Assembly: GCF_000336695.1 (NCBI RefSeq)
Contig: NZ_AOMC01000109.1
Location: 1 to 64,000 of the forward strand
Direction: 5' to 3'
Source: Halococcus morrhuae DSM 1307
GTDB lineage: Archaea > Halobacteriota > Halobacteria > Halobacteriales > Halococcaceae
Length of the DNA stretch: 64,000 nt
Of the stretch, positions 1-64,000 are shown in pieces. The first letter of the stretch is position 1. Each line of letters begins with the position of its first letter. The translations under genes and the position numbers were made by a program. Below the pieces are notes generated by a model, which was given only the letters and a program-made list of their open reading frames with translations, was not told where the DNA came from and ran no database searches.

Positions 1-76
1 TGCCGCTGAAGAAAACGAACTCGGTGTCCTCACTGTTCGGTTCGACGATTTCTCCGGCTGGCGTCGTTTTGCTCAT
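1..76 (-). CDS. arsA: Arsenical pump-driving ATPase ArsA, N-terminal fragment cut by the window edge
   Basis: Only the first 25 codons are present. The ATG lies at 76-74, and the visible protein ends FVFFSG, immediately where the P-loop (GKGGVGKS type) of ArsA/GET3 ATPases should begin. ArsA family ATPases energise arsenite efflux and accept As(III) from ArsD. The assignment rests on this N-terminus and on the arsD gene directly upstream, which ends four bases before this start, so the two are almost certainly co-transcribed. The catalytic part lies outside the window. Confidence 0.75.
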   Translation of the reverse strand, partial: MSKTTPAGEIVEPNSEDTEFVFFSG

Positions 77-79
77 TGC

Positions 80-409
80 TTAGGCTTCCTGTGGGGCGTT
101 CCGTGCAGTATCCAGTTCGGCTGCGAGTTCGTCGTAGGAAGGATACTCCGACTTCATGACGATGTCGCCGTCAACGACGACGATCGGCAGGATCGACGGG
201 CCGTTCTCCTGAACCAAGTCGTAGATACGCTGGGTTTCGAGGAACTGGTCGATGTTGTGTTGCATGTTCGCGCGGGTTACGTCGACGTCGAACTCGTCTT
301 CGAGTTGATCGAGGGCAGCGCTGACCTCGACGAGTTCGTCGTCCGGGTCCGGTCCACAGACACCAGTGGAGCAACACATCGCTTCCTCGTACAGCGTGAG
401 TTCAGTCAT
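80..409 (-). CDS. arsD: Arsenite metallochaperone / regulator ArsD
   Basis: ArsD has a thioredoxin-like fold, binds As(III) and hands it to ArsA; it can also act as a weak repressor. The reading frame is open from 433, but starting at the second Met (409) places the cysteines at 12, 13 and 18, exactly the Cys12-Cys13-Cys18 spacing known for enterobacterial ArsD, so this start is preferred. That gives 109 residues. The ILPIVVVDGDIV stretch is typical of the family. The gene heads the arsD-arsA unit and diverges from arsR. A minus-strand TATA-like box preceded by a CCAAAGGG BRE-like stretch lies at about 515-528, which would give a leader of roughly 80 bases. Confidence 0.9.
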   Translation of the reverse strand: MTELTLYEEAMCCSTGVCGPDPDDELVEVSAALDQLEDEFDVDVTRANMQHNIDQFLETQRIYDLVQENGPSILPIVVVDGDIVMKSEYPSYDELAAELDTARNAPQEA

Positions 410-860
410 TTCGGAGTAGTGGTCGTCGTTCAATCGAACAAGCGATACGCCGGGTTCGTTTCGGAGCTATCTCGATTCTTTCCATTGCTTCAGTTGAACA
501 ACTTCTCATATGTGTATAAACCCTTTGGCCGGCGGTTGTAGGAGTCAGTAGAGAGTTCATCAGTCGCCGATGACTCGCCATCGGTGAACGCGATCGTTCG
601 AGGACGCCAAGCCGGTGTATTGGCGAAAACGAGCATATCCCCCCCCCCCCTCGTCGTTTCGGATCCACTCAACGACCATATTCGAGGAGAACGACTGCGA
701 CCGAACGGATTCGTTGGATCGAGCGCCACCGTCGGACAGTCGTCCCGGCGTTCACGGACCGGATTCATATGAAAAATTCCCGAATCGTTGGTGTGACGCA
801 GTAGAGATATCGCGTGGATAGCTACGCAACGCTTAATTCACCAAGCGTTCAAGTATTACC
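410..860. other. arsD-arsR divergent intergenic region with a 12-base C tract
   Basis: This 451-base spacer has no convincing gene and is poorer in G+C than the flanking operons. It holds a minus-strand promoter for arsD (TATAAA read on plus at 515-520), a short inverted repeat AGTTG-AA-CAACT at 492-503 near the expected arsD start site, a run of 12 C at 639-650 followed by TCGTCGTTTC, and the arsR promoter and inverted repeat close to 861. Read on the minus strand, the C-tract segment is CGAAACGA followed by a long G run, resembling part of a haloarchaeal ORB. Confidence 0.6.
828..849 (+). promoter_or_regulatory. arsR promoter with inverted repeat, likely ArsR operator
   Basis: A perfect 7-base inverted repeat AACGCTT-N8-AAGCGTT occupies 828-849. 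The TTAA of the probable TATA element (832-837) lies inside it, and the arsR ATG is at 861, so the repeat covers the TATA box and part of the initiation region of a leaderless transcript. Dimeric ArsR/SmtB proteins bind such dyads, so autorepression is the simplest reading. This is an inference; no binding data are available. Confidence 0.5.
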
Positions 861-1250
861 ATGTCATCGACCGAACGGCTACAACGATATCTCTCCGACG
901 AACGTGGCGGGTGTGATGATGAAGCGGTAGCCAAACGGCTGGCCGAGCTCGAAGATATAGATGCGGCCACAGGCGGGCCTGCTCTCGACGAAGACGTCAG
1001 CGTGGTGTCGGCACTTGCCAACGAAACGCGCTACAGGATCGTTCGGACACTTCACGTCGCCGAGGAAGAGCTCTGTGTCTGTGAGTTCTCACCGCTTCTC
1101 GACGTCAGTGACAGCGCAATCAGTCATGCGCTCTCTCAGCTTACCGATGCCGGGCTCGTGAGCCGCCGCAAGGACGGCAAATGGCGCAAATATCGGATAA
1201 CCCCACGCGCGAACGCACTTCTCGTTGCACTCGATGGCTCTCGCGGATGA
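861..1250 (+). CDS. arsR: ArsR-family metalloregulatory repressor
   Basis: A 129-residue winged-helix protein. The core runs from about residue 46 (VSALANETRYRIVRTL), with the metalloid-site motif ELCVCE at 70-75 (Cys72, Cys74) followed by the recognition helix region DVSDSAISHALSQL. ELCVCDL-like motifs mark the As(III)/Sb(III)-sensing ArsR group, in which metal binding releases DNA. The gene diverges from arsD-arsA, the usual arrangement for a self-regulated ars locus. The extra N-terminal 45 residues are common in haloarchaeal ArsR proteins. Codon use is less G+C-rich than in the downstream genes, suggesting an accessory, possibly transferred, locus. Confidence 0.9.
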   Translation: MSSTERLQRYLSDERGGCDDEAVAKRLAELEDIDAATGGPALDEDVSVVSALANETRYRIVRTLHVAEEELCVCEFSPLLDVSDSAISHALSQLTDAGLVSRRKDGKWRKYRITPRANALLVALDGSRG

Positions 1251-1446
1251 CTGGTCGCTACACGAGATCACACTGAGCGGGATAGATTTCGCTTCACACG
1301 GTCTCAGTAGCCGATCGACGAACGGTTCGGCATCGGTGAACACCGGCTATCGACGTCCGATCGTTCAGAAGTGGTTCGCTATCGCGATATACAGTATATC
1401 GAATTGCGCAGCAGGCGCTGCCGGCGGATCGTCAGCAGTCAACGCG

Positions 1447-1815
1447 TTACTCGTACCGTCCACGGAACCGGTCCGGTTCGTCGGTCGGTTCGATGGTGAA
1501 TTTGAGTGAACCGTAGAACGGACGAACGCGGCGGTGGAACTCGGCTCGGAGATCGCCAGCGGTCGCTGCGGCGGCATGTTCGACCAGTCGTGTCCCGATA
1601 CCCTGGCCGCGTCGCCGCCGACGGACGGCAATGGCGTCGATCTCCTGGCCGTCAAGCACGCACGCACCGAGACATCGATCGTCCGCGACGGCGATCCACA
1701 CCGCGTCCGCCCGGCTGCGCTCGCGGACGGTGTCGGCGTCGACCGCGAGCGACGCCCCATCCAGGACGTTCATCACCGGCGGGAGTTCGGATGGATCGGC
1801 GGGACGGATCTCCAT
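1447..1815 (-). CDS. GNAT-family N-acetyltransferase
   Basis: A 122-residue protein with the GNAT fold. The N-terminus (MEIRPADPSELPPVM) is the usual beta1-alpha1, and the acetyl-CoA pyrophosphate loop is RRRRRGQGIGTRLVEHA at about residues 68-84, matching the Q/RxxGxG/A motif. The C-terminal FYGSLKF is the common beta5-beta6 region. The acceptor substrate is unknown. The gene lies four bases downstream of samp2 on the same strand, so both are probably transcribed together from the promoter between samp2 and rfcS. Whether it modifies proteins or small molecules cannot be said. Confidence 0.8.
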   Translation of the reverse strand: MEIRPADPSELPPVMNVLDGASLAVDADTVRERSRADAVWIAVADDRCLGACVLDGQEIDAIAVRRRRRGQGIGTRLVEHAAAATAGDLRAEFHRRVRPFYGSLKFTIEPTDEPDRFRGRYE

Positions 1816-1819
1816 CGGC

Positions 1820-2011
1820 TCAGCCGCCCCTGATCAGTCTGAGCACGCGCACGGACTCGGCGTCGATCGCAGCGTCGGCCGGGACCGGTCGGCCGTCCCG
1901 GAGCACCGTCGCCTCGTGGCGACTCAGTTCCACCGCATCGAGCAGGTCGCCGTAGGTCCCTTCGACGGCGAGTTCGTGGGTGTCGCCGCCGACGATATCG
2001 ACCGTGACCAT
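1820..2011 (-). CDS. samp2: Ubiquitin-like small archaeal modifier protein SAMP2 (MoaD/ThiS fold)
   Basis: A 63-residue beta-grasp protein ending in the diglycine needed for adenylation by the E1-like UbaA. In Haloferax, SAMP2 serves both in tRNA thiolation and as a ubiquitin-like tag. The ending VRVLRLIRGG and the internal HEATVLRDGRPVP segment closely resemble Haloferax SAMP2, and the position beside the rfcS gene matches the Haloferax order. Oddly, the protein has no lysine at all: the residue corresponding to Haloferax Lys58, reported as the chain-forming site, is Arg here. The gene diverges from rfcS and is followed closely by a GNAT gene. Confidence 0.85.
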   Translation of the reverse strand: MVTVDIVGGDTHELAVEGTYGDLLDAVELSRHEATVLRDGRPVPADAAIDAESVRVLRLIRGG

Positions 2012-2080
2012 ACCGACACGAGCCGGCGGTCGGGTTTGATGCTGTCGGACGGGTTCGAGCGCTCGTCACGGTCTCGGGTG

Positions 2081-2088
2081 CCTTAAGA
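2081..2088 (+). promoter_or_regulatory. TATA-like element for rfcS
   Basis: The sequence CCTTAAGA is centred about 27 bases before the rfcS ATG at 2111, in the samp2-rfcS divergent spacer (2012-2110). This spacing is typical of leaderless haloarchaeal promoters, and no Shine-Dalgarno sequence precedes the ATG. Confidence 0.5.
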
Positions 2089-2110
2089 GCCGCCCACCCC
2101 TCGCATCGCC

Positions 2111-3091
2111 ATGAGCGAGACCAGCGGATCGGGGGGCCGGGGCGAGATCTGGATCGAGAAATATCGCCCGTCGGCGCTCGCCGAGGTCGCCGGCCAGGAC
2201 GACATCACCGAGCGGTTGCGGAGCTACGTCGCCCAGGACGACCTGCCACACCTGCTCTTTTCGGGGCCCGCCGGCGTCGGGAAGACGACCTCGGCGATGG
2301 CCATCGCGCGCGAGATCTACGGCGACGACTGGCGCGACAACTTCCTGGAACTCAATGCGAGCGACGAGCGCGGGATCGACGTCGTCCGCGATCGCATCAA
2401 GAACTTCGCACGCACGAGCTTCGGCGGCTACGACTACCGGGTCATCTTCCTCGACGAGGCCGACGCGCTGACGAGCGACGCCCAGTCCGCGCTCCGCCGG
2501 ACGATGGAGCAGTTCGCGAACAACACCCGGTTCATCCTCTCGTGTAACTACTCGAATCAGATCATCGACCCGATCCAGTCGCGCTGTGCGGTCTTCCGGT
2601 TCGGCCCGCTGCCCGAGACGGCGGTCGCGGAGTACGTCGAGCAGATCGCCGGCGAGGAGGGTATCGAGATCACCGACGACGGGGTGGATGCCCTCGTCTA
2701 CGCCGCCGACGGCGACATGCGCAAGGCGATCAACGGGCTGCAGGCCGCCGCCACCACAGGAGAAACGGTCGACGAAGAGGCGGTCTACGCTATCACGGCC
2801 GCCGCACGGCCCGAGGAGATCGAGACGATGGTCCAGCACGCGATCGGGGGCGATTTCACCGCGGCGCGTGCGAAACTCGACGACCTGCTCACCGACTGGG
2901 GGCTCGGCGGCGGCGACGTCATCGACCAGCTCCACCGCTCGGCGTGGTCGTTCGAGCTCGATGATCAGGCGACCGTGCGACTGCTCGAGCGAGTGGGAGA
3001 AACGGACTACCGCATCACGCAGGGGGCGAACGAACGGCTCCAGCTGGAGGCGCTGCTCGCGTCGCTCGCGCTCGGTGACGCGGGCGAGTGA
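2111..3091 (+). CDS. rfcS: Replication factor C small subunit
   Basis: An AAA+ clamp-loader subunit of 326 residues that, with RfcL, loads the PCNA sliding clamp at primer-template junctions. Walker A is at about 54-61 (GPAGVGKT), Walker B is FLDEADAL near 116-123, the SRC arginine-finger motif lies near residue 158, and a C-terminal helical collar domain follows. The length is normal for archaeal RfcS and no intein is present, although this gene carries inteins in some archaea. It diverges from samp2 and converges with tspO, whose stop is only three bases away. Confidence 0.96.
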
Positions 3092-3094
3092 GCG

Positions 3095-3598
3095 TCAGTT
3101 CAGCGTCCAGATGGCGTAGTTGAGCGCCGTCGCAAAGGAGACCCAGGCGAGATACGGCACCAGCAGCGCGGCCGCTCGGCGTTCGACGCGCGCCGCGGCA
3201 CCGATCGTGGCGACGATGATGACCCAGAGTGGGACGATGACGACGAGTCCCAGAATCGGTGATTCGAGCCCGAAGAACGCCGGCGACCACGCGACGTTGA
3301 GCACGAACTGAGCGGTGAACAGCGCGAGCGCGACCCGCACTTGGCGATCGTCGAGGCCGGCACGCCAGACGAGCCACGCGGCCAGTCCCTGGAACGCATA
3401 GAGCACCGTCCAGACCGGGCCGAAGAGCCAGTTCGGCGGGGTGAATCCCGGCTTGTCGAGCGTCGTGTACCACGTCTCGATCTGCGGGGCCGTGATCAAC
3501 CCGCCGGCCGCGCCGAGGAGGACGCAGGCCACGACGACCGACGAGAGCGTGACGAGTGGCCGTCGGTCGGGGAGCGATCGCCAGTCGACTGTCGACAT
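3095..3598 (-). CDS. tspO: TspO/MBR-family tryptophan-rich sensory membrane protein
   Basis: About 167 residues from Met at 3598 (MSTVDWRSL); an upstream Met at 3610 is possible but adds only four residues. Five hydrophobic segments and the family signatures WYTTLDKPGFTPPNWLFGPVW, NVAWSP and WVSFATALNYAIW are visible. TspO proteins bind tetrapyrroles and other hydrophobic ligands; in haloarchaea they have been linked by context to carotenoid or light-related regulation, which nothing here confirms. The gene is convergent with rfcS and divergent from alaS. Confidence 0.9.
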   Translation of the reverse strand: MSTVDWRSLPDRRPLVTLSSVVVACVLLGAAGGLITAPQIETWYTTLDKPGFTPPNWLFGPVWTVLYAFQGLAAWLVWRAGLDDRQVRVALALFTAQFVLNVAWSPAFFGLESPILGLVVIVPLWVIIVATIGAAARVERRAAALLVPYLAWVSFATALNYAIWTLN

Positions 3599-3691
3599 AC
3601 CTGTCATCAACGAGCCATCGATTTAGCGTTATCGCCGATCGAAACGGCCCGGATCGGAGCGCTGAAACCGCCCGACGGAACCGTGAATCGA

Positions 3692-3721
3692 CCGTTCCGA
3701 ACGGGACGCAACTGTTTTAGG
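3692..3721 (+). promoter_or_regulatory. alaS promoter region with a small dyad
   Basis: A TTTTAG TATA-like element lies at 3715-3720, about 28 bases before the alaS ATG at 3746. Just upstream, 3692-3704 is an inverted repeat CCGTTC-C-GAACGG. The dyad could be a regulator site or chance; the promoter reading is the firmer part. Confidence 0.4.
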
Positions 3722-3745
3722 CGAACGGCGGTTTGAGCGGATATC

Positions 3746-6526
3746 ATGAGTACGCTCGAAGCGGAGTACCGACTGCAGTATTTCGAGGAGGAGGGGTTCG
3801 TCCGGAAGGAGTGCCCCGACTGCGGTGATTTCTTCTGGACGCGCGATGCGGACCGCGAGAACTGCGGCGAACCACCCTGTGCGGAGTACGAGTTCATCGG
3901 CAATCCGAGCCTCGACGAGGAGCGAAGTCTGGAGGAGATGCGCGAGGCGTTTCTCTCCTTCTTCGAAGAGCACGATCACGAGCGCATCGAGCCCTATCCC
4001 GTCGCGGCGAACCGCTGGCGCGACGACGTCCTGTTGACGCAAGCCTCCGTGTACGACTTCCAGCCGCTGGTGACGAGCGGCGCGACGCCGCCGCCGGCGA
4101 ACCCGCTGACGATCTCCCAGCCCTGCATCCGAATGCAGGACATCGACAACGTGGGCAAGACGGGCCGACACACGATGGCCTTCGAGATGATGGCCCATCA
4201 CGCCTTCAACGCGCGCGAGGAGCTCGACGATCCCGACCAGTACGCCTACGAGGGTGAGGTTTACTGGAAGGACCAAACCGTGGAATACTGCGACGAGTTC
4301 TTCGAGGCGATGGGCGCGAACCCCGAAGAGATCACCTACATCGAGGACCCCTGGGTCGGCGGCGGCAACGCCGGTCCGGCGATCGAGGTCATCTACCGCG
4401 GCGTCGAGCTCGCGACGCTCGTCTTCATGTCGATGGAACAGGACCCCGACGGCGAGTACGAGCTGAAGGACGGCAACACGTACTCGAAGATGGATACGTA
4501 CATCGTCGATACGGGCTACGGGCTCGAACGCTGGACGTGGGTCTCGCAGGGGACGCCCACCGTCTACGAGGCGATCTACCCCGAGATGATCTCCTTTTTG
4601 AAGGAGAACGCCGGCATCGACCACACCGACGAGGAGGAGGAACTCGTCACGCGCGCGGCGACGCTCGCGGGCCACATGGACATCGACGAGGCCGAGGACG
4701 CGGAACGCGCCCGCGGAACGATCGCCGAGCAGCTCGACGTCGACGTCACCGAACTCCGCGAGCTGCTCGAACCCCTGGAGGCGATCTATGCCATCGCCGA
4801 TCACTGCCGGACGCTCGCCTACATGCTCGGCGACGAGATCGTCCCCTCCAACGTCGGAACGGGCTATCTCGCCAGAATGGTGCTTCGGCGGACGAAACGG
4901 CTCTGTGATACGGTTGGCGTGGACGCGCCGCTCGACGAACTGGTCGACATGCAGGCCGAGCGCCTCGACTACGAGAACCGCGACACGATCCGCGACATGG
5001 TGCGGACGGAACTCGAAAAATACCGCGAGACGCTCGAACGCGGCGGACGGCGGGTGCGCCAGCTCGCCGAGGAGTACGCCGAGCGCGACGAGGCCATCCC
5101 GACCGAAGAATTGATCGAGCTGTACGATTCCCACGGGATCCAGCCCGACATGGTCGCCGACATCGCCCGCGAGAAGGGGACTGACGTCTCGGTGCCCGAC
5201 GACTTCTACAGCCTCGTGGCCGCCCGTCACGGGGAGGAGGACATGGCCGAGAACACGGGGGAGCAGACCGACGAGCGCGTCGCCGATCTGCCCGAGACCG
5301 AGCTGCTCTACTACGACGATCAGACACGCATGGCGTTCGAGGCGATGGTGCTCGACACGTTCGAGCGCGAGGAGGGCTACGACGTGGTACTCGACCGGAC
5401 GCTCTTCTATCCCGAGGGCGGCGGCCAGCCGGCCGACACGGGCACTCTGAGCACCGACGACACGACCGTCGACGTCGAGGACGTCCATCGCGAGGGCGAC
5501 GTCGTCGTCCATCACACCGACGGAGATCCCGGAACGGGGGAGTTCGTCCGTGGGCAGATCGACGCCGGCCGACGACGCCAGCTGATGCGCAACCACACCG
5601 CGACCCACATCGTGATCCACGCCGCGAGGCAGGTGCTCGGCGAGCATATCAGACAGGCCGGCGCGCAGAAGGGAACGGATCGCTCGCGGATCGACGTGCG
5701 CCACTACGACCGCATCGACCGCGAGCAGGTCCGCGAGATCGAGCGCGTCGCCAACGGGATCGTCACCGACAACGTCTCGGTGGGGTCGGAGTGGCCGGAT
5801 CGCCACGACGCGGAGGAAGAGTACGGGTTCGATCTCTATCAGGGCGGGATCCCGCCGGGCGAGCGCATCCGACTGATCCACGTCGCCGACGACGTCCAGG
5901 CCTGCGGCGGCACGCACGTCTCGCGCACCGGCGACATCGGCGCGATCAAGGTTCTCAACACCGAGCGCGTCCAGGACGGCGTCGAGCGGCTCTCGTTCGC
6001 GGCCGGTCCGGCGGCCATCGAGGCAACACAGGACACCGCGGACGCGCTCGCCGAGGCGGCCGCAACGCTCGACGTCACGCCCTCGGGGGTGCCCGAGACC
6101 GCCGCACGCTTTTTCACCGAGTGGAAGGAGCGCGGCAAGCGCATCGAGGAGCTCGAATCCGAACTCGCCGAGGCACGGGCCAGCGGCGGCGTCGAGGGCG
6201 AGGAGGTCACCGTCGGCGAGACGAGTGCGGTGATCCAGCGCATCGACAGCGACATCGAGGAGCTCCGCGCGACGGCGAACGCGCTCGCGGAAGGAGGACA
6301 GGTCGCGGTCGTCGCCAGCGGAACCGACGGCGCGCAGTTCGTCGTCGCCGTGCCCGACGGGGTGGCGATCGACGCCGGCGAGGTCGTCGGCGAACTCGCC
6401 GGCCGCGTCGGCGGCGGTGGCGGCGGACCGGCGGATTTCGCGCAGGGCGGCGGTCCACAGACCGAAGCGCTCGACGGAGCACTCGACGAAGCGCCCGACG
6501 TGCTGCGGCAGGTCCTGAACGCCTGA
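3746..6526 (+). CDS. alaS: Alanyl-tRNA synthetase, archaeal type
   Basis: Charges tRNA-Ala with alanine. The 926-residue length fits the archaeal form. Features in order: an N-terminal four-cysteine region (CPDCGDFFW...NCGEPPC) specific to archaeal AlaS, the class II catalytic core with the motif around [16 protein letters not shown] and GGGNAGPA, the editing domain with [12 protein letters not shown] and [13 protein letters not shown] zinc-site motifs, then a coiled segment and a glycine-rich C-terminal domain ([17 protein letters not shown]). A long antisense open frame over this gene is only a shadow of biased codon use. Confidence 0.97.
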
Positions 6527-6591
6527 TCGAGGCGGCTCGTGTACGGTAGCTGTGAACAACCCTTTTGGTTCTCACGGTGAAAGTTCGTCCG

Positions 6592-8106
6592 ATGGTAGGT
6601 ACCGAAGCAGCAACGACGCCGGCGATCCGTGTCGCCGTCGGCTCTGCCGAGTACGACCGCGCGAGCGCCGTGCTCGAAGCGGCGCGCGAGGCGGCGGCCG
6701 ACGTTCGCGTCGTCGAGACCGGCCCGACCGGCGCGGCGGCTCTCGCCCCGGTAATGCTGGCCACCGCCGACGGTCGAACCGCCGTCCACGCGGACGTCTC
6801 ACCGGACCGTGCGCGTGAACTGGTCGAAACGCTCGACGACGGGGAGCTACCGACCGACGACGCACACGCGGTCGTCGAGAGCGACGAGGGAGTGCCGATG
6901 CCCGAGACGGGACCGCTGGCAGCTGGCCAGCGGCGCGTGCTCGCGCGCTGTGGCTGGGCCGCGCCGGCGGCGCTCGACGAATCGCTCGCCGAACGCGCGC
7001 GCGACGACCCTGACGATCTCCGCGAGGGCGTGGCCGGCGCGGGCCTGCTCGGACGCGGGCGCGGCGACGGCCACACCGACGAATCGATCGCGGAGGGCTG
7101 GGAAACCGCCCGCGAGAGCGACGGCGAGGCGGTGGTCGTCGTCAACGGCAACGAGAGCGATCCCGCCGTGGACGGCGATCGACTGCTGCTCGAAAGTCGC
7201 CCCGCGGAGGTTCTCGACGGCGCGCTGGCGGTCGCGGCGGCCGTCGAGGCGACCGACGTCGTCGTCTATCTGAACGAGGACGACGAGCTCGCGGCACGGC
7301 GGGTCCGTGAGGCCGTCGAGAGCGTCGACGCGGGCGGGACGGAGATCGACGTCGTCGCCGGACCGGATCGGTATATCGCCGGCGAGATGACGATGGCGCT
7401 CGAAGCGATGGAGGGGGCCGACCGTCTCGAAGCCCGCCTCCGCCCACCGGGGCCGAGCGAAGTCGGACTCTACGGCCGGCCGACGGTCGTCCACACGCCG
7501 CGAACGCTCGCACAAATAAGGGCGTTTGTGGCCGCTCCGGACGAGTTCGAGACGAGCGCCGCCGACCCCGGTACTCGACTCCTGACCGTGACGGGCGACG
7601 GCGTGGCCGGGCCGGCGACCGTCGAGCTGGCCACCGACACCGCGTTGACGGAGGCGGTCGCCGACGGTGAGGAGTACAAGATGGCCTGTGTCGGCGGTCG
7701 GTTCGGCGGGATCACGCGATCGCTCGACGTACCCGCGAGCGCACCTGCATTGACCGGCGCGCGCCTCGGTACGGAGGGTGGGGTCGAGCTGTTCGACGGC
7801 GCGACGTGTGCACTGGAGTTCGCCGGCGCACGTGCGAAGTTCGCCCGCGAGGCAAACTGCGGGCGCTGCGTCCCCTGTCGCGAGGGATCGAAACAGCTCG
7901 TCGAACTGCTGCGCGACGTCTATGATGGCCAGTTCCAACCGAACGAACTGCGCGAGCTGAGTCGTGTCGTCGCGGAATCGAGCACCTGCGAGTTCGGACA
8001 GGCCGCCCCGCGGCCGGTGACGACGGCGATCGATACGTTCGAGCGTGAGATCGCCGCCCACGCCGAGGGACGCTGTCCGAGCGGCGTCTGCATGGAGACC
8101 AACTGA
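6592..8106 (+). CDS. NuoF-like iron-sulfur subunit of a formate dehydrogenase-type complex
   Basis: About 504 residues from ATG 6592; a TTG start at 6565 is also open, but CCTTTTGG at 6561-6568 fits a promoter 27 bases upstream. The C-terminal half is clearly NuoF/51-kDa-like: NGNESDP, YGRPTVVHTPRTLAQI, a 4Fe-4S motif CGRCVPCREGS (Cys423, 426, 429) with the fourth ligand at Cys466 (STCEFGQ), and a final RCPSGVC. The N-terminal domain resembles the NuoE-like thioredoxin fold, but its cluster cysteines are missing (TGPTGAAALAPV), and the FMN/NADH loop is altered to GRGRGDGHTD. It is the first gene of the operon and probably passes electrons from the molybdenum subunit. Confidence 0.8.
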   Translation: MVGTEAATTPAIRVAVGSAEYDRASAVLEAAREAAADVRVVETGPTGAAALAPVMLATADGRTAVHADVSPDRARELVETLDDGELPTDDAHAVVESDEGVPMPETGPLAAGQRRVLARCGWAAPAALDESLAERARDDPDDLREGVAGAGLLGRGRGDGHTDESIAEGWETARESDGEAVVVVNGNESDPAVDGDRLLLESRPAEVLDGALAVAAAVEATDVVVYLNEDDELAARRVREAVESVDAGGTEIDVVAGPDRYIAGEMTMALEAMEGADRLEARLRPPGPSEVGLYGRPTVVHTPRTLAQIRAFVAAPDEFETSAADPGTRLLTVTGDGVAGPATVELATDTALTEAVADGEEYKMACVGGRFGGITRSLDVPASAPALTGARLGTEGGVELFDGATCALEFAGARAKFAREANCGRCVPCREGSKQLVELLRDVYDGQFQPNELRELSRVVAESSTCEFGQAAPRPVTTAIDTFEREIAAHAEGRCPSGVCMETN

Positions 8107-8107
8107 T

Positions 8108-9061
8108 ATGAGCACCGACCACACAGGGCGAGCCGAATCGCTCCCGAGCGTGCCGTCGATCGACGATCCGCGGCCGCACCCGCCGCTGACCGAACACTTC
8201 AACACGGGCACCGCGACCGACCCCGACGTGGGCGCGCGCGAGACGAGCAGCCTCACCGTCGACGGTGAAGAGGTGAGCGTCGGCGAGGAGGCGACGATCA
8301 TCGACGCGCTCGGAGAGGTAGGGGCCGACGAGGAGCTGTCGGCGCTATGCTACTACGACCGCGAGGACACGGACAGGATCGGTCCACGCAGCGAGTGTCG
8401 GACCTGCATGGTCGAGACCGACGAACACGGGCTGGTTCCCTCCTGTAGCCATCCCGCCGAGGACGGCATGGCGGTTCGGACCGATAGTACAGAAGCCGAG
8501 GAGGCACGATCGGTGAATCTCGATCTCGTACTGTCGGACCACAACCTCCGGTGTACGACCTGCGGGAAGAACGGACGGTGTGAGCTTCAGGACGCCGCGA
8601 TCGAGGCCGACGTCGAAGTGCCGCGATACGGCGTGTTCGACGACCGCGACGAGTACGAGCCGATCGACGAGTCCTCGCCGTTCATCCAGATCGACCGGAA
8701 CAAGTGCATCCTCTGTAACCGCTGCGTCGAGGCCTGCAACGACGTGCAGGTCGAGGGCGTGCTGCGCATCGAGGGGAGCGGCCCGGACACGCGCATCGGC
8801 TTCCAGAACGGTGCCGACGAGATGATGGACTCGACGTGTGTCTCCTGTGGCCACTGTGCGACGGTCTGTCCGACCGGCTCGCTCGTCGAGCAGGACTACA
8901 CCGACGCGGCGACGATCCCGGTCCCTGGATTCACCCAGGAGAACTCCATCGGCGAGACCATCGGCGAGGATTACGACGGCCAGCCGAACCCGGCGACGCC
9001 GATGAAGGGGAATCAGACCTACGAGGACGACGCGCTCGACGGGGAGGCCGACGATGAATGA
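8108..9061 (+). CDS. NuoG-like ferredoxin subunit (2Fe-2S plus two 4Fe-4S) of the formate dehydrogenase complex
   Basis: 317 residues from ATG 8108, one base after the preceding stop. The order of cluster motifs is that of NuoG/HoxU/FdhA N-terminal domains: a 2Fe-2S plant-type domain (LCYY, SECRTC, PSC), the His-Cys3 4Fe-4S motif DHNLRCTTCGKNGRC, then a bacterial-type double 4Fe-4S ferredoxin (CILCNRCVEAC and CVSCGHCATVC). It lacks a molybdopterin domain because that is encoded by the next gene, overlapping by eight bases. It would wire the catalytic subunit to the NuoF-like protein in the cytoplasm. Confidence 0.85.
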   Translation: MSTDHTGRAESLPSVPSIDDPRPHPPLTEHFNTGTATDPDVGARETSSLTVDGEEVSVGEEATIIDALGEVGADEELSALCYYDREDTDRIGPRSECRTCMVETDEHGLVPSCSHPAEDGMAVRTDSTEAEEARSVNLDLVLSDHNLRCTTCGKNGRCELQDAAIEADVEVPRYGVFDDRDEYEPIDESSPFIQIDRNKCILCNRCVEACNDVQVEGVLRIEGSGPDTRIGFQNGADEMMDSTCVSCGHCATVCPTGSLVEQDYTDAATIPVPGFTQENSIGETIGEDYDGQPNPATPMKGNQTYEDDALDGEADDE

Positions 9062-11399
9062 ACACGAAAGTGGCGGGAACGACGGCGAAAACGAGAAGAA
9101 GGGCGTCGCGGGCTTCATGCAGCGCGCACGCGACCAGGCCAGCGCGGCGAGCGAGAAGGACGTGACGAAGACGGCCCCGTTCAAGGCGTTCGAGCACGCG
9201 ACCGAATCGGTCGCGCTGAACACGATGACCGAAGGACGGTTGTTCGACGTGGCCGACGCGCTGTCTGACTACCGGCTTCAAGATGTCGACGTGACCGACA
9301 CGACCTGTGGCTACTGCGCCGTGGGCTGTCGGTTCGATCTCCACACGAAGGACGGGGAGGTACTCGGCGCGCGACCCACCGATCCCGAGAAAGCGCCGAT
9401 CAACGGCATCTCGACCTGCGTAAAGGGAAAATTTAGTTACAACTACGTGAACAGCGACGACCGCCTCACCGAACCGCTCGTCAAGGAGGACGGCGAGTTT
9501 CGGGAGGCGTCGTGGGACGAGGCGCTCTCGCGAGTGGTCGACGGGCTCGGCGGGATCATCGAGGAAGATAGCCCGGACGCGCTCGGGCTGATCTCCTCGT
9601 CGAAGGCCACGAACGAGGACAACTACGCGATGCAGCGGTTCGCCCGCGAGGTCATCGGCACCAATAATGTCGACAACTGCAATCGGCTCTGTCACGCGCC
9701 GACGGTCGCGGCGCTCAAACAGACCGTCGGCTACGGCGCGGCCTCGGTGGGGGTGGAGGACCTCGAAAACACGGACTGCTACCTGCTCTCGGGATCGAAC
9801 ACGACCGAAGCCCACCCCGTGCTGGCGACACGGATCAAACAGAACGTCGCCGACGGGGCCGATATGGTGGTGTTCGATCCCCGGAAGGTCCAGATCGCCG
9901 AGTACGCCGACCAGTACACCCGAACCGAACCGGGCTACGATACGGCCTGGATCAACGGGCTCACTCGGTACATCATCGCAAACGATCTCCATGACGAGGC
10001 GTTCATCGACGAGCGCACCGACGGCTTCGACGAGCTGAAGGAGCATCTCGATCAGTTCACACCCGAGTACGTCGAGCGGGTATCGGGAGTGCCACCGGAG
10101 GAGCTGGCGTCGGCAGCGGAGACCATCGCCGACGCCGACTCGTGTTGTTTCTGCTGGACGCTCGGGCTGACCGAGCACACCAACGGGACGGAGAACGTCA
10201 TCTCGATGTCGAACCTCGCACTCGTCACCGGCAACATCGGCAAGCCCGGCGCGGGACTGTCGCCGTTCCGCGGGCAGAACAACGTCCAGGGCGGCGGCGG
10301 GGACATGGGCCCGCTGCCGAACAACTTCCCTGGATACCAGCCCGTCACCGACGACGAGATCCGCGAGAAGTTCGAGGAAGCGTACGACACCGAGATCCCG
10401 AGCGAGGAGGGGTTGCGGACGACCGAACAGTTCCTCGCGGCCGACCGGGGCGATCTCCGCGGGATGTACATCATGGGCGAGAACGCCTCGCTCTCGGAGC
10501 CCGGCGTCGATCACGCCCAGGAGGTCCTCGACGATCTCGACTTCCTCGTGGTGCAGGACATCTTCCTCACCGAGACCGCCGAACACGCAGACGTCGTCCT
10601 GCCGGCGACGACCGCCGTCGAATCGAACGGGACGTTCACGAGTTCGAGTCGACACGTCCAGCTGGTGAAGCGAGCGATCGAACCGAAGGGCAACAGCCGT
10701 GGGGATTGGGCGATCCTTCAGGCGCTCGCCAGGCGGTTCGGCCACGACTGGGACTTCGCGTCGCCCTCCGAGATCATGGACGAGATCGCCGAGCTGACGC
10801 CGATCTATGGGGGAATCAGCCACGAGCGGCTCGAAAACGGCGACGAACTCCAGTGGCCTTGCTGGAACGACAACCATCCAGGCACCACGCGCCTCTACGA
10901 GGAGGAGTTCAACACCGCGGACGGCAAAGCGTCGCTCATTCCGACGGGACCGAACGAGCCGGCCGACATCTCGGACGACGAGTTCCCGCTGACGATGACG
11001 ACCGGACGCGTGCTCTACCAGTACCACACGGGCACGATGACCCACCGCGAGGAGGGGATCATGTCCTACGTCGGCGAGGACTTCGTCGAGATCAACCCGG
11101 AGACGGCCGCCAACGCCGGCATCGAAAGCGGCGACTACGTCCGTGTCGAATCACGCCACGGGACGATTCGCGTCAAAGCGCAAGTCACTGAACGGCCCGG
11201 ACAGGACACCGTGTTCGTCCCGATGCATTTCGCCGAATCGGCCGTGAACACGCTCACCGACGAGGAGAACCTCGACGCGGCGGCGCGAACGCCCGAGTAC
11301 AAGGTCACGAGCGTCCGACTCCGACCGGGTGAGGAGAGCGATCCGGCGCGCACGACCCGTGAGAGCGGCGACCGAACGCTCGCGGAGTCCGACGACTGA
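9054..11399 (+). CDS. fdhA: Formate dehydrogenase alpha subunit (molybdopterin oxidoreductase)
   Basis: A 781-residue bis-MGD enzyme predicted to oxidise formate to CO2. The N-terminal 4Fe-4S motif is Cys85-x2-Cys88-x3-Cys92...Cys122, followed by Lys124 (TCVKG), the electron-transfer lysine of this family. The metal ligand is Cys213 in NRLCHAPTV, the position held by selenocysteine in E. coli FdhF, so this is a Cys-type enzyme. A C-terminal molybdopterin-dinucleotide domain (TGRVLYQYHTGTMTHR) is present. No Tat signal is visible, so it should be cytoplasmic. The 80-residue charged N-terminal extension before the cluster is unusual. Formate as substrate is inferred from family resemblance. Confidence 0.85.
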   Translation: MNEHESGGNDGENEKKGVAGFMQRARDQASAASEKDVTKTAPFKAFEHATESVALNTMTEGRLFDVADALSDYRLQDVDVTDTTCGYCAVGCRFDLHTKDGEVLGARPTDPEKAPINGISTCVKGKFSYNYVNSDDRLTEPLVKEDGEFREASWDEALSRVVDGLGGIIEEDSPDALGLISSSKATNEDNYAMQRFAREVIGTNNVDNCNRLCHAPTVAALKQTVGYGAASVGVEDLENTDCYLLSGSNTTEAHPVLATRIKQNVADGADMVVFDPRKVQIAEYADQYTRTEPGYDTAWINGLTRYIIANDLHDEAFIDERTDGFDELKEHLDQFTPEYVERVSGVPPEELASAAETIADADSCCFCWTLGLTEHTNGTENVISMSNLALVTGNIGKPGAGLSPFRGQNNVQGGGGDMGPLPNNFPGYQPVTDDEIREKFEEAYDTEIPSEEGLRTTEQFLAADRGDLRGMYIMGENASLSEPGVDHAQEVLDDLDFLVVQDIFLTETAEHADVVLPATTAVESNGTFTSSSRHVQLVKRAIEPKGNSRGDWAILQALARRFGHDWDFASPSEIMDEIAELTPIYGGISHERLENGDELQWPCWNDNHPGTTRLYEEEFNTADGKASLIPTGPNEPADISDDEFPLTMTTGRVLYQYHTGTMTHREEGIMSYVGEDFVEINPETAANAGIESGDYVRVESRHGTIRVKAQVTERPGQDTVFVPMHFAESAVNTLTDEENLDAAARTPEYKVTSVRLRPGEESDPARTTRESGDRTLAESDD

Positions 11400-11668
11400 T
11401 GACGCTCACACGACGCATCAAGCAGGCGGCGGGGCTCGGCGACGGCGAAGTCGGCGTCGAGAGCGACCGCGAACACGACGTTCGGGAGTGTACGGTCTGT
11501 GGGGAGCGCTTCGACACCGGCAAAACGACGTGTCCGGCCTGTGGCAGTCGATTGAGCCGGACGAAGACGGTCGTACCGCACGCGCTGTTCAACCTGTTCG
11601 TGGTGCTCGCGGCGACCGGCCTGCACGCGATCCGGAACGTGCTCACCGGCAACATCCCGCCGGAGTAA
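11399..11668 (+). CDS. Small zinc-ribbon membrane protein of unknown function in the fdh operon
   Basis: 89 residues; the ATG overlaps the fdhA stop (TGATG), implying translational coupling. The middle carries CTVCGERF...CPACGSRL, a four-cysteine zinc ribbon, and a hydrophobic segment (LFNLFVVLAATGLHAI) follows near the C-terminus. A membrane-associated zinc-ribbon protein could tether or assemble the dehydrogenase, but this is a guess from position. No family name is recognised. Confidence 0.75.
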   Translation: MTLTRRIKQAAGLGDGEVGVESDREHDVRECTVCGERFDTGKTTCPACGSRLSRTKTVVPHALFNLFVVLAATGLHAIRNVLTGNIPPE

Positions 11669-11723
11669 GGGTCGATCTTACCCTGGCCAGCGCTCTTATC
11701 CGTTTTCCGCCCCGAGAGAACGC

Positions 11724-11858
11724 ATGACACGCCACGAGGACCAACCGACGCCAGACGAGAGCGACGAACTGTTCATCTGTCTCGACTGTGGCTACGAGAG
11801 CGTCGAGGAAACCGAGAACTGCCCGGAGTGTGGCGGTGAACTGGCGGTCAAACACTGA
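11724..11858 (+). CDS. 44-residue zinc-ribbon (CPxCG / rubrerythrin-like) mini-protein
   Basis: A 44-residue ORF reading MTRHEDQPTPDESDELFI followed by CLDCG and CPECGGEL and ending VKH. Two CxxC pairs about 15 residues apart make a complete zinc ribbon or rubredoxin-like knuckle. Haloarchaea encode many such mini-proteins, usually annotated as rubrerythrin-like domain proteins, with mostly unknown roles. It lies 55 bases after the previous zinc-ribbon gene on the same strand and may be the last gene of the fdh unit or stand alone. Confidence 0.75.
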   Translation: MTRHEDQPTPDESDELFICLDCGYESVEETENCPECGGELAVKH

Positions 11859-11946
11859 CGACGGATTTCGAAAAGCGTCGAAGCCGGGGACAACCGAACA
11901 GAACACGAGCAAGAGGAGCGTGAAACGGTGATGATTCCCTACTGGT

Positions 11947-13236
11947 CTACTCCACCTCAGCCTCGACATCGAAGTCGTCCGGTGTAGCCGTCCCGATAGC
12001 GGGAAGTCGTCGGAGTCGTGGGCGAAAGAGGACGTAGACAGCCGTGAACCCGAAGCCGCTGGCGGCCAGCGCCATCGTCGTCGTTGTTCCCAACATCTCG
12101 GCGATCGCTCCTCCGATGAGTGAGCCGAGCGGAAGCGTTGCCCCGGAAGCAGTACCCTTTGTCGCCGAAATCCGACCCAGCAGGTCGGCCGGGAACACGC
12201 GCTGGTTCAGCGTCGAACTGAGCACGCCAGAGATCCCGACGGGCACCCATGCAAGACCGAACAGGACGACGGTGAGTGCCGGCGACGATACGAGAACCGC
12301 AGCGAGCCAGCAGCAGGCAGCCAGCCCATGGACGAGGAGCACTCTTCCATAGGGAACTCCCTCGAACCACGGACCGACGAGCGAGCCGACAAGTCGGCCG
12401 ATTCCGAGCGCACCTAGCAGCAGGCCGTAGACGGCAGGGCCGCCGAGACCGTCGCCAAACGCCGGCAGTATCGCCAGTGTGACGCCGGTCGTGAAGTTCG
12501 CCACCGCGGTCGTCAGTATCAGTTCGACGAACACCGTCCCGCGGAGCATTCTGACCCCGTCCCGGAGATCCGAAACGTACGAACGCAGCACCGAGCGGAC
12601 GGTTGGGACGACTGTTTCGGCTCTCGGTTTCGTGCGCTCGTCAGTTTGTGTAGCGACGCCGAGTCTGATGCCGGCGAACAACAACGCGGCACCGGCGAAC
12701 GTGGCCGAGTCGGCGAGAAACAGCGTCGTCGCACCGAAAAGGGCGACGAAACCACCACCGAGTGCGTCGAACACCATGTCCAGTCCGAGCGTCACGGTCG
12801 AGAGCGCCGCGTTCGCCCCAGGGAGGCGCTCGTCGTCGACGATACGAGGCAACAGCGCCGTCTCCATCGGTGCCATCAGCAACGACGCGAGCATCAATAT
12901 CGGCGCAACAGCGAACAAAACGCCGACGTGCAGATAGTTCAGCGCTGCCACCAGCGGCAGGATCAGTACGACGATGCCCTGAATTATCTGCGACCCGACG
13001 AGGACGCGTTCGAGCCGCAGACGATCGACGATCGGGCCGGCAAACACCTGCAACAGCCACGGCAACAGTAGTATCGCGTTCAGCGCGCCGGTGACCAACG
13101 TCGAGCCACTCAGCTCGAAAGCAAGCCAGAGCATCGCCACTGTGTAGAGGCTGTCACCGGCGTTCGTGACGAACTGCCCGGCGAAAAAGCGCCGGAAGTC
13201 GGCGTTGCGCCACAACACTCGATCAAGGGCGCTCAT
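11947..13236 (-). CDS. MFS transporter, exporter type (EntS/MFS_3-like)
   Basis: 429 residues with about 12 hydrophobic segments. The N-terminus LWRNADFRRFFAGQFVTNAGDSLYTVAMLWL is typical of the MFS_3 / macrolide-siderophore efflux group. An internal loop around residues 190-215 is hydrophilic and separates the two six-helix halves. The substrate is unknown. The gene is isolated between the fdh locus and a tRNA gene, with an empty 398-base spacer upstream, so it may be an accessory gene; its base composition is somewhat lower in G+C than the flanking housekeeping genes. Confidence 0.85.
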   Translation of the reverse strand: MSALDRVLWRNADFRRFFAGQFVTNAGDSLYTVAMLWLAFELSGSTLVTGALNAILLLPWLLQVFAGPIVDRLRLERVLVGSQIIQGIVVLILPLVAALNYLHVGVLFAVAPILMLASLLMAPMETALLPRIVDDERLPGANAALSTVTLGLDMVFDALGGGFVALFGATTLFLADSATFAGAALLFAGIRLGVATQTDERTKPRAETVVPTVRSVLRSYVSDLRDGVRMLRGTVFVELILTTAVANFTTGVTLAILPAFGDGLGGPAVYGLLLGALGIGRLVGSLVGPWFEGVPYGRVLLVHGLAACCWLAAVLVSSPALTVVLFGLAWVPVGISGVLSSTLNQRVFPADLLGRISATKGTASGATLPLGSLIGGAIAEMLGTTTTMALAASGFGFTAVYVLFRPRLRRLPAIGTATPDDFDVEAEVE

Positions 13237-13634
13237 TGGCGATCACCCCCGAAAACCGTCGGAACAGCAGCGGAGAGAGCGGACAGGGAATCCGCTCGTC
13301 GATGCTGTGGCGATCGACGTGATCGGTTCGATCGTGGGTCGTGTATCGGTACACGGTCGTGCGAGTGCCGGCGTTTGACCGGCGACTCGGTGGATATCGG
13401 CATATGCGTGCGTGGTCGATAGAAAATACGGCTACCGAGGAGGCAGCGAAACGAGCCCGAGTGCTGCGGCTATCGGGCCCGTCCCGAGGCGGAGAGCGGG
13501 AGAGGATTGAACACCGGACGAACCGCGAACCGGTCGGTCATAGAACGTACATGAGGAGGTATGCAAGAATTCGATAAAAACGCACCGCTTTCGAACGAAT
13601 GAAACAAGCAAGGAACACTCGAACGAGACAGGAG
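13237..13634. other. 398-base intergenic stretch between MFS gene and tRNA-Gln
   Basis: No convincing gene, RNA or repeat is seen. Short open frames exist here but lack homology-like motifs, plausible starts or biased codon use. The A-rich end (about 13560-13620) is the 3' flank of the minus-strand tRNA gene. The promoter of the MFS gene must lie near 13240-13280, but no clear TATA box stands out. Confidence 0.5.
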
Positions 13635-13707
13635 TAGTCCCACCAGGATTCGAACCTGGGTCGAAGCCCCCAGAAGGCTTCAGGATTGGCCACTACCCCA
13701 TGGGACT
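13635..13707 (-). tRNA. tRNA-Gln (anticodon CUG)
   Basis: A 73-base cloverleaf reads on the minus strand. The acceptor stem AGTCCCA pairs with TGGGACT, followed by discriminator A; CCA is not encoded. The D-stem is GGGT/ATCC, the anticodon stem AAGCC/GGCTT encloses the loop TTCTGGG with anticodon CTG (plus-strand 13671-13673), and the T-arm contains GGTTCGAATCC. There is no intron. A TTAGG TATA-like element sits about 28 bases upstream near 13735. No duplicated 3' end marking an integrated element was found nearby. Confidence 0.95.
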
Positions 13708-13797
13708 GTGCTCCTACCTATCTCGCCGACCCACCTAAGCGTTGCGCGTTCGATCGACGACCGCCAGTTACTTGCTGCCGAGAGGAGGAGGGTCGCC

Positions 13798-14370
13798 ATG
13801 TACGTCGGACGATTCCTCGTCATCGGCCCCGAGACCGGCGCGTACCGCGTCTCCTCGCGATCGTTCCCGAACCGGAAGATCATCGAGCGCGACGACCGCC
13901 TCACCGTGGTGCCGACCGACGCGGCCGACGAGACGGATAACCCCTACGTCTCCTACAACTGCGTACGACCGGTCGACGATCGGGTCGTCGTCGGCAACGG
14001 TTCGCACACCGATCCGATCGCCGAGAAACTCGCGCTCGGCTATCCCGCCCGCGACGCGATCGCGCTCTCCCTGTTGGCACTCGATTTCGAGAAGGACGAC
14101 TACGACACCCCGCGCATCGCCGGCGTCGTCGGCCCGGAAAGTTTCGTCGGGACGGTCCGACGCGACGGGCTCGTCGTGGAGCAAGTGACGGAGCCGACGC
14201 TGGTGGCGACCTACGAGAAGGACGATCCGGAAGCGACGGATATCGCGGTCGAGAGCGCCGCCGGGGCCGCGAGCACGGTCTACGACGCCGATTTCGAGCA
14301 CGCGGTCTGTGCGGCCGGCGTCGCGCGGACGGACGAGGGGTTCGAGACGGCCATCGAGAACGGCGATTGA
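13798..14370 (+). CDS. purO: IMP cyclohydrolase, archaeal PurO type
   Basis: Catalyses the last step of purine synthesis, FAICAR to IMP, replacing the bacterial PurH cyclohydrolase domain. The start at 13798 ([10 protein letters not shown]) gives 190 residues, the family length, and is preceded by a strong Shine-Dalgarno GGAGGAGGG at 13784-13792, so this gene appears leadered. The conserved N-terminal [11 protein letters not shown] is a PurO hallmark, and NPYVSYNC follows. It is transcribed away from the tRNA gene and followed 25 bases later by a phosphoesterase gene. Confidence 0.93.
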
Positions 14371-14395
14371 AGGCGGGCGGGGTCGTAACCGGGGC

Positions 14396-15055
14396 ATGAT
14401 CGTCGGTGTCATCGCGGATATTCACGGAAACCGGGTCGCACTCGACGCCGTTCTCGACGACATGCCGCCGGTTGACGCGCTGGTCTGTGCCGGCGACGTG
14501 GTCGGCTACAACCCGTGGCCCGGCGCGTGCGTCGACGCACTCCGCGAGCGCGGGGTGCCGACCGTGATGGGCAACCACGACCGCGCGGTGGCGACCGGAA
14601 CGAGTTTCTCGTTCAACAGCATGGCCGGGGCCGGCGTCGCGTACGCCCGCGAGCAGCTCAACGACGAGCAGCTGGCGTGGCTCGCCGGGCTCCCCGACGA
14701 GCGCACGGAGTTCGACGGACGAGTGAAGATCGTCCACGGCCATCCCGAGGATCCGGACCGCTACACCTATCCCGACATGTTCGCCGCGGACATGCTCGGC
14801 GACGAGGACGTGCTCGTGCTCGGCCACACACACGTCCAGCATCACGAATCCTACGACGGCGGGATCGTCCTGAACCCGGGCGGCGTCGGCCAGCCGCGCG
14901 ACGGCGACCCGCGGGCGGCCTACGCAACCCTGGATCTCGATGGGATGAGCGTCGACGAGCATCGCGTCGAGTACGACATCGAGTGCGTCGAACGCGCGGT
15001 GAGTGAGGCGGGACTGCCGGAACAGATCGGGAGTCGGCTGCGGAAGGGTCGCTAA
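14396..15055 (+). CDS. Calcineurin-like metallophosphoesterase (YfcE/MJ0936-like)
   Basis: 219 residues beginning MIVGVIADIHGN. All five metal-site motifs of the family are present: DIHGN, GDVVGYNP, GNHD, HGHPED and GHTHVQ. Such proteins hydrolyse phosphodiesters in vitro; the physiological substrate is unknown. It lies 25 bases after purO on the same strand. The stop codon overlaps the stop of the convergent aspartate kinase gene. Confidence 0.88.
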   Translation: MIVGVIADIHGNRVALDAVLDDMPPVDALVCAGDVVGYNPWPGACVDALRERGVPTVMGNHDRAVATGTSFSFNSMAGAGVAYAREQLNDEQLAWLAGLPDERTEFDGRVKIVHGHPEDPDRYTYPDMFAADMLGDEDVLVLGHTHVQHHESYDGGIVLNPGGVGQPRDGDPRAAYATLDLDGMSVDEHRVEYDIECVERAVSEAGLPEQIGSRLRKGR

Positions 15056-16230
15056 AAGGTGTCCTGAACGATCGACAGCGCGCGCTCGCGGTCGTCCCAG
15101 TCGACGAACACCGCCACCGAGGTCGCGCTCGTGATGACGTCGTGGGCGGTGACGTGCTCGTCGGCGAGCGTCTCGATCATCCCCTGAACGACGCCCGATT
15201 GAGTCGGAAGCTCGCCGCCCGAGACCCGGATCGCGGCGAAATCGTCGTCGACGGTCACGCTCGACAGGGCGTCCTCGTCGATGACGCGCTCGTGGAGCAC
15301 CGTCTCGGCCTCCGTCGCGTCCTCGGTGTAGAGATAGAACGTGATCGAGTCGAGACCGCTCGCCGCCGCGTCGATGTTGATCCCGACGTCGCCGAGCGCG
15401 CCCGAGAGCGCCGCGAGAATGCCCGGCCGATTTCTGATCGCCCGCCCGGCGACCGTGAGACAGGACAGTGGCGTCTCCTGGAGGTCGATGAGCGTCTCGA
15501 AGGTGCCCTCGATGCTGGTCCCACCCTGGAGCAGGTCGCCGTGCTGGTAGTGGACGACTCGGACCCCGAGTTCCGGTTCCTTGTAGTTGAGTGCGCTCGG
15601 CGCGATGACCTCCGCCCCGCGGAAGGAGAGGTTGCGGAGCTCGTCGACGCTGATCTCGCCGACGTTTCTGGCCCCTTCGACGACCCGGGGATCGCCGGTC
15701 ATCACACCCTCGACGTCGGTGACGATGACGACCTCCTCGGCGTCCATGTAGTTGCCGAGCATGACGGCGGTCGTATCGCTGCCACCGCGGCCGAGAGTGG
15801 TGACCGAGCCGGCGTGATCCTCGGCGAGAAAGCCCGTCAGGACCGGGACGACCTCGCCCATGCGATCGGCGAGCGCCTGTGCACGGCGGGTCGTCTCCTC
15901 GACGTCGACCTCGCCGTGGGAATCGGTGATGACCGGCCAGTGCTCGCCGCCGGGTTCGACGAACGCGGCGTCGACGCCGCGCGCCGAGAGGGCGGCCTTG
16001 ACCATCCGGGCGGAGGTGCGCTCGCCCATGCTGACGATCTCGGCCTTGTCGCTCTCGGCGACGTCGAACTGGATCCCGTCGAGGAGGCTGTCGGTCGTCG
16101 AGCCCATCGCGCTGACGACGACGGCGATCTCGTGGCCGGCCTCGACGGCAGCCGCGATCGAGTCGGCGGCGCGGTTGATCCGATCGCCGCTGCCGAGACT
16201 CGTCCCGCCGAACTTCGCTACGACGCGCAT
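15052..16230 (-). CDS. lysC: Aspartate kinase
   Basis: Phosphorylates aspartate, the first step to lysine, threonine and methionine. From Met at 16230 (MRVVAKFGGTS) the protein has 392 residues; Met at 16242 is possible. The kinase signature VVAKFGGTSLGSGDRI is at the N-terminus, LGRGGSDTTAVMLG near residues 145-160, and two ACT domains occupy the C-terminal third (VAGRAIRNRPGILAALSGAL...). ACT domains usually confer amino-acid feedback. Later genes of these pathways in this window are thrC, metX and metY, which are not adjacent. Confidence 0.93.
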   Translation of the reverse strand: MRVVAKFGGTSLGSGDRINRAADSIAAAVEAGHEIAVVVSAMGSTTDSLLDGIQFDVAESDKAEIVSMGERTSARMVKAALSARGVDAAFVEPGGEHWPVITDSHGEVDVEETTRRAQALADRMGEVVPVLTGFLAEDHAGSVTTLGRGGSDTTAVMLGNYMDAEEVVIVTDVEGVMTGDPRVVEGARNVGEISVDELRNLSFRGAEVIAPSALNYKEPELGVRVVHYQHGDLLQGGTSIEGTFETLIDLQETPLSCLTVAGRAIRNRPGILAALSGALGDVGINIDAAASGLDSITFYLYTEDATEAETVLHERVIDEDALSSVTVDDDFAAIRVSGGELPTQSGVVQGMIETLADEHVTAHDVITSATSVAVFVDWDDRERALSIVQDTF

Positions 16231-16353
16231 CCCTGCCTCCATCGGCGATACCGCCGCGTGAGAGTGACGTGCATGGGTAGCGCTGGTATCGCCCGGGGAT
16301 AACTGCTTTCATCCATTCCATCGTGACGTTTCGGGCGCGATCGGCCGGTCGAG

Positions 16354-16361
16354 GGTTTAAC
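16354..16361 (+). promoter_or_regulatory. TATA-like element for the GNAT gene
   Basis: GGTTTAAC, about 28 bases before the ATG at 16385, fits a leaderless promoter. Confidence 0.45.
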
Positions 16362-16384
16362 TGCCTGCATCCCGACGGCGAGGC

Positions 16385-16768
16385 ATGGAGGTGCGCGATG
16401 CCGTCGAAGCCGACGCCGGACGGCTGGCCGCGCTCGGCGACGCGCCGGCGGAGACGATGCGAAATCTGGTTCACGACAGAACCGTGCGCGTGGCGGCAGA
16501 AGACGACGATCTCGTCGGGTTCGTGAGTTTCGATGCCCGCCGCGACGCGGTCCACGTCACCCAGTTCGACGGCCAGCCGGAAGCCGTCGAGCGCCTGCTC
16601 GACGAACCGGCACGGTTCGCGCGGAGCGAGGGGATGGCCGCCGAACTGCTCGTCGAGGCGTCGCGAGAGGAACTCAGGCGCGCCGCGACGGACGCCGGCT
16701 TCCGGGAGGTCGGCCCGGGGCCGCGCTTCGACGGCGCACCGACGGTGAAGTTTCGACTCGAAACGTAG
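16385..16768 (+). CDS. GNAT-like acetyltransferase domain protein
   Basis: 127 residues starting MEVRDAVEADAGRLAAL, typical of the first strand and helix of GNAT enzymes. The central strand DDLVGFVSFDARRDAVHVTQF fits beta2-beta4, but the acetyl-CoA loop is degenerate (EPARFARSEGMAAELLVEA), and the end GFREVGPGPRFDGAPTVKFRLE fits beta5-beta7. It may be a divergent or inactive member. It stands alone between lysC and a toxin-antitoxin locus, and T6 at 16839-16844 may terminate its transcript. Confidence 0.7.
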   Translation: MEVRDAVEADAGRLAALGDAPAETMRNLVHDRTVRVAAEDDDLVGFVSFDARRDAVHVTQFDGQPEAVERLLDEPARFARSEGMAAELLVEASREELRRAATDAGFREVGPGPRFDGAPTVKFRLET

Positions 16769-16838
16769 GGGTTGCGTAAACGAGTGCCACGCTCTGCGAA
16801 GCGAGGACAGTTGGGTCGAGCCGTTTCCGTCCGGTGGA

Positions 16839-16844
16839 TTTTTT
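16839..16844 (+). terminator. T-tract, candidate terminator after the GNAT gene
   Basis: Six consecutive T on the coding strand, 70 bases after the GNAT stop codon. Archaeal RNA polymerase terminates at such tracts without needing a hairpin. No other T6 is seen in the neighbouring sequence. Confidence 0.35.
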
Positions 16845-17028
16845 CGTCGTGCTGAAAGGACGGAGAGACGCTGGACCGTTTCGGATGGAACAATATTTCG
16901 ACGGACGATGGAGCGTGGTGCCGACCGAGAAAGGCGAGGGGAGGGATACCGGAAACAGGAGACGAAGTCGAGTCAATGGTAGCACGATCAGCACAGCTAT
17001 ACCGATCCGTACCGTACGCACGACAGGC

Positions 17029-17406
17029 ATGCCCATCGATATCGCTGCGTTCGAGCACGACGACCGTCTCGGCGAACCGTCGATCGGCGAGCGGGTCATC
17101 ACCTATCTCGCTGCGAACGACGACAAAGCGTTCACGCGCGGCGAGATCGCGGCCGCCATCGATGCCGCACCGAACGCCGTCGGCAGCGCGCTCACGCGGT
17201 TGAAGAATCGGGATCTCGTGCGCCATCGCGAGCGGTACTGGGCCATCACCGACGATCAAGAGCGGCTCCGGGCCGCTGAGGGGCTGCACGATCTGCTGGA
17301 AACGCTCGCCGTCGACGACGAGGAGCCGTTCGACCGGGAGGCATGGCTGGCGAACGCGACGCCGGTTGGGAATCAATCGGGCGAGAGTCGATCGGACGGG
17401 GAGTGA
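17029..17406 (+). CDS. Winged-helix (MarR-like) protein, putative antitoxin/regulator of the MazF-like gene
   Basis: 125 residues from ATG 17029, preceded by a CTATACC TATA-like box about 28 bases upstream (16998-17004). Residues about 20-70 form a winged helix: VITYLAANDDKAFTRGEIAAAIDAAPNAVGSALTRLKNRDLVRHRERYWAI. The remaining C-terminal part is a charged tail with a helix (ERLRAAEGLHDLLETLAV). The toxin gene starts one base after its stop, the usual arrangement in which the first gene encodes a DNA-binding antitoxin. A longer frame upstream is open by chance; the promoter position supports the chosen start. Confidence 0.75.
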   Translation: MPIDIAAFEHDDRLGEPSIGERVITYLAANDDKAFTRGEIAAAIDAAPNAVGSALTRLKNRDLVRHRERYWAITDDQERLRAAEGLHDLLETLAVDDEEPFDREAWLANATPVGNQSGESRSDGE

Positions 17407-17407
17407 G

Positions 17408-17758
17408 ATGGACGACGCAGCCGGAATCGGTCGCGGTCACGTTCTCTGGGCGGCCGACCCGTTCAAGCGCGCAGCCGATACGGAGCGCCCATTCGTCGTT
17501 TTGAACGACGAAACGCACCCGTTTTCCGGCGAGCAATGGATCGCCACCGCCGTTTCGACCACACCGCGGCCACACGCGCTCGAAATCACCGAGCAAAACT
17601 GGACACACGGCACCCTTCCACAGCGGAATCATGCGTACCCGTGGGCCATCGTCTCACCACGAATCGAAACGATCGAGTACGTCATCGGAAGCGTGACGAA
17701 TCGGTTCGTGGACGAGCTCGTCACCGAGGTGGGTAGCTACATCGGACTGGATGAATGA
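17408..17758 (+). CDS. PemK/MazF-like toxin (putative endoribonuclease)
   Basis: 116 residues. The N-terminal GRGHVLWAADPFKRAADTERPFVVLNDE matches the GxVxW...RPxVVL pattern of the PemK/MazF SH3-like barrel, and QWIATAVSTTPRP follows as the second strand block. MazF proteins cut RNA at short sequences and are neutralised by the product of the adjacent gene. The gene is separated from the winged-helix gene by one base. Catalytic competence cannot be judged, as the family is divergent. Confidence 0.75.
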   Translation: MDDAAGIGRGHVLWAADPFKRAADTERPFVVLNDETHPFSGEQWIATAVSTTPRPHALEITEQNWTHGTLPQRNHAYPWAIVSPRIETIEYVIGSVTNRFVDELVTEVGSYIGLDE

Positions 17759-17784
17759 GTCGGCCGTAAGACGGAAACGCCCGC

Positions 17785-19335
17785 TCAGTAGAACTTCTGG
17801 ATCGTCAGATCGAGCGTGTCGAGATCGACGATCGGTGCGTAGCCCACGTCGGGATCGATGTTGACGCTCTGCTGGAAGCTCGTCTGTTCCTGCCAGCAGC
17901 CCGAGTTGAGCGCGAGCACGTTGTGGTACTTGCCGTAGCCGAGTTTGTGGACGTGGCCGGTGTGGAAGATATCGGGTACCTCCTCCATCACGAGATAATC
18001 GCGTTCCTCGGGTGCGATGCGCGTGTGACCGCCGTACTGCGGGGCGACGTGACGCTTCTTGAGGAGCTGGTACATCGGTTTGTGCGGCTCGTCGTAGCTG
18101 GCCTTCTCCTCCGGGAGTTCGGCGATGACCTCGTCGAGGCTCACGCCGTGGTACATCAGGATCGAGACGCCCTCGATCGTCACCGTCGAGGGGTTGCCCG
18201 AGATGCGCGCGTCGTGGACGTCCATGATCTCCCTGAGGTCGTCGTCGAACCCGGGCTGGGGCTCGGCGAGGCGGACGGCGTCGTGGTTGCCCGGGATCAG
18301 GAGGATCTCCATGTCGCCGGGCACCTCCTTGAGATACTCCGCAAACTGCTCGTACTGCTCGTAGATGTCGACGATGTCGAGCTCCTCGTCCTGGTTCGGA
18401 TAGACGCCCACACCCTCGACCATGTCGCCCGCGACGAGGAGATACTCGACGGCACTCGCCTCCTCGGTGTGGAGCCAGTCGGCGAACGCCGACCACGCGT
18501 CGGCGGCGAACTCCTGGCTGCCGACGTGGACGTCCGAGATGAGCGCCGCGCGGACGTGGCGGTCGGCCGTCGAGGGCGTGTACGTGCGCGGAACGTCAGG
18601 GAAGTGGAGATCGTCGACGAACAGGATGCCACCGTCGCCCGCAAGCGTGCCCTCGACCGCAATGACCTCGTCGAGCAGGAGTTCGTCGACGACGCTCGCG
18701 AGATCGCGATCCTTCATGATGAGACACGGGAAGGTGCCGGTGGTGTCCTCGAGTTCGACCAGCCAGTGGCCGTTGGCCGTCGAGCGGATGTCGGAGATCA
18801 TCCCGACGATGGCGGCGTCGCTGCCGCCGGCCATCGCCTCGACGGCCTCGGTGGGACGGTGGTTGATCCGCGAGCGAAGCAGTTTCGAGAGCCGTTCGTA
18901 GCGATCGCGGAAGGTCCGCACGAAGTCGGCGTACTCGCCCGTCCCGGTCGACCGCCCCGTGATGTCGCCCGCGATGGCCAGCGATCGGAGCTCGGGATCG
19001 ACCGAGCGCTCCGACCGGCCGGTGGCTCCCCCATCGGCATCCCCCGACCCCTTCGTTTCGACTGGAGCAGTGGGTTCGGTTTCGGATTGCATGTCGTGGT
19101 TTCCACCCGAAACAGAGGGGTTGTGAGTCGCTGTCGTGGCGTCGTTCGTGTCGATGCTCCGTCGGACGTGCTCGGCCGAGAGCGTGAGCGCGTCGTCGGG
19201 GACCGACTCGATGACGCGCTCGATGGCGCGCTCGGGATCGTTCGCCCCGGCGATGAGCGTGACGGCCTCGCGCTCGGCGTTGTAGCCGCGGCTGGCGAGT
19301 TCGGTGACGATGCGGACGGAGCTCGAACGCGGCAC
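17785..19335 (-). CDS. polB: DNA polymerase D small subunit (DP1), 3'-5' exonuclease
   Basis: The proofreading subunit of the archaeal replicative polymerase PolD. All phosphodiesterase motifs are intact: ISDVHVGS, VAGDMVEG, IPGNHD, MYHGVS and HTGHVH, so the exonuclease should be active. An OB domain precedes them, and an N-terminal helical domain (VRIVTELASRGYN) is joined by a low-complexity linker at about residues 65-110. Start choice: TTG 19362, GTG 19350 and GTG 19335 are all open; GTG 19335 gives MPRSSSVRIV, closest to the family N-terminus as I recall it, with CTATCCTTTT about 30 bases upstream. The linker DNA contains two inverted ORB-like repeats. It neighbours sec11 and orc1 as in other haloarchaea. 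Confidence 0.93.
   Translation of the reverse strand: MPRSSSVRIVTELASRGYNAEREAVTLIAGANDPERAIERVIESVPDDALTLSAEHVRRSIDTNDATTATHNPSVSGGNHDMQSETEPTAPVETKGSGDADGGATGRSERSVDPELRSLAIAGDITGRSTGTGEYADFVRTFRDRYERLSKLLRSRINHRPTEAVEAMAGGSDAAIVGMISDIRSTANGHWLVELEDTTGTFPCLIMKDRDLASVVDELLLDEVIAVEGTLAGDGGILFVDDLHFPDVPRTYTPSTADRHVRAALISDVHVGSQEFAADAWSAFADWLHTEEASAVEYLLVAGDMVEGVGVYPNQDEELDIVDIYEQYEQFAEYLKEVPGDMEILLIPGNHDAVRLAEPQPGFDDDLREIMDVHDARISGNPSTVTIEGVSILMYHGVSLDEVIAELPEEKASYDEPHKPMYQLLKKRHVAPQYGGHTRIAPEERDYLVMEEVPDIFHTGHVHKLGYGKYHNVLALNSGCWQEQTSFQQSVNIDPDVGYAPIVDLDTLDLTIQKFY
19041..19123. repeat. Inverted pair of ORB-like elements inside the polB linker
   Basis: Two copies resemble the origin recognition boxes of the nearby origin. 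19041-19067 (minus reading) contains TCGAAACGAAGGGGT, an exact 15-mer shared with the origin ORB at 22719-22747, followed by CGGGGG. 19101-19123 (plus reading) begins TTCCACCCGAAAC and continues AGAGGGGTTG, matching the origin ORB at 22442-22473 at 19 of 23 positions. The two face apart with G-strings outward, 33 bases between them, the same polarity as the two flanking ORBs of the origin. The encoded residues (about 71-99 of DP1) belong to a variable linker. Orc1 binding is an inference. Confidence 0.65.
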
Positions 19336-19419
19336 GGAGACGGATTTCACGGCGGGAACCAAAAGGATAGCGGAGGTGGGAAGGAAACGTTGAAACGACC
19401 GCCGGCGGTATGGGTGTCA

Positions 19420-20382
19420 ATGGATTCCGGAGACGGTGACGAGGGGTGGCCCGGACGCTGGGACGACCGGGAACCCGACTCCGGAACGGACGAAACGACC
19501 GACAGCAGCGCGAACCCTGGAGACGAAACCGGGGCCCGTGACGATGGGAGCGTTTCCGGTGGAGACGATCCAAATACGGGTGATTCGGCCGGAGGGGGAC
19601 CGCTTGCGCGCGTGCGCTGGTTCATGAACACCGACGAGGAGTGGGTTGCGTTCGTCCGCGAGGTGCTTTCGAGCGTCGCGGTCGTGGCGATCGTCGGCCT
19701 CCTCCTGTTCGCGATCAGCGGGCTCTGGCCACCGATGGTCGCCATCGAGAGTCCGAGCATGGAGCCCCACATGGAGCGTGGCGATCTCGTCTTCCTGATG
19801 GAGGAGCATCGCTTCCCCGGCGGGGCGGCCTACAACGGGACCGGTGTCGTGCCCTATCAGGCGGGCGCTGCCGCCGACTACAAGGAGTTCAGCGAGTACG
19901 GTGACGTCATCGTCTACCAGCCCGACGGCAGTACGCAGAAGACGCCGATCATCCACCGCGCGCGCTTCTGGGTGAACGACAGCGAGAACTGGTTCGACGA
20001 GGCCAACGAGGAGTATCTCGGCGGGGCCGACAGCTGCGAGGAGCTGGCGAACTGTCCGGCTCCCCACGCCGGGTTCGTCACCAAGGGCGACAACAACGGG
20101 CTCTACGATCAGGTAGACACCGGCGACGGACCGATCAGCAGCCCCGTCAAATCCGACTGGGTCACCGGGACCGCCGAGCTCAGGATCCCGTGGCTCGGTC
20201 AGATCCGGCTGCTGTTCGGGACGGTCGGGACCGGTGATCTCGCTTCACCTGCGGGTTCCGTCTCGGCCGCGAATGCCGCTGCACCCGAGAGTTCCGCCGG
20301 AGCCACCAGTTGGCAGGTGAATTCCACCGCCGTCGGAGTCGGAACTGGTATTGGAGTTGAAAACAGTACGCTCGGTGGCTGA
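19420..20382 (+). CDS. sec11: Signal peptidase I, archaeal Ser-His type
   Basis: Removes signal peptides from secreted proteins at the outer face of the membrane. 320 residues from ATG 19420. A long acidic, Gly/Ser-rich N-terminal region (1-60) precedes the transmembrane segment (about 83-102); the catalytic Ser113 lies in IESPSMEPHM, and His179 in PIIHRARFW takes the place of the bacterial lysine, as in Sec11-type enzymes. GFVTKGDNNG is the conserved box E. The C-terminus carries an extra Ala/Ser/Gly-rich tail. It is divergent from polB and convergent with orc1, the gene order known for haloarchaeal main origins. Confidence 0.93.
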   Translation: MDSGDGDEGWPGRWDDREPDSGTDETTDSSANPGDETGARDDGSVSGGDDPNTGDSAGGGPLARVRWFMNTDEEWVAFVREVLSSVAVVAIVGLLLFAISGLWPPMVAIESPSMEPHMERGDLVFLMEEHRFPGGAAYNGTGVVPYQAGAAADYKEFSEYGDVIVYQPDGSTQKTPIIHRARFWVNDSENWFDEANEEYLGGADSCEELANCPAPHAGFVTKGDNNGLYDQVDTGDGPISSPVKSDWVTGTAELRIPWLGQIRLLFGTVGTGDLASPAGSVSAANAAAPESSAGATSWQVNSTAVGVGTGIGVENSTLGG

Positions 20383-20391
20383 AAAGACGAA

Positions 20392-22161
20392 TTAGCTGTC
20401 GAAGCGTGCCTGGACGAACGGTTGGACGTCCTCGATATCGCCGAGTCGAGAGTCGCTCGTGAGGACGGCTTCGGTGTCGTCGATCGGGACGGAGAGGTTC
20501 ATCTCCTTGGTGCGACCGTATCTTCCCTTCGAGACGACGACCGCGTTGACGATGCCGAGCATGTCGAGTTCGGAGATGAGATCGGTGACGCGGCGCTGGG
20601 TCAGCACGTCGGCGTCGATCTCCTCGCAGAGCCGGCGGTAGATGTTGTAGACCTCGCCGGTGTTGATGTTCTGTGCGCCGTTGCGTTCGAGCAGGATCAC
20701 GGCGAAGAGGACGACCTTCGACTGGGTGGGGAGAGTGCGGACGACCTCCACGACCCTGTCGAGCTCGATCTTCTCCTGGGCATCGCGGACGTGGTCCTCG
20801 CCGACGCGCTCGGTCTGGCCGCGCTCGGCGAGTTCGCCGGCAGTGCGGAGGAGATCGAGCGCGCGCCGAGCATCGCCGTGTTCCTGAGCGGCGAACGCAG
20901 CACAGAGCGGGATGACGTCCTCCGAGAGAGCGTTCTCGACGAAGGCGATGTCCGCACGCGCCGAGAGGATGTCCCGGAGCTGGGTCGCGTCGTACGGCGG
21001 GAAGACGATCTCCTCCTCGCCGAGGGAGGATTTGACCCGCGGATCGAGGAACTCGGTGAACTTGAGATCGTTCGAGATGCCGAGAATCGAGACCCGCGAG
21101 TTCTCCAGTTCGGAGTTCATCCGAGAGAGGTTGTAGAGCGTGTCGTCGCCGCTCTTCTCGACGAGCTTGTCGATCTCGTCGAGCATGATGACGACGACGC
21201 GCTCGTGGTAATCGACCGCCTCGAAGAAGGTGGAGTAGACGCGATCGGTCGGCCAACCGGTCATCGGCACGGGTTCGAACTCGTCGAGATCGGCTTCGAG
21301 CTGCTCGATCCGGCGTTCGATCCCGTCGACGGAGTCGAACTCGACGGCAGGGGAGTCGGTGGCGTCGGGTTCGGCATCGTCAGGATCGACGACGTCGGGA
21401 TCGTCGAGCACCCCTGGATCGGAGCGGGCGCGCTCGGCGAGATCGCGGAGGTCGGCGAGTCGCTCCTCGATGTGTCGTTCGTTGGCGTCGATGAACGTGT
21501 TCGCGAGCTGGGCGAGCACGCGATACTGAGTATCCGTCACCTCGCAGTTGATGTATTCGACCTCGCAGGGGACGGTATACTTCTGTGAGGTGGTTTCGAG
21601 TTCGTTGCTGACGAACTTCGCGCTCGCGGTCTTGCCCGTGCCGGTTTTCCCATAGATCAGGATGTTCGATGGGGTTTCGCCGCGGAGCGCGCCGACGAGC
21701 ACCGTCGCCATGTTGTTGATCTGTTCGTTGCGATGGGGGAGCCGTTCGGGCGTGTACGAGGGTCTGAGGACATCCTTGTTCTCGAAGATCGGTTCGCCGC
21801 TGAGGAGGTCGTCGAACAGCCCCGGTGCGGCGTCGGTTCGCGATTCGTCCGCGTCCGCGGGTGCGTCGGTATCGGTAGTGTCGGTAGCGTCTGTCTCGTC
21901 TGTCGCGTCGTCACTGTTCGGTACATCGCCATCACCGTCGGTATCGGTCGAGACGGTTGCCCGGCCGGTGGTCGGCTCCGTCGAGACACCGTCGTCAGTA
22001 TCGACGGCGTCATCGGTACCGACGGTGTCGTCGGCATCGACGTCATCGTCAGCACTGATGCGATCATCAGCACTCGTGATATCGTCGGAATCAGCGCTAT
22101 CTGGCGGTGCCGACGAATCGTCGGCGGTTCGGTCGTCGGATGGTCGGTCGTTTCCTGTCAT
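20392..22161 (-). CDS. orc1: Orc1/Cdc6 replication initiator
   Basis: 589 residues, clearly longer than the usual 400 or so. Residues 1-112 are an acidic Asp/Thr/Ser-rich tail built of degenerate DD-x4-DD repeats. The AAA+ domain follows with Walker A GKTGTGKT (171-178), Walker B VVIMLDEIDKL, and an additional acidic insert before Walker B (DPDVVDPDDAEPDATDS). A C-terminal winged helix ends the protein (INTGEVYNIYRRLCEEI...). Orc1 proteins recognise ORBs and open the origin. The gene points away from the 813-base origin region, and an ORB-like copy overlaps the place where its promoter should be, suggesting autoregulation. Confidence 0.95.
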   Translation of the reverse strand: MTGNDRPSDDRTADDSSAPPDSADSDDITSADDRISADDDVDADDTVGTDDAVDTDDGVSTEPTTGRATVSTDTDGDGDVPNSDDATDETDATDTTDTDAPADADESRTDAAPGLFDDLLSGEPIFENKDVLRPSYTPERLPHRNEQINNMATVLVGALRGETPSNILIYGKTGTGKTASAKFVSNELETTSQKYTVPCEVEYINCEVTDTQYRVLAQLANTFIDANERHIEERLADLRDLAERARSDPGVLDDPDVVDPDDAEPDATDSPAVEFDSVDGIERRIEQLEADLDEFEPVPMTGWPTDRVYSTFFEAVDYHERVVVIMLDEIDKLVEKSGDDTLYNLSRMNSELENSRVSILGISNDLKFTEFLDPRVKSSLGEEEIVFPPYDATQLRDILSARADIAFVENALSEDVIPLCAAFAAQEHGDARRALDLLRTAGELAERGQTERVGEDHVRDAQEKIELDRVVEVVRTLPTQSKVVLFAVILLERNGAQNINTGEVYNIYRRLCEEIDADVLTQRRVTDLISELDMLGIVNAVVVSKGRYGRTKEMNLSVPIDDTEAVLTSDSRLGDIEDVQPFVQARFDS

Positions 22162-22183
22162 TGCCGTTCGGTTCCCGTGTTCT

Positions 22184-22206
22184 GACCCCTTCCTTTCGGA
22201 TGGAGG
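22184..22206 (-). repeat. ORB-like element at the orc1 promoter
   Basis: Reading on the minus strand it begins CTCCATCCGAAAGG and continues AAGGGGTC. It matches the polB-internal copy at 20 of 24 aligned positions. It lies 23-45 bases upstream of the orc1 ATG, where a TATA box or BRE would be expected, so Orc1 bound here could repress its own gene. Confidence 0.55.
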
Positions 22207-22441
22207 AGTGCCCGCACACCAGCAAAGGATGGCGTATATCCCGGAGAGAAGGCAGCTACGTCGATATAGGACGATGGTGTGCGTTGGTCTGCTCTGTTAA
22301 TCGTGCAGCGGAACCAGAGGTTGGGTATATATTAATTTGTTGATTCGGGCGGCAGCGGGGCGGAAACGAACAACGGTTGCAATTCGATCAGACGAAACGG
22401 ATCGTCGAGGACAGTGATGATAATAGTCATACCAGTTCACC

Positions 22442-22473
22442 ACCCCCCCCCACCCCTTCGTTTCAGGTGGAAC
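22442..22473 (-). repeat. Origin recognition box with G-string
   Basis: Minus-strand reading: GTTCCACCTGAAACGAAGGG followed by a G-rich tail broken by one T. The core plus terminal G-string is the form described for haloarchaeal ORBs. It is in inverted orientation to the copy at 22719-22747. Confidence 0.8.
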
Positions 22474-22510
22474 GGCTGAGAGGGGGGGGTGGGGGACGAG
22501 AGGAGCGTCT

Positions 22511-22536
22511 AGATTGGGAAACTATTAAGTAAAGAT
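22511..22536. other. Candidate A/T-rich unwinding element between the two main ORBs
   Basis: Between the inverted ORBs, 22511-22536 (around AAACTATTAAGTAAAGATG) is markedly A/T-rich for this genome. The even richer TATATATTAATTT at 22326-22338 lies outside the pair on the orc1 side and is the alternative unwinding element or an orc1 promoter element. Confidence 0.4.
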
Positions 22537-22718
22537 GCTGAGAACAGCACCCGAGGGGTAGAGAAAACACTCTAGAGACGACACCCTTTTACTCCTCTAG
22601 TGATCTCGGCGACCGTTCGGCCGTTCATGACATATCCTAGATGGTTCATCGTCCCATCGTGGCTTCTTTCGCTGCTTCATCCCACGAAACCCACCTCGCC
22701 ACACACCGCCCCATCTCC

Positions 22719-22747
22719 GTTCCACTCGAAACGAAGGGGTGGGGGTG
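22719..22747 (+). repeat. Origin recognition box with G-string
   Basis: Plus-strand reading GTTCCACTCGAAACGAAGGG, then a G-rich tail. This is the mirror partner of the element at 22442-22473, differing from it by two bases in the first 20. Its TCGAAACGAAGGGGT 15-mer recurs exactly inside polB. Confidence 0.8.
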
Positions 22748-22974
22748 CGAAAGAATGTGCTAGTATACCATACTTCGAACGTAGAGGAAGACACGGCGAA
22801 CGATTGATCGACGATCGGTACGGCGAGGACAACCGTCGATCGGACTGTGGCGAGCTCGGGACAGGACGGACGTTCGGTCGAATCAACAAGCCTGATACGT
22901 GTCTGACGTGGGTTTAAGTGTATGCGATATCGTTGTACGCCCGGATTCGCCCGGCGGGCGGGTGGGAGAGAATA

Positions 22975-23607
22975 ATGGGACTACTCGCAGGACTCAGAAA
23001 CAGCATCTCGAACCTCTTTTCGAGCGGGCAGAAACAGCGGCGTATCGGTATCTACGGGCCGCCGAACGCCGGTAAGACGACGCTCGCGAACCGCATCGCA
23101 CGCGATTGGACCGGCGACGCCGTGGGGCCGGAGAGTCACATCCCCCACGAGACGCGCCGCGCTCGCCGGAAGGAGGACATCGAGATCGAGCGCAACGGCA
23201 AGTCGGTGAACATCGATATCGTCGACACGCCCGGCGTCGCAACCAAAGTCGACTACGAGGAGTTCATCGAACACGACATGGAGAAGGACGACGCCGTGCG
23301 CCGCTCGCGCGAGGCCACCGAGGGCGTCGCCGAGGCGATGCACTGGCTGCGCGAGGACGTCGACGGCGTCATCTACGTGCTCGACTCCGCCGAGGACCCT
23401 TTCACCCAAGTAAATACGATGCTTGTCGGCATCATCGAGAGCCAGGATCTCCCCGTCCTCATCTTCGCCAACAAGATCGATCTCGAGGACGCGAGCATCC
23501 AGCGCATCACGAACGCCTTCCCCCAGCACGAGACGGTCCCGCTGTCGGCGCTGGAGGGCGAGAACATGGACGAGGTCTACGAGAAAATCGCGGAGTATTT
23601 CGGCTGA
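22975..23607 (+). CDS. oapA: Origin-associated Era/Obg-like GTPase OapA
   Basis: 210 residues from ATG 22975, preceded by a purine-rich GGGAGAG at 22964-22970. P-loop GPPNAGKTT at 28-36, G3 DTPG (about 79-82) and G4 NKID near residue 168 (FANKIDLED) make a complete GTPase. This gene and the next two form the conserved cluster beside the main haloarchaeal origin, named oap for origin-associated proteins. A role in origin control or ribosome biogenesis is possible; the molecular target is unknown. The TATA box near 22915 implies a leader of some 35 bases. Confidence 0.88.
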   Translation: MGLLAGLRNSISNLFSSGQKQRRIGIYGPPNAGKTTLANRIARDWTGDAVGPESHIPHETRRARRKEDIEIERNGKSVNIDIVDTPGVATKVDYEEFIEHDMEKDDAVRRSREATEGVAEAMHWLREDVDGVIYVLDSAEDPFTQVNTMLVGIIESQDLPVLIFANKIDLEDASIQRITNAFPQHETVPLSALEGENMDEVYEKIAEYFG

Positions 23608-24008
23608 TGTCCGAAGCAGACGACTCCAGCGCCGGCGACGCCGACGGCAGCGGCGTCCAGTTGGACATGATCAGCGGCGAGCGAATGGACCAGCTCGCGA
23701 GCATGGAGAAGATCCGTCTGATCCTCGACAGCGTCCACGACGGCAACATCGTCATCCTGGAGGAGGGGCTCGATCCCGAGGAGGAGTCGAAGCTCATCGA
23801 GGTGACGATGACCGAGATCAGCCCCGACGAGTTCACCGGCATCGAGATCGAGACCTATCCCGGCTCGTCGAAGTCGAGCGGTGGGTTCTTCGATCGGCTG
23901 ATGGGCCGCGAGACAGAGACGAAACTCACCGTCATCGGGCCGGCCAACCGCCTCGAAACGCTCCACAAGGACGAGACGCTCATCTCGGCACTCGTCACCC
24001 GCACGTGA
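23607..24008 (+). CDS. oapB: Origin-associated DUF2073 protein OapB
   Basis: 133 residues; the ATG overlaps the oapA stop (TGATG), so the two are translationally coupled. After an acidic 20-residue head, the DUF2073 core reads VQLDMISGERMDQLASMEKIRLILDSVHDGNIVILEEG..., ending with FDRLMGRETETKLTVIGPANRLETLHKDETLISALV. The fold and activity are not established. Conserved position next to the GTPase suggests that the two proteins work together. Confidence 0.85.
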   Translation: MSEADDSSAGDADGSGVQLDMISGERMDQLASMEKIRLILDSVHDGNIVILEEGLDPEEESKLIEVTMTEISPDEFTGIEIETYPGSSKSSGGFFDRLMGRETETKLTVIGPANRLETLHKDETLISALVTRT

Positions 24009-24078
24009 CCGCATCGACCGTCGTTTCCCCTGCAACGCCGCCGACGCCCTCTTTGCACTCGGCGGCCACGTCCCGCTA

Positions 24079-24747
24079 ATGCCCCATCAGTGTACGGAGT
24101 GTGGCCACACGTTCCCCGACGGCTCGAAGGAGATGCTGTCGGGCTGTCCGGACTGTGGCGGCAACAAGTTCAAATTCGAACCGGCGGCCGACGCGCGCGA
24201 GGCGAGCGCCGCCCAGTCGGCGGACGAAAGCACCGACGCAGCAGCCACGGAACACGCTCCCGACGATCCAGCAGCCGCACAGCCACCGCCGGCCGCCGAT
24301 GGGCCGGCCGACGCATCGTCCGACGGATCGCCACCCGACGGCTCCGACACCCCCGCTGCAGTCGAAACCGAGGACGGCGCACAGGCGGACGCCCGCAGCG
24401 ACGTGGCGTCGCCGGACGACCTCGCCGCGGGTGCGGCCCCCGGAACCGACGACATAGCTGCCAGCGACGATTCCGCCACCCTCTCCGCAGGCGAAACGGA
24501 CCCTTCCGCCGACCCCACCGATCCCGCCGACGACAGCGATGCCAGCGACACCGACGGTGCGGATGACGCGGAGATGGCGGCACTCCGCCGGGAGCTCGAC
24601 GATCAGTTCGAGAGCATCAAGATCCTCGAACCCGGCCAGTACGAGCTCAATCTGATGGAGCTGTACAACCGCGAGGAGTTCATCATCGCCCTCCAGGAGG
24701 ACGGCCAGTACGTGATCGACGTGCCCGGTTCCTGGCACGGCGAGTGA
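24079..24747 (+). CDS. oapC: Origin-associated zinc-ribbon protein OapC
   Basis: 222 residues. The N-terminal ribbon is CTECGHTFPDGSKEMLSGCPDCGG (Cys5, 8, 23, 26), followed by a 130-residue Ala/Asp/Ser-rich low-complexity linker and a conserved C-terminal domain (FESIKILEPGQYELNLMELYNREEFIIALQEDGQYVIDVPGSWHG). The two-domain form with a long acidic linker is typical of the haloarchaeal protein. It lies 70 bases after oapB on the same strand. Nucleic-acid or protein binding by the ribbon is an inference. Confidence 0.85.
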   Translation: MPHQCTECGHTFPDGSKEMLSGCPDCGGNKFKFEPAADAREASAAQSADESTDAAATEHAPDDPAAAQPPPAADGPADASSDGSPPDGSDTPAAVETEDGAQADARSDVASPDDLAAGAAPGTDDIAASDDSATLSAGETDPSADPTDPADDSDASDTDGADDAEMAALRRELDDQFESIKILEPGQYELNLMELYNREEFIIALQEDGQYVIDVPGSWHGE

Positions 24748-24797
24748 CCACGAGGAAATCGGCGACCGAGCCGTCCGGCGGGCCACGACAATTGAAG

Positions 24798-24805
24798 CAC
24801 TTAAC
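24798..24805 (+). promoter_or_regulatory. TATA-like element for the 29-residue membrane peptide gene
   Basis: CACTTAAC about 29 bases before the ATG at 24831, consistent with a leaderless transcript also carrying the next gene. Confidence 0.4.
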
Positions 24806-24830
24806 AGGGGGCCGCGAGAAGCAACTCCCC

Positions 24831-24920
24831 ATGAGTCAGGCAACCAAAATCGTGCTGGGAACGGTCGGGCTCTCCGCGCTGCTCGCCGTGGGGATCATCG
24901 TCGCGCTCGCGCTCACGTAG
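24831..24920 (+). CDS. 29-residue single-pass membrane mini-protein
   Basis: The sequence starts MSQATKIVLGTVG and ends VGIIVALALT: a short N-terminal head followed by one continuous hydrophobic helix of about 22 residues. The TAG stop is immediately followed by the ATG of the next gene (24921), so the two would be co-translated. A promoter-like CACTTAAC is correctly placed upstream. I believe similar tiny proteins accompany the downstream gene in other haloarchaea, but have not checked. Function unknown. Confidence 0.65.
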   Translation: MSQATKIVLGTVGLSALLAVGIIVALALT

Positions 24921-25700
24921 ATGTTCGACCGCCGAGCCCTCTCAGACGATCTCGCGGCGGTCCGCGACGAGCACGCCCCCGATGCACTCGTTCTCGACAC
25001 CGAACGGGACTTCGAGACGCTCGATCCGGCGGTCGCCGAGTCGCTTGGCCCGCTCTGTGAGTCGCTCGATCCAGTCACCTACCCCGCCGAGTGGCTGCCG
25101 GCCGACGCGCCCGAGATCCTCGCGAACTACGCAAGTGACTCGTTCACGATCGGTATGCCCGGCGACGGCGGTGTCGCGTGGACCACCCAGACCGTGCCGG
25201 CCACAGTACTGGTCAAACCACGTCTGGCGGGCTCGCCCGAGCCGTTCATCGAGTTCCTGATCGCCGAAGCACTCGTCGAGATCGGGCTCGACGAGCCCGA
25301 ACAGTTCCTCGGCTTCTTCGGCGAGCGCTACCGCGATCTCGACGAAGCAACCTCGCTCGCCCCGGCGGGCACCTATCAGCTCGCCGCCGCACTCTACGGC
25401 GCCTACCTCGGTCGTGCGACCCGCGATGTCTTCGCCGATTGGGACGACGAGCACCCCGATCTCCACGCCGCGTGGGTCGATGCGGGCGAGCGCCTCGTGC
25501 CCCGACTCACGGAACTGCCGAGCGAGATCGCCACCGGCGAGACCTCCTTCGCGGCGGCCGCCGAACTCGCCTGTAGCGCCGTCAAACACGACCTCGACAT
25601 CCCAACTCCCTTCGGCGCGCTCGACACCCGTGCCTACCGCGAGTACGGTCCCGACTACGCTATCGAGTGGGCCGAAAAGACCTTCGCCGAACTCGATTAG
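24921..25700 (+). CDS. Conserved haloarchaeal protein of unknown function
   Basis: 259 residues, acidic, soluble, without recognisable motifs. The middle contains IGMPGDGGVAWTTQTVPATVLVKPRLAGSPEPFIEFLIAEALVEIGL, and the C-terminal half is helical. The level of codon bias and the ordered composition mark it as a real gene. It follows the 29-residue membrane peptide without a gap and ends in a four-base convergent overlap with the next gene, a KaiC/RecA-like protein. No function is proposed. Confidence 0.75.
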   Translation: MFDRRALSDDLAAVRDEHAPDALVLDTERDFETLDPAVAESLGPLCESLDPVTYPAEWLPADAPEILANYASDSFTIGMPGDGGVAWTTQTVPATVLVKPRLAGSPEPFIEFLIAEALVEIGLDEPEQFLGFFGERYRDLDEATSLAPAGTYQLAAALYGAYLGRATRDVFADWDDEHPDLHAAWVDAGERLVPRLTELPSEIATGETSFAAAAELACSAVKHDLDIPTPFGALDTRAYREYGPDYAIEWAEKTFAELD

Positions 25701-26275
25701 AACTCGCCGCGCACCTCGCCGTCGACGTCGAGCGAGATGATGCCATCGAACAGCTCTCGGTACTCCTCGACGACCGATTCCTCGTGGACTTCCTCGGCGA
25801 GATGGAACAGGCCGACGGCGTCGTGTTCGGCGAGCAGTTCGAGCAGTGCTGCGACGGTCTCGCGGGCGCGTTCCTCGTCGGCGTAGTAGGCCATCTCCGT
25901 GACCGAATCGAGGCTCACGCGGAGCTTGCCGTCGTTCTCCTCCAGAAACTCCGCGACGGTATCGACGATGCCGTCGACGTCGTCCGGTGCGGCGACGTAG
26001 TGGACGCCCTCGCCGGAGCGTCGCGAGTAGCCGCGTTCGATGCTCAGCGTGTCGAGGATCGTCGCCTTCTCGCGATCGACGTCGTAGTGTTCGAGCTTCT
26101 GTTCGACCTCGCGGGCGGTCGTCCGCGTCGAGATCACGAGCAGGTTGTCGGTGTCGGTGTTGAGGAAGTCGGTGTCGATCCGATCGGTTTCGCCGGTGCT
26201 CGGATGTATCAAGAGGACGCCGGTTCCGCCAGAAATCGTCTCGGGGGTATCCTCGACCGCGAGCGCATAATCCAT
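25697..26275 (-). CDS. RecA-superfamily (HTR-like / DUF-type) protein without Walker A
   Basis: 192 residues. The pattern VLLIHPSTGETDRIDTDFLNTD...NLLVISTRTTAREVEQKLEHYDVD and the later KLRVSLDSVTEMAYYADEERARETVAALLELLAEHDAVGLFHLAEEVHEE resembles the KaiC/RadA-type ATPase-derived HTR-like proteins of haloarchaea. No P-loop is present, so ATP hydrolysis is unlikely. It converges with the preceding gene with a four-base overlap, a pairing I recall from other haloarchaea. Role unknown. Confidence 0.7.
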   Translation of the reverse strand: MDYALAVEDTPETISGGTGVLLIHPSTGETDRIDTDFLNTDTDNLLVISTRTTAREVEQKLEHYDVDREKATILDTLSIERGYSRRSGEGVHYVAAPDDVDGIVDTVAEFLEENDGKLRVSLDSVTEMAYYADEERARETVAALLELLAEHDAVGLFHLAEEVHEESVVEEYRELFDGIISLDVDGEVRGEF

Positions 26276-26332
26276 GCCCGAAGCGCGGCGGCAGGCATCT
26301 TAATCCCTGCGACACGCCAGACGGCCGGACTG

Positions 26333-26758
26333 TCAGAAGACGCTGTCGGCGGTGGCCGCGCCGACGACGCTGAACATCGCCCCGATCGACACCGCCCGCA
26401 GCGTCGTCACGAACCGTTCCATCGGTGCCATCGATCCGAGAAACGTCTCCGGCGCGTCGAACACCACCGCGAGAATCACCACCGAACCGAAGGAGACGGC
26501 CATCAGCGAAACGAACCGTACCGGCACCCCGGCGACGGCGCGCTCGTCGTCGGGGTTGCGCTCGTCGTCGGCCTTGTAGAGTGCGCCGTAGCCGATGGCG
26601 AGGACGACGGCGACGGTCAGCACGGCGTTGAGCGTCTCCATGTTCGTCGCGAGCGTCCAGACCTCCTCGGTGACGACGAACGGCCCGGCGAGCAGGAAGC
26701 CGCCGACGACCTGCTGGGCGATGTCAGCCACCTGGAAGTGGGGTCTCCATCTCGTCAT
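26333..26758 (-). CDS. DUF2391-like integral membrane protein
   Basis: 141 residues with four hydrophobic segments: QQVVGGFLLAGPFVVTEEVW, ETLNAVLTVAVVLAIGYGALY, FVSLMAVSFGSVVILAVVF and a C-terminal LRAVSIGAMFSVVGAATAD. The VTEEVWTLA after the first segment and PMERFVTTLRAVSIGAM near the end are reminiscent of the DUF2391 (TIGR02587) family. Function unknown. The gene diverges from a methyltransferase gene, with a 97-base shared promoter space. Confidence 0.65.
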   Translation of the reverse strand: MTRWRPHFQVADIAQQVVGGFLLAGPFVVTEEVWTLATNMETLNAVLTVAVVLAIGYGALYKADDERNPDDERAVAGVPVRFVSLMAVSFGSVVILAVVFDAPETFLGSMAPMERFVTTLRAVSIGAMFSVVGAATADSVF

Positions 26759-26855
26759 GTCGACCGCTCGCCGCCGGCGAACAAGACGCCTGCGCTCGGG
26801 CGGGGTTGGCCCGGTGGCCCGAACGGGTTTTCACCTCGGCACCGCTTCCCCCGAT

Positions 26856-27533
26856 ATGACCGTCAGAGAGGAGTTCGACGCGTGGGCTACTGAAGGACGC
26901 GACCGTGGGATGGAGGATCGCCACTGGCATACTGCCAAACACGCCCTCGCGCGCATGCCCGTCGAGGCGGGCGATCGCGTGCTCGATCTCGGCACCGGCA
27001 GCGGCTACGCCGGCCGCGCGATCAACGACACGACCGGCGCGCTCGTCTGTGGGCTCGACGGCTCGCCCGAGATGGCCCAAAATGCGCGCTCGTACACCGA
27101 TTCGGACAGCATCGGATTTCTCGTCGGCGATTTCGATCACCTCCCGTTCGCCGACGACGCTTTCGATCACGCCTTCTCGATGGAGGCGTTCTACTACGCC
27201 ACCGATCCGCACGAGGCACTCGCCGAGCTCCGGCGCACGCTCCGCCCGGGCGGCACGTTCTACTGCGCTGTCAACTACTACGAGGAGAACGTCCACAGCC
27301 ACGACTGGCAGGACTCCATCTCCGTCGAGATGACTCGCTGGGACATGGACGAGTACCGCGACGCGTTCCGCGCGGCGGGCTTTCACGTCGCCGCCCAGGA
27401 CACCATCCCCGACCGCGAGACCGAGATCCCGGCCGAAAGCGAGTTCCCGACCGACGAGTTCGCGACCCGCGAGGCGATGGTCGAACGCTATCGCACCTTC
27501 GGGACGCTGCTGACCGTCGGCGTCGTCCCCTGA
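26856..27533 (+). CDS. Class I SAM-dependent methyltransferase
   Basis: 225 residues from ATG 26856. The SAM-binding motif I is VLDLGTGSGYAGRAI, the acidic motif II GLDGSPEMAQNA, and motif IV VGDFDHLPFADDAFDHAFSMEAFYYATDP, followed by LRRTLRPGGTFYCAVNYY. This order is that of the UbiE/methyltransferase-11 group acting on small molecules. The acceptor is unknown. A long upstream extension of the frame is open by chance; GGTTTTC near 26826 supports the chosen leaderless start. Confidence 0.85.
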   Translation: MTVREEFDAWATEGRDRGMEDRHWHTAKHALARMPVEAGDRVLDLGTGSGYAGRAINDTTGALVCGLDGSPEMAQNARSYTDSDSIGFLVGDFDHLPFADDAFDHAFSMEAFYYATDPHEALAELRRTLRPGGTFYCAVNYYEENVHSHDWQDSISVEMTRWDMDEYRDAFRAAGFHVAAQDTIPDRETEIPAESEFPTDEFATREAMVERYRTFGTLLTVGVVP

Positions 27534-27558
27534 GTCGTTCCCGACATCGCTGGATCGA

Positions 27559-27586
27559 TCCCTTCCCTTCCCTCCCCCTCCCTCCT
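27559..27586 (+). other. 28-base homopyrimidine tract with G-quadruplex motif on the other strand
   Basis: The plus strand is C and T only from 27559 to 27586. The minus strand therefore carries five G-runs of three to five separated by one- or two-base linkers, a dense G-quadruplex-forming pattern. It lies 26 bases after the methyltransferase stop in a 245-base spacer, and the same polypyrimidine run could also act as a transcription terminator for that gene. Confidence 0.6.
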
Positions 27587-27778
27587 GCCGATACCAGCAA
27601 CGGTGTCCTCCTTTCTCGTCTCCAGTCGAAGCAACGCCGCCCTCGCCCCCGTTCCGGCTCCGTGGAACCAGTCCAACCCGGATGAAAGGGGCAACAAACT
27701 CCGCAAAGTGCGCAGTAGTGGCGGAACCTGCCGAATGTATCGGTAATATATGCCCCCGCATCGTAGTCGCAAGCGGCC

Positions 27779-28666
27779 ATGAGTGACTACGCGAACGACG
27801 TGCTCGTTTCGGCCGACTGGGTCGACGAGCATCTCGACGAGTTCCAGAGCGACGATCCCGACTATCGACTGCTCGAAGTGAACAATCCGACTGTGACCGC
27901 CGATTCGGAGTACACCGCCTACGAGGAGGGTCACGCCCCCGGCGCGGTCTTCCTCGACTGGGAGGAGGACTTCACCGACCGGACGACCCGCGACATCCTC
28001 TCGAAGGACAGCTTCGAGGAGACGATGGGCGCGGCGGGCGTCTCCGAGGACAGTACAGTCGTCTTCTACGGCGGCGGCCGCGTTCCCAACTGGTTCGCGC
28101 TGTTCGCCTACTGGCAGTTCAAATACTACGGTCACGAGGACGTCCGCGTGCTGAACGGCGGGAAGGACTACTGGGTCGCGAACGACTACCCGCTCACCGA
28201 CGAGGAGCCCGATTTCCCGAGTCAGGACTACTCTGCACGCGGTCCGTTCGAGAGCATCCGCGCGTACCGTCAGGACGTCGAGCAGGCCGTCGAGGGTGGG
28301 CTGCCGATGGTCGACGTGCGCTCGCCCGAGGAATTCAGCGGCGAGATCATCGCGCCCGAGGGGCTCCAGGAGACCGCCCAGCGCGGCGGCCACATCCCGG
28401 GTGCGAGCAACGTCCCGACCGCCACGGTGCTCAACGACGACGGCACCTTCAAGACCGCCGACGAGCTCAGCGAGCTCTACGCCGATGCGGGCATCACCGA
28501 GGATCAGTCGGTCGTCACCTACTGCCGGGTCGGCGAGCGCTCCTCGATCGCGTGGTTCGCGCTCGTCGAACTCCTCGGCTTCGACGACGTACAGAACTAC
28601 GACGGCTCCTGGACCGAGTGGGGCAACATCATCCGCTCGCCCATCGAGAAGGGCGAGGCGGAGTAA
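27779..28666 (+). CDS. Thiosulfate/3-mercaptopyruvate sulfurtransferase (two rhodanese domains)
   Basis: 295 residues with two rhodanese domains. The first (about 10-140) is the inactive one, lacking a loop cysteine; the second (about 165-290) has the catalytic Cys249 in TYCRVGERSS. MVDVRSPEEFSGE and GHIPGASNVP are family signatures. Such enzymes move sulfane sulfur to cyanide or thiols. A TATA-like GTAATATA at about 27743-27750 lies roughly 30 bases upstream of the ATG. It is not obviously part of an operon. Confidence 0.9.
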   Translation: MSDYANDVLVSADWVDEHLDEFQSDDPDYRLLEVNNPTVTADSEYTAYEEGHAPGAVFLDWEEDFTDRTTRDILSKDSFEETMGAAGVSEDSTVVFYGGGRVPNWFALFAYWQFKYYGHEDVRVLNGGKDYWVANDYPLTDEEPDFPSQDYSARGPFESIRAYRQDVEQAVEGGLPMVDVRSPEEFSGEIIAPEGLQETAQRGGHIPGASNVPTATVLNDDGTFKTADELSELYADAGITEDQSVVTYCRVGERSSIAWFALVELLGFDDVQNYDGSWTEWGNIIRSPIEKGEAE

Positions 28667-28762
28667 GCACCACGAATCCCGCCTCATAGCGGAGCAGCGA
28701 GCAGCCAAGAGCCGCAAAGCAGGGCGAAGGTCAGCACAACTGACTCGGGTAGCCGTAGCAAC

Positions 28763-28773
28763 ACTTATTTTTT
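28763..28773 (+). promoter_or_regulatory. TATA box for the membrane protein gene at 28794
   Basis: ACTTATTTTTT, the most A/T-rich element of this spacer, is 21-31 bases before the GTG at 28794 and thereby decides that start. Confidence 0.55.
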
Positions 28774-28793
28774 GCGCAGAGATCGGTAGCGAC

Positions 28794-29204
28794 GTGACCG
28801 AATCGTTTTCCTCGCGGTGGTGGTACGGAATCGCCGCGACGCTCGTACTGTTACTGCTCGTCTGGATCGGGTGGGCAGGCGTCAGATTGACAACCGCTGT
28901 CGTGCCCGGGACTGACCCAAGCCAGCTCGTTCCTCACGGCATCGAATCGCTCCTCTTTCTCCTCGGAACGTTCGTTTTCGTGGTCGCAACATGGACGAGT
29001 GCACCGATATTCACCATCAGTCTGTTCATGGACGCTCGTGCGGTCAACCGAGGTGATTTCGATTGGCGACCGAATCAGTATCTGTACGGTCTCGTCGGGC
29101 TGCTCCATCTCGGTGCGCTGTTTACCGTCGTCGTTTACGCCGTTACCATGCCTGTTGCGCTGTTCTACCTCTATCGTCGTCATCGGTACGTCGGAACTCC
29201 CTGA
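28794..29204 (+). CDS. Four-helix membrane protein of unknown function
   Basis: 136 residues from GTG 28794. Four hydrophobic segments are seen: WWYGIAATLVLLLLVWIGWAG, LLFLLGTFVFVVATW, the interfacial IFTISLFMDARAV, and YLYGLVGLLHLGALF with VVVYAVTMPVALFYLY. A conserved-looking hydrophilic loop (DARAVNRGDFDWRPNQ) precedes the third full segment. The family is not recognised; similar small membrane proteins are common in haloarchaea. Its G+C content is lower than that of the flanking rhodanese and uvrB genes. Confidence 0.65.
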   Translation: MTESFSSRWWYGIAATLVLLLLVWIGWAGVRLTTAVVPGTDPSQLVPHGIESLLFLLGTFVFVVATWTSAPIFTISLFMDARAVNRGDFDWRPNQYLYGLVGLLHLGALFTVVVYAVTMPVALFYLYRRHRYVGTP

Positions 29205-29280
29205 TCGCTCCACACGTCGAACGGATGACTGATTCGCCCCGAGCGAGCGCGTCAAGTGGCTTCAGCCCCTTCAATCCATA

Positions 29281-31350
29281 ATGAGCGACACCCAGTCCGG
29301 CCCGCTCCAGCCGGACCGCCCAGGAAAAGAGATCCCGTTTCGCGTCGAGGCACCGTTCGATCCCGCGGGCGACCAGCCCGAAGCCATCGAACAGCTCGCG
29401 GCGGGGTTCGAGCAGGGGATGGACGCCCAGACCCTGCTCGGTGTCACGGGCTCGGGCAAGACCAACACCGTCTCGTGGCTCGTCGAGGAGATCCAGAAAC
29501 CAACCCTCGTCATCGCGCACAACAAGACGCTGGCGGCACAGCTCTACGAGGAGTTCCGTAATCTCTTCCCGGACAACGCCGTCGAGTATTTCGTCTCCTA
29601 CTACGACTACTACCAGCCCGAGGCCTACGTCGAGTCCAGCGACACCTACATCGACAAGGACGCCTCGATCAACGACGAGATCGACAGGCTGCGACACTCG
29701 GCGACGCGCTCGCTGCTCACTCGCGACGACGTGATCGTGGTCGCCTCCGTCTCCGCGATCTACGGGCTCGGCGACCCGCGAAACTACATCGACATGAGCC
29801 TCGAACTGGAAGTCGGTCAGGAGATCGACCGCGACGAACTGCTCAAGGGGCTCGTCGATCTGAACTACGAACGCAACGACGTCGACTTCACCCAGGGCAC
29901 GTTTCGGGTCCGGGGCGATACGGTCGAGATCTTCCCGATGTACGGGCGGTACGCCGTCCGCGTGGAGTTCTGGGGTGACGAGATCGACCGCCTCACGAAA
30001 CTCGATCCACTGGCGGGCGAGGTCAAAAGCGAGGAGCCAGCCATCCTCGTCCACCCGGCGGAACACTACTCGATCCCCGAGAACCGCCTCGATACGGCCA
30101 TCGAGGAGATCGAGGAGCTGATGGACGAACGGGTCTCCTACTTCGAGCGCGAGGGCGATCTCGTCGCCGCCCAGCGCATCGAGGAGCGCACCACCTTCGA
30201 TCTCGAAATGCTGCGCGAGACGGGCTACTGCTCGGGGATCGAGAACTACTCGGTGCATCTCTCCGATCGCGATTCGGGCGACGCGCCGTTCACCCTCCTG
30301 GACTACTTCCCCGACGACTTTCTGACTGTCATCGACGAATCCCATCAGACCGTGCCCCAGATCAGGGGCCAGTTCGCGGGCGACAAATCCCGCAAGGACT
30401 CGCTCGTGGGCAACGGATTCCGCCTGCCAACGGCCTACGACAACCGTCCGCTCCGCCAGCCCGAGTTCGCTGAAAAGACCGGCCAGACCCTCTACGTCAG
30501 CGCGACGCCCTCCGACTACGAGCGCGAGCATTCCGAACAGATCGTCGAGCAGATCGTTCGTCCCACTCATCTCGTCGACCCCGCCGTCGAGATCTCCCCC
30601 GTGGACGGCCAGATCGATAATCTCCTGGAACGGATCGACGGACGCATCGAGCGCGACGAGCGAATCCTCGTCACGACGCTCACCAAGCGGATGGCCGAGG
30701 ACCTCACCGAGTACCTCGAAGAGGCCGGCATCGCCGTCGAGTACATGCACGACGAGACCGATACGCTCGAACGCCACGAACTCGTTCGCGGGCTCCGACT
30801 CGGCGAGTTCGACGTACTCGTGGGCATCAACCTGCTCCGTGAGGGCCTCGATATTCCCGAAGTATCCTTGGTGGCGATCCTCGACGCCGACCAGGAGGGG
30901 TTCCTCCGATCCGAGACCACGCTCGTCCAGACGATGGGTCGCGCAGCGAGAAATGTCAACGGCGAGGTCGTGCTCTACGCCGACGACGTGACCGACTCGA
31001 TGGAGTCGGCGATCGACGAGACCCAGCGCCGCCGCGAGATCCAGCAGGAATACAACGCCGAGCACGGTTTCGAGCCACGAACGATCGAGAAGGAGGTCGG
31101 CGAGACGAACCTCCCCGGATCGGAGACCGACACCGGCGGGACGGCCACCCTCGAACCCGACTCGGCCGAAGGGGCCAGAGAGCTCGTCACCGACCTCGAA
31201 GACCGGATGGACGAGGCTGCCGGCAACCTGGAGTTCGAGCTCGCGGCGGACATCCGTGACCGCATCCGCGAACTCCGTGACGAGTTCGAGCTCGAAAGCA
31301 AGGGTGGCGTTCCACCCGAAGAAGACGTACCGCCGGAAGCCGAGTTCTAA
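29281..31350 (+). CDS. uvrB: Excinuclease ABC subunit B
   Basis: The damage-verification helicase of bacterial-type nucleotide excision repair, present in haloarchaea by ancient transfer. 689 residues. Walker A is GVTGSGKT (about 58-65), the beta-hairpin [11 protein letters not shown] follows, helicase motifs [10 protein letters not shown] and QTMGRAARN are present, and the C-terminal UVR motif ([29 protein letters not shown]) binds UvrC. uvrC is 5 kb away on the opposite strand; uvrA is not in the window. The stop overlaps the stop of the convergent small membrane gene. Confidence 0.97.
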
Positions 31351-31568
31351 CCGGTCGTCCGCTCCGTCGATCCGTTCTCGACGAACCCAGTCAGCATCTC
31401 GTAAAACCCGTACAGCGAGAGTAGAGCGACGACGACGGCGCTCGCGAGGAACGGCGTGTCGATCGCAACGACGCCATAGCCCGCGACGATCATGATACCC
31501 GACGAGACGGCGAAGACGAGCAGGAAGACGACCGCCACGCCGAGTCGGTAGCCCTTCCGATCGGACAT
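31347..31568 (-). CDS. 73-residue two-helix membrane protein
   Basis: Starts [17 protein letters not shown]. Two hydrophobic segments (about 9-33 and 38-60) are joined by a short GVVAIDTP turn; both ends are polar, with a basic N-terminus. It converges with uvrB, the stops overlapping by four bases. No family is recognised. The regular haloarchaeal composition suggests a real gene. Confidence 0.6.
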
Positions 31569-31678
31569 CGTTGGTTCGACCTTCGATTGCCGTGTGCATA
31601 TCTCTTTGGCGCAACGACGATCACCGGCCGGGGATCAAAAACAATCTCAGTTGTATTACTGAAAGTAGCATTGGAAAG

Positions 31679-31791
31679 GTTTATGCGAGTTCCGCGTGCC
31701 CGTTCGGTACGGACGCGGTTTCCGTCCGACGGGAATCGCCGGACAGCGATCGACAGCGAGTCACAACTATGTGCCGACAGCTAGCCACACC
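31679..31791 (+). promoter_or_regulatory. nrdA promoter and unusually long leader with a hairpin
   Basis: TTTATG at 31680-31685 is the best TATA box, placing transcription start near 31708 and leaving about 84 bases of leader, unusual in a mostly leaderless genome. At its 5' end 31710-31728 can fold CGGACG (loop CGGTTTC) CGTCCG. A regulatory leader for ribonucleotide reductase is possible; alternatively a weaker promoter closer to 31792 is used. No bacterial NrdR-box dyad is visible. Confidence 0.4.
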
Positions 31792-34224
31792 ATGAGCGAA
31801 GGAGCACAGGCCACCCAGACGGACGTCGTTCGCCGGGCGCTCGATCGAGCGCGCCCGGACGGGGAGGAGATCATCACCGAGAGCGCTGCCGCGGACGTCG
31901 TCACCGCGACCGAACGCGACCTCTACGCGGGCGCGACCGACGCGGAGGCTCGCGAGGCACTCATCGGGGTGCTGACCGCCCGCATCGAGCGCGAACCGCG
32001 GTACAAACGGCTCGCCGCCGCAGTGTTCCGCCACCAGCACTACCGCGATGTCACCGGCGAAGAGCCCGGTCCGGAGGGGGTCCCCGAAACGGGCTATCGC
32101 GAGACATTCCGTGCGGGTATCGAGCGTGGCATCGAAGTGGATCTCCTCGACGAGCGAATGGGCGAGTTCGATCTCGACGCACTCGCCGACCATCTCGATC
32201 CCGCGCGCGACGACCGACTCGAACACATGGCGATGACGACGCTCGCCCAGCGCTACTTCCTCACCATCGACGACGAGCCGATCGAACTCCCGCAGGCGTT
32301 CTGGATGCGCGTCGCGATGGGTATCGCGCTCGCCGAACCCGCAGACGAGCGCCTCGCACGCGCGAAGGAGTTCTACGACCAGCTCTCCACCCTCCGCTTT
32401 GTCTTCTCGACGCCGACGCTGTTCCACGCGGGCACGACACATCCGCAGCTCTCCTCGTGCTATCTCACGACCGTGCCCGACGACTTAGAGGGGATCTTCG
32501 ATTCGTACAAGGCCCACGCGAAGCTCTCGAAGTGGTCCGGCGGACTCGGCAACGACTGGACGAACGTCCGGGCGGCGGGCGCACGAATCTCCTCGACGGG
32601 CGTCGAATCCACGGGCACGGTACCCTTCCTCAACATCTCGAACGACGTGACCGCGGCGATCAACCGATCGGGAAAGCGCCGTGGCGCGGCGTGTGCCTAC
32701 CTCGAACCGTGGCATCTCGATTTCCCCGCCTTCCTGGATCTGAAGCGCAACACGGGCGACGAGCGCCGGCGCACCCACGAGATGAACACCGCGGCGTGGG
32801 TGCCCGACCTGTTCATGAAGCGCGTCGAGAACGACGAGCGATGGACGCTGTTCTCGCCCGACGCGACGCCCGATCTCCACGGAACCTACGGCGAGGAATT
32901 CGAGCAACGGTACCGGGAGTACGAACGACGGGCCGACGAGGGCGAGATCGATCAGTACGAGCGCCGCGACGCCACGGAGCTCTGGCGGACGATGCTCACC
33001 CGCCTGTTCGAGACCGGCCATCCCTGGCTCACGTTCAAGGACGCCTGTAACGTCCGCTCGCCCCAGGATCACGCGGGCGTCGTCAACTCCTCGAACCTCT
33101 GTACCGAGATCACGCTCAACACCTCCGACGAGGAGACCGCGGTCTGCAATCTCGGCTCGGTAAACCTCGCTCGCCACGTCGACGCGGACGGGATCGACCG
33201 CGAACGCCTCGCCGACACGATCGAGACGGCGATGCGGATGCTCGACAACGTGGTGGATCTCAACTTCTACCCCACCGACCGCGCCGAGCGCTCGAACACC
33301 CGCCATCGACCGATCGGTCTCGGGATGATGGGATTCCACGAGGCGCTGATCGAACAGGAGATCCCGATGGCGAGCGCGGAGGCCATCGACTTCGCCGACC
33401 GCATCACGGAGTTCCACTCCTATCACGCCATCCTCAACTCCTCGCGCCTCGCCGCGGAACGTGGCCCCTACGACTCCTACGAGGGTTCGAAGTGGGACCG
33501 CGATCTCTTCCCACAGGACACCGTCCCGCTGCTGGAGGCCGAACGCGACCGCGAGATCCCGATCGACGTGACCGAACGTCTCGATTGGGAACCAGTTCGC
33601 GAGCACGTCGCCGAACACGGGATGCGCAACTCGAACACGATGGCGATCGCACCGACGGCGACGATCTCGACGATCGCCGGTACCACCCCCTCGATCGAGC
33701 CGCGCTACTCCAACCTCTACGTCAAGTCGAACATGAGCGGTGAGTTCACGGTCGTCAACGACCGCCTCGTCGCCGATCTCGACGAGCACGATCTCTGGGA
33801 TGAGGAGATGCTCGATCGGATCAAATATCACGACGGCTCGATCCAGGAGATCGACGCCATCCCCGAGGCGATCCGTGAGCGCCACCGCGGCGCGTTCGAG
33901 ATCGACCCGCGCCACCAGCTCGAACTCGCCGCTCACAGGGGGATTTGGCTCGATCAAAGCCAGTCGGTCAACGTCTTCTTCCCCTCGACGGACGGCTCGC
34001 TGCTCGACGACGTCTACCGAACGGCCTGGGAACTCGGCCTGAAGACGACCTACTATCTCCGGACGTTGGGCGCGAGCCAGTTCGAGAAATCCACCATCGA
34101 CATGGCCGAGTACGGCCGGACGCAGACGCGCGATGTCGAGGACGAGGATACTGACGACGGAGACAGCGACGACGAAACCGACCTTCCGACGGTCGAGGAC
34201 CCGACCTGCGAGGCTTGCCAGTAA
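31792..34224 (+). CDS. nrdA: Ribonucleoside-diphosphate reductase, alpha (catalytic) subunit
   Basis: Reduces ribonucleotides to deoxyribonucleotides. 810 residues from ATG 31792. Redox Cys223 (SSCYL) and Cys452 (AVCNLG), the radical cysteine triad Asn435-Cys437-Glu439 (NLCTEI), the transfer tyrosines Tyr754-Tyr755 (TTYYLRT) and the C-terminal shuttle pair Cys806-x2-Cys809 are all present. No typical N-terminal ATP-cone is apparent, so allosteric activity control may be missing or different. An acidic linker precedes the C-terminal cysteines. nrdB follows with overlapping stop and start (TAATG), confirming a class I enzyme. Confidence 0.95.
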   Translation: MSEGAQATQTDVVRRALDRARPDGEEIITESAAADVVTATERDLYAGATDAEAREALIGVLTARIEREPRYKRLAAAVFRHQHYRDVTGEEPGPEGVPETGYRETFRAGIERGIEVDLLDERMGEFDLDALADHLDPARDDRLEHMAMTTLAQRYFLTIDDEPIELPQAFWMRVAMGIALAEPADERLARAKEFYDQLSTLRFVFSTPTLFHAGTTHPQLSSCYLTTVPDDLEGIFDSYKAHAKLSKWSGGLGNDWTNVRAAGARISSTGVESTGTVPFLNISNDVTAAINRSGKRRGAACAYLEPWHLDFPAFLDLKRNTGDERRRTHEMNTAAWVPDLFMKRVENDERWTLFSPDATPDLHGTYGEEFEQRYREYERRADEGEIDQYERRDATELWRTMLTRLFETGHPWLTFKDACNVRSPQDHAGVVNSSNLCTEITLNTSDEETAVCNLGSVNLARHVDADGIDRERLADTIETAMRMLDNVVDLNFYPTDRAERSNTRHRPIGLGMMGFHEALIEQEIPMASAEAIDFADRITEFHSYHAILNSSRLAAERGPYDSYEGSKWDRDLFPQDTVPLLEAERDREIPIDVTERLDWEPVREHVAEHGMRNSNTMAIAPTATISTIAGTTPSIEPRYSNLYVKSNMSGEFTVVNDRLVADLDEHDLWDEEMLDRIKYHDGSIQEIDAIPEAIRERHRGAFEIDPRHQLELAAHRGIWLDQSQSVNVFFPSTDGSLLDDVYRTAWELGLKTTYYLRTLGASQFEKSTIDMAEYGRTQTRDVEDEDTDDGDSDDETDLPTVEDPTCEACQ

Positions 34225-35219
34225 TGCCGATCACGTATACCACCGACGCAGACGGACACGACCCGAACAAGATCCTGCCGATCGACTACGAATGGGCACG
34301 CGAATACTACCGCGACGGCGTGGCGAACAACTGGACGCCCGAGGAGATCCCGATGGGCGAGGACGTCCGACAGTGGTCGGAGGGCGAACTCAGCGACGCC
34401 GAGCGCCAGCTCGTCGAGTGGAACCTCGGCTTCTTCTCGACCGCGGAATCGCTGACCGCGAACAACATCGTGCTCGCGGTCTACGACCACGTCACCGCCC
34501 CCGAGTGTCGCCAGTATCTTCTCCGCCAGGCCTACGAGGAGGCCGTCCACACGGACACGTTCATCTACTGCTGTGACAGCCTGGGCTTCGACCCGGACTA
34601 CCTCTACGGGATGTACGACCGCATTCCTGCCATCGAGGACAAGGACGAGTTCGTGGTCGATCTCACCAGAGTGATCGACCGCGACGACTTCGAGATCCAG
34701 AGTCAGGAGGACGTTCGAGCGTTCATGCGCGATCTGATCGGCTTTTACGTCATCATGGAAGGGATCTTCTTCTACGCCGGCTTCGCGATGATGCTCGGAC
34801 TCAAACGTCAGGGGAAGATGACCGGCGTCGGCCAGCAGTTCGAGTACATCATGCGCGACGAGTCGCTCCATCTGGGATTCGGCGTCGATCTCATCGACGC
34901 CATCCGTACGGAAACCGGCGCGTGGACCGCCGACTTCGGTCGGGAGGTCCGTGAGCTCGTTACCGAGGCCGTCGATCTCGAACGTCGCTACGCCCGCAAG
35001 GCCTGCCCCAACGAGATCCTCGGGATGGGCCCCGACCAGTTCGCCGACTACGTCGAGTACGTCGCTGACCGCCGGCTCGGCCAGCTCGATCTCGACCCCG
35101 AGTACGGGACCGACAACCCGTTCCCGTGGCTCTCGGAGGCCGCCGATCTCAACAAGGAGAAGAACTTCTTCGAGACCCAGGTGACGGAGTACCGCACTGG
35201 CGGCTCGCTGGAGTGGTGA
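34224..35219 (+). CDS. nrdB: Ribonucleoside-diphosphate reductase, beta subunit, class Ic-like
   Basis: 331 residues from ATG 34224. The six metal ligands are recognisable: Glu75 (FFSTAESL), Glu106 and His109 (YEEAVHTDTF), Glu179 (IMEGIFF), Glu213 and His216 (RDESLHL). The position four after His109, where E. coli NrdB has the radical Tyr122, is Phe113, and the first ligand is Glu rather than Asp. Both are traits of class Ic proteins such as Chlamydia NrdB, which use a Mn/Fe centre instead of a tyrosyl radical. Metal content cannot be read from sequence. Coupled to nrdA and to the thioesterase gene. Confidence 0.93.
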   Translation: MPITYTTDADGHDPNKILPIDYEWAREYYRDGVANNWTPEEIPMGEDVRQWSEGELSDAERQLVEWNLGFFSTAESLTANNIVLAVYDHVTAPECRQYLLRQAYEEAVHTDTFIYCCDSLGFDPDYLYGMYDRIPAIEDKDEFVVDLTRVIDRDDFEIQSQEDVRAFMRDLIGFYVIMEGIFFYAGFAMMLGLKRQGKMTGVGQQFEYIMRDESLHLGFGVDLIDAIRTETGAWTADFGREVRELVTEAVDLERRYARKACPNEILGMGPDQFADYVEYVADRRLGQLDLDPEYGTDNPFPWLSEAADLNKEKNFFETQVTEYRTGGSLEW

Positions 35220-35749
35220 GCGTGGCCGAAGCGAACGCCGCGGCCGACCGCACGATCGCCGACGAGAGCGTTGACGACCGGAACGCCGGCGAAGTGACTC
35301 TCGGCGAATCGTACACGGAGACGAGCGAGATCCTGATGCCGACCGACACCAACAATCTGGGACGCGCGCTCGGCGGGCGGGTGCTCCACTGGATGGACAT
35401 CTGCGCAGCGATCGCCTCGCGGCGGTTCTCGGGCGGGCTGACCGTCACCGCCGCGATGGAGGGTGTCGAGTTCCTCGCACCGATCGAACAGGGCGAGATC
35501 GTCACGCTCTCGGGCTACGTCTTCGCGACGGGGCGGACGAGCATGGACGTGAAAGTCACCGTCACGGCCGAGCACCCGGCGGCCGACGAGCTCCGCGAGA
35601 CGACGACCTCGTTTTTCACGTTCGTCGCCGTCGACGGTTCGCACGGCACACGACCGGTGCCCGACCTCGCCTGCGCGAACGATCACCAGCACGCGCTCCG
35701 CGAGCGTGCCCTGGAACAGCATCAAGATCGCCACGAGCGCACCGGGTAG
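35216..35749 (+). CDS. Acyl-CoA thioesterase (hot-dog fold, BFIT-like)
   Basis: 177 residues from GTG 35216, which overlaps the nrdB stop (GTGA); GTG 35222 is an alternative. The hot-dog motif LMPTDTNNLGRALGGRVLHWMDICAAIASRRF is at about residues 39-70 and FLAPIEQGEIVTLSGYVFATGRTSMDVKV follows. Such enzymes hydrolyse acyl-CoA esters; chain length is unknown. The tight coupling to ribonucleotide reductase is unexpected metabolically and may simply share a promoter. The C-terminus ends in a His/Glu/Arg-rich helix. Confidence 0.87.
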   Translation: MSVAEANAAADRTIADESVDDRNAGEVTLGESYTETSEILMPTDTNNLGRALGGRVLHWMDICAAIASRRFSGGLTVTAAMEGVEFLAPIEQGEIVTLSGYVFATGRTSMDVKVTVTAEHPAADELRETTTSFFTFVAVDGSHGTRPVPDLACANDHQHALRERALEQHQDRHERTG

Positions 35750-35878
35750 TTCCCGCAGACACAGCTTTTCGGCCGTTTCGAACCTTCTCAAGATCGCTCT
35801 ACGAATTCGATCGGTGATTGTATGATCGTTTCGATGAAGGCAGAAGTTTAACTTATCACGAAAAACAACTCTGTAACC

Positions 35879-36088
35879 ATGATGGATCCATCTTCGTTAG
35901 AAGTCGAAGACACACCCTCCGAGTCCGCGTTCGAGACTCGCTCACAGCTGGACATGCTCGTCTTTCTCGTCGCACTCATCGGTGCCGGCGTGACCCTGGG
36001 ACCCACGATCGGCTTTCTGGCCGGGCTGATCTGTATCGGGATCGCCGTCATCACTCTCGGTCGACTCTACGGTCGAGAATTTCGGTGA
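35879..36088 (+). CDS. 69-residue membrane protein
   Basis: Starts MMDPSSLEVED. An acidic 25-residue head is followed by two hydrophobic segments (LDMLVFLVALIGAGVTLGPTIG and FLAGLICIGIAVITLG) and a basic end. TTTAACTTATC at 35848-35858 is about 28 bases upstream and supports a leaderless start at 35879 or 35882. Unknown function. It converges with uvrC. Confidence 0.65.
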   Translation: MMDPSSLEVEDTPSESAFETRSQLDMLVFLVALIGAGVTLGPTIGFLAGLICIGIAVITLGRLYGREFR

Positions 36089-36120
36089 CGTGACCGTCCA
36101 CAGTCCGTAACGTCGCGAAC

Positions 36121-37857
36121 TCAGAGTCGCCCCTGGATCGTCGTGGCGGTCTTCTCGCCGACGCCCGACACCGACTGGAGTTCGTCGGGCGAGGCCGCGC
36201 GCACCCCATCGATGCTGCCAAAGCGCCGGAGCAGGCGTTTTCTGGTCTGCGGGCCGATACCGGGAACGTCGTCGAGAACGGTCGACACCTCGTCGCGCAG
36301 GGTCTGGTGGTACTGGACCGCGAACCGATGGGATTCGTCGCGCACGCGCTGGAGCAGGTGGCGCTCGGGTGCGTCGTCGGGCCACGCGAAACTCCCATCG
36401 GGGGTGACGACGCGCTCTTCGGCCTTCGCCAGCCCGATCGCCGGCACGTCCCAGCCGACTTCGGAGAGCGCATCGCATGCGGCGTTCAACTGCCCTTCAC
36501 CGCCGTCGATGAGCAGCAGATCGGGCTCCGATCTGTCGTCCTGCCCTTCGACTGCTCGGCGCGCGCGCCACGCCACGAGCGCATGCATGTTGGCGTAGTC
36601 GTCGTTCTCGTCTTGCAGCTTCTTCCGTCGGTAGTCGGATTTCTCGGGACTGCCGTCAACGAACGTCACGTCGCTGCCGACGGCGGCCCGGCCCTGCGCG
36701 TGGCTCACGTCGAACCCCTCGATCCTGTTGGCGCGCCCGATGCCGAGACGTTCGGCGAGCGCCGCCGTTCCGTCGGCCTTTCCGCGCCCGCGGCGGGCGT
36801 TTTTGAGCGCCAGCTCCACGAGGGTCGCTTCGCGCCCCGCGCCGGGAACGCGCACCGCAACACTCTCGTCGTCGAGCCAATCGTCGAGTTCGTCGTCGGT
36901 GAACCGTTCGGAGAGCAACAGTGCGTCGGGCAGCGAGCGCTCGGCGTAATACTGGACGATGAACGCGGCGAGAACGCTCCCCACACCCTCCTCGCCGTCG
37001 TCGGGCACCGAGAGCGTGTGGCGATCGCGCTCGACGAGCTGGCCGCCCTCGCTGTGTAATCTGGCGACCGTCGCGCGCTCGCCCTCGACGACCGCACCGA
37101 GCACGTCGACCCACTCCTCGTTGGTTTGGGCCGATACGGCCTCGCCGCCGCCCTCGTGGAACGATTCCACGACCTGAAGCTTGTCGCGCAGGTTCGCGGC
37201 CCGCTCGAAATTCTGCTCCTCTGTGGCGCGCTCCATCTCGCGGCGCAGCGGGTCGGCGAGCAGTCCCGGGCTCCCCTCGAAAAAGCGCTCGACGGACTCG
37301 ACGTCGGCGATGTACTCCTCACTCCCGATCTCGCCGGTACACGGTGCGGTGCAGAGCCCGAGATCGTGATCGAGACAGGGCCGATCGCGCCCGGCGAACT
37401 TGTGATCGGAGCAGCCCCGTACGCCGTAGGTCTCCCGAAGCGCCTTCACGACGGTCTCGACGCGCCCGCGCTCGGTGTAGGGACCGAACGCCACGGCCCC
37501 GGGGTTGGGGTCGCGCGTGATCTCGATGCGCGGGAACTCGTGATCGGTGAGCTGGACGAGTGGATAGGACTTGTCGTCCTTCAGGCGGACGTTGTAGCGT
37601 GGCTGATGGCGTTTGATCAGGTTCGCTTCGAGCAGGAGCGCCTGTGTTTCGGTGTCCGTCACCGCACATTCGATCTCCTCGGCGCGTTCGACCATCCTCG
37701 CGATGCGCCGCGAGCGCGGGTCGGCGTACGAGCGCACCCGTTCGCGGATATCGACGGCCTTCCCCACGTAGAGCGTCGTCTCGCCCTCCTGGAACTGATA
37801 GACGCCAGGTTCGCGTGGGAGCTCGCCGGCGTGCTCGCGGACGTGCGCTGCGTCCAT
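36121..37857 (-). CDS. uvrC: Excinuclease ABC subunit C
   Basis: Makes both incisions in nucleotide excision repair. 578 residues. The GIY-YIG nuclease domain is N-terminal ([29 protein letters not shown]), a cysteine cluster follows ([25 protein letters not shown]), then the UVR motif ([27 protein letters not shown]), the RNase H-like C-terminal nuclease domain ([18 protein letters not shown]) and tandem helix-hairpin-helix motifs ([25 protein letters not shown]). It is complete. A TATA-like element near 37880-37886 gives a leaderless transcript. Confidence 0.96.
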
Positions 37858-37967
37858 CGACTACCGAAGGCACGCGAGGCGTTTGATACTGTCGATCAGA
37901 ACGTCATCGCCCGCACCGACCGCGTTCACGGCTCCGTGACGGTAATCACGATACGTCAGATCGCCGA

Positions 37968-39137
37968 TCAGTCGGACGGGTTCTCCTCGTGTGGCGAGCG
38001 CGCGGCCTCTGGCCCCTGCCCGTCGAGACTGATGATGTTCTCGCGCCCGATCGAGAGCTTCTCGACGCTGCCGTCCTCGTTCATCGACGAGAGTAGTCGG
38101 CTCACCTTTGCCTTCGACCACTCGGTTCGCTCGACGATCTGTGACTGTTTCATCCGCCCGCCATGGTCGCGCAGCAGCGCCAGCACGCGGTCCTCGTCGG
38201 TCATCGGCATCGGATCGGCGATCTCGGTTGTGGGCTCCGCATCGCTGGGCGAATCCGTGCCGTCCTCCGAATCGGCTGCCGGTTCGTCGGTGTCCGACCC
38301 CAGATGCAGCAGGCTGCCGTCGCGTTCGCGCCATCGGCGGCGGACGAACGCGCCGACGGCCACGACGACGGCGATGACGAGTATCGCGCCGACGACGAGC
38401 CAGATCGGTGTCAGGTCGTTGGTCGGGTTCGTCCCGAGCATCGCTTCGAGATCGTCGTCGAGCCCGTCGCCGTCGGTGTCGCTCGCGGTCGGATCGGTGC
38501 CGCGCTGGACTTCGATCCCGTCGCGGATGCCGTCACCGTCGCTGTCGGGATCCTGCGGGTCGGAGCCGTACTGGTTGACCTCCGCGCCGTCGGTCAGTCC
38601 GTCGGCATCCATGTCCGGGTTCGAGACGTTGTAGCCCGCCTCGACCTCGCGGGCGTTGGTCAACCCGTCGCCGTCGAAGTCACCCTGTCGACGGAGCACC
38701 GTCACGGAGACGGTCGTGCGGTCGAGCACCGTCGCGTTGCTCGCGTTCGAGAGCTTCTGGAGCTCGACGGCGAGTCTCTGCTCGCCGGTGGCGTTTTGCG
38801 GCCACGTGACGTTCGTGAACTCGGCGGTGCCGTTGGTGCCGTTCGGCAGCGCTTCGAGCCCACAGTCGAGCGTTCGCGTCGTCCCCTTCCGATCGGCACC
38901 GAGACAGACGCGGTAGTTGCGGGCGTCCGGTTGGTCGGCGAAGCCGACGCTGACGTTGAGCGACTCGTCGCTCCAGAGATACGTGGAGCCGTTTGCAGGA
39001 TCGTTGGTGATGACGCCGCTGCCCGACACCTCGATCGTGCCGATGCCGTCGTTCGACTGCGCGACGGCCGGGACGGCGGCGCTGGCGAGTACCACCAGAC
39101 AGAGCACTCCTGCCAAGATACGCGCGCCGTCGCTCAT
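37968..39137 (-). CDS. Membrane-anchored winged-helix protein with extracellular calcium-binding type repeats
   Basis: 389 residues. Signal peptide 1-26 (cut after AVA), an extracellular domain 27-150 with two cysteines (78, 92) and many N-glycosylation sequons, then four thrombospondin type 3-like repeats at 153-240 (DFDGDGLTN, DMDADGLTD, DSDGDGIRD, DTDGDGLDD). One transmembrane helix at 245-264 is followed by RRRWRER, an acidic linker (278-312) and a cytoplasmic winged helix (313-370; DEDRVLALLRDHGGRMKQSQ, KAKVSRLLSSM). The architecture suggests a one-component sensor that reads an extracellular signal, perhaps Ca2+, and binds DNA at the membrane. Target genes are unknown; uvrC is the next gene on this strand. 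Confidence 0.8.
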   Translation of the reverse strand: MSDGARILAGVLCLVVLASAAVPAVAQSNDGIGTIEVSGSGVITNDPANGSTYLWSDESLNVSVGFADQPDARNYRVCLGADRKGTTRTLDCGLEALPNGTNGTAEFTNVTWPQNATGEQRLAVELQKLSNASNATVLDRTTVSVTVLRRQGDFDGDGLTNAREVEAGYNVSNPDMDADGLTDGAEVNQYGSDPQDPDSDGDGIRDGIEVQRGTDPTASDTDGDGLDDDLEAMLGTNPTNDLTPIWLVVGAILVIAVVVAVGAFVRRRWRERDGSLLHLGSDTDEPAADSEDGTDSPSDAEPTTEIADPMPMTDEDRVLALLRDHGGRMKQSQIVERTEWSKAKVSRLLSSMNEDGSVEKLSIGRENIISLDGQGPEAARSPHEENPSD

Positions 39138-39347
39138 CCTTCGCCTATCTTCTGCGTGCGCTCGGTATTATACTGTCGGTCAGTCGGCAGCTGCACATAT
39201 CCCGCCGTAATCGGTCTCTCCGATCGGCTGTCGGATCGACACAGCGCCATCAGCACGGCGATATCGCTATCGACGAGTGTGGTTGATAAAAACGAACGGT
39301 CGGCAGCACCGACCGCATATCGGTTTTGAGAGGGCTGGGGACCGAAT

Positions 39348-39710
39348 TTAGGCTGCGGCTTCGGTCGTCGTGTTGCCCATCATCTCGGTACCTTCCATCT
39401 CCGTACCCATGTCGGTACCTTCCATCATGGTCTCTTCGTCGCCCATCATGGTCGTCTCTTCACCGTCCTCCATCATGGTCTCCTCACCGTCCTCCATCAT
39501 CGTCGTCTCTTCGGCCATGCCGCCGTCTTCCATCATGGAAGTTTCCTCGGCAGCACCGCCGTCCATCGCAGTCGTTCCTTCGCTACTGTTGTTACCGCCA
39601 CCGCCGCCCATACAGCCGGCGAAGACGAGCAGCGCGGCAACGAGACCGACCGCCAGAACGCGCCGTGAGGGGAGCCGCTCCCCGAGCGCGTCGAATGGTT
39701 TGCTTGTCAT
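39348..39710 (-). CDS. Methionine-rich lipoprotein
   Basis: 120 residues from ATG 39710; a TATA-like ATTTAT lies about 36-40 bases upstream, so the longer open frame is rejected. A basic N-terminus and hydrophobic stretch lead to the lipobox FAGC, with Cys33 as the lipidation site. The mature 87 residues hold 17 methionines, mostly as MM pairs in tandem EETxMMEDG-like repeats, with many Glu and Thr and no cysteine apart from Cys33. Met clusters of this kind occur in Cu(I)- or Ag(I)-binding proteins, but low-complexity stalks are equally possible. It diverges from an ABC exporter across a 427-base spacer. Confidence 0.75.
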   Translation of the reverse strand: MTSKPFDALGERLPSRRVLAVGLVAALLVFAGCMGGGGGNNSSEGTTAMDGGAAEETSMMEDGGMAEETTMMEDGEETMMEDGEETTMMGDEETMMEGTDMGTEMEGTEMMGNTTTEAAA

Positions 39711-40137
39711 GCGTTCTGCACTCGACACCAGCAGCCTCGACCACATAAATAGCCCGTCCTGTTCCGACTGTTGCGGACCGTTACAGCCGCTGAGACGCCG
39801 ATTCACGCGCATTTCTTCATGTTCGAACAACACGTGTCTGACGTTTGGCTGACGACTGTCCGCCACCCCCGTCCTGTGACGGCCGGTTCGCGAGCCGATC
39901 ATCGTCGTCCGCGGCCAACGGTCCCTTTTCGAGCGCCACGTACTGCACGAAACGGCCATTTCCATTCGGATGTCCAACCGTTTCACGCCCGAAACGGTTG
40001 GTTTCACGTCGTTTTTCTCGCCCGATCGTCGTTTCTCACGGCGGTGAATCGGGAGCCGGCGGGCGTATTCGGTGCAGATCCGTCGTTGAGCGCGACGAAG
40101 GGGAAAGCCCATACCGTGGTGTCGAAAACACCCCCAC
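39711..40137. other. 427-base divergent spacer between lipoprotein and ABC exporter genes
   Basis: No credible gene. It contains the lipoprotein promoter (ATAAAT at 39745-39750 on plus), a strong inverted repeat at 39974-40001 and a T5 run at 40012-40016. Open frames crossing it in both orientations are extensions of the flanking genes without coding character. Confidence 0.5.
39974..40001. promoter_or_regulatory. Perfect 11-base inverted repeat with 6-base spacer
   Basis: CCAACCGTTTC-ACGCCC-GAAACGGTTGG. In RNA it would be an 11-pair hairpin; TTTTT follows 10 bases later, so on the plus strand it resembles an intrinsic terminator, yet no plus-strand gene precedes it. As DNA it could be an operator for either divergent gene. 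It is the longest perfect dyad noticed in the window. Confidence 0.5.
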
Positions 40138-41091
40138 ATGGCAGCCATCGAACTCGATGGAGTGACCAAGCGCTACGACGGCGGGCTCGGGCTCCCGGGA
40201 CGGTCGAGCGATCCCGTCGAGGCGCTTTCGGATCTCGACCTGACGGTCCGGGAGGGCGACATCTACGGCTTTCTCGGGCCGAACGGGGCGGGGAAATCGA
40301 CGACGATCAACGTGCTGCTCGACTTCGTTCGGCCGACGGCGGGGAGCGCGCGCGTGCTCGATCTCGACGCCCGCACCGAGAGCCAGCAGGTGCGCGAGCG
40401 CGTCGGCGTGCTCCCGGAGGGGTTCTCGCCGTACGACCGCCTGACCGGCCGTCAGCATCTCGATTTCGCCATCGGGTCGAAAAACGCCGCCGACAGCCCA
40501 TCGGAAATCGCCGAGCGAGTGGGGATCGCCGACGCGCTCGACCGAAAGGCCGGCGGCTACTCGAAGGGGATGGCCCAGCGCCTCGTCCTCGGCATGGCGC
40601 TCGTCGGCCAGCCGGACCTGCTGATCCTCGACGAACCCTCGACGGGACTGGATCCGAACGGCGCGCGCGAGATGCGCGATATCGTCCGCGCCGAGCGCGA
40701 TCGCGGCGCGACGGTGTTCTTCTCCAGTCACGTCCTCGGTCAGGTCGAACCGGTCTGTGATCGGGTCGGCATCCTTCGGGACGGCGAACTCGTCGCCGAG
40801 GACACCGTCGAGGGGCTGCGCGACGCCGCCGGCGGCGAGACGACGCTCGCAGTCGACGTCGAGCGTCTGCCCGACGACGCGGTGGCGGCGGTCCGCGCGC
40901 TCGACGGCGTCTCGACGGTCCGTGCGGACGGACAGCAACTGACCGTCGACTGTGTGGACGGCGCGAAGACCACGGTGTTGTCGACGCTCGAAGACAACGG
41001 CGCGCCGGTAGCCGATTTCGATACGACGGGAGCCTCGCTGGAGGAAGTCTTCGCGAGCTACACCACCGGCGAGCGGGAGGTCCGCGCGTGA
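40138..41091 (+). CDS. ABC transporter ATP-binding protein
   Basis: 317 residues. Walker A GPNGAGKST (about 50-58), a Q-loop region VGVLPEGFSPYDRLTGRQHL, signature YSKGMAQRL, Walker B LLILDEPSTGLDP and switch His in SSHVLGQVE. The EGFSPYDRLTG segment and DPNGARE are typical of ABC-2-type (CcmA/NosF/NatA-like) exporters. A C-terminal 90-residue domain follows the ATPase core. The permease gene overlaps the stop by four bases (GTGA), so the two form one transporter. Confidence 0.92.
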   Translation: MAAIELDGVTKRYDGGLGLPGRSSDPVEALSDLDLTVREGDIYGFLGPNGAGKSTTINVLLDFVRPTAGSARVLDLDARTESQQVRERVGVLPEGFSPYDRLTGRQHLDFAIGSKNAADSPSEIAERVGIADALDRKAGGYSKGMAQRLVLGMALVGQPDLLILDEPSTGLDPNGAREMRDIVRAERDRGATVFFSSHVLGQVEPVCDRVGILRDGELVAEDTVEGLRDAAGGETTLAVDVERLPDDAVAAVRALDGVSTVRADGQQLTVDCVDGAKTTVLSTLEDNGAPVADFDTTGASLEEVFASYTTGEREVRA

Positions 41092-41927
41092 GCACGCTCG
41101 CGGTCGCGCGCAAGGATTTTCAGGATGCGATCCGTTCACGAGTGCTGCTCGGGCTGACAGGTTTGTTCGTGCTGTTCGTCGCGGGTGCGTCGTATTTCTT
41201 CGCGCGCATCCAGCCGGCCCCGGGCGGCGGCGATCCGACGGCGCTGGTGCTCATCTTCTCGCTGCTGACGCCCGCGGGCCTGCTCGTGCCGATCATCGGG
41301 CTGGCGCTCGGCTACAAGGCCGTCGCCGGCGAGCGCGAGAGCGGGCGCATCAAGCTGCTGCTCTCGCTGCCCCACTCCCGGCTCGACGTCGTGCTCGGGA
41401 AGACGCTCGGCCGCACGAGCGTGCTCGTCGTGCCGATCCTCGTCGGCTTCGCCGTCGGCGCGGCGGTGATCTTCTGGCAGTCGAGTCGCTTCACGCCGGT
41501 GAACTATCTCGTGTTCGCGTTCGTGACCGTCCTGCTCGGGCTGGCCTACATCGCGATCGGCGTCGCGATCTCGTCGGCGACGACCTCGACGTTTCGCGCG
41601 CTCATCGGTGGCATCTCACTGCTCGTCGTTCTGGAGTTCCTCTGGCAACAGGTGCTCCTCGCGGTCGTCTACCTCGTGAACGGGCTCAGTCTGCCCCAGC
41701 AGCCGCCCGGCGACTGGTACTACTTCCTCCAGTCGCTCCCGCCCGGCAGCGCCTACAGCAGCGCCGCACGATCGCTGCTCCCCCAGAACCCGACGACGCT
41801 CGCCGTCACAGGTCAAACCCCCGACGCGTTCTACCTCCAGGACTGGTTCGGGTTCGTCATCCTCGCGGCTTGGATCGTCGTCCCGCTCGCGCTCGGCTAT
41901 CTCCGCTTCGAGGGGACCGACCTCTAA
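41088..41927 (+). CDS. ABC-2 type permease (NosY-like)
   Basis: 279 residues from GTG 41088. Six hydrophobic segments and the ABC-2 hallmark GYKAVAGERESGRIKLLLSLPHSRLDVVLGKTLGR between segments 2 and 3, as in NosY and related permeases. It pairs with the ATPase encoded just upstream. The exported substrate is unknown; the divergent Met-rich lipoprotein may be a partner, but nothing else links them. Confidence 0.88.
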   Translation: MSTLAVARKDFQDAIRSRVLLGLTGLFVLFVAGASYFFARIQPAPGGGDPTALVLIFSLLTPAGLLVPIIGLALGYKAVAGERESGRIKLLLSLPHSRLDVVLGKTLGRTSVLVVPILVGFAVGAAVIFWQSSRFTPVNYLVFAFVTVLLGLAYIAIGVAISSATTSTFRALIGGISLLVVLEFLWQQVLLAVVYLVNGLSLPQQPPGDWYYFLQSLPPGSAYSSAARSLLPQNPTTLAVTGQTPDAFYLQDWFGFVILAAWIVVPLALGYLRFEGTDL

Positions 41928-41939
41928 GGTTCGCTCCCG

Positions 41940-44153
<2,214 letters not shown>

Positions 44154-44206
44154 TCATCTGTGGTCACAGTTCGTGCGCTCAGTAAATACATTCCTCTACA
44201 GAATAG

Positions 44207-45349
44207 TCAGAAATCTATATCAATCAGTGATTTCGTTTGCTTCTGCAGTAGTGAGGACGGTACATATCTGAGTGCGGTATTTCGAATCCTCGCCACAGTC
44301 GGATGGTCGATCTGCGCCAGCCGACCCTGGATTCGTGACTGGCGACGTACGGATTCCGCTCGCTCTTTGCGACGAGCTTCGTAGTCCGCGAGCGCACGAC
44401 GGGTGGTTCCGTGAGTGGCTATGGAATCAGCGAGAACGATAGCGTCTTCCATCGCTTGTGCACTTCCTTGCGCGAGATTTGGTGTCATCGCATGCGCAGC
44501 ATCACCGAGGAGAGCAACGCGGCCGCTGGTCCAGTAGGTGAGTCGTGGCAGATCGGTTAGTGGTGTGCGGAGAAGCGTCTCGTCGTTGGTTCTGGCGATG
44601 AGGTCTGGAATGGGATCGACGAATTTCCGATATCGCTCGGCGAGTTTACTGGCGGTGGCTTCGGGTGCTGTCCCGGGGCGTGACGCCACGATCGAGGCAA
44701 ACCAGTATACCTGCTCGTCACTGACCGGAAAATAGCCGAAACGCAACCCCCGACCCCAAAACTCCATTCCCTTTGGAGTGATGTCATCGAGAACCGTTAC
44801 ATCAACGAGGCCTCGATAGGCCACTTCACCAGCGTATCGTGGCTGATTGCCTGGGAGGACGTGCTCTCGAACGGTCGAGTCGATACCATCGGCACCGACA
44901 ACGAGGTTTGCCGTTTTTTCGTTTCCAGCAGCGAACTGGACCGCGGGCTGCTCCGGGTCGATTCCCTCACATTCCACCCCGAGTCGCAGCCGTTCTTTGG
45001 AGAGTCGTTCGACGAGGATGGACTGAAGATCCGCCCGGTGGATCGCTACCATGACGTGATCGAGCCCGAGTCGGTTTGCAGGGGCACGAAAATCCATCGG
45101 CATGAGCAGCTGCCCTGCTTCGGTTCGCAGCTCGATCCGATCCAGAACGACGCCCTGCTCGATAACGGCATCGGCGACACCGAGTTCGTTGAGCGCTTGC
45201 ATTCCGTTCGGACCGATTCCGATTCCGAACCCAACGGGGCGAAGTTCGTTCGTCCTCTCGAACACGATTGGATCGAAGCCGCGGTTCTGTAGTCCAATAG
45301 CTGTGCAGAGTCCGCCGATCCCGGCACCGATGATTGCGACATCAGCCAT
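44207..45349 (-). CDS. FAD-dependent monooxygenase (PHBH-like)
   Basis: 380 residues. The N-terminal dinucleotide fold is VAIIGAGIGGLCTAIGLQNRGF, the second FAD motif GADGIDSTVREHV, and the third GRVALLGDAAHAMTPNLAQGSAQAMEDAIVLAD, as in aromatic hydroxylases and FAD monooxygenases. The substrate is unknown. The coding sequence is visibly poorer in G+C than ligA and the aminotransferase gene on either side, and it has no metabolic partner nearby, suggesting relatively recent acquisition. Confidence 0.87.
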   Translation of the reverse strand: MADVAIIGAGIGGLCTAIGLQNRGFDPIVFERTNELRPVGFGIGIGPNGMQALNELGVADAVIEQGVVLDRIELRTEAGQLLMPMDFRAPANRLGLDHVMVAIHRADLQSILVERLSKERLRLGVECEGIDPEQPAVQFAAGNEKTANLVVGADGIDSTVREHVLPGNQPRYAGEVAYRGLVDVTVLDDITPKGMEFWGRGLRFGYFPVSDEQVYWFASIVASRPGTAPEATASKLAERYRKFVDPIPDLIARTNDETLLRTPLTDLPRLTYWTSGRVALLGDAAHAMTPNLAQGSAQAMEDAIVLADSIATHGTTRRALADYEARRKERAESVRRQSRIQGRLAQIDHPTVARIRNTALRYVPSSLLQKQTKSLIDIDF

Positions 45350-45480
45350 CCGTACGGCCGAGTAGCTGTGCCGGCCACTTGACGATCCACCTTCTTCGAA
45401 TCGCTGATCCGCCTCACCGCTCTCGTGGCAAGTACGGCGATAACGCCGAGGCTTATGTGAGCCGAGGCGGATACACGGCC

Positions 45481-46647
45481 ATGAGCGACGACTTTCTCCT
45501 GCTGAACCCCGGGCCGGTGCCGATCACCGACGCGGTCCGCGAGGCGATGGACGCACCGATGGTCTCGCACCGCTCGGCAGAGTTCGAGGCGGTCTACGAG
45601 CGCGCCCAGGACGGCCTGGAGTACGTCTTCGAACACTCGACCCCACAGGAAGAGACGACCAGCGCCGGCGGCACCGGTCTGGTTCTCAACGGGACGGCGA
45701 CGATGGGGATGGAGGCCGCCGTCGCCAACCTCACGGACGCCGAGAACGAGGTCGTCGCGCTCGTCAACGGGAAGTTCGGCCGGCGGTTCAAGCGCATCGC
45801 CGAGCGCTACGCCCGTGTGACGCCGGTCGAGGTCACGTGGGGCGAGGCGTTCGATCTCGAGACGGTCGCCGAGCACGTCACCGACGACACCGATCTGGTG
45901 ACGATGGTCCACAACGAGACGAGCACTGGCATCTTGAACCCCGTCGCCGAAATCGGCGAGATAGCGACCGAGCACGACGCCCGGTTCGTCGTCGACGGCG
46001 TCACTTCGATCGGCGGCGACGTCTTCCGGATCGACGACTGGAACGTCGACATCGCCATCACGGACTCCCAGAAGGCGCTCGCCGCGCCACCGGGGATCAG
46101 CGCGCTGTACGTGGCCGACCGTGCGGTCGAACACCTGGATGGCGAGCGCGCGCCCTTCTACGCCGACCTGGAGTGGCATCTCCGCAAAGCCGCCGATCAC
46201 CAGACGCCGTTCACGAGCGCCGTCCCGCTGTTCCGGGCGCTCGCGGTCGCCGTCGAGGAGATCGAGGCCGAGGGGATGGACAGACGCATCGGCCGTCACC
46301 GCCGGCAGGCCGCCGCCTTCCGCGCCGGCTTCGCCGCGATGGGGCTCGACGACTTTCCGACGCTCGACGACGCCAGCGAGCGCTCGAACACCGTCACGGC
46401 GATCGAACTGCCCGAATCCGTTCGCGAGAATCCTGAGGAGTTCTTCGACGCCGTCGCCGAACGAAACGTCTCGATCAGCGGCGGTCAGGCCCATCTCGAC
46501 GGGGAGATCTTCCGGGTGAGCAACATGGGCCAGCTCACCGACGAGCAGGTGCTCCGCGGCGTCGAGACGGTCGGCGAAGCGCTCGCCGACGTCGGCTACG
46601 ACGCCGATCCCGCGGCGGGTCGCGACGCCGCGCGCACCGAACTCTGA
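45481..46647 (+). CDS. Class V aminotransferase (alanine-glyoxylate/serine-pyruvate type)
   Basis: 388 residues starting MSDDFLLLNPGPVPITDAVREAM. The PLP lysine is Lys198 in TDSQKALAAPPGISALYV; SHRSAEF and HNETSTGILNP are conserved in alanine-glyoxylate aminotransferases and related serine transaminases. With serB, serA and the metYX genes nearby, a role in serine or glycine metabolism is likely, but the exact amino donor and acceptor cannot be decided from sequence. Confidence 0.88.
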   Translation: MSDDFLLLNPGPVPITDAVREAMDAPMVSHRSAEFEAVYERAQDGLEYVFEHSTPQEETTSAGGTGLVLNGTATMGMEAAVANLTDAENEVVALVNGKFGRRFKRIAERYARVTPVEVTWGEAFDLETVAEHVTDDTDLVTMVHNETSTGILNPVAEIGEIATEHDARFVVDGVTSIGGDVFRIDDWNVDIAITDSQKALAAPPGISALYVADRAVEHLDGERAPFYADLEWHLRKAADHQTPFTSAVPLFRALAVAVEEIEAEGMDRRIGRHRRQAAAFRAGFAAMGLDDFPTLDDASERSNTVTAIELPESVRENPEEFFDAVAERNVSISGGQAHLDGEIFRVSNMGQLTDEQVLRGVETVGEALADVGYDADPAAGRDAARTEL

Positions 46648-46655
46648 TTCTGTCT

Positions 46656-47120
46656 CTATTCTTCGTCCGCGTCCTCGACGTCGATCTCGGTCCAGTCGGC
46701 GTCCGTCTCATCCGTCGGTCCGAACGCCATCTCCGTTCCCCGGACCGCGTCGCCGAGTCCCTCGCCGAGCCGTTCGCTGTCGCCGATCGTCCTGACCTGT
46801 TCGGCGAGCGCGTCGATATCGACGTTCTCGACGAGCGCCACCGCGGCCGCCTCGCCGACGCGACCGCCGACCTCGCTGCCGGCCGACTCCTTCACGACGC
46901 GGCCGAGCAGTCCGCTGCTGCTCGCGCCCTTGGCGGCCAGCCGTCCGACGAGTGCGCCGAGGACCTTTCCGAGCCGTTCGTACTCGACGGCGTCGTCGAG
47001 CGCCGCGCCATCGGCGAGCGCATCGATGTCGATGCCCTCGATCAGCTCCGTGATGGCATCGCCCGCGTAGTACGCTTCCATGCCGCGCTCGATCGCCTCT
47101 TCGGGGGTATCGTCGTCCAT
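46656..47120 (-). CDS. Acidic haloarchaeal protein with two internal repeats, function unknown
   Basis: 154 residues. Two imperfect repeats are visible: GIDIDALADGAALDDAVEYERLG (about 29-51) and NVDIDALAEQVRTIGDSERLG (about 98-118), separated by a Gly/Ala-rich hydrophobic stretch (LGALVGRLAAKGASSSGLLGRVV). The repeats suggest a duplicated small helical unit. No family or motif is recognised. It converges with the aminotransferase gene and diverges from metY. Confidence 0.65.
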   Translation of the reverse strand: MDDDTPEEAIERGMEAYYAGDAITELIEGIDIDALADGAALDDAVEYERLGKVLGALVGRLAAKGASSSGLLGRVVKESAGSEVGGRVGEAAAVALVENVDIDALAEQVRTIGDSERLGEGLGDAVRGTEMAFGPTDETDADWTEIDVEDADEE

Positions 47121-47166
47121 TACCGGAGCCTATCGCGGCCGACGGATATGACTGTTCCCAGCAGAT

Positions 47167-47227
47167 GCAGCGCTGCTCGATCGACCGTTATCGCCGACGG
47201 CGACATTTGCCGTAACTCGTGGTTATA
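47167..47227 (+). promoter_or_regulatory. metY promoter with two palindromes
   Basis: GGTTATAGA at 47218-47226 is a TATA box about 30 bases before the ATG at 47256. Upstream are GCAGCGCTGC (47167-47176) and TCGCCG-A-CGGCGA (47191-47203), possible sites for a regulator of sulfur amino-acid synthesis. Confidence 0.45.
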
Positions 47228-47255
47228 GATGGGACGCGATATATGCACCACGTAC

Positions 47256-48539
47256 ATGACCGACGCAGAGGGGCGCGGGTTCGGTACGCGCTGCGTCCAC
47301 GCCGGCCAGACGGCGGACGCGGCGACCGGTGCCCGTGCACCGCCGCTCTACCAAACGACCTCCTACGCCTTCGAGGACGCCGATCGCGCCGCGGATCTCT
47401 ACGCGCTCGACGCCGAGGGCGATGTCTATTCGCGGATCTCGAACCCCACGGTCCGAACCCTCGAAAACCGCCTGGCGGACCTCGAAAACGGCACCGATGC
47501 GCTCTGCACTGCATCGGGAATGGCCGCCCTCGACGCCGCGACGCTCGTCCTCGCCGGGACCGGCGACAACGTGGTGAGCGCCGCCTCTATCTACGGCGGC
47601 ACGCACGCCTATCTCTCGAACACCGCCGCCCGCCGCGGCATCGAAGCACGGTTCGTCGACACGCTCGATCCCGCGGCCTACGCTGACGCGATCGACGAGA
47701 ACACGGCGTACGTCCACTGTGAGACGATCGGCAACCCCTCGCTCGTCACGCCGGATATCGGGGAAATCGCCGACGTGGCCCACGATCACGGCGTTCCGCT
47801 GCTCGTGGACAACACGTTCGCCACGCCAGCACTCTGTCGTCCGCTCGATCACGGCGCGGACCTCGTCTGGGAATCGACCACGAAGTGGCTCCACGGCGCG
47901 GGCACGACGATCGGCGGCGCGCTCGTCGACGGCGGCTCGTTCCCCTGGGCCGACCATCCCGAGAAATACCCCGAGATCGGCGGCGCAAACCCCGCCTTCC
48001 ACGGCCTGAACTTCGCCGAGCAGTTCGGCGAGCGCGCGTTCACCGCCGCCGCCCGCCAGCGCAGCCTCCGCAGCCTCGGCGGGAGTCAGTCGCCATTCGA
48101 CGCCTGGCTCACCCTCCAGGGGCTCGAAACCCTCCATCTCAGGATGGAGCGCCACGCCGAGAACGCCCTCCAAGTGGCCGAGTATCTCGACGACCACGAC
48201 TCGGTCGCGTGGGTCGCCTATCCAGGGATCGAAGAGCACGAAACACACGTGAACGCCCGCGAGTATCTCGACGGCGGGTTCGGCGGGATGATCGCGTTCG
48301 GGCTGTCAGGGGGGTACGAGGCCGGCAAGCGCCTCTGCGAGGACGTCGAACTCGCCAGTTTCCTGGCGAACGTTGGCGATGCGAAGACCCTCGTGATCCA
48401 CCCGGCGAGCACGACCCATGCCCAGCTCTCGGAGGCCGACCAGCGCGCCTCGGGTGTCACACCCGATCTCGTGCGGCTCTCGGTTGGGATCGAGGACGCG
48501 GCGGACATCGTCGCCGATCTGGGGGCGGCGATCGAATGA
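47256..48539 (+). CDS. metY: O-acetylhomoserine sulfhydrylase
   Basis: Makes homocysteine from O-acetylhomoserine and sulfide. 427 residues from ATG 47256; the upstream Met at 47229 is too close to the TATA box. The N-terminal [35 protein letters not shown] is classic, and the PLP lysine is Lys210 in [15 protein letters not shown]. metX follows with a four-base overlap (ATGA), so substrate supply and use are coupled: metX provides O-acetylhomoserine for metY. Cystathionine-type activities are the usual alternative in this family. Confidence 0.93.
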
Positions 48540-49795
48540 CGACGCGCGACGTTCGCTCCCTCGGCGAGTTCACCTTCGAGTGTGGCGAGTCCATCCCGGA
48601 GCTCGAACTCGCTTACGAGACCCACGGCGAGTTCACCGGCGATAATGCCATACTGGTCTGTCACGCGCTCACCGGGAGCCATCATGTCGCACGCGTCGCG
48701 CGAAGCGCGACGGAACGGTCGAGCGGCTCGCCGCGAGACGGTGGTGGGAGGGGCGGCGACTGGGCAACCGAAACGGACGGCCAGGCCCGCGCGTGGTGGG
48801 ACGACATCGTCGGTCCGGGCAAGGCCATCGATACCACCGAGCAGTTCGTCGTCTGTGTGAACATTCCCGGTTCCTGCTACGGCTCGTCGGGACCCGCTTC
48901 GACGAACCCCGAGACCGGCGAACCCTACGGCACCGACTTCCCGCCGGTCACGGTCGCCGACTGGACGCGTGCCCAGCGCCGCCTGCTCGACGATCTCGGG
49001 ATCACGACGCTCGCGGCGGTCGTCGGGGGGAGCGTCGGCGGGATGAACGTGCTCGAATGGATCAAGCGCTACCCTGACCGGGTCGAGCGCGCAGTCCCCG
49101 TGGCTGCGGCCGCCCGCCTCGACGCCCAGTGCGTCGCGCTCGACGGTATCGCCCGCCGCGCGATCACGACCGACGCGAACTGGGCGGGCGGCGACTACTA
49201 TGGAGGGACCGAACCCGACGACGGCCTTGCACTCGCGCGCCAGCTCGGGCACTTGATGTATCTCTCGAAGGACTCGATGGCACGGAAGTTCGGCCGTCGG
49301 GCTGCCGGCCGCGACGCCGCCCGCGACGACTTCCCGGTCGACCCCGCAGCGGGCTTTTTCCCCTATCGCGACGTCGAGTCGTATCTCGACTACAACGCCG
49401 GGACGTTCGTCGATCGTTTCGACGCGAACAGCTATCTCTATCTCACGCGCGCAATGGACGACTACGACCTCGCCGCCGGTCACACCTCGGATGCGGACGC
49501 GCTCCGGGCCTTCGACGGCGAGATACTCGTGATGAGCTTCACCGGCGACTGGCATTTCACGACCGAGCAGTCCGAGTCGCTCGCCGAGGCGTGTCGCACC
49601 GCGGGCGTCGACGTCGCCCACCACGTCGTCGACTCCGATCACGGCCACGATGCCTTCCTGGTCGAGCCGGAGAACGTCGGTCCGCCGATCGCCGACTTCC
49701 TCGCCCACGGAACCGCCGGTCGCGCCGTGACCGACACCGGTACTGAGTCGGGCGAGGCGTTCGCACCCGTTCACGCCAGCCTGTTCGGCGATTGA
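48536..49795 (+). CDS. metX: Homoserine O-acetyltransferase
   Basis: Acetylates homoserine for methionine synthesis. 419 residues from ATG 48536. The alpha/beta-hydrolase nucleophile is Ser166 in GGSVGGMN, with the catalytic His371 in [27 protein letters not shown] and [18 protein letters not shown] are family hallmarks. A Gly/Arg/Ser-rich insert at about residues 54-74 ([19 protein letters not shown]) precedes the [21 protein letters not shown] loop and looks like lineage-specific expansion. Confidence 0.93.
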
Positions 49796-49796
49796 G

Positions 49797-50429
49797 TCAG
49801 TCGAGCCGCTCGGCGAGCAGTTCCTGCAACTCTTCCATCGATTCGACCACGGCGTCGCAGTGCGGTTCGACCGCCGGTTTCGGCTCGTAGCCAATAGCGA
49901 ACCCCGCAGTCCGGAGCATCGGCAGGTCGTTCGCGCCGTCGCCGACGGCGATCGTCTCCTCGATGTCGATGCCGGCGTTGTTCGCCACCGCCCGGAGCGC
50001 ATCGTCTTTCGTCCCCTCGACGAGCGGGCCGGCGACCTCGCCGGTGAGGCGTCGTTCCTCGAACTCGAGCTGGTTGGCGACGATCGCGTCGACGGGCGTT
50101 TCCGACCGTGCGAGCACGCTCTCGACGCCGCGGCCGAACCCGCCCGTGACGATCGCGGTCACGACGCCGGCGTCGTTCAGGTCCCGGATCAGCTCGGCCG
50201 CCCCGGAGCGCAGCACGACGTTCTCGACACCCGCCTCGACGCCCTCGACCGGGAGGCCTTCCAGCAACGAGACGCGTTCGCGGAGGCTCTCGGCGTACTC
50301 GATCTCGTCGTTCATCGCCCGCTCGGTGATCGTCGCCATCTCCTCGGCGACGCCGTACTGTTCGCCGAGCAGCACGCTCATCTCCGAGTCCGAGAGGGTG
50401 CCGTCGAAGTCGAACGCGACCAGTTTCAT
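49797..50429 (-). CDS. serB: Phosphoserine phosphatase (HAD family)
   Basis: Last step of serine synthesis. 210 residues from ATG 50429. HAD motif I is VAFDFDGTLSDSE with the nucleophile and acid/base aspartates, motif II TAIVTGGFGRG, the lysine of motif III KDDALRAVANNAGI, and motif IV AVGDGANDLPMLRTAGFAIGY. It is divergent from serA with 111 bases between the starts, so both serine genes may share control through this spacer. Confidence 0.9.
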   Translation of the reverse strand: MKLVAFDFDGTLSDSEMSVLLGEQYGVAEEMATITERAMNDEIEYAESLRERVSLLEGLPVEGVEAGVENVVLRSGAAELIRDLNDAGVVTAIVTGGFGRGVESVLARSETPVDAIVANQLEFEERRLTGEVAGPLVEGTKDDALRAVANNAGIDIEETIAVGDGANDLPMLRTAGFAIGYEPKPAVEPHCDAVVESMEELQELLAERLD

Positions 50430-50508
50430 ACCCGCCCATCGGCCCGCCGGGTTCAAAACGTTCGCATCCGTGCCGCCCGATCGGCCGGCGAGACGTGCCA
50501 GTGAGGAA

Positions 50509-50534
50509 AGGGTTAACCCTCCCGCGTCGGAGGG
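50509..50534 (+). promoter_or_regulatory. serA promoter palindrome and Shine-Dalgarno-pairing repeat
   Basis: AGGGTTAACCCT (50509-50520) is a perfect 12-base palindrome whose TTAA sits 27 bases before the serA ATG, so it doubles as the TATA region. Directly overlapping it, CCCTCC (50517-50522) can pair with GGAGGG (50529-50534), the Shine-Dalgarno sequence six bases before the ATG. The two readings require different start sites, so only one may operate. Confidence 0.45.
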
Positions 50535-50540
50535 TTCGAC

Positions 50541-52127
50541 ATGAAGGTACTCGTCACGGACCCCATCGCCGAGCCGGGCCTCACGCGCCTGCGCGAGGCC
50601 GGCCACACCGTCGAAACGGCCTACGACGCCGAAGGTGACGCCCTCCTCGAAGCGATCGCCGACGCGAGCGCGCTCGTCGTCCGCTCGGGCACCGAGGTCA
50701 CGGCCGAGTTGCTCGATGCCGCCCCCGATCTCGCGATCGTCGGGCGGGCGGGCATCGGGGTCGACAACATCGACATCGACGCTGCCACCGAGCGGGGCGT
50801 CATCGTCGCCAACGCCCCCGAGGGCAACGTCCGCGCGGCCGCCGAGCACACCGTCGCGATGACGTTCGCCGCCGCGCGCTCGATCCCGCAGGCCCACGCC
50901 CGCCTCAAGGCTGGCGAGTGGGCCAAAGGCGACTATCTGGGGACGGAACTCGACGGCGCGACGCTCGGCATCGTCGGCTTCGGCCGCGTCGGCCAGGAGG
51001 TCGCGAAGAAACTCGACAGCCTCGGCATGGAGCTCGTCGCCTACGATCCCTACATCTCCGAGGAGCGCGCCGCGAACCTCGGAGCGGAGCTCGTCGAACT
51101 CGACGACTGCCTCGTGCGCGCGGACGTTCTGACGATGCACACGCCGCTGACGCCCGAGACGGAGGATCTCATCGGTGAGGAGGAGTTGAACAGACTCGGC
51201 GACGGCTATCTCGTCAACTGCGCGCGCGGCGGCGTCGTCGACGAACGCGCGCTCGCGGCCGCCGTCGACGACGGGACGCTCGCCGGCGCGGCGATCGATG
51301 TCTTCACCGACGAACCGCTCGACGAAGACAGCCCGCTCCTGCGCGTCGACGACGTGATCGTGACGCCCCATCTCGGTGCGAGCACCCACGCTGCCCAGAA
51401 GAACGTCGCCACCGATATCGCCGACCAGGTGCTCTCGGCGATCCGCGGCGAGCCGGTGATGAACGCGCTCAACGCGCCCTCGATGGACGCGAGCGCGTTC
51501 CCCCGCGTCGAGCCGTATCTCGACATCGCCTCCACAGCAGGGAAAATCGCCACCCAACTGCTCGACGGGCGTGTCGAGGGCGTCGAGGTCACCTACGCCG
51601 GTGACATCGCTGGCGAGGAGGTCGATCTCGTGACCGCGAGCGCGCTCCAGGGTGTGTTCGAGCCGCTCGAATGGCAGGTCAACGCCGTCAACGCGCCGCG
51701 CATCGCCGAGGAGCGCGGCATCGACGTGACCGAATCGAAGACCCACACCGCCGCCGATTTCCAGTCGCTCGTGACCGTCACGGTCCAGAACGGCGGCACG
51801 GAGATCGGCGTCTGCGGAACGCTGTTCGCCGGCGAGGATCCGCGCATCGTCCGTATCGACGGCTTCCGTGTCGACGCGATCCCGTCGGGCCACATGCTCG
51901 TCGCGCGCAACGAGGACACGCCCGGTCTGATCGGTTTCATCGGCACGGTCCTCGGCGATGCGGACGTCAACATCGCGGGCATGTTCAATGCCCGCGAGAC
52001 GATCGGCGGCGAGGCGCTGTCGGTCTACAACCTCGACGAACCCGTCACCGACGAGCTGCGCGACCGCCTCGAAGCCGACGAGCGCGTCATCGATACGACC
52101 TATATCGCGCTCAACGGCACGGAGTAG
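50541..52127 (+). CDS. serA: D-3-phosphoglycerate dehydrogenase, long form
   Basis: First step of the phosphorylated serine pathway. 528 residues. NAD-binding loop LGIVGFGRVGQEVAKKL, substrate-site residues in GRAGIGVDNIDIDAATERGV, catalytic HLGASTHAAQKNVATDIADQ. After the dehydrogenase core come the ASB (intervening) domain and a C-terminal ACT domain (HMLVARNEDTPGLIGFIGTVLGDADVNIAGM), the serine-binding regulatory module of type I enzymes. Divergent from serB. Confidence 0.95.
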   Translation: MKVLVTDPIAEPGLTRLREAGHTVETAYDAEGDALLEAIADASALVVRSGTEVTAELLDAAPDLAIVGRAGIGVDNIDIDAATERGVIVANAPEGNVRAAAEHTVAMTFAAARSIPQAHARLKAGEWAKGDYLGTELDGATLGIVGFGRVGQEVAKKLDSLGMELVAYDPYISEERAANLGAELVELDDCLVRADVLTMHTPLTPETEDLIGEEELNRLGDGYLVNCARGGVVDERALAAAVDDGTLAGAAIDVFTDEPLDEDSPLLRVDDVIVTPHLGASTHAAQKNVATDIADQVLSAIRGEPVMNALNAPSMDASAFPRVEPYLDIASTAGKIATQLLDGRVEGVEVTYAGDIAGEEVDLVTASALQGVFEPLEWQVNAVNAPRIAEERGIDVTESKTHTAADFQSLVTVTVQNGGTEIGVCGTLFAGEDPRIVRIDGFRVDAIPSGHMLVARNEDTPGLIGFIGTVLGDADVNIAGMFNARETIGGEALSVYNLDEPVTDELRDRLEADERVIDTTYIALNGTE

Positions 52128-52140
52128 TTCTCGACCACAA

Positions 52141-52149
52141 CTATATAAT
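52141..52149 (+). promoter_or_regulatory. TATA box for the antiporter operon
   Basis: CTATATAAT, 26-34 bases before the ATG at 52175, is the most canonical TATA box in the window and indicates a leaderless transcript. Confidence 0.6.
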
Positions 52150-52174
52150 GGTCGTTCTGTGTAGTGCTTGAAGT

Positions 52175-53746
52175 ATGAGCACTGACGGGGGGAGCCCCGG
52201 CGATCCGACCGACGAGTACGACGAGGGATTGGCCGACAGCAGCGACGACGAGCGCAGCATCGAGTTCTACGGCGGGCGCTGGCTGAGCGCGCTCCCGCTC
52301 GCGATCTTCGTCGTCTGGGCGGTCTTCCAGAGCGGCGTCCTCCAGATCGGCGACACGCAGGGGTTGGTCGCGGGGATGCTCGTCGCCCTCATCATCGGGA
52401 TGTTCTTCGCCAAGGGCGACTGGAAGCAGTACGCGAACACGATCTTCGAGGGGATGACTCAACCCGTGGCGGCGACGGCCATCGTCGCGTGGCTGTGGGC
52501 GGGCATGTTCGCCGACACCCTCCAGGCCGGCGGGTTCGTCGACGGCCTCATCTGGGCGGCGACCGCCCTCGACATCGGTGCGACGCTGTTCCCGGCGGCG
52601 GCCTACATCCTCGCGGGCCTGCTCGCGACCGGTATCGGTACCGGCTACGGCACGGTCGTCGCGTTCACGACGCTGTTCTTCCCGGCAGGCGTGCTGCTCG
52701 GCGCGAACCCGGTGCTCACGTTCGCGGCGATCCTCTCGGGGGCGGTCTTCGGCGACAACCTCGCGCCAGTGAGCGACACGACGATCGTCAGCGCCGTCAC
52801 ACAGGATTCGGACATCGGCGGCGTCGTCTCCTCACGCTTCAAGTACGCTGCCGTCGCGGCGATCATCGCGCTCCCGGCCTACATCGTCGCCGGGAGCCTG
52901 ATGGACGGCGTCGACGTCGCCCAGCAGGCCGGCGGCCTGCTCACCGAGAACAGCAACCCGCTCGGTCTCGTCCATCTCCTTTCGGTCGCGGTCGTCATCG
53001 GCACCGCGATCCGCGGTCGCCACATCGTCGAAGCGATCTCGTGGGGACTGATCACCTCGGCAGTCCTGAACGTCGTCACCGGCCTGGCGAGCGTGAGCGA
53101 CATGCTTGTCTTCCAGGCACCGCAGAACTCCGGCATCGCCCAGTCGCTTTCGGGCCTCCCGTTCATCGAACTCGTCCAGAGCTCGGAGACGGGCGTCGCC
53201 GGCAGCATCTACAGCGGTGCGGTCGGTTTCTTCCCGCTGATCGTCCTCACGCTCCTGATCGTCGCCGGCGCGCAGATCCTCGTCCGCGGCGGCGGTTTCG
53301 AGGCGATGCAGGACTTCCTGCTCGGATCGGTCGCGACGAGCCTCCGCCGGGCCGAGATGACGATGGTGCTCGGCACCGCCGCGATCAACGCGATGATCAC
53401 GATCAACACGGCCGCCGAGATCGCCATCGCGCCGTACATCGCCCGCATCGGCGAGCGGTTCAACATCAACGGCTACCGCCGCGCGAACATCCTCGACGCG
53501 AACACCTCGGCGCTCGGCTACATCTTCCCGTGGGGCGGCGGCCTGCTCGCGGGCTACACCGCCATGCTGGGACTACCCGAGCAGTACAGCTGGTTCACCC
53601 AGTCGATGCTGGTCAACCCGGCGGAGGTTTGGCCGTTCGTCTTCCACGGCTGGCTGCTGTTTTTCGTCTTCATCGTCGCCGCCCTGACCGGCTTCGGGCT
53701 CGAATACACGTCCGACCGCGAGACGGGTGAGGTGGCACGCGTATGA
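52175..53746 (+). CDS. nhaC: Na+/H+ antiporter, NhaC family
   Basis: 523 residues with about 12 hydrophobic segments after an acidic 32-residue head. The motif GAVFGDNLAPVSDTTIVSAVTQDSDIGGVV is a signature of NhaC-type transporters, with Asp residues probably handling the cation. A Na+ exporter fits life at high salt; malate-lactate exchange is known for a few relatives. The gene overlaps the next small gene by four bases (ATGA). The canonical TATA box upstream suggests strong expression. Confidence 0.88.
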   Translation: MSTDGGSPGDPTDEYDEGLADSSDDERSIEFYGGRWLSALPLAIFVVWAVFQSGVLQIGDTQGLVAGMLVALIIGMFFAKGDWKQYANTIFEGMTQPVAATAIVAWLWAGMFADTLQAGGFVDGLIWAATALDIGATLFPAAAYILAGLLATGIGTGYGTVVAFTTLFFPAGVLLGANPVLTFAAILSGAVFGDNLAPVSDTTIVSAVTQDSDIGGVVSSRFKYAAVAAIIALPAYIVAGSLMDGVDVAQQAGGLLTENSNPLGLVHLLSVAVVIGTAIRGRHIVEAISWGLITSAVLNVVTGLASVSDMLVFQAPQNSGIAQSLSGLPFIELVQSSETGVAGSIYSGAVGFFPLIVLTLLIVAGAQILVRGGGFEAMQDFLLGSVATSLRRAEMTMVLGTAAINAMITINTAAEIAIAPYIARIGERFNINGYRRANILDANTSALGYIFPWGGGLLAGYTAMLGLPEQYSWFTQSMLVNPAEVWPFVFHGWLLFFVFIVAALTGFGLEYTSDRETGEVARV

Positions 53747-54009
53747 GCCGTCTCGCCGCGTTCACCGAGGGACTCGAATTCCGGACGAACAAGCCGAGTT
53801 TCGATCCCGGCACGGAGTTCCGGGCGTTCGTCACCGGCTACGAGAACGGAACCGCGCTCGTCCGCCTCGGCGACAGCGTGCTCCAGATTTCGGACGCCCC
53901 GCCGAACCTGCTCGACACGCAGGTGCCCGTCCGCGTCGAATCGTTCGACGACAACGATCACACGGGACAGGCGTCGCTGCTCGACGGCTTCGACGACGAA
54001 GAGAACTGA
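53743..54009 (+). CDS. 88-residue acidic OB/TRAM-like protein
   Basis: Translationally coupled to nhaC (ATGA). The core EFRAFVTGYENGTALVRLGDSVLQISDAPPNLLDTQVPVRVESFDDNDHTGQ resembles a TRAM or OB-fold small domain: a beta-barrel strand order with a Gly-x-Ala-x-Val-x-x-Gly turn. The C-terminus LLDGFDDEEN is acidic. It could bind RNA or act with the antiporter; neither is shown. A conserved haloarchaeal family is likely. Confidence 0.7.
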   Translation: MSRLAAFTEGLEFRTNKPSFDPGTEFRAFVTGYENGTALVRLGDSVLQISDAPPNLLDTQVPVRVESFDDNDHTGQASLLDGFDDEEN

Positions 54010-54042
54010 GCAGTCAGTTGGGAGCGATTCGAGCGTGTGCGC

Positions 54043-54207
54043 TCACTCGCGCGCGAGTTTTTCGTAGGTTTCCGCTTGGATTTCGCGATTGATCTCGGCG
54101 AGTCGCAGCACTGCTTCGCGTCGCTCGGCTTCGGATTCTGCGTTCCGGACCCGTTCACGGAGTTCGGCACGCTCGTCCCGGTAGCTCGATGGAGTGGTCT
54201 GTGCCAT
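54043..54207 (-). CDS. 54-residue charged helical protein, candidate partner of the Doc-type toxin
   Basis: The sequence begins MAQTTPSSYRDERAELRER and ends ETYEKLARE. Nearly all of it is predicted amphipathic helix (Arg/Glu-rich heptads with Ala and Leu), suitable for a coiled coil. It starts 32 bases after the doc stop on the same strand. Small helical proteins next to Fic/Doc genes are usually antitoxins, but the classical Phd precedes doc and has a DNA-binding domain, which this lacks. The canonical inhibitory motif of Fic antitoxins (S/TxxxEG/N) is not present. Confidence 0.6.
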   Translation of the reverse strand: MAQTTPSSYRDERAELRERVRNAESEAERREAVLRLAEINREIQAETYEKLARE

Positions 54208-54239
54208 CCTCTCGCTCGTCGATACGTCGGCCCCGGTAT

Positions 54240-54641
54240 TTACTCTTCGGCTTCATGAGCATGCTCGCGGCAATACGCGATGACACCACTCATGTCGACG
54301 TTCCGTTCGTCCGTCGCAAAACGCTTGAGGATGGCACGAACGTCGTCTCCGTGATCGAATTCGTAGCCATTTATGTCGTAGATAACCTCCGCCGTATTCA
54401 ACGCCGTGCGCTTGTTCCCGTCCACGAACGGGTGTTCGGCGGCGAGCAGTCGCATGAGGTGTGCCGCCGTTTCGTGGACCGTGTCGGGCGCTTCGCCGAA
54501 ATAGCCCTCCGAAACGTAGATCAGCGCTGATTCGACGGTTTCGGGCGAGCGCACGCCGGCTTCGGTTTCGCGATCGCTCACGACGACTGCCTCGTGGATG
54601 GCGAGAACGTCTTCGACCGTCGGATAGACGAGGTCGGCCAT
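54240..54641 (-). CDS. doc: Death-on-curing (Doc) family toxin
   Basis: 133 residues. The Fic/Doc core motif HPFVDGNKRTA begins at His70; the Lys after Asn is the Doc form, associated with kinase activity on EF-Tu in phage P1 Doc rather than AMPylation. YPTVEDVLAIHEAVV and GVRSPETVESAL at the N-terminus match the family. It starts six bases after the thrC stop, so it may be transcribed with thrC. No Phd-like gene precedes it; a 54-residue helical ORF follows. Confidence 0.85.
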   Translation of the reverse strand: MADLVYPTVEDVLAIHEAVVVSDRETEAGVRSPETVESALIYVSEGYFGEAPDTVHETAAHLMRLLAAEHPFVDGNKRTALNTAEVIYDINGYEFDHGDDVRAILKRFATDERNVDMSGVIAYCREHAHEAEE

Positions 54642-54647
54642 CGGTAC

Positions 54648-55901
54648 CTAGCCGCTCAGATGGTCGAGGATCGCCTCGGTGTCGTTCGCCACCGGTTCCG
54701 GCTCGGCCCCCGCGGCGGCGGCCGCGTCGGGGTCCTTCAGCAGGTGGCCGGTCGTCAGGCAAACCACGTCCTCACCGTCGTCGACGACGCCCTCCTCGCG
54801 GAGTTTGCGCAGGCCGGCGACGCTGGCCGCGCTCGCGGGTTCGACGCCGACGCCCTCCTCGGCGAGCGCGCGCTGGGCGTCGGTGATCGCGTCGTCGGCG
54901 ACCGCGACCGCGGTGCCGCCGGTCGCCCGGATGCCGGGGAGGGCCTTCGGCGCGTTGACCGGGTTGCCGATCCGGATGGCCGTCGCGCGCGTCTCGACGT
55001 CCTCCCAGCGTTCGGTGTCCTCGTAGCCCTCCTCGATGGCCTCGACCATCGGTGCGGCCCCCGCGGCCTGGACGCCGGTCAGCATCGGCACCTCGTCCTC
55101 GGCGAGCGCGCCCGCCCGGACGAGTTCGCGGAAGGCCTTGTAGAGTGCCGCCGTGTTGCCGGCGTTGCCGACCGGGAGGACGATGCGGTCCGGGAACCGC
55201 CCGTACTCGTCGCGAAACGTTTCGAGGATCTCGAAGCCGATCGTCTTCTGGCCTTCCAGGCGGAAGGGATTGAGCGAGTTGAGCAGGTAGGCCTCGCCGC
55301 GGTCGGCGAGTTCGCTCACGATGTCGAGGCAGGCGTCGAAGTTGCCGTCGACTTCGAGGATGCGTGCACCGTGGAGGGCGGCCTGGGCCACCTTGCCGGC
55401 GGCGACCTTGCCAGCCGGGAGCAAGACGAGCGTCTCCAGGCCGGCGCGTCCGCCGTAGGCCGCGAGCGCCGCGCTCGTGTTGCCCGTCGAGGCACAGGCC
55501 AGCCGCGAGACGCCGAGCTCCTCGGCGACGCGAACCCCGACGGTCATCCCCCGATCCTTGAAGCTGCCCGTCGGGTTCATCCCCTCGTGTTTGATGCGCA
55601 GGCTCCGTACTCCGACGTCCGCTTCGAGCCGGGGGACCTCGTGCAGCGGCGTGTCACCCTCGGGCAGCGAGACACCGTGATCGAAGGGCAACGCCGCGTC
55701 GTAGCGCCAGACGCCGCGACCCGAAAACTCCTCGAACGTCGGATACTGCTCGTAGCGCGCTTCGAGCAGCCCGCCGCAGTCGGGACAGCGGTAGGTCGGT
55801 TCGTCGAACGGGGCGAGCTGTTCGCCACACTCGATGCAGGCGAGCCAGACACCGTCGTCGGCGCAGTCGGGCGCGGCCGCGGCGAGGCTGAGGTCGGACA
55901 T
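54648..55901 (-). CDS. thrC: Threonine synthase
   Basis: Converts O-phosphohomoserine to threonine. 417 residues from ATG 55901. A zinc ribbon begins the protein (CIECGEQLAPFDEPTYRCPDCGG; Cys22, 25, 39, 42), common in archaeal ThrC; the PLP lysine is Lys115 in GMNPTGSFKDRGM, and ASTGNTSAALAAYGGRAG and LPVGNAGNTAALYKAF are the phosphate-binding loops. The C-terminus carries VCLTTGHLLKDPDA. It diverges from the htrA-like gene and precedes doc by six bases. Confidence 0.94.
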   Translation of the reverse strand: MSDLSLAAAAPDCADDGVWLACIECGEQLAPFDEPTYRCPDCGGLLEARYEQYPTFEEFSGRGVWRYDAALPFDHGVSLPEGDTPLHEVPRLEADVGVRSLRIKHEGMNPTGSFKDRGMTVGVRVAEELGVSRLACASTGNTSAALAAYGGRAGLETLVLLPAGKVAAGKVAQAALHGARILEVDGNFDACLDIVSELADRGEAYLLNSLNPFRLEGQKTIGFEILETFRDEYGRFPDRIVLPVGNAGNTAALYKAFRELVRAGALAEDEVPMLTGVQAAGAAPMVEAIEEGYEDTERWEDVETRATAIRIGNPVNAPKALPGIRATGGTAVAVADDAITDAQRALAEEGVGVEPASAASVAGLRKLREEGVVDDGEDVVCLTTGHLLKDPDAAAAAGAEPEPVANDTEAILDHLSG

Positions 55902-55944
55902 GTGCGCGCCTCGGGGGCTGTGGGCAAAAGTCGGCTGGTTCGCA

Positions 55945-55975
55945 CACCACAAGCGTGGTGCTTACCCACGCGTGG
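55945..55975. promoter_or_regulatory. Two palindromes in the thrC-htrA divergent spacer
   Basis: CACCAC-AAGC-GTGGTG (55945-55960) and CCACGCGTGG (55966-55975) lie end to end, with CTTACC between them as the probable TATA element about 27 bases before the htrA ATG (55990). A regulator bound here would block the protease promoter and could affect thrC. Confidence 0.45.
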
Positions 55976-55989
55976 CCACAACGCCACGC

Positions 55990-57081
55990 ATGAGCCAGCG
56001 GACGACGCGTCGGCGATATCTCGGCGCGCTCGGGGCGACGCTCGCCGCCTCGATCGCCGGCTGTTCCGGCGTCCTCGGCGGCGAGAACACGACGAACGGA
56101 TCGTCGACGACAGGGACGCCGTCGGGAAACGCGACGAACGCCAGCCGCTCCTCTCCGAGTCCGTACACGCAAGTCTACCGCGACACCATCGGCTCGGTCG
56201 TCCTCATCAGCGTCACCAGTCGATCGGGCCGGGGTGGACAGGGTTCGGGATTCGTCTTCCGTGGGAACCACGTCATCACGAACGCCCACGTCGTCAGCGA
56301 TGCGAGCGACGTCCAGGTTCGGTTCTCCAAGGGTGAGTGGCGCTCGGCGTCGGTCGTCGGGACGGACCCGTCGAGCGATCTCGCCGTCGTCGACGTACGG
56401 AACACACCCCAGTACGCCGAACCGCTCTCGCTGGTCGAATCCGAACCCGCCATCGGCACGGAGGCGGTCGCCATCGGCAACCCGTTCGGGTTGGAAGGCT
56501 CGGTCACGTCGGGGCTGGTCAGCGGCGTCAACCGCCTGATCCCCGCGCCGAACGGCTACCGGATCCCCGACGCGATCCAGACCGGCGCGCCGGTCAACCC
56601 GGGCAACTCGGGCGGCCCGCTCGTCGATCTCGACGGCCGGGTCATCGGCGTCATCAGCTCCGGCGGCGGCGAAAACCTCGCCTTTGCCGTCTCGGCGGCG
56701 CTCGTCGAGCGCGTCGTGCCGTCGCTCATCGAGAACGGCGCATACGAGCACGCCTACATGGGCGTCGGGCTGCAGACCGTCACACCTGATCTCGCCGATC
56801 GTGTGGGACTCGATCGCCCGCGTGGCGTGGCCGTCACGCAGGTCAGTCAGGACGGCCCGTCGGACGGCACGCTCAGGCAGGGCGACGTCATCGTCGGTCT
56901 CGGCGGCGAGAAAATCGCCGGCCGCCAGCAGCTCTCCTCGTATCTCGCGCTTCAGGCATCGCCGGGCGATACGATCGACGTCACGGTGTTGCGCAACGGC
57001 GAGCGCCGAACGCTCTCGCTCACGCTCGGCAGCCGGCCGGAACAGCCCGGTGCGTTCGAGCGCACGCCCGAATCAGGCTAG
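55990..57081 (+). CDS. HtrA/DegP-like serine protease, Tat-exported lipoprotein
   Basis: 363 residues. The Tat motif RRRYLGALG is followed by a lipobox IAGC (Cys25), so the enzyme is exported folded and anchored outside. A Ser/Thr/Asn-rich linker precedes the trypsin-like domain with the complete triad His100 (TNAHVVS), Asp130 (SSDLAVV) and Ser207 (GNSGGPL). A single PDZ domain ends the protein (MGVGLQTVTPDLADRVGL...GVAVTQVSQDGPSDGTLRQGDVIVGLGG). It probably degrades misfolded proteins at the cell surface. Confidence 0.92.
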   Translation: MSQRTTRRRYLGALGATLAASIAGCSGVLGGENTTNGSSTTGTPSGNATNASRSSPSPYTQVYRDTIGSVVLISVTSRSGRGGQGSGFVFRGNHVITNAHVVSDASDVQVRFSKGEWRSASVVGTDPSSDLAVVDVRNTPQYAEPLSLVESEPAIGTEAVAIGNPFGLEGSVTSGLVSGVNRLIPAPNGYRIPDAIQTGAPVNPGNSGGPLVDLDGRVIGVISSGGGENLAFAVSAALVERVVPSLIENGAYEHAYMGVGLQTVTPDLADRVGLDRPRGVAVTQVSQDGPSDGTLRQGDVIVGLGGEKIAGRQQLSSYLALQASPGDTIDVTVLRNGERRTLSLTLGSRPEQPGAFERTPESG

Positions 57082-57090
57082 CTCGCCCGT

Positions 57091-57483
57091 TCATTCGAGC
57101 GCTTCGTCCCCGAACCCGTCGATGCGCGAGTGGACGTAGGCGGTCCACTCGTCGAGCGTGTCGTGCATCAGCTCTTTCGCCTCGGGTAACGGCGTCGCGG
57201 TGTACTGATAGACGTGACCGCCGCCATCGAGCAGTCGGCGACCGCGGTCGGCGAGGCCCTTCTCGCGCAGCGTCGACAGCGAGCGATTGACGTTCGAACG
57301 ATCACGATCCAGCTCTTCGGCGAGCTCCGCGACCGTGCTCTCCGGGCGATCGCACAGCGTCCGATAGGTCCGCGTCTCGTGGCGCTGGATGTCGAAGACG
57401 CAGACCATCACCTCCGCGAACCCGGGCTCGGAGTCGACCATTAGATCGCGAAACCGCTGCGGGTCCGGATCGGAGTCGATCAT
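57091..57483 (-). CDS. Winged-helix transcription regulator (TrmB/PadR-like)
   Basis: 130 residues. The helix-turn-helix reads RHETRTYRTLCDRPESTVAELAEELDRDRSNVNRSLSTLREKGLADRGRR, with a wing HVYQYTATPLPEAKE and a C-terminal dimerisation helix (MHDTLDEWTAYVHSRIDGF). The YRTLCDRPESTVAELAEELDRDRSNVNRSL form is common among haloarchaeal TrmB-type regulators. Divergent from the membrane protein gene at 57606, which is a plausible target. Confidence 0.8.
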   Translation of the reverse strand: MIDSDPDPQRFRDLMVDSEPGFAEVMVCVFDIQRHETRTYRTLCDRPESTVAELAEELDRDRSNVNRSLSTLREKGLADRGRRLLDGGGHVYQYTATPLPEAKELMHDTLDEWTAYVHSRIDGFGDEALE

Positions 57484-57605
57484 GGGGACCGTTCGGTGAG
57501 CTGGAAGATAAACATCCGCCCGCGGTCGTGCGCGCTTCGCGCCAATGCGCGCCGTTCGCCAACACGGGTCATGGCTATGTCGGCGCGCAAACTACCGTCG
57601 TTCGC

Positions 57606-58076
57606 ATGAGCCAAGAAACTCGCACCGACACGACGGCGGCGACCGGTACACGACTGGCCGACTGGCAGGCGGGCGTCGTTGGCGGCCTGGCGGGCGGCGC
57701 GGCGATGGGCGTGCTGATAACCATGCTGATGCCGCCGGTCATCGAGATGGCGATTCCGGCGCTGTACGGCCTTCAGGGCGGGCTCGCCGGCTGGATCGTC
57801 CACATGGCCCACAGCGCGATCCTCGGCGTGGTGTTCGCCGCGATCGCGGCCACCACGGGCATCGGGAACGGTATCGGCCGATCGACGATCGCCGGCCTCG
57901 TGTACGGGGTCGTCCTCTGGGCGGTGCTCGCGGCGCTCGTGATGCCGATCTGGTTACAAACAGTGGGCTTCGCCGGCGCGCCGCCGCTCCCGAATTTCGC
58001 GCTCCCCGGGAGTCTCCCGGCCCACGCCGTCTACGGCGTGCCCGTCGGCGCGATCGTCCCGCTGCTCGGGAACTAG
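57606..58076 (+). CDS. Four-helix membrane protein of unknown function
   Basis: 156 residues from ATG 57606. Hydrophobic segments at about 21-45 (VVGGLAGGAAMGVLITML), 55-85 (LAGWIVHMAHSAILGVVFAAIAA), 92-118 (TIAGLVYGVVLWAVLAALVMPIWL) and 138-156 (AHAVYGVPVGAIVPLL). HMAHS and AHAVYG place histidines within or near the membrane. I recall relatives labelled histidine kinase in databases, which the sequence does not support: there is no kinase domain. It diverges from a regulator gene and overlaps the argF stop by four bases. Confidence 0.7.
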   Translation: MSQETRTDTTAATGTRLADWQAGVVGGLAGGAAMGVLITMLMPPVIEMAIPALYGLQGGLAGWIVHMAHSAILGVVFAAIAATTGIGNGIGRSTIAGLVYGVVLWAVLAALVMPIWLQTVGFAGAPPLPNFALPGSLPAHAVYGVPVGAIVPLLGN

Positions 58077-58978
58077 CGCGCGTCGAGCAAGAAGCTCAGT
58101 AACCCCTTCTGGGCGTGCAGGCGATTTTCGGCCTGTCGCCAGACGAGCGAGCGCTCGCTCTCGATCACCGTGTCGGTGATCTCCTCGCCGCGGTGGGCCG
58201 GCAGGCAGTGCAGCACGCGCGCGTCGGTTCCCGCGAGCAGCTGCTCGTTCAGCTGGAAGCCGCTCTCTTGAAAGGCGGTGCGCTTTTTCTCCCCACTCGT
58301 CTCGCCCATGCTCACCCAGACGTCGGTGTAGATCGCGTCGGCATCGGCGACCGCCCGCTCGGGATCGTCGGTCGTCGTCGGTCGTGCGCCGAGTTCCGCT
58401 GCTTGCTCCAGTACATCGTCGTCGATCCCGTACCCCTCGGGCGTCGCCACGGTAAGCTCGATGCCGGCGAGCGCACAGCCAAGCACGAACGATTGAGCGA
58501 CGTTGTTGCCGTCGCCGACCCAGGTCACCCGCGAGTCGAAGCCGATCGTCTCGCGGATCGTGAGCAGGTCAGCGAGCGTCTGGCAGGGGTGGGCGTCGTC
58601 GGTCAGTCCGTTGACGATCGGCACCGTGGCGTGGGCGGCGAGCTCTTCGAGATCGTCGTGCTCGAACAGCCGCACCATCGCGCAGTCGACGAAGCCCGAG
58701 AGCGTGCGCGCGGTGTCCTTCAGGGGTTCGCGCTCGCCGAGCCCGATGTCCTCCGGGCCGAGGAAGATGGCGTGGCCGCCGAGTTGGGTCATCCCGGTCT
58801 CGAAGGAGATGCGCGTCCGCGCGCTCGGCTTCTCGAAGACCATGCCAAGCGTCTGGCGTTCGAGCAGCGGCTCGCGCTCGCCGCGATCTACCTGTGATTT
58901 GAGCTCGCTCGCCGTGTCGAGCACCGTCGTCAGCTCGTCGGCCGAGAGATCGTCGATATCGGTGAAATGCCGAGTCAT
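58073..58978 (-). CDS. argF: Ornithine carbamoyltransferase
   Basis: Forms citrulline from ornithine and carbamoyl phosphate. 301 residues. The carbamoyl-phosphate motif FEKPSARTRISFE, the HPCQTLADLLTI motif and the ornithine-site HCLPAHRGEEI are all intact. Last gene of the minus-strand arginine operon, overlapping argE by four bases. It ends convergently with a membrane protein gene. Confidence 0.96.
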   Translation of the reverse strand: MTRHFTDIDDLSADELTTVLDTASELKSQVDRGEREPLLERQTLGMVFEKPSARTRISFETGMTQLGGHAIFLGPEDIGLGEREPLKDTARTLSGFVDCAMVRLFEHDDLEELAAHATVPIVNGLTDDAHPCQTLADLLTIRETIGFDSRVTWVGDGNNVAQSFVLGCALAGIELTVATPEGYGIDDDVLEQAAELGARPTTTDDPERAVADADAIYTDVWVSMGETSGEKKRTAFQESGFQLNEQLLAGTDARVLHCLPAHRGEEITDTVIESERSLVWRQAENRLHAQKGLLSFLLDAR

Positions 58979-60036
58979 GCATCCCCCGTGATCCGTTCGG
59001 CGACGGTACAGAGCACTTCGACGCTCGTGTCGAACTCGGCGAGCGGGAGGCGCTCGTCGGGCGCGTGATCGAAGTCCGAATCGCCCGGGCCGTAGGTGAC
59101 CATCGGGCAGTCCCAGGCACGATAGATGTTCATATCGCTGGTGCCCGTCTTGCGGAGGCTGCGCGGTTCGCCGCCCGCCTCCCGGATCGCCGCGCGGAAC
59201 GCGCTCGCGAGCGGCGTCCTTGGGCTCGCCATCACGGGATCGACGCTGTCGTGCCAGCGCACGGTCCCAGTATCGAGTTCACCGTCGGCCATCTCGCGCA
59301 CCTCGTCGACGGTGAGGCTCGGCGGCACGCGCAGCTGGACGTCCATCGTCGCCTCGACGGAGAGCCCGTCGTCGCTCACACCGCCCGCGATCGCGGTGGC
59401 CTTCGGCGTGACGCGCTCGAAGACCGGCGTCCACTCTTCGCCCTCGTCGACGGTCGCCTTCACTCGTGCCCACCACTCCATTGCGTCCTCGATGGCGTTG
59501 TTCTCGGGGCGTGAGGTGTGGCCGGACTCGCTCGTGGCGACGTAGGTGCCCGCGAGCAGCCCCCGATAGCCGAAAGTGACGCCATCCCAGCCCGAGGGCT
59601 CGCCGTTGACCACCGCTCCGGGTGGCTCGCGCGTCGAAACGAGATGGCGCGCGCCGTCGGAATCGGTCTCCTCGCCGACGACGCCCGCGAAGCTCACCCC
59701 TGTGCGCACGGCCGCGACCGCCATCGCTGCGAGCGGGCCGGTCGCGTCGACGCTGCCGCGCCCCCAGAGGACCTCTTCGCCGCCATCCGCTTCGACACGG
59801 ACCGGAATCTCGCCGGGCACGGTGTCGATGTGGGAGGTCAGCAGTACGGCGTCGTCCGCCGGTGCACGGACGTTGCCGACCGCGTCGATCGTCGCCGCGC
59901 GCCCGTGTGCTTCGAAGAAATCGACGAGGCGCTCCGCACAGGCGCGCTCCTCGCCGGTCGGCGACGGGGTTTCGACGAGCGAGACGAGCAGGTCGCGCGC
60001 CCGACTCGCCGAAACGCTTGCGACGCTCTCGCTCAC
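58975..60036 (-). CDS. argE: LysW-ornithine/lysine hydrolase (LysK/ArgE type)
   Basis: Releases ornithine from the LysW carrier. 353 residues from GTG 60036, which overlaps the argD stop (GTGA). M20 peptidase motifs are visible: LLTSHIDTVPGEIPV, RGSVDATGPLAAMAVAA, GVVGEETDSDGARHL and a C-terminal TGTSDMNIYRAWDCPMVTYGPGDSDFDHAPDERLPLAEF. Substrate specificity (ornithine, lysine or both) is inferred from operon context, since argF follows. Confidence 0.9.
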   Translation of the reverse strand: MSESVASVSASRARDLLVSLVETPSPTGEERACAERLVDFFEAHGRAATIDAVGNVRAPADDAVLLTSHIDTVPGEIPVRVEADGGEEVLWGRGSVDATGPLAAMAVAAVRTGVSFAGVVGEETDSDGARHLVSTREPPGAVVNGEPSGWDGVTFGYRGLLAGTYVATSESGHTSRPENNAIEDAMEWWARVKATVDEGEEWTPVFERVTPKATAIAGGVSDDGLSVEATMDVQLRVPPSLTVDEVREMADGELDTGTVRWHDSVDPVMASPRTPLASAFRAAIREAGGEPRSLRKTGTSDMNIYRAWDCPMVTYGPGDSDFDHAPDERLPLAEFDTSVEVLCTVAERITGDA

Positions 60037-61169
60037 GACTCCCCTCCGAGCACGGACGCGAGCGCGTCGACGACCCGATCGGCGTCCGTCTCGTCCATCA
60101 CCAGCGGCGGGAGCAGCCTGACGACCGACCGGCCGGCCGGCAGCGCCAGGATCGAGTGATCGAGCGCGAGATCGCGGAGAACGCGGTTGGCCCCGCACTT
60201 GACCTCGATACCGACCATCAGCCCCATACCCCGGATTTCGCGGACGTCATCGCCGACCGCCGCCCGGAGTTCGGTTTCGAGATAGTTGCCCACGTTCCCG
60301 GCGTGTGCGGGCATCTCCTCCTCGACCAGCGTCGAGAGAGTGGCGTCGATGGCGGCGCTCACGACCGGCCCCCCACTAAACGTCGAGTTGTGTGAGCCGT
60401 GGCTCTCGGCGATCCAGTCGGCACAGAGCGCCGCGCCGGCGGGCAGGCCGTTCGCCAGCCCCTTCGCCGTCGTGAGCACGTCGGGCGTCACGCCCTCGTG
60501 CTCGCAGGCCCACAGTTCCCCTGTTCTTCCCATCCCGGTCTGCACTTCGTCGAGGATCAGGGCTGCGCCCGCCTGCTCGGTCTGTTCGCGCGCTGCCGCG
60601 AGATAGCCCTCGGGCGGGCGGTTGATGCCACCTTCACCCTGGACGGGTTCCAGGATCAGCGCGGCCGTCTCGTCGTCCACCGCATCCGCGAGCGCCGCTT
60701 CGTCACCGTAGGGAACGAACTCAACGTCGCCGATCAGCGGCTCGTAGGGGTCGCGATACTCGTTTTTCCACGTGGTCGCGAGCGCGCCCATCGTCCGCCC
60801 GTGGAAGCCCTGCATCGTGGCGACGATCTTCGAGTCGCCGGTGGCGCTCCGGGCGAATTTCAGCGCCGCCTCGTTCGCCTCGGTCCCCGAATTGCAGAGC
60901 CAGACGTTTTCCAGTCCCTCCGGCGCGGCGGCTTCGAGCGCCGCGTTCGCCCGCTCGCGCGCTGCGACGGGATAGGAGGCCTGCACGAACGTCAGCCGTT
61001 CCAGTTGCCCGCGGATCGCCTCGGTCACTGTCGAATGGGTGTGGCCGAGCGGCGCACAGGCGTAGCTCGCCCCGCAGTCGAGATATTCGTCGCCGCTCTC
61101 GCCGTAGAGATGAACGCCCTCGCCGCGTTCGAGACGGATCGGCTTCTCGGCGTGGACGAAGCCGCTCAT
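60033..61169 (-). CDS. argD: LysW-glutamate semialdehyde aminotransferase (ArgD/LysJ type)
   Basis: PLP-dependent class III aminotransferase of 378 residues. DCGASYACAPLGHTHSTVTEAIRGQ at the N-terminus, NSGTEANEAALKFAR, the ALILDEVQTGMGRTGELWA motif with the PLP aspartate, and the lysine in LTTAKGLANGLPAGA. It converts carrier-bound semialdehyde to LysW-ornithine. Overlaps argB and argE by four bases each. Confidence 0.93.
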   Translation of the reverse strand: MSGFVHAEKPIRLERGEGVHLYGESGDEYLDCGASYACAPLGHTHSTVTEAIRGQLERLTFVQASYPVAARERANAALEAAAPEGLENVWLCNSGTEANEAALKFARSATGDSKIVATMQGFHGRTMGALATTWKNEYRDPYEPLIGDVEFVPYGDEAALADAVDDETAALILEPVQGEGGINRPPEGYLAAAREQTEQAGAALILDEVQTGMGRTGELWACEHEGVTPDVLTTAKGLANGLPAGAALCADWIAESHGSHNSTFSGGPVVSAAIDATLSTLVEEEMPAHAGNVGNYLETELRAAVGDDVREIRGMGLMVGIEVKCGANRVLRDLALDHSILALPAGRSVVRLLPPLVMDETDADRVVDALASVLGGES

Positions 61170-61999
61170 GCCTCGACCTCCCCGAGTACGCCCGGCGAAA
61201 GATGCGTTCCACCGCCGTCGAGCGCCGACCGGATCGGATTCTCGGAATTGGCGTCGGCGACGACGACCGACGCCGCACCGCCGTCGAGCGCCTCCTTGGC
61301 CGCCATCACCTTCTTGCCCATGAACCCCTCGGCGACCGACTCGACCCGTTCGAGTTCTTGAGGTGTCGCCGCCCGCTCGATGAGCGTCGCCGGGTCGTCC
61401 GGGTCGTCGAGCACACCCGGCACGTCGGTCAGCACGACCAGAGTCGCGTCGAGCGCGCCGGCGACCGCCGCGGCCGCGCGGTCGGCGTCGGCGTTCACAG
61501 GTGTATGGTCGTCAGCCACCATCGGGACCGTCACGACCGGCGTGTAGCCGTCCGCGAGCAGCGATTCGAGCAGATCGTCGTTGACCGACTCGATCTTCCC
61601 GGAGTGCTCGCCGCGGCGGATCTTCGTCTTTCCGTCCTCGACGACCTTCACCGCGGACTTCCGCGGCCCGGTCAGCAGTCCGCCGTCGACGCCCGACAGT
61701 CCGAGCGCGTCCACACCGTCCGCCCGCAACTGCGCGGTGAGGTCCGTGTTCAGCTTTCCGGGCAGCACCATCTCGAAGACTTCCATCGTGCGCTCGTCGG
61801 TGAACCGCCCGACGACGCCGCGTGGCGTCTCGACGTACTCCGGCTCCTCGCCGAGCTCGTCGAGCGTCTCGTCGACCGCCGTCGAGCCGCCGTGGACGAC
61901 GACACAGTCTTCGCCCTCGTCGACGAGCGCCGCCACGTCCGCGACGGCCCCGGCCGGGTTCACCGCCCGCGCGCCGCCGACTTTCACGACGACTGTCAT
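61166..61999 (-). CDS. argB: LysW-glutamate kinase (ArgB/LysZ type)
   Basis: 277 residues of the amino-acid kinase fold: MTVVVKVGGARAVNP, VVVHGGSTAVDETL, and VNADADRAAAAVAGALDATLVVLTDVPGVLDDP. It phosphorylates the gamma-carboxyl of glutamate held on LysW. The ATG overlaps the argC stop by one base. The positively charged KSAVKVVEDGKTKIRRGEHSGKIESVN segment resembles LysZ-type kinases that bind the acidic carrier. Confidence 0.92.
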   Translation of the reverse strand: MTVVVKVGGARAVNPAGAVADVAALVDEGEDCVVVHGGSTAVDETLDELGEEPEYVETPRGVVGRFTDERTMEVFEMVLPGKLNTDLTAQLRADGVDALGLSGVDGGLLTGPRKSAVKVVEDGKTKIRRGEHSGKIESVNDDLLESLLADGYTPVVTVPMVADDHTPVNADADRAAAAVAGALDATLVVLTDVPGVLDDPDDPATLIERAATPQELERVESVAEGFMGKKVMAAKEALDGGAASVVVADANSENPIRSALDGGGTHLSPGVLGEVEA

Positions 62000-63036
62000 C
62001 AGGGCGCTCCCACGGGATGCAACCCCTGAAAACCGAGTCCAGCTGTCTCCTCGAACCCGCAGGAAATGTTCGCCGCATGGACGGCCTGGCCTGCCGATCC
62101 CTTCATCATGTTGTCGATCGCCGAAAAGACGACGATGCGTTTGTTACTGGGGTCGAGCTCGAACCCGACCTCCGCGTAGTTGGTGCCCGCCACCGCCTTC
62201 GGTTCGGGATAGCGATAGACGCCCGTGCCGCCGGCCACGAGCCTGACGAACGGTTCGTCGTCGTAGGTCTCGCGAAAGGCACCCCAGAGATCGCCGGTCG
62301 TCACCGGTTCGTCTGGAAAGACGTGACAGGTCGCCGCTGCACCACGGGTCATGTCGACCGCGTGGGCGCTGAAGGCCGTCTCGCAGCCGAACTCGGCCTG
62401 GATCTCGGCCTCGTGGCGGTGGCCCGTCGGCGCGTACGGTCTGACGACGCCCGACCGCTCGGCGTGCGACGACGCCTTCGAGCTTCCGGCACCGCCTTCC
62501 GAGGAACCGACTTTGACGTCAACCACCAGCTGCTCGCTCCCGTCCAAAATTCCGCCGTCGAACAGCGGTGCGAGTCCCAGAATGGTGGCGGTCGCGTTGC
62601 AGCCACCCGCCGCGATCAGCGACGCACCCGGCAACTCTTCGCGGTTGCGCTCGGGGAGCGCGTACACCGATTCCTCCAGGAGCTCGGGCCGGCTGTGGCC
62701 GTCGTACCACTCGTCGTATTCGGCCTCGCTATCCAGCCTGAAGTCGGCGCTCAGATCGACGACCGTGTCGGCCGCTTCCTGGAAGGCGTCGATATGCTCC
62801 ATCGACACGCCATGCGGGGTGGCGGCGAACAGCACGTCGACGCTATCGAGATCGGTCGGCTCGCTGAAGCGCACGTCGAGCTCCCGGAGATTGGGATGCA
62901 CACTACCGATCGTCTTGTTCGCGTACTCACGACTGGTCGCCTGTGCGACCGTGAACTCCGGGTGGCTGGTGAGCAGGCGCAGCAGTTCGCCGCCGGTGAA
63001 CCCGCTCGCGCCGACGACGGAGGCGGTATGGCTCAT
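61999..63036 (-). CDS. argC: LysW-glutamylphosphate reductase (ArgC/LysY type)
   Basis: 345 residues. NAD(P)-binding SVVGASGFTGGELLRLL, the catalytic cysteine in IAAGGCNATATILGL and GSSEGGAGSSKASSH. It reduces the acyl-phosphate to the semialdehyde on the carrier. It follows argX with a 22-base gap and overlaps argB by one base. Confidence 0.93.
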   Translation of the reverse strand: MSHTASVVGASGFTGGELLRLLTSHPEFTVAQATSREYANKTIGSVHPNLRELDVRFSEPTDLDSVDVLFAATPHGVSMEHIDAFQEAADTVVDLSADFRLDSEAEYDEWYDGHSRPELLEESVYALPERNREELPGASLIAAGGCNATATILGLAPLFDGGILDGSEQLVVDVKVGSSEGGAGSSKASSHAERSGVVRPYAPTGHRHEAEIQAEFGCETAFSAHAVDMTRGAAATCHVFPDEPVTTGDLWGAFRETYDDEPFVRLVAGGTGVYRYPEPKAVAGTNYAEVGFELDPSNKRIVVFSAIDNMMKGSAGQAVHAANISCGFEETAGLGFQGLHPVGAP

Positions 63037-63058
63037 TCGTTCGTCCTCGTGGCCGCCG

Positions 63059-63931
63059 TCATGCGGGGACCTCGGCGGGTTCGGCGCTCTTCGCCCTCGT
63101 TTCGAGCCAGTCGACGACCTTCCCGGGGACGTCGACGTCTGCGACCCCGTCGAGCGCCTTGAACTCGACCGTGTGATTCACTTCGTGGACCGTATAGGAA
63201 TCGCCCGTCTCCATCAGGTCCACACCCAAGAGTCCGCCGCCGACTGCCTCGCTGGCGCGGGCGACGAGATCGCGTGCCTCATCGTCGAGTTCGAAGCACT
63301 CGGTTTCGGCACCCTTCGCCGCGTTCGTGAGCCAGTGATCCGAGGACCGGACCATCGCCGCCACGGGCTCGCCGTCGGTCGCCAGCACGCGGATGTCACG
63401 TCCGGGTTTCTCGACGAACTCCTGGATGTAGAACACCTTGTGCTCGTAGTGACCCAGGGTGGCCTTGTGTTCCAGAATCGCTTCGGCGGCGCTTCTGGAG
63501 TCGATCTTCGCCATCAGGCGACCCCACGAGCCGATGACGGGTTTGAGGACGCAGGGATAGCCGAACTCCTCGATGCATTCCATCGCGCTCTCCTTGGTGA
63601 AGGCGACCTCCGTACGCGGGGTGGGCACCCCGGCTCCCGCGAGCGCGAGGCTGTTCTTGGCCTTGTCGGCACAGATGTCGGCGGTCGCGGGATCGTTGAT
63701 CACCGGGATCCCGTAGGCCGCGAGGAACTGCGTCGCGTACCGGCTCCGGCTGGTCGCCAGACAGCGGTCGACGACGATGTCGACGTCGGCGAGCGCCGCC
63801 GGCGGCTCCGAGAGCCCGAAGCGCTGGTCGCGCACGTCGACTTTCACGACCTCGTGGCCGCGCTCGCGGAGCTCGCCGAGCAGGAGTTTCTCGTCCTGCC
63901 TGATACGCGAGTAGAGGACGCCTATCTTCAC
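63059..63931 (-). CDS. argX: Glutamate-LysW ligase (ArgX, RimK/LysX family)
   Basis: ATP-grasp ligase that joins the glutamate amino group to the C-terminal Glu of the carrier. 290 residues from GTG 63931. KIGVLYSRIRQDEKLL at the N-terminus, the ATP-grasp lysines in CVLKPVIGSWGRLMAKI, and YIQEFVEKPGRDIRVLA. TVHEVNHTVEFKALDGV near the end matches LysX/ArgX metal ligands. The carrier gene stop is two bases upstream, fixing co-translation. Confidence 0.93.
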   Translation of the reverse strand: MKIGVLYSRIRQDEKLLLGELRERGHEVVKVDVRDQRFGLSEPPAALADVDIVVDRCLATSRSRYATQFLAAYGIPVINDPATADICADKAKNSLALAGAGVPTPRTEVAFTKESAMECIEEFGYPCVLKPVIGSWGRLMAKIDSRSAAEAILEHKATLGHYEHKVFYIQEFVEKPGRDIRVLATDGEPVAAMVRSSDHWLTNAAKGAETECFELDDEARDLVARASEAVGGGLLGVDLMETGDSYTVHEVNHTVEFKALDGVADVDVPGKVVDWLETRAKSAEPAEVPA

Positions 63932-63933
63932 GC

Positions 63934-64000
63934 TTACTCCCCCCAGTCTTCCTCGAGCTCGGGGGCGGTTTCGAGTTCGACAGGACCCGTCGCGACCACT
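63934..64000 (-). CDS. argW: Amino-group carrier protein LysW/ArgW, C-terminal fragment cut by the window edge
   Basis: Only the last 21 codons are visible, ending ELEEDWGE before TAA. The EDWGE ending is the universal C-terminus of LysW carriers, whose terminal Glu gamma-carboxyl is the attachment site. The zinc-ribbon N-terminal part lies beyond 64000. Position directly before argX confirms the LysW-dependent arginine operon. Confidence 0.9.
   Translation of the reverse strand, partial: VVATGPVELETAPELEEDWGE

Follow-up and report, generated by a model that had tools for sequence, protein, structure and literature searches.

The polB gene of Halococcus morrhuae DSM 1307, which encodes the small subunit of the family D DNA polymerase, carries within its reading frame two inverted boxes of the type that marks the chromosomal origin oriC1. 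These boxes very probably constitute an Orc1-type pair maintained by selection on the DNA, with Orc1 as the predicted ligand. We propose that the pair is a dual-coding element, in which two oriC1-type Orc1-recognition boxes would be kept by DNA selection within the polB frame. The evidence comes from a window of 64,000 nucleotides (contig NZ_AOMC01000109.1, from an assembly of 2.99 Mb in 167 contigs) and from related genomes.

An inverted pair of origin-type boxes in polB

The features of the window that bear on the pair are as follows.

16758-16772, plus strand: box resembling an origin recognition box (ORB), one mismatch to the 15-mer given below, overlapping the end of a small ORF (16385-16768)
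17785-19335, minus strand: polB, small subunit (DP1) of family D DNA polymerase (PolD); NCBIfam NF003116, E = 1.5e-288
19047-19067, minus strand: box 1, ORB-type, CTCCAGTCGAAACGAAGGGGT, on the sense strand of polB, encoding P-V-E-T-K-G; 35.8 bits
19068-19100, no strand: 33-bp spacer between the 21-mers, of variable sequence and not AT-rich, from a spacer comparison over 45 pairs
19101-19121, plus strand: box 2, ORB-type, TTCCACCCGAAACAGAGGGGT, on the antisense strand of polB, the sense DNA encoding N-P-S-V-S-G-G; 28.3 bits
19420-20382, plus strand: signal peptidase gene, between polB and orc1
20392-22161, minus strand: orc1, Orc1/Cdc6 initiator of oriC1; NCBIfam ORC1-type replication protein, PDB relatives 2qby and 2v1u
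22185-22205, minus strand: short ORB-type box lacking an extended G-string and lying 24-44 bp ahead of the orc1 start codon
22442-22472, minus strand: left ORB of oriC1 with extended G-string, from the sequence
22720-22747, plus strand: right ORB of oriC1 with extended G-string, from the sequence

polB lies downstream of orc1 with the signal peptidase gene intervening, and beyond orc1 is oriC1, which consists of two inverted ORBs carrying extended G-strings and coincides with the peak of cumulative GC skew. The solved structures nearest to the window's Orc1 are the archaeal Orc1 chains 2qby and 2v1u, which we take to be Orc1-DNA complexes. Judged by codon use, the polB start is most likely the GTG at 19335 rather than the TTG at 19362, since GTG is used in all 86 genes that have valine at that alignment column.

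An earlier note on this DNA had described an inverted ORB-like pair in the part of polB that encodes the linker, and the observation is confirmed. The two boxes are present at 19047-19067 (minus strand) and 19101-19121 (plus strand), with their G-strings pointing outward as in oriC1 and 33 bp between the 21-mers, and about 3.4 kb separate box 1 from the closer of the two origin ORBs. The exact 15-mer TCGAAACGAAGGGGT that box 1 shares with an origin ORB has only two occurrences in the 2.99-Mb assembly, one at 19047-19061 (minus strand) in polB and one at 22726-22740 (plus strand) in oriC1. Of 23 positions compared in the stretch containing box 2, 19 are identical to the other ORB of oriC1. The additional box at 16758-16772 is kept only in the two closest relatives (L009 and L010).

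The boxes were scored with a 21-column ORB matrix built from 129 G-string ORBs in 74 loci. Because the search expression held a 13-bp core, GAAAC[AG]AAGGGGT, fixed, only columns -8 to -1 of the matrix carry independent information; within these columns TCCA is almost invariant in oriC1 ORBs, and likewise in the polB boxes. As the earlier note had suggested, we compared the pair with shuffled codons, using 4000 synonymous shuffles of polB that preserved both protein and codon usage. None reached the observed pair: the window scored 64.1 against 34.2 for the best shuffled pair, and the single boxes, at 35.8 and 28.3 bits, exceeded shuffle maxima of 27.8 and 22.5.

The pair is conserved across haloarchaea at a fixed offset

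We located polB in 146 genomes of the order and extracted loci with flanks for 80 genomes from other families and 17 family relatives; among these, L025 has no polB and L021 a broken polB frame. A box was called present at 15 bits or more, a threshold attained by 15 of 3840 shuffled strands. The earlier note had held that a lack of ORB matches at this place in close relatives would count against the element. Matches were found: of 12 scorable relatives, drawn from two genera of the window's family, 11 have the complete pair with an offset of exactly 62 nt, and the remaining one (L020) combines a strong with a weak box, the offset being unchanged. Among 96 polB genes from 12 haloarchaeal families, 45 carry both boxes and 26 carry one (20 the sense box, 6 the antisense box), with neither reaching threshold in 25; the genomes are related to one another, and these counts are not counts of independent events. 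In 85 of the 96, the best pair at an offset of 62 or 65 beats all 100 synonymous shuffles of that gene. Conservation and the synonymous shuffles together rule out a chance match.

Spacing is equally constrained. The offset is 62 nt in 13 and 65 nt in 32 of the 45 two-box genes, with no other value among them and a spacer of 33 or 36 bp throughout, as against 48 distinct offsets spanning 187-657 nt among 61 oriC1 core pairs. Larger in-frame offsets do occur, at 77 in Halobellus rufus and 83 in Halorubellus salinus. Across the 80 named loci, whose taxa overlap the main set, both boxes are found in many Haloarcula, Natronorubrum, Haladaptatus, Halorientalis and Halomicrobium genomes, among others, and a single box is found in Halorubrum and several Halorussus. 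The boxes are degraded or absent in most Haloferax sampled, in some Natrinema and in family f7, which means that not every lineage needs the element. In the 21 loci read from outgroups of the phylum outside Halobacteria, the corresponding place holds no pair. Genomes without polB boxes showed no clear excess of compensating boxes within 5.5 kb of polB (1.00 versus 0.80), and we found no clear signal of local compensation over that distance.

Codon choice points to selection on the DNA

Two short linker peptides, DPSVSTG and PVET[E/K]G, are conserved about 13 residues apart in otherwise variable surroundings, and they are translations of the opposite strands of one ORB box. For every alignment column we set the codons against the usage of the gene they came from. 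Of the 470 polB columns, the five with the strongest codon bias all fall within the two boxes: Glu98 is GAA in 86 of 87 genes (27 expected), Val80 is GTT in 68 of 69 (7.0 expected), Pro96 is CCA in 74 of 82 (8.5 expected), Gly83 is GGA in 69 of 75 (9.1 expected) and threonine at column 183 is ACT in 54 of 54 (5.1 expected). Because the ranking was made within one gene, shared ancestry affects all columns alike.

These data bear on the idea that selection acts on the peptide motif DPSVSTG...PVETEG and that the DNA match is a by-product. Both peptides are indeed conserved in many haloarchaeal DP1 linkers, but their codons, GTT, ACT and GAA, are rare and yet used almost without exception, and two different peptides correspond to the same ORB DNA read from opposite strands. 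The codon bias refutes the protein motif as sole cause, and we regard this explanation as almost certainly wrong. Selection might instead act on an RNA hairpin or a DNA cruciform formed by the inverted repeat, as the two boxes are nearly complementary within one transcript. However, identity between the boxes of the same gene (17.23 of 21 positions) matches that of permuted pairs (17.17, s.d. 0.14), which amounts to no covariation; the fold energy in the window is no better than that of shuffles (z = 0.06); and each box varies mainly where ORBs also vary. Since the boxes vary independently of each other, the element is not an RNA hairpin, and a selected hairpin or cruciform is exceedingly improbable.

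The proposal of the earlier note that selection operates at the DNA level is thus strongly supported by codon bias, shuffles and conservation, and this selection extends over most of the order. The note's view of the linker as a region of relaxed protein constraint needs qualification: two short conserved peptides are present there, but, judging by codon choice, it is the DNA that is kept.

The pair lacks several features of an origin

The polB boxes have the sequence core of origin ORBs without the elements that surround it. The extended G-string after GGGGT is absent, with mostly 0-3 G in the next 6 nt of 65 sense and 51 antisense polB boxes. The spacer is 35% AT, equal to the gene mean, versus 50% in oriC1 spacers. 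In addition, the pair is not intergenic beside an orc1/cdc6 gene and instead lies inside polB, with the signal peptidase gene between. In Haloarcula hispanica, oriC1 no longer replicates autonomously once either of its extended G-strings is mutated (PMC3936714).

The earlier note had listed a secondary origin among the possible functions, and the orientation of the boxes, inverted with G-strings outward as in oriC1, speaks for a secondary or dormant origin. Against it stand the intragenic position and the short spacer of 33-36 bp at 35% AT, the 62/65-nt offset that compares with 187-657 nt at oriC1, and the requirement for extended G-strings in H. hispanica (PMC3936714). Because the extended G-string and the AT-rich spacer are missing, we consider origin function highly improbable.

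Boxes of the same short kind lie in front of orc1 itself. Of 83 orc1 genes (the window and L009-L105), 55 have such a box in the 120 bp ahead of the gene, always on the same strand and mostly 24-45 bp before the start codon. It is likely an autoregulation site of orc1. These boxes also lack the extended G-string, which suggests that short boxes serve control rather than initiation.

ORB-type boxes gather around oriC1

We searched whole genomes with the pattern TYCANNNGAAACRRAGGGGT, allowing at most one mismatch and using the reversed pattern as control; the counts rest on pattern searches, and positions beyond the extracted loci on this one pattern. In 20 genomes there were 4-13 matches per genome and none for the control, which gave one match in one genome of a separate search. 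Fifteen chromosomes with a clear oriC1 contain 139 sites, 44 at the origin core, 21 in polB and 74 elsewhere. Those 74 are strikingly concentrated: 34 lie within 30 kb of oriC1, where a uniform spread would put about 1.5, and the corresponding figures are 67 against about 12 within 250 kb, and 3 against about 50 beyond 500 kb. They show no overall orientation bias, with 39 pointing outward and 35 inward, and this absence together with the reversed control rules out an artefact of strand composition near the origin. At 20 sampled origin-region loci, where genes were called heuristically from codon usage, the boxes are mostly intergenic and adjoin unrelated genes, which argues against an Orc1 regulon of replication genes, and we rejected that idea.

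The distance between polB and the origin varies among genomes. At polB-orc1 distances of 10-37 kb, several Haladaptatus-type genomes and G046 retain the pair, and other genomes with such distances have one box or weak boxes. In one genus (g36; G087, G091, G201, G202 and G204; loci L320, L321, L069 and L094) oriC1 is 150-190 kb from polB in four genomes and 1.5 Mb away in G087. The polB pair is still present in this genus at an offset of 65, the boxes of G087 scoring 35.8 and 18.5 bits, and the polB genes of G087 and G091 differ at 17% of bases. Retention of the pair despite this distance fits a role linked to polB, or slow decay. In G087, orc1 itself is 1.35 Mb from oriC1, so that origin and initiator gene are uncoupled.

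Possible roles of the polB pair

The pair belongs, we suggest, to the wider set of boxes around oriC1 and at the orc1 promoter. Orc1 would contact each box through TYCANNNGAAAC and the short GGGG run, and a complex bound without an extended G-string and an AT-rich spacer probably loads no MCM. The crowding of boxes near oriC1 suggests an initiator reservoir: sites close to the origin would double soon after firing, leaving less free Orc1 and damping re-initiation, a role also proposed for oriC2D in Haloarcula and for the DnaA boxes near the E. coli origin. We tentatively favor such a reservoir, with Orc1 binding and titration, as the main role of the pair and give it close to an even chance. 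Titration of Orc1 had been one of the suggestions of the earlier note, and it is the best fit to the origin-centered distribution of boxes, given that the pattern search of 15 chromosomes places boxes outside the origin yet gathered near it. The boxes in hef and the inverted pair of genus g4, both described below, also speak for it. On the other side, there is no dense cluster, with two boxes here and other singles and pairs spread over about 250 kb, and a model of pure origin proximity does not predict the g36 pair at 150-190 kb and 1.5 Mb. The degraded or missing boxes of some lineages, and the lack of a clear excess of other boxes near polB in genomes without the pair, also count against it.

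That same genus, by keeping the pair far from oriC1, makes a polB-linked role a serious rival. Orc1 bound 214-288 nt inside the gene could block or tune elongation and so tie the supply of the PolD small subunit to how much initiator is present or what state it is in. Consistent with this, the pair stays in several genomes with polB 10-25 kb from orc1, and also where 150 kb to 1.5 Mb lie between polB and oriC1. Leaving aside oriC1 and the orc1 promoter, no other ORB-type element that we found is shared so widely, and the boxes at that promoter suggest that short boxes are used in transcription control. Orc1-2 is a known damage-response regulator (PMC9738581), which we also count in favor. But the boxes are intragenic rather than at the polB promoter, and other boxes of the family lie near unrelated genes around the origin, and we judge regulation of polB somewhat unlikely. 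Both roles could be joined if the paired boxes held Orc1 and let its occupancy set polB expression, coupling oriC1 firing to polymerase supply in a manner that survives separation from the origin; we think this unlikely. It is also conceivable that another origin-region protein, with a function in chromosome segregation or nucleoid organization, shares the ORB sequence and binds here, the boxes serving as parS-type or handcuffing sites. The polB boxes, being placed in coding DNA close to the origin, resemble bacterial parS sites in position. The clustering of boxes around oriC1 and the existence in Crenarchaeota of a nucleoid protein with affinity for an origin motif (PMC12141716) favor this possibility. 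However, what is present here is the oriC1 ORB core itself, which is found in front of orc1 as well, and no candidate protein was identified; we consider a different ligand quite improbable.

Relation to known systems

The polB boxes share with the haloarchaeal oriC1 ORBs (Orc1/Cdc6A boxes) the same 21-bp core and the arrangement as an inverted pair with G-strings outward. They differ from them in having no extended G-string and no AT-rich element, in their fixed offset of 62 or 65 nt and in their location inside a coding sequence. The closest archaeal parallel is oriC2D of Haloarcula hispanica, an ORB-rich region that does not replicate autonomously and lowers oriC2 activity (PMC3936714). Like the polB pair, oriC2D has ORB-type boxes outside the origin and downstream of an initiator gene, in that case cdc6E, and no origin features. 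However, oriC2D is intergenic, has 11 boxes and belongs to oriC2 and Cdc6E, unlike the two codon-embedded boxes of oriC1/Orc1 type in polB.

In E. coli, DnaA boxes crowd near oriC (PMC12371093), and datA and the origin-proximal DnaA boxes are likewise initiator boxes near the origin that are suited to titration. The archaeal system involves Orc1 and ORBs and is much sparser in boxes, with about 4-13 per genome when one mismatch is allowed. DnaA autoregulation, in which initiator boxes lie at the initiator promoter, resembles the box before orc1 in 55 of 83 genomes; the polB pair, in contrast, sits 214-288 nt inside a different gene. Our results suggest that a gathering of initiator boxes round the origin is common to haloarchaeal chromosomes and the chromosome of E. 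coli. We found no description of ORBs inside polB in the literature searched, which comprised open-licence papers. How archaea restrain over-frequent origin firing is poorly understood, and the polB pair provides a conserved and exactly placed element, both boxes of which can be destroyed by synonymous codon changes that leave the protein untouched. It also shows that what looks like a short "conserved peptide motif" in a disordered linker can be the reflection of an element in the DNA.

Recurrent boxes at other places

Several boxes away from polB recur at matching places. In one genus of the window's family (g4), which has no polB pair, all three genomes (L254-L256) have a different inverted pair, offset by exactly 89 nt and situated about 12 kb away from oriC1. 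The offsets of 62 and 65 nt in polB are near six helical turns, but those of 77, 83 and 89 break phase, so we make no claim of helical phasing. In two Halococcus-type genomes, single boxes occupy matching places about 120 and 180 kb from oriC1. Tandem boxes lie about 110 kb from oriC1 (measured in three) in four genera of a Natrialbaceae-type family (f6; L246-L249), in the same intergenic place, with an M48 peptidase gene on one side and a conserved gene on the other. The linker of hef, a helicase-nuclease gene, carries an ORB-type box in two families and in two different reading frames (L278 and L279 in frame 1; L284, L291, L292 and L296 in frame 2), and this place is degraded in genus g36, whose hef is more than 400 kb from oriC1 in closed chromosomes. 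Finally, in L266, L269 and L272, from genera of Haladaptatus and Halomicrococcus type (g21 and g50), a small DUF5789-type gene is followed directly by an ORB-type box, at 9-19 bp past its stop codon; the assignment of the gene comes from a Pfam match for the L269 protein.
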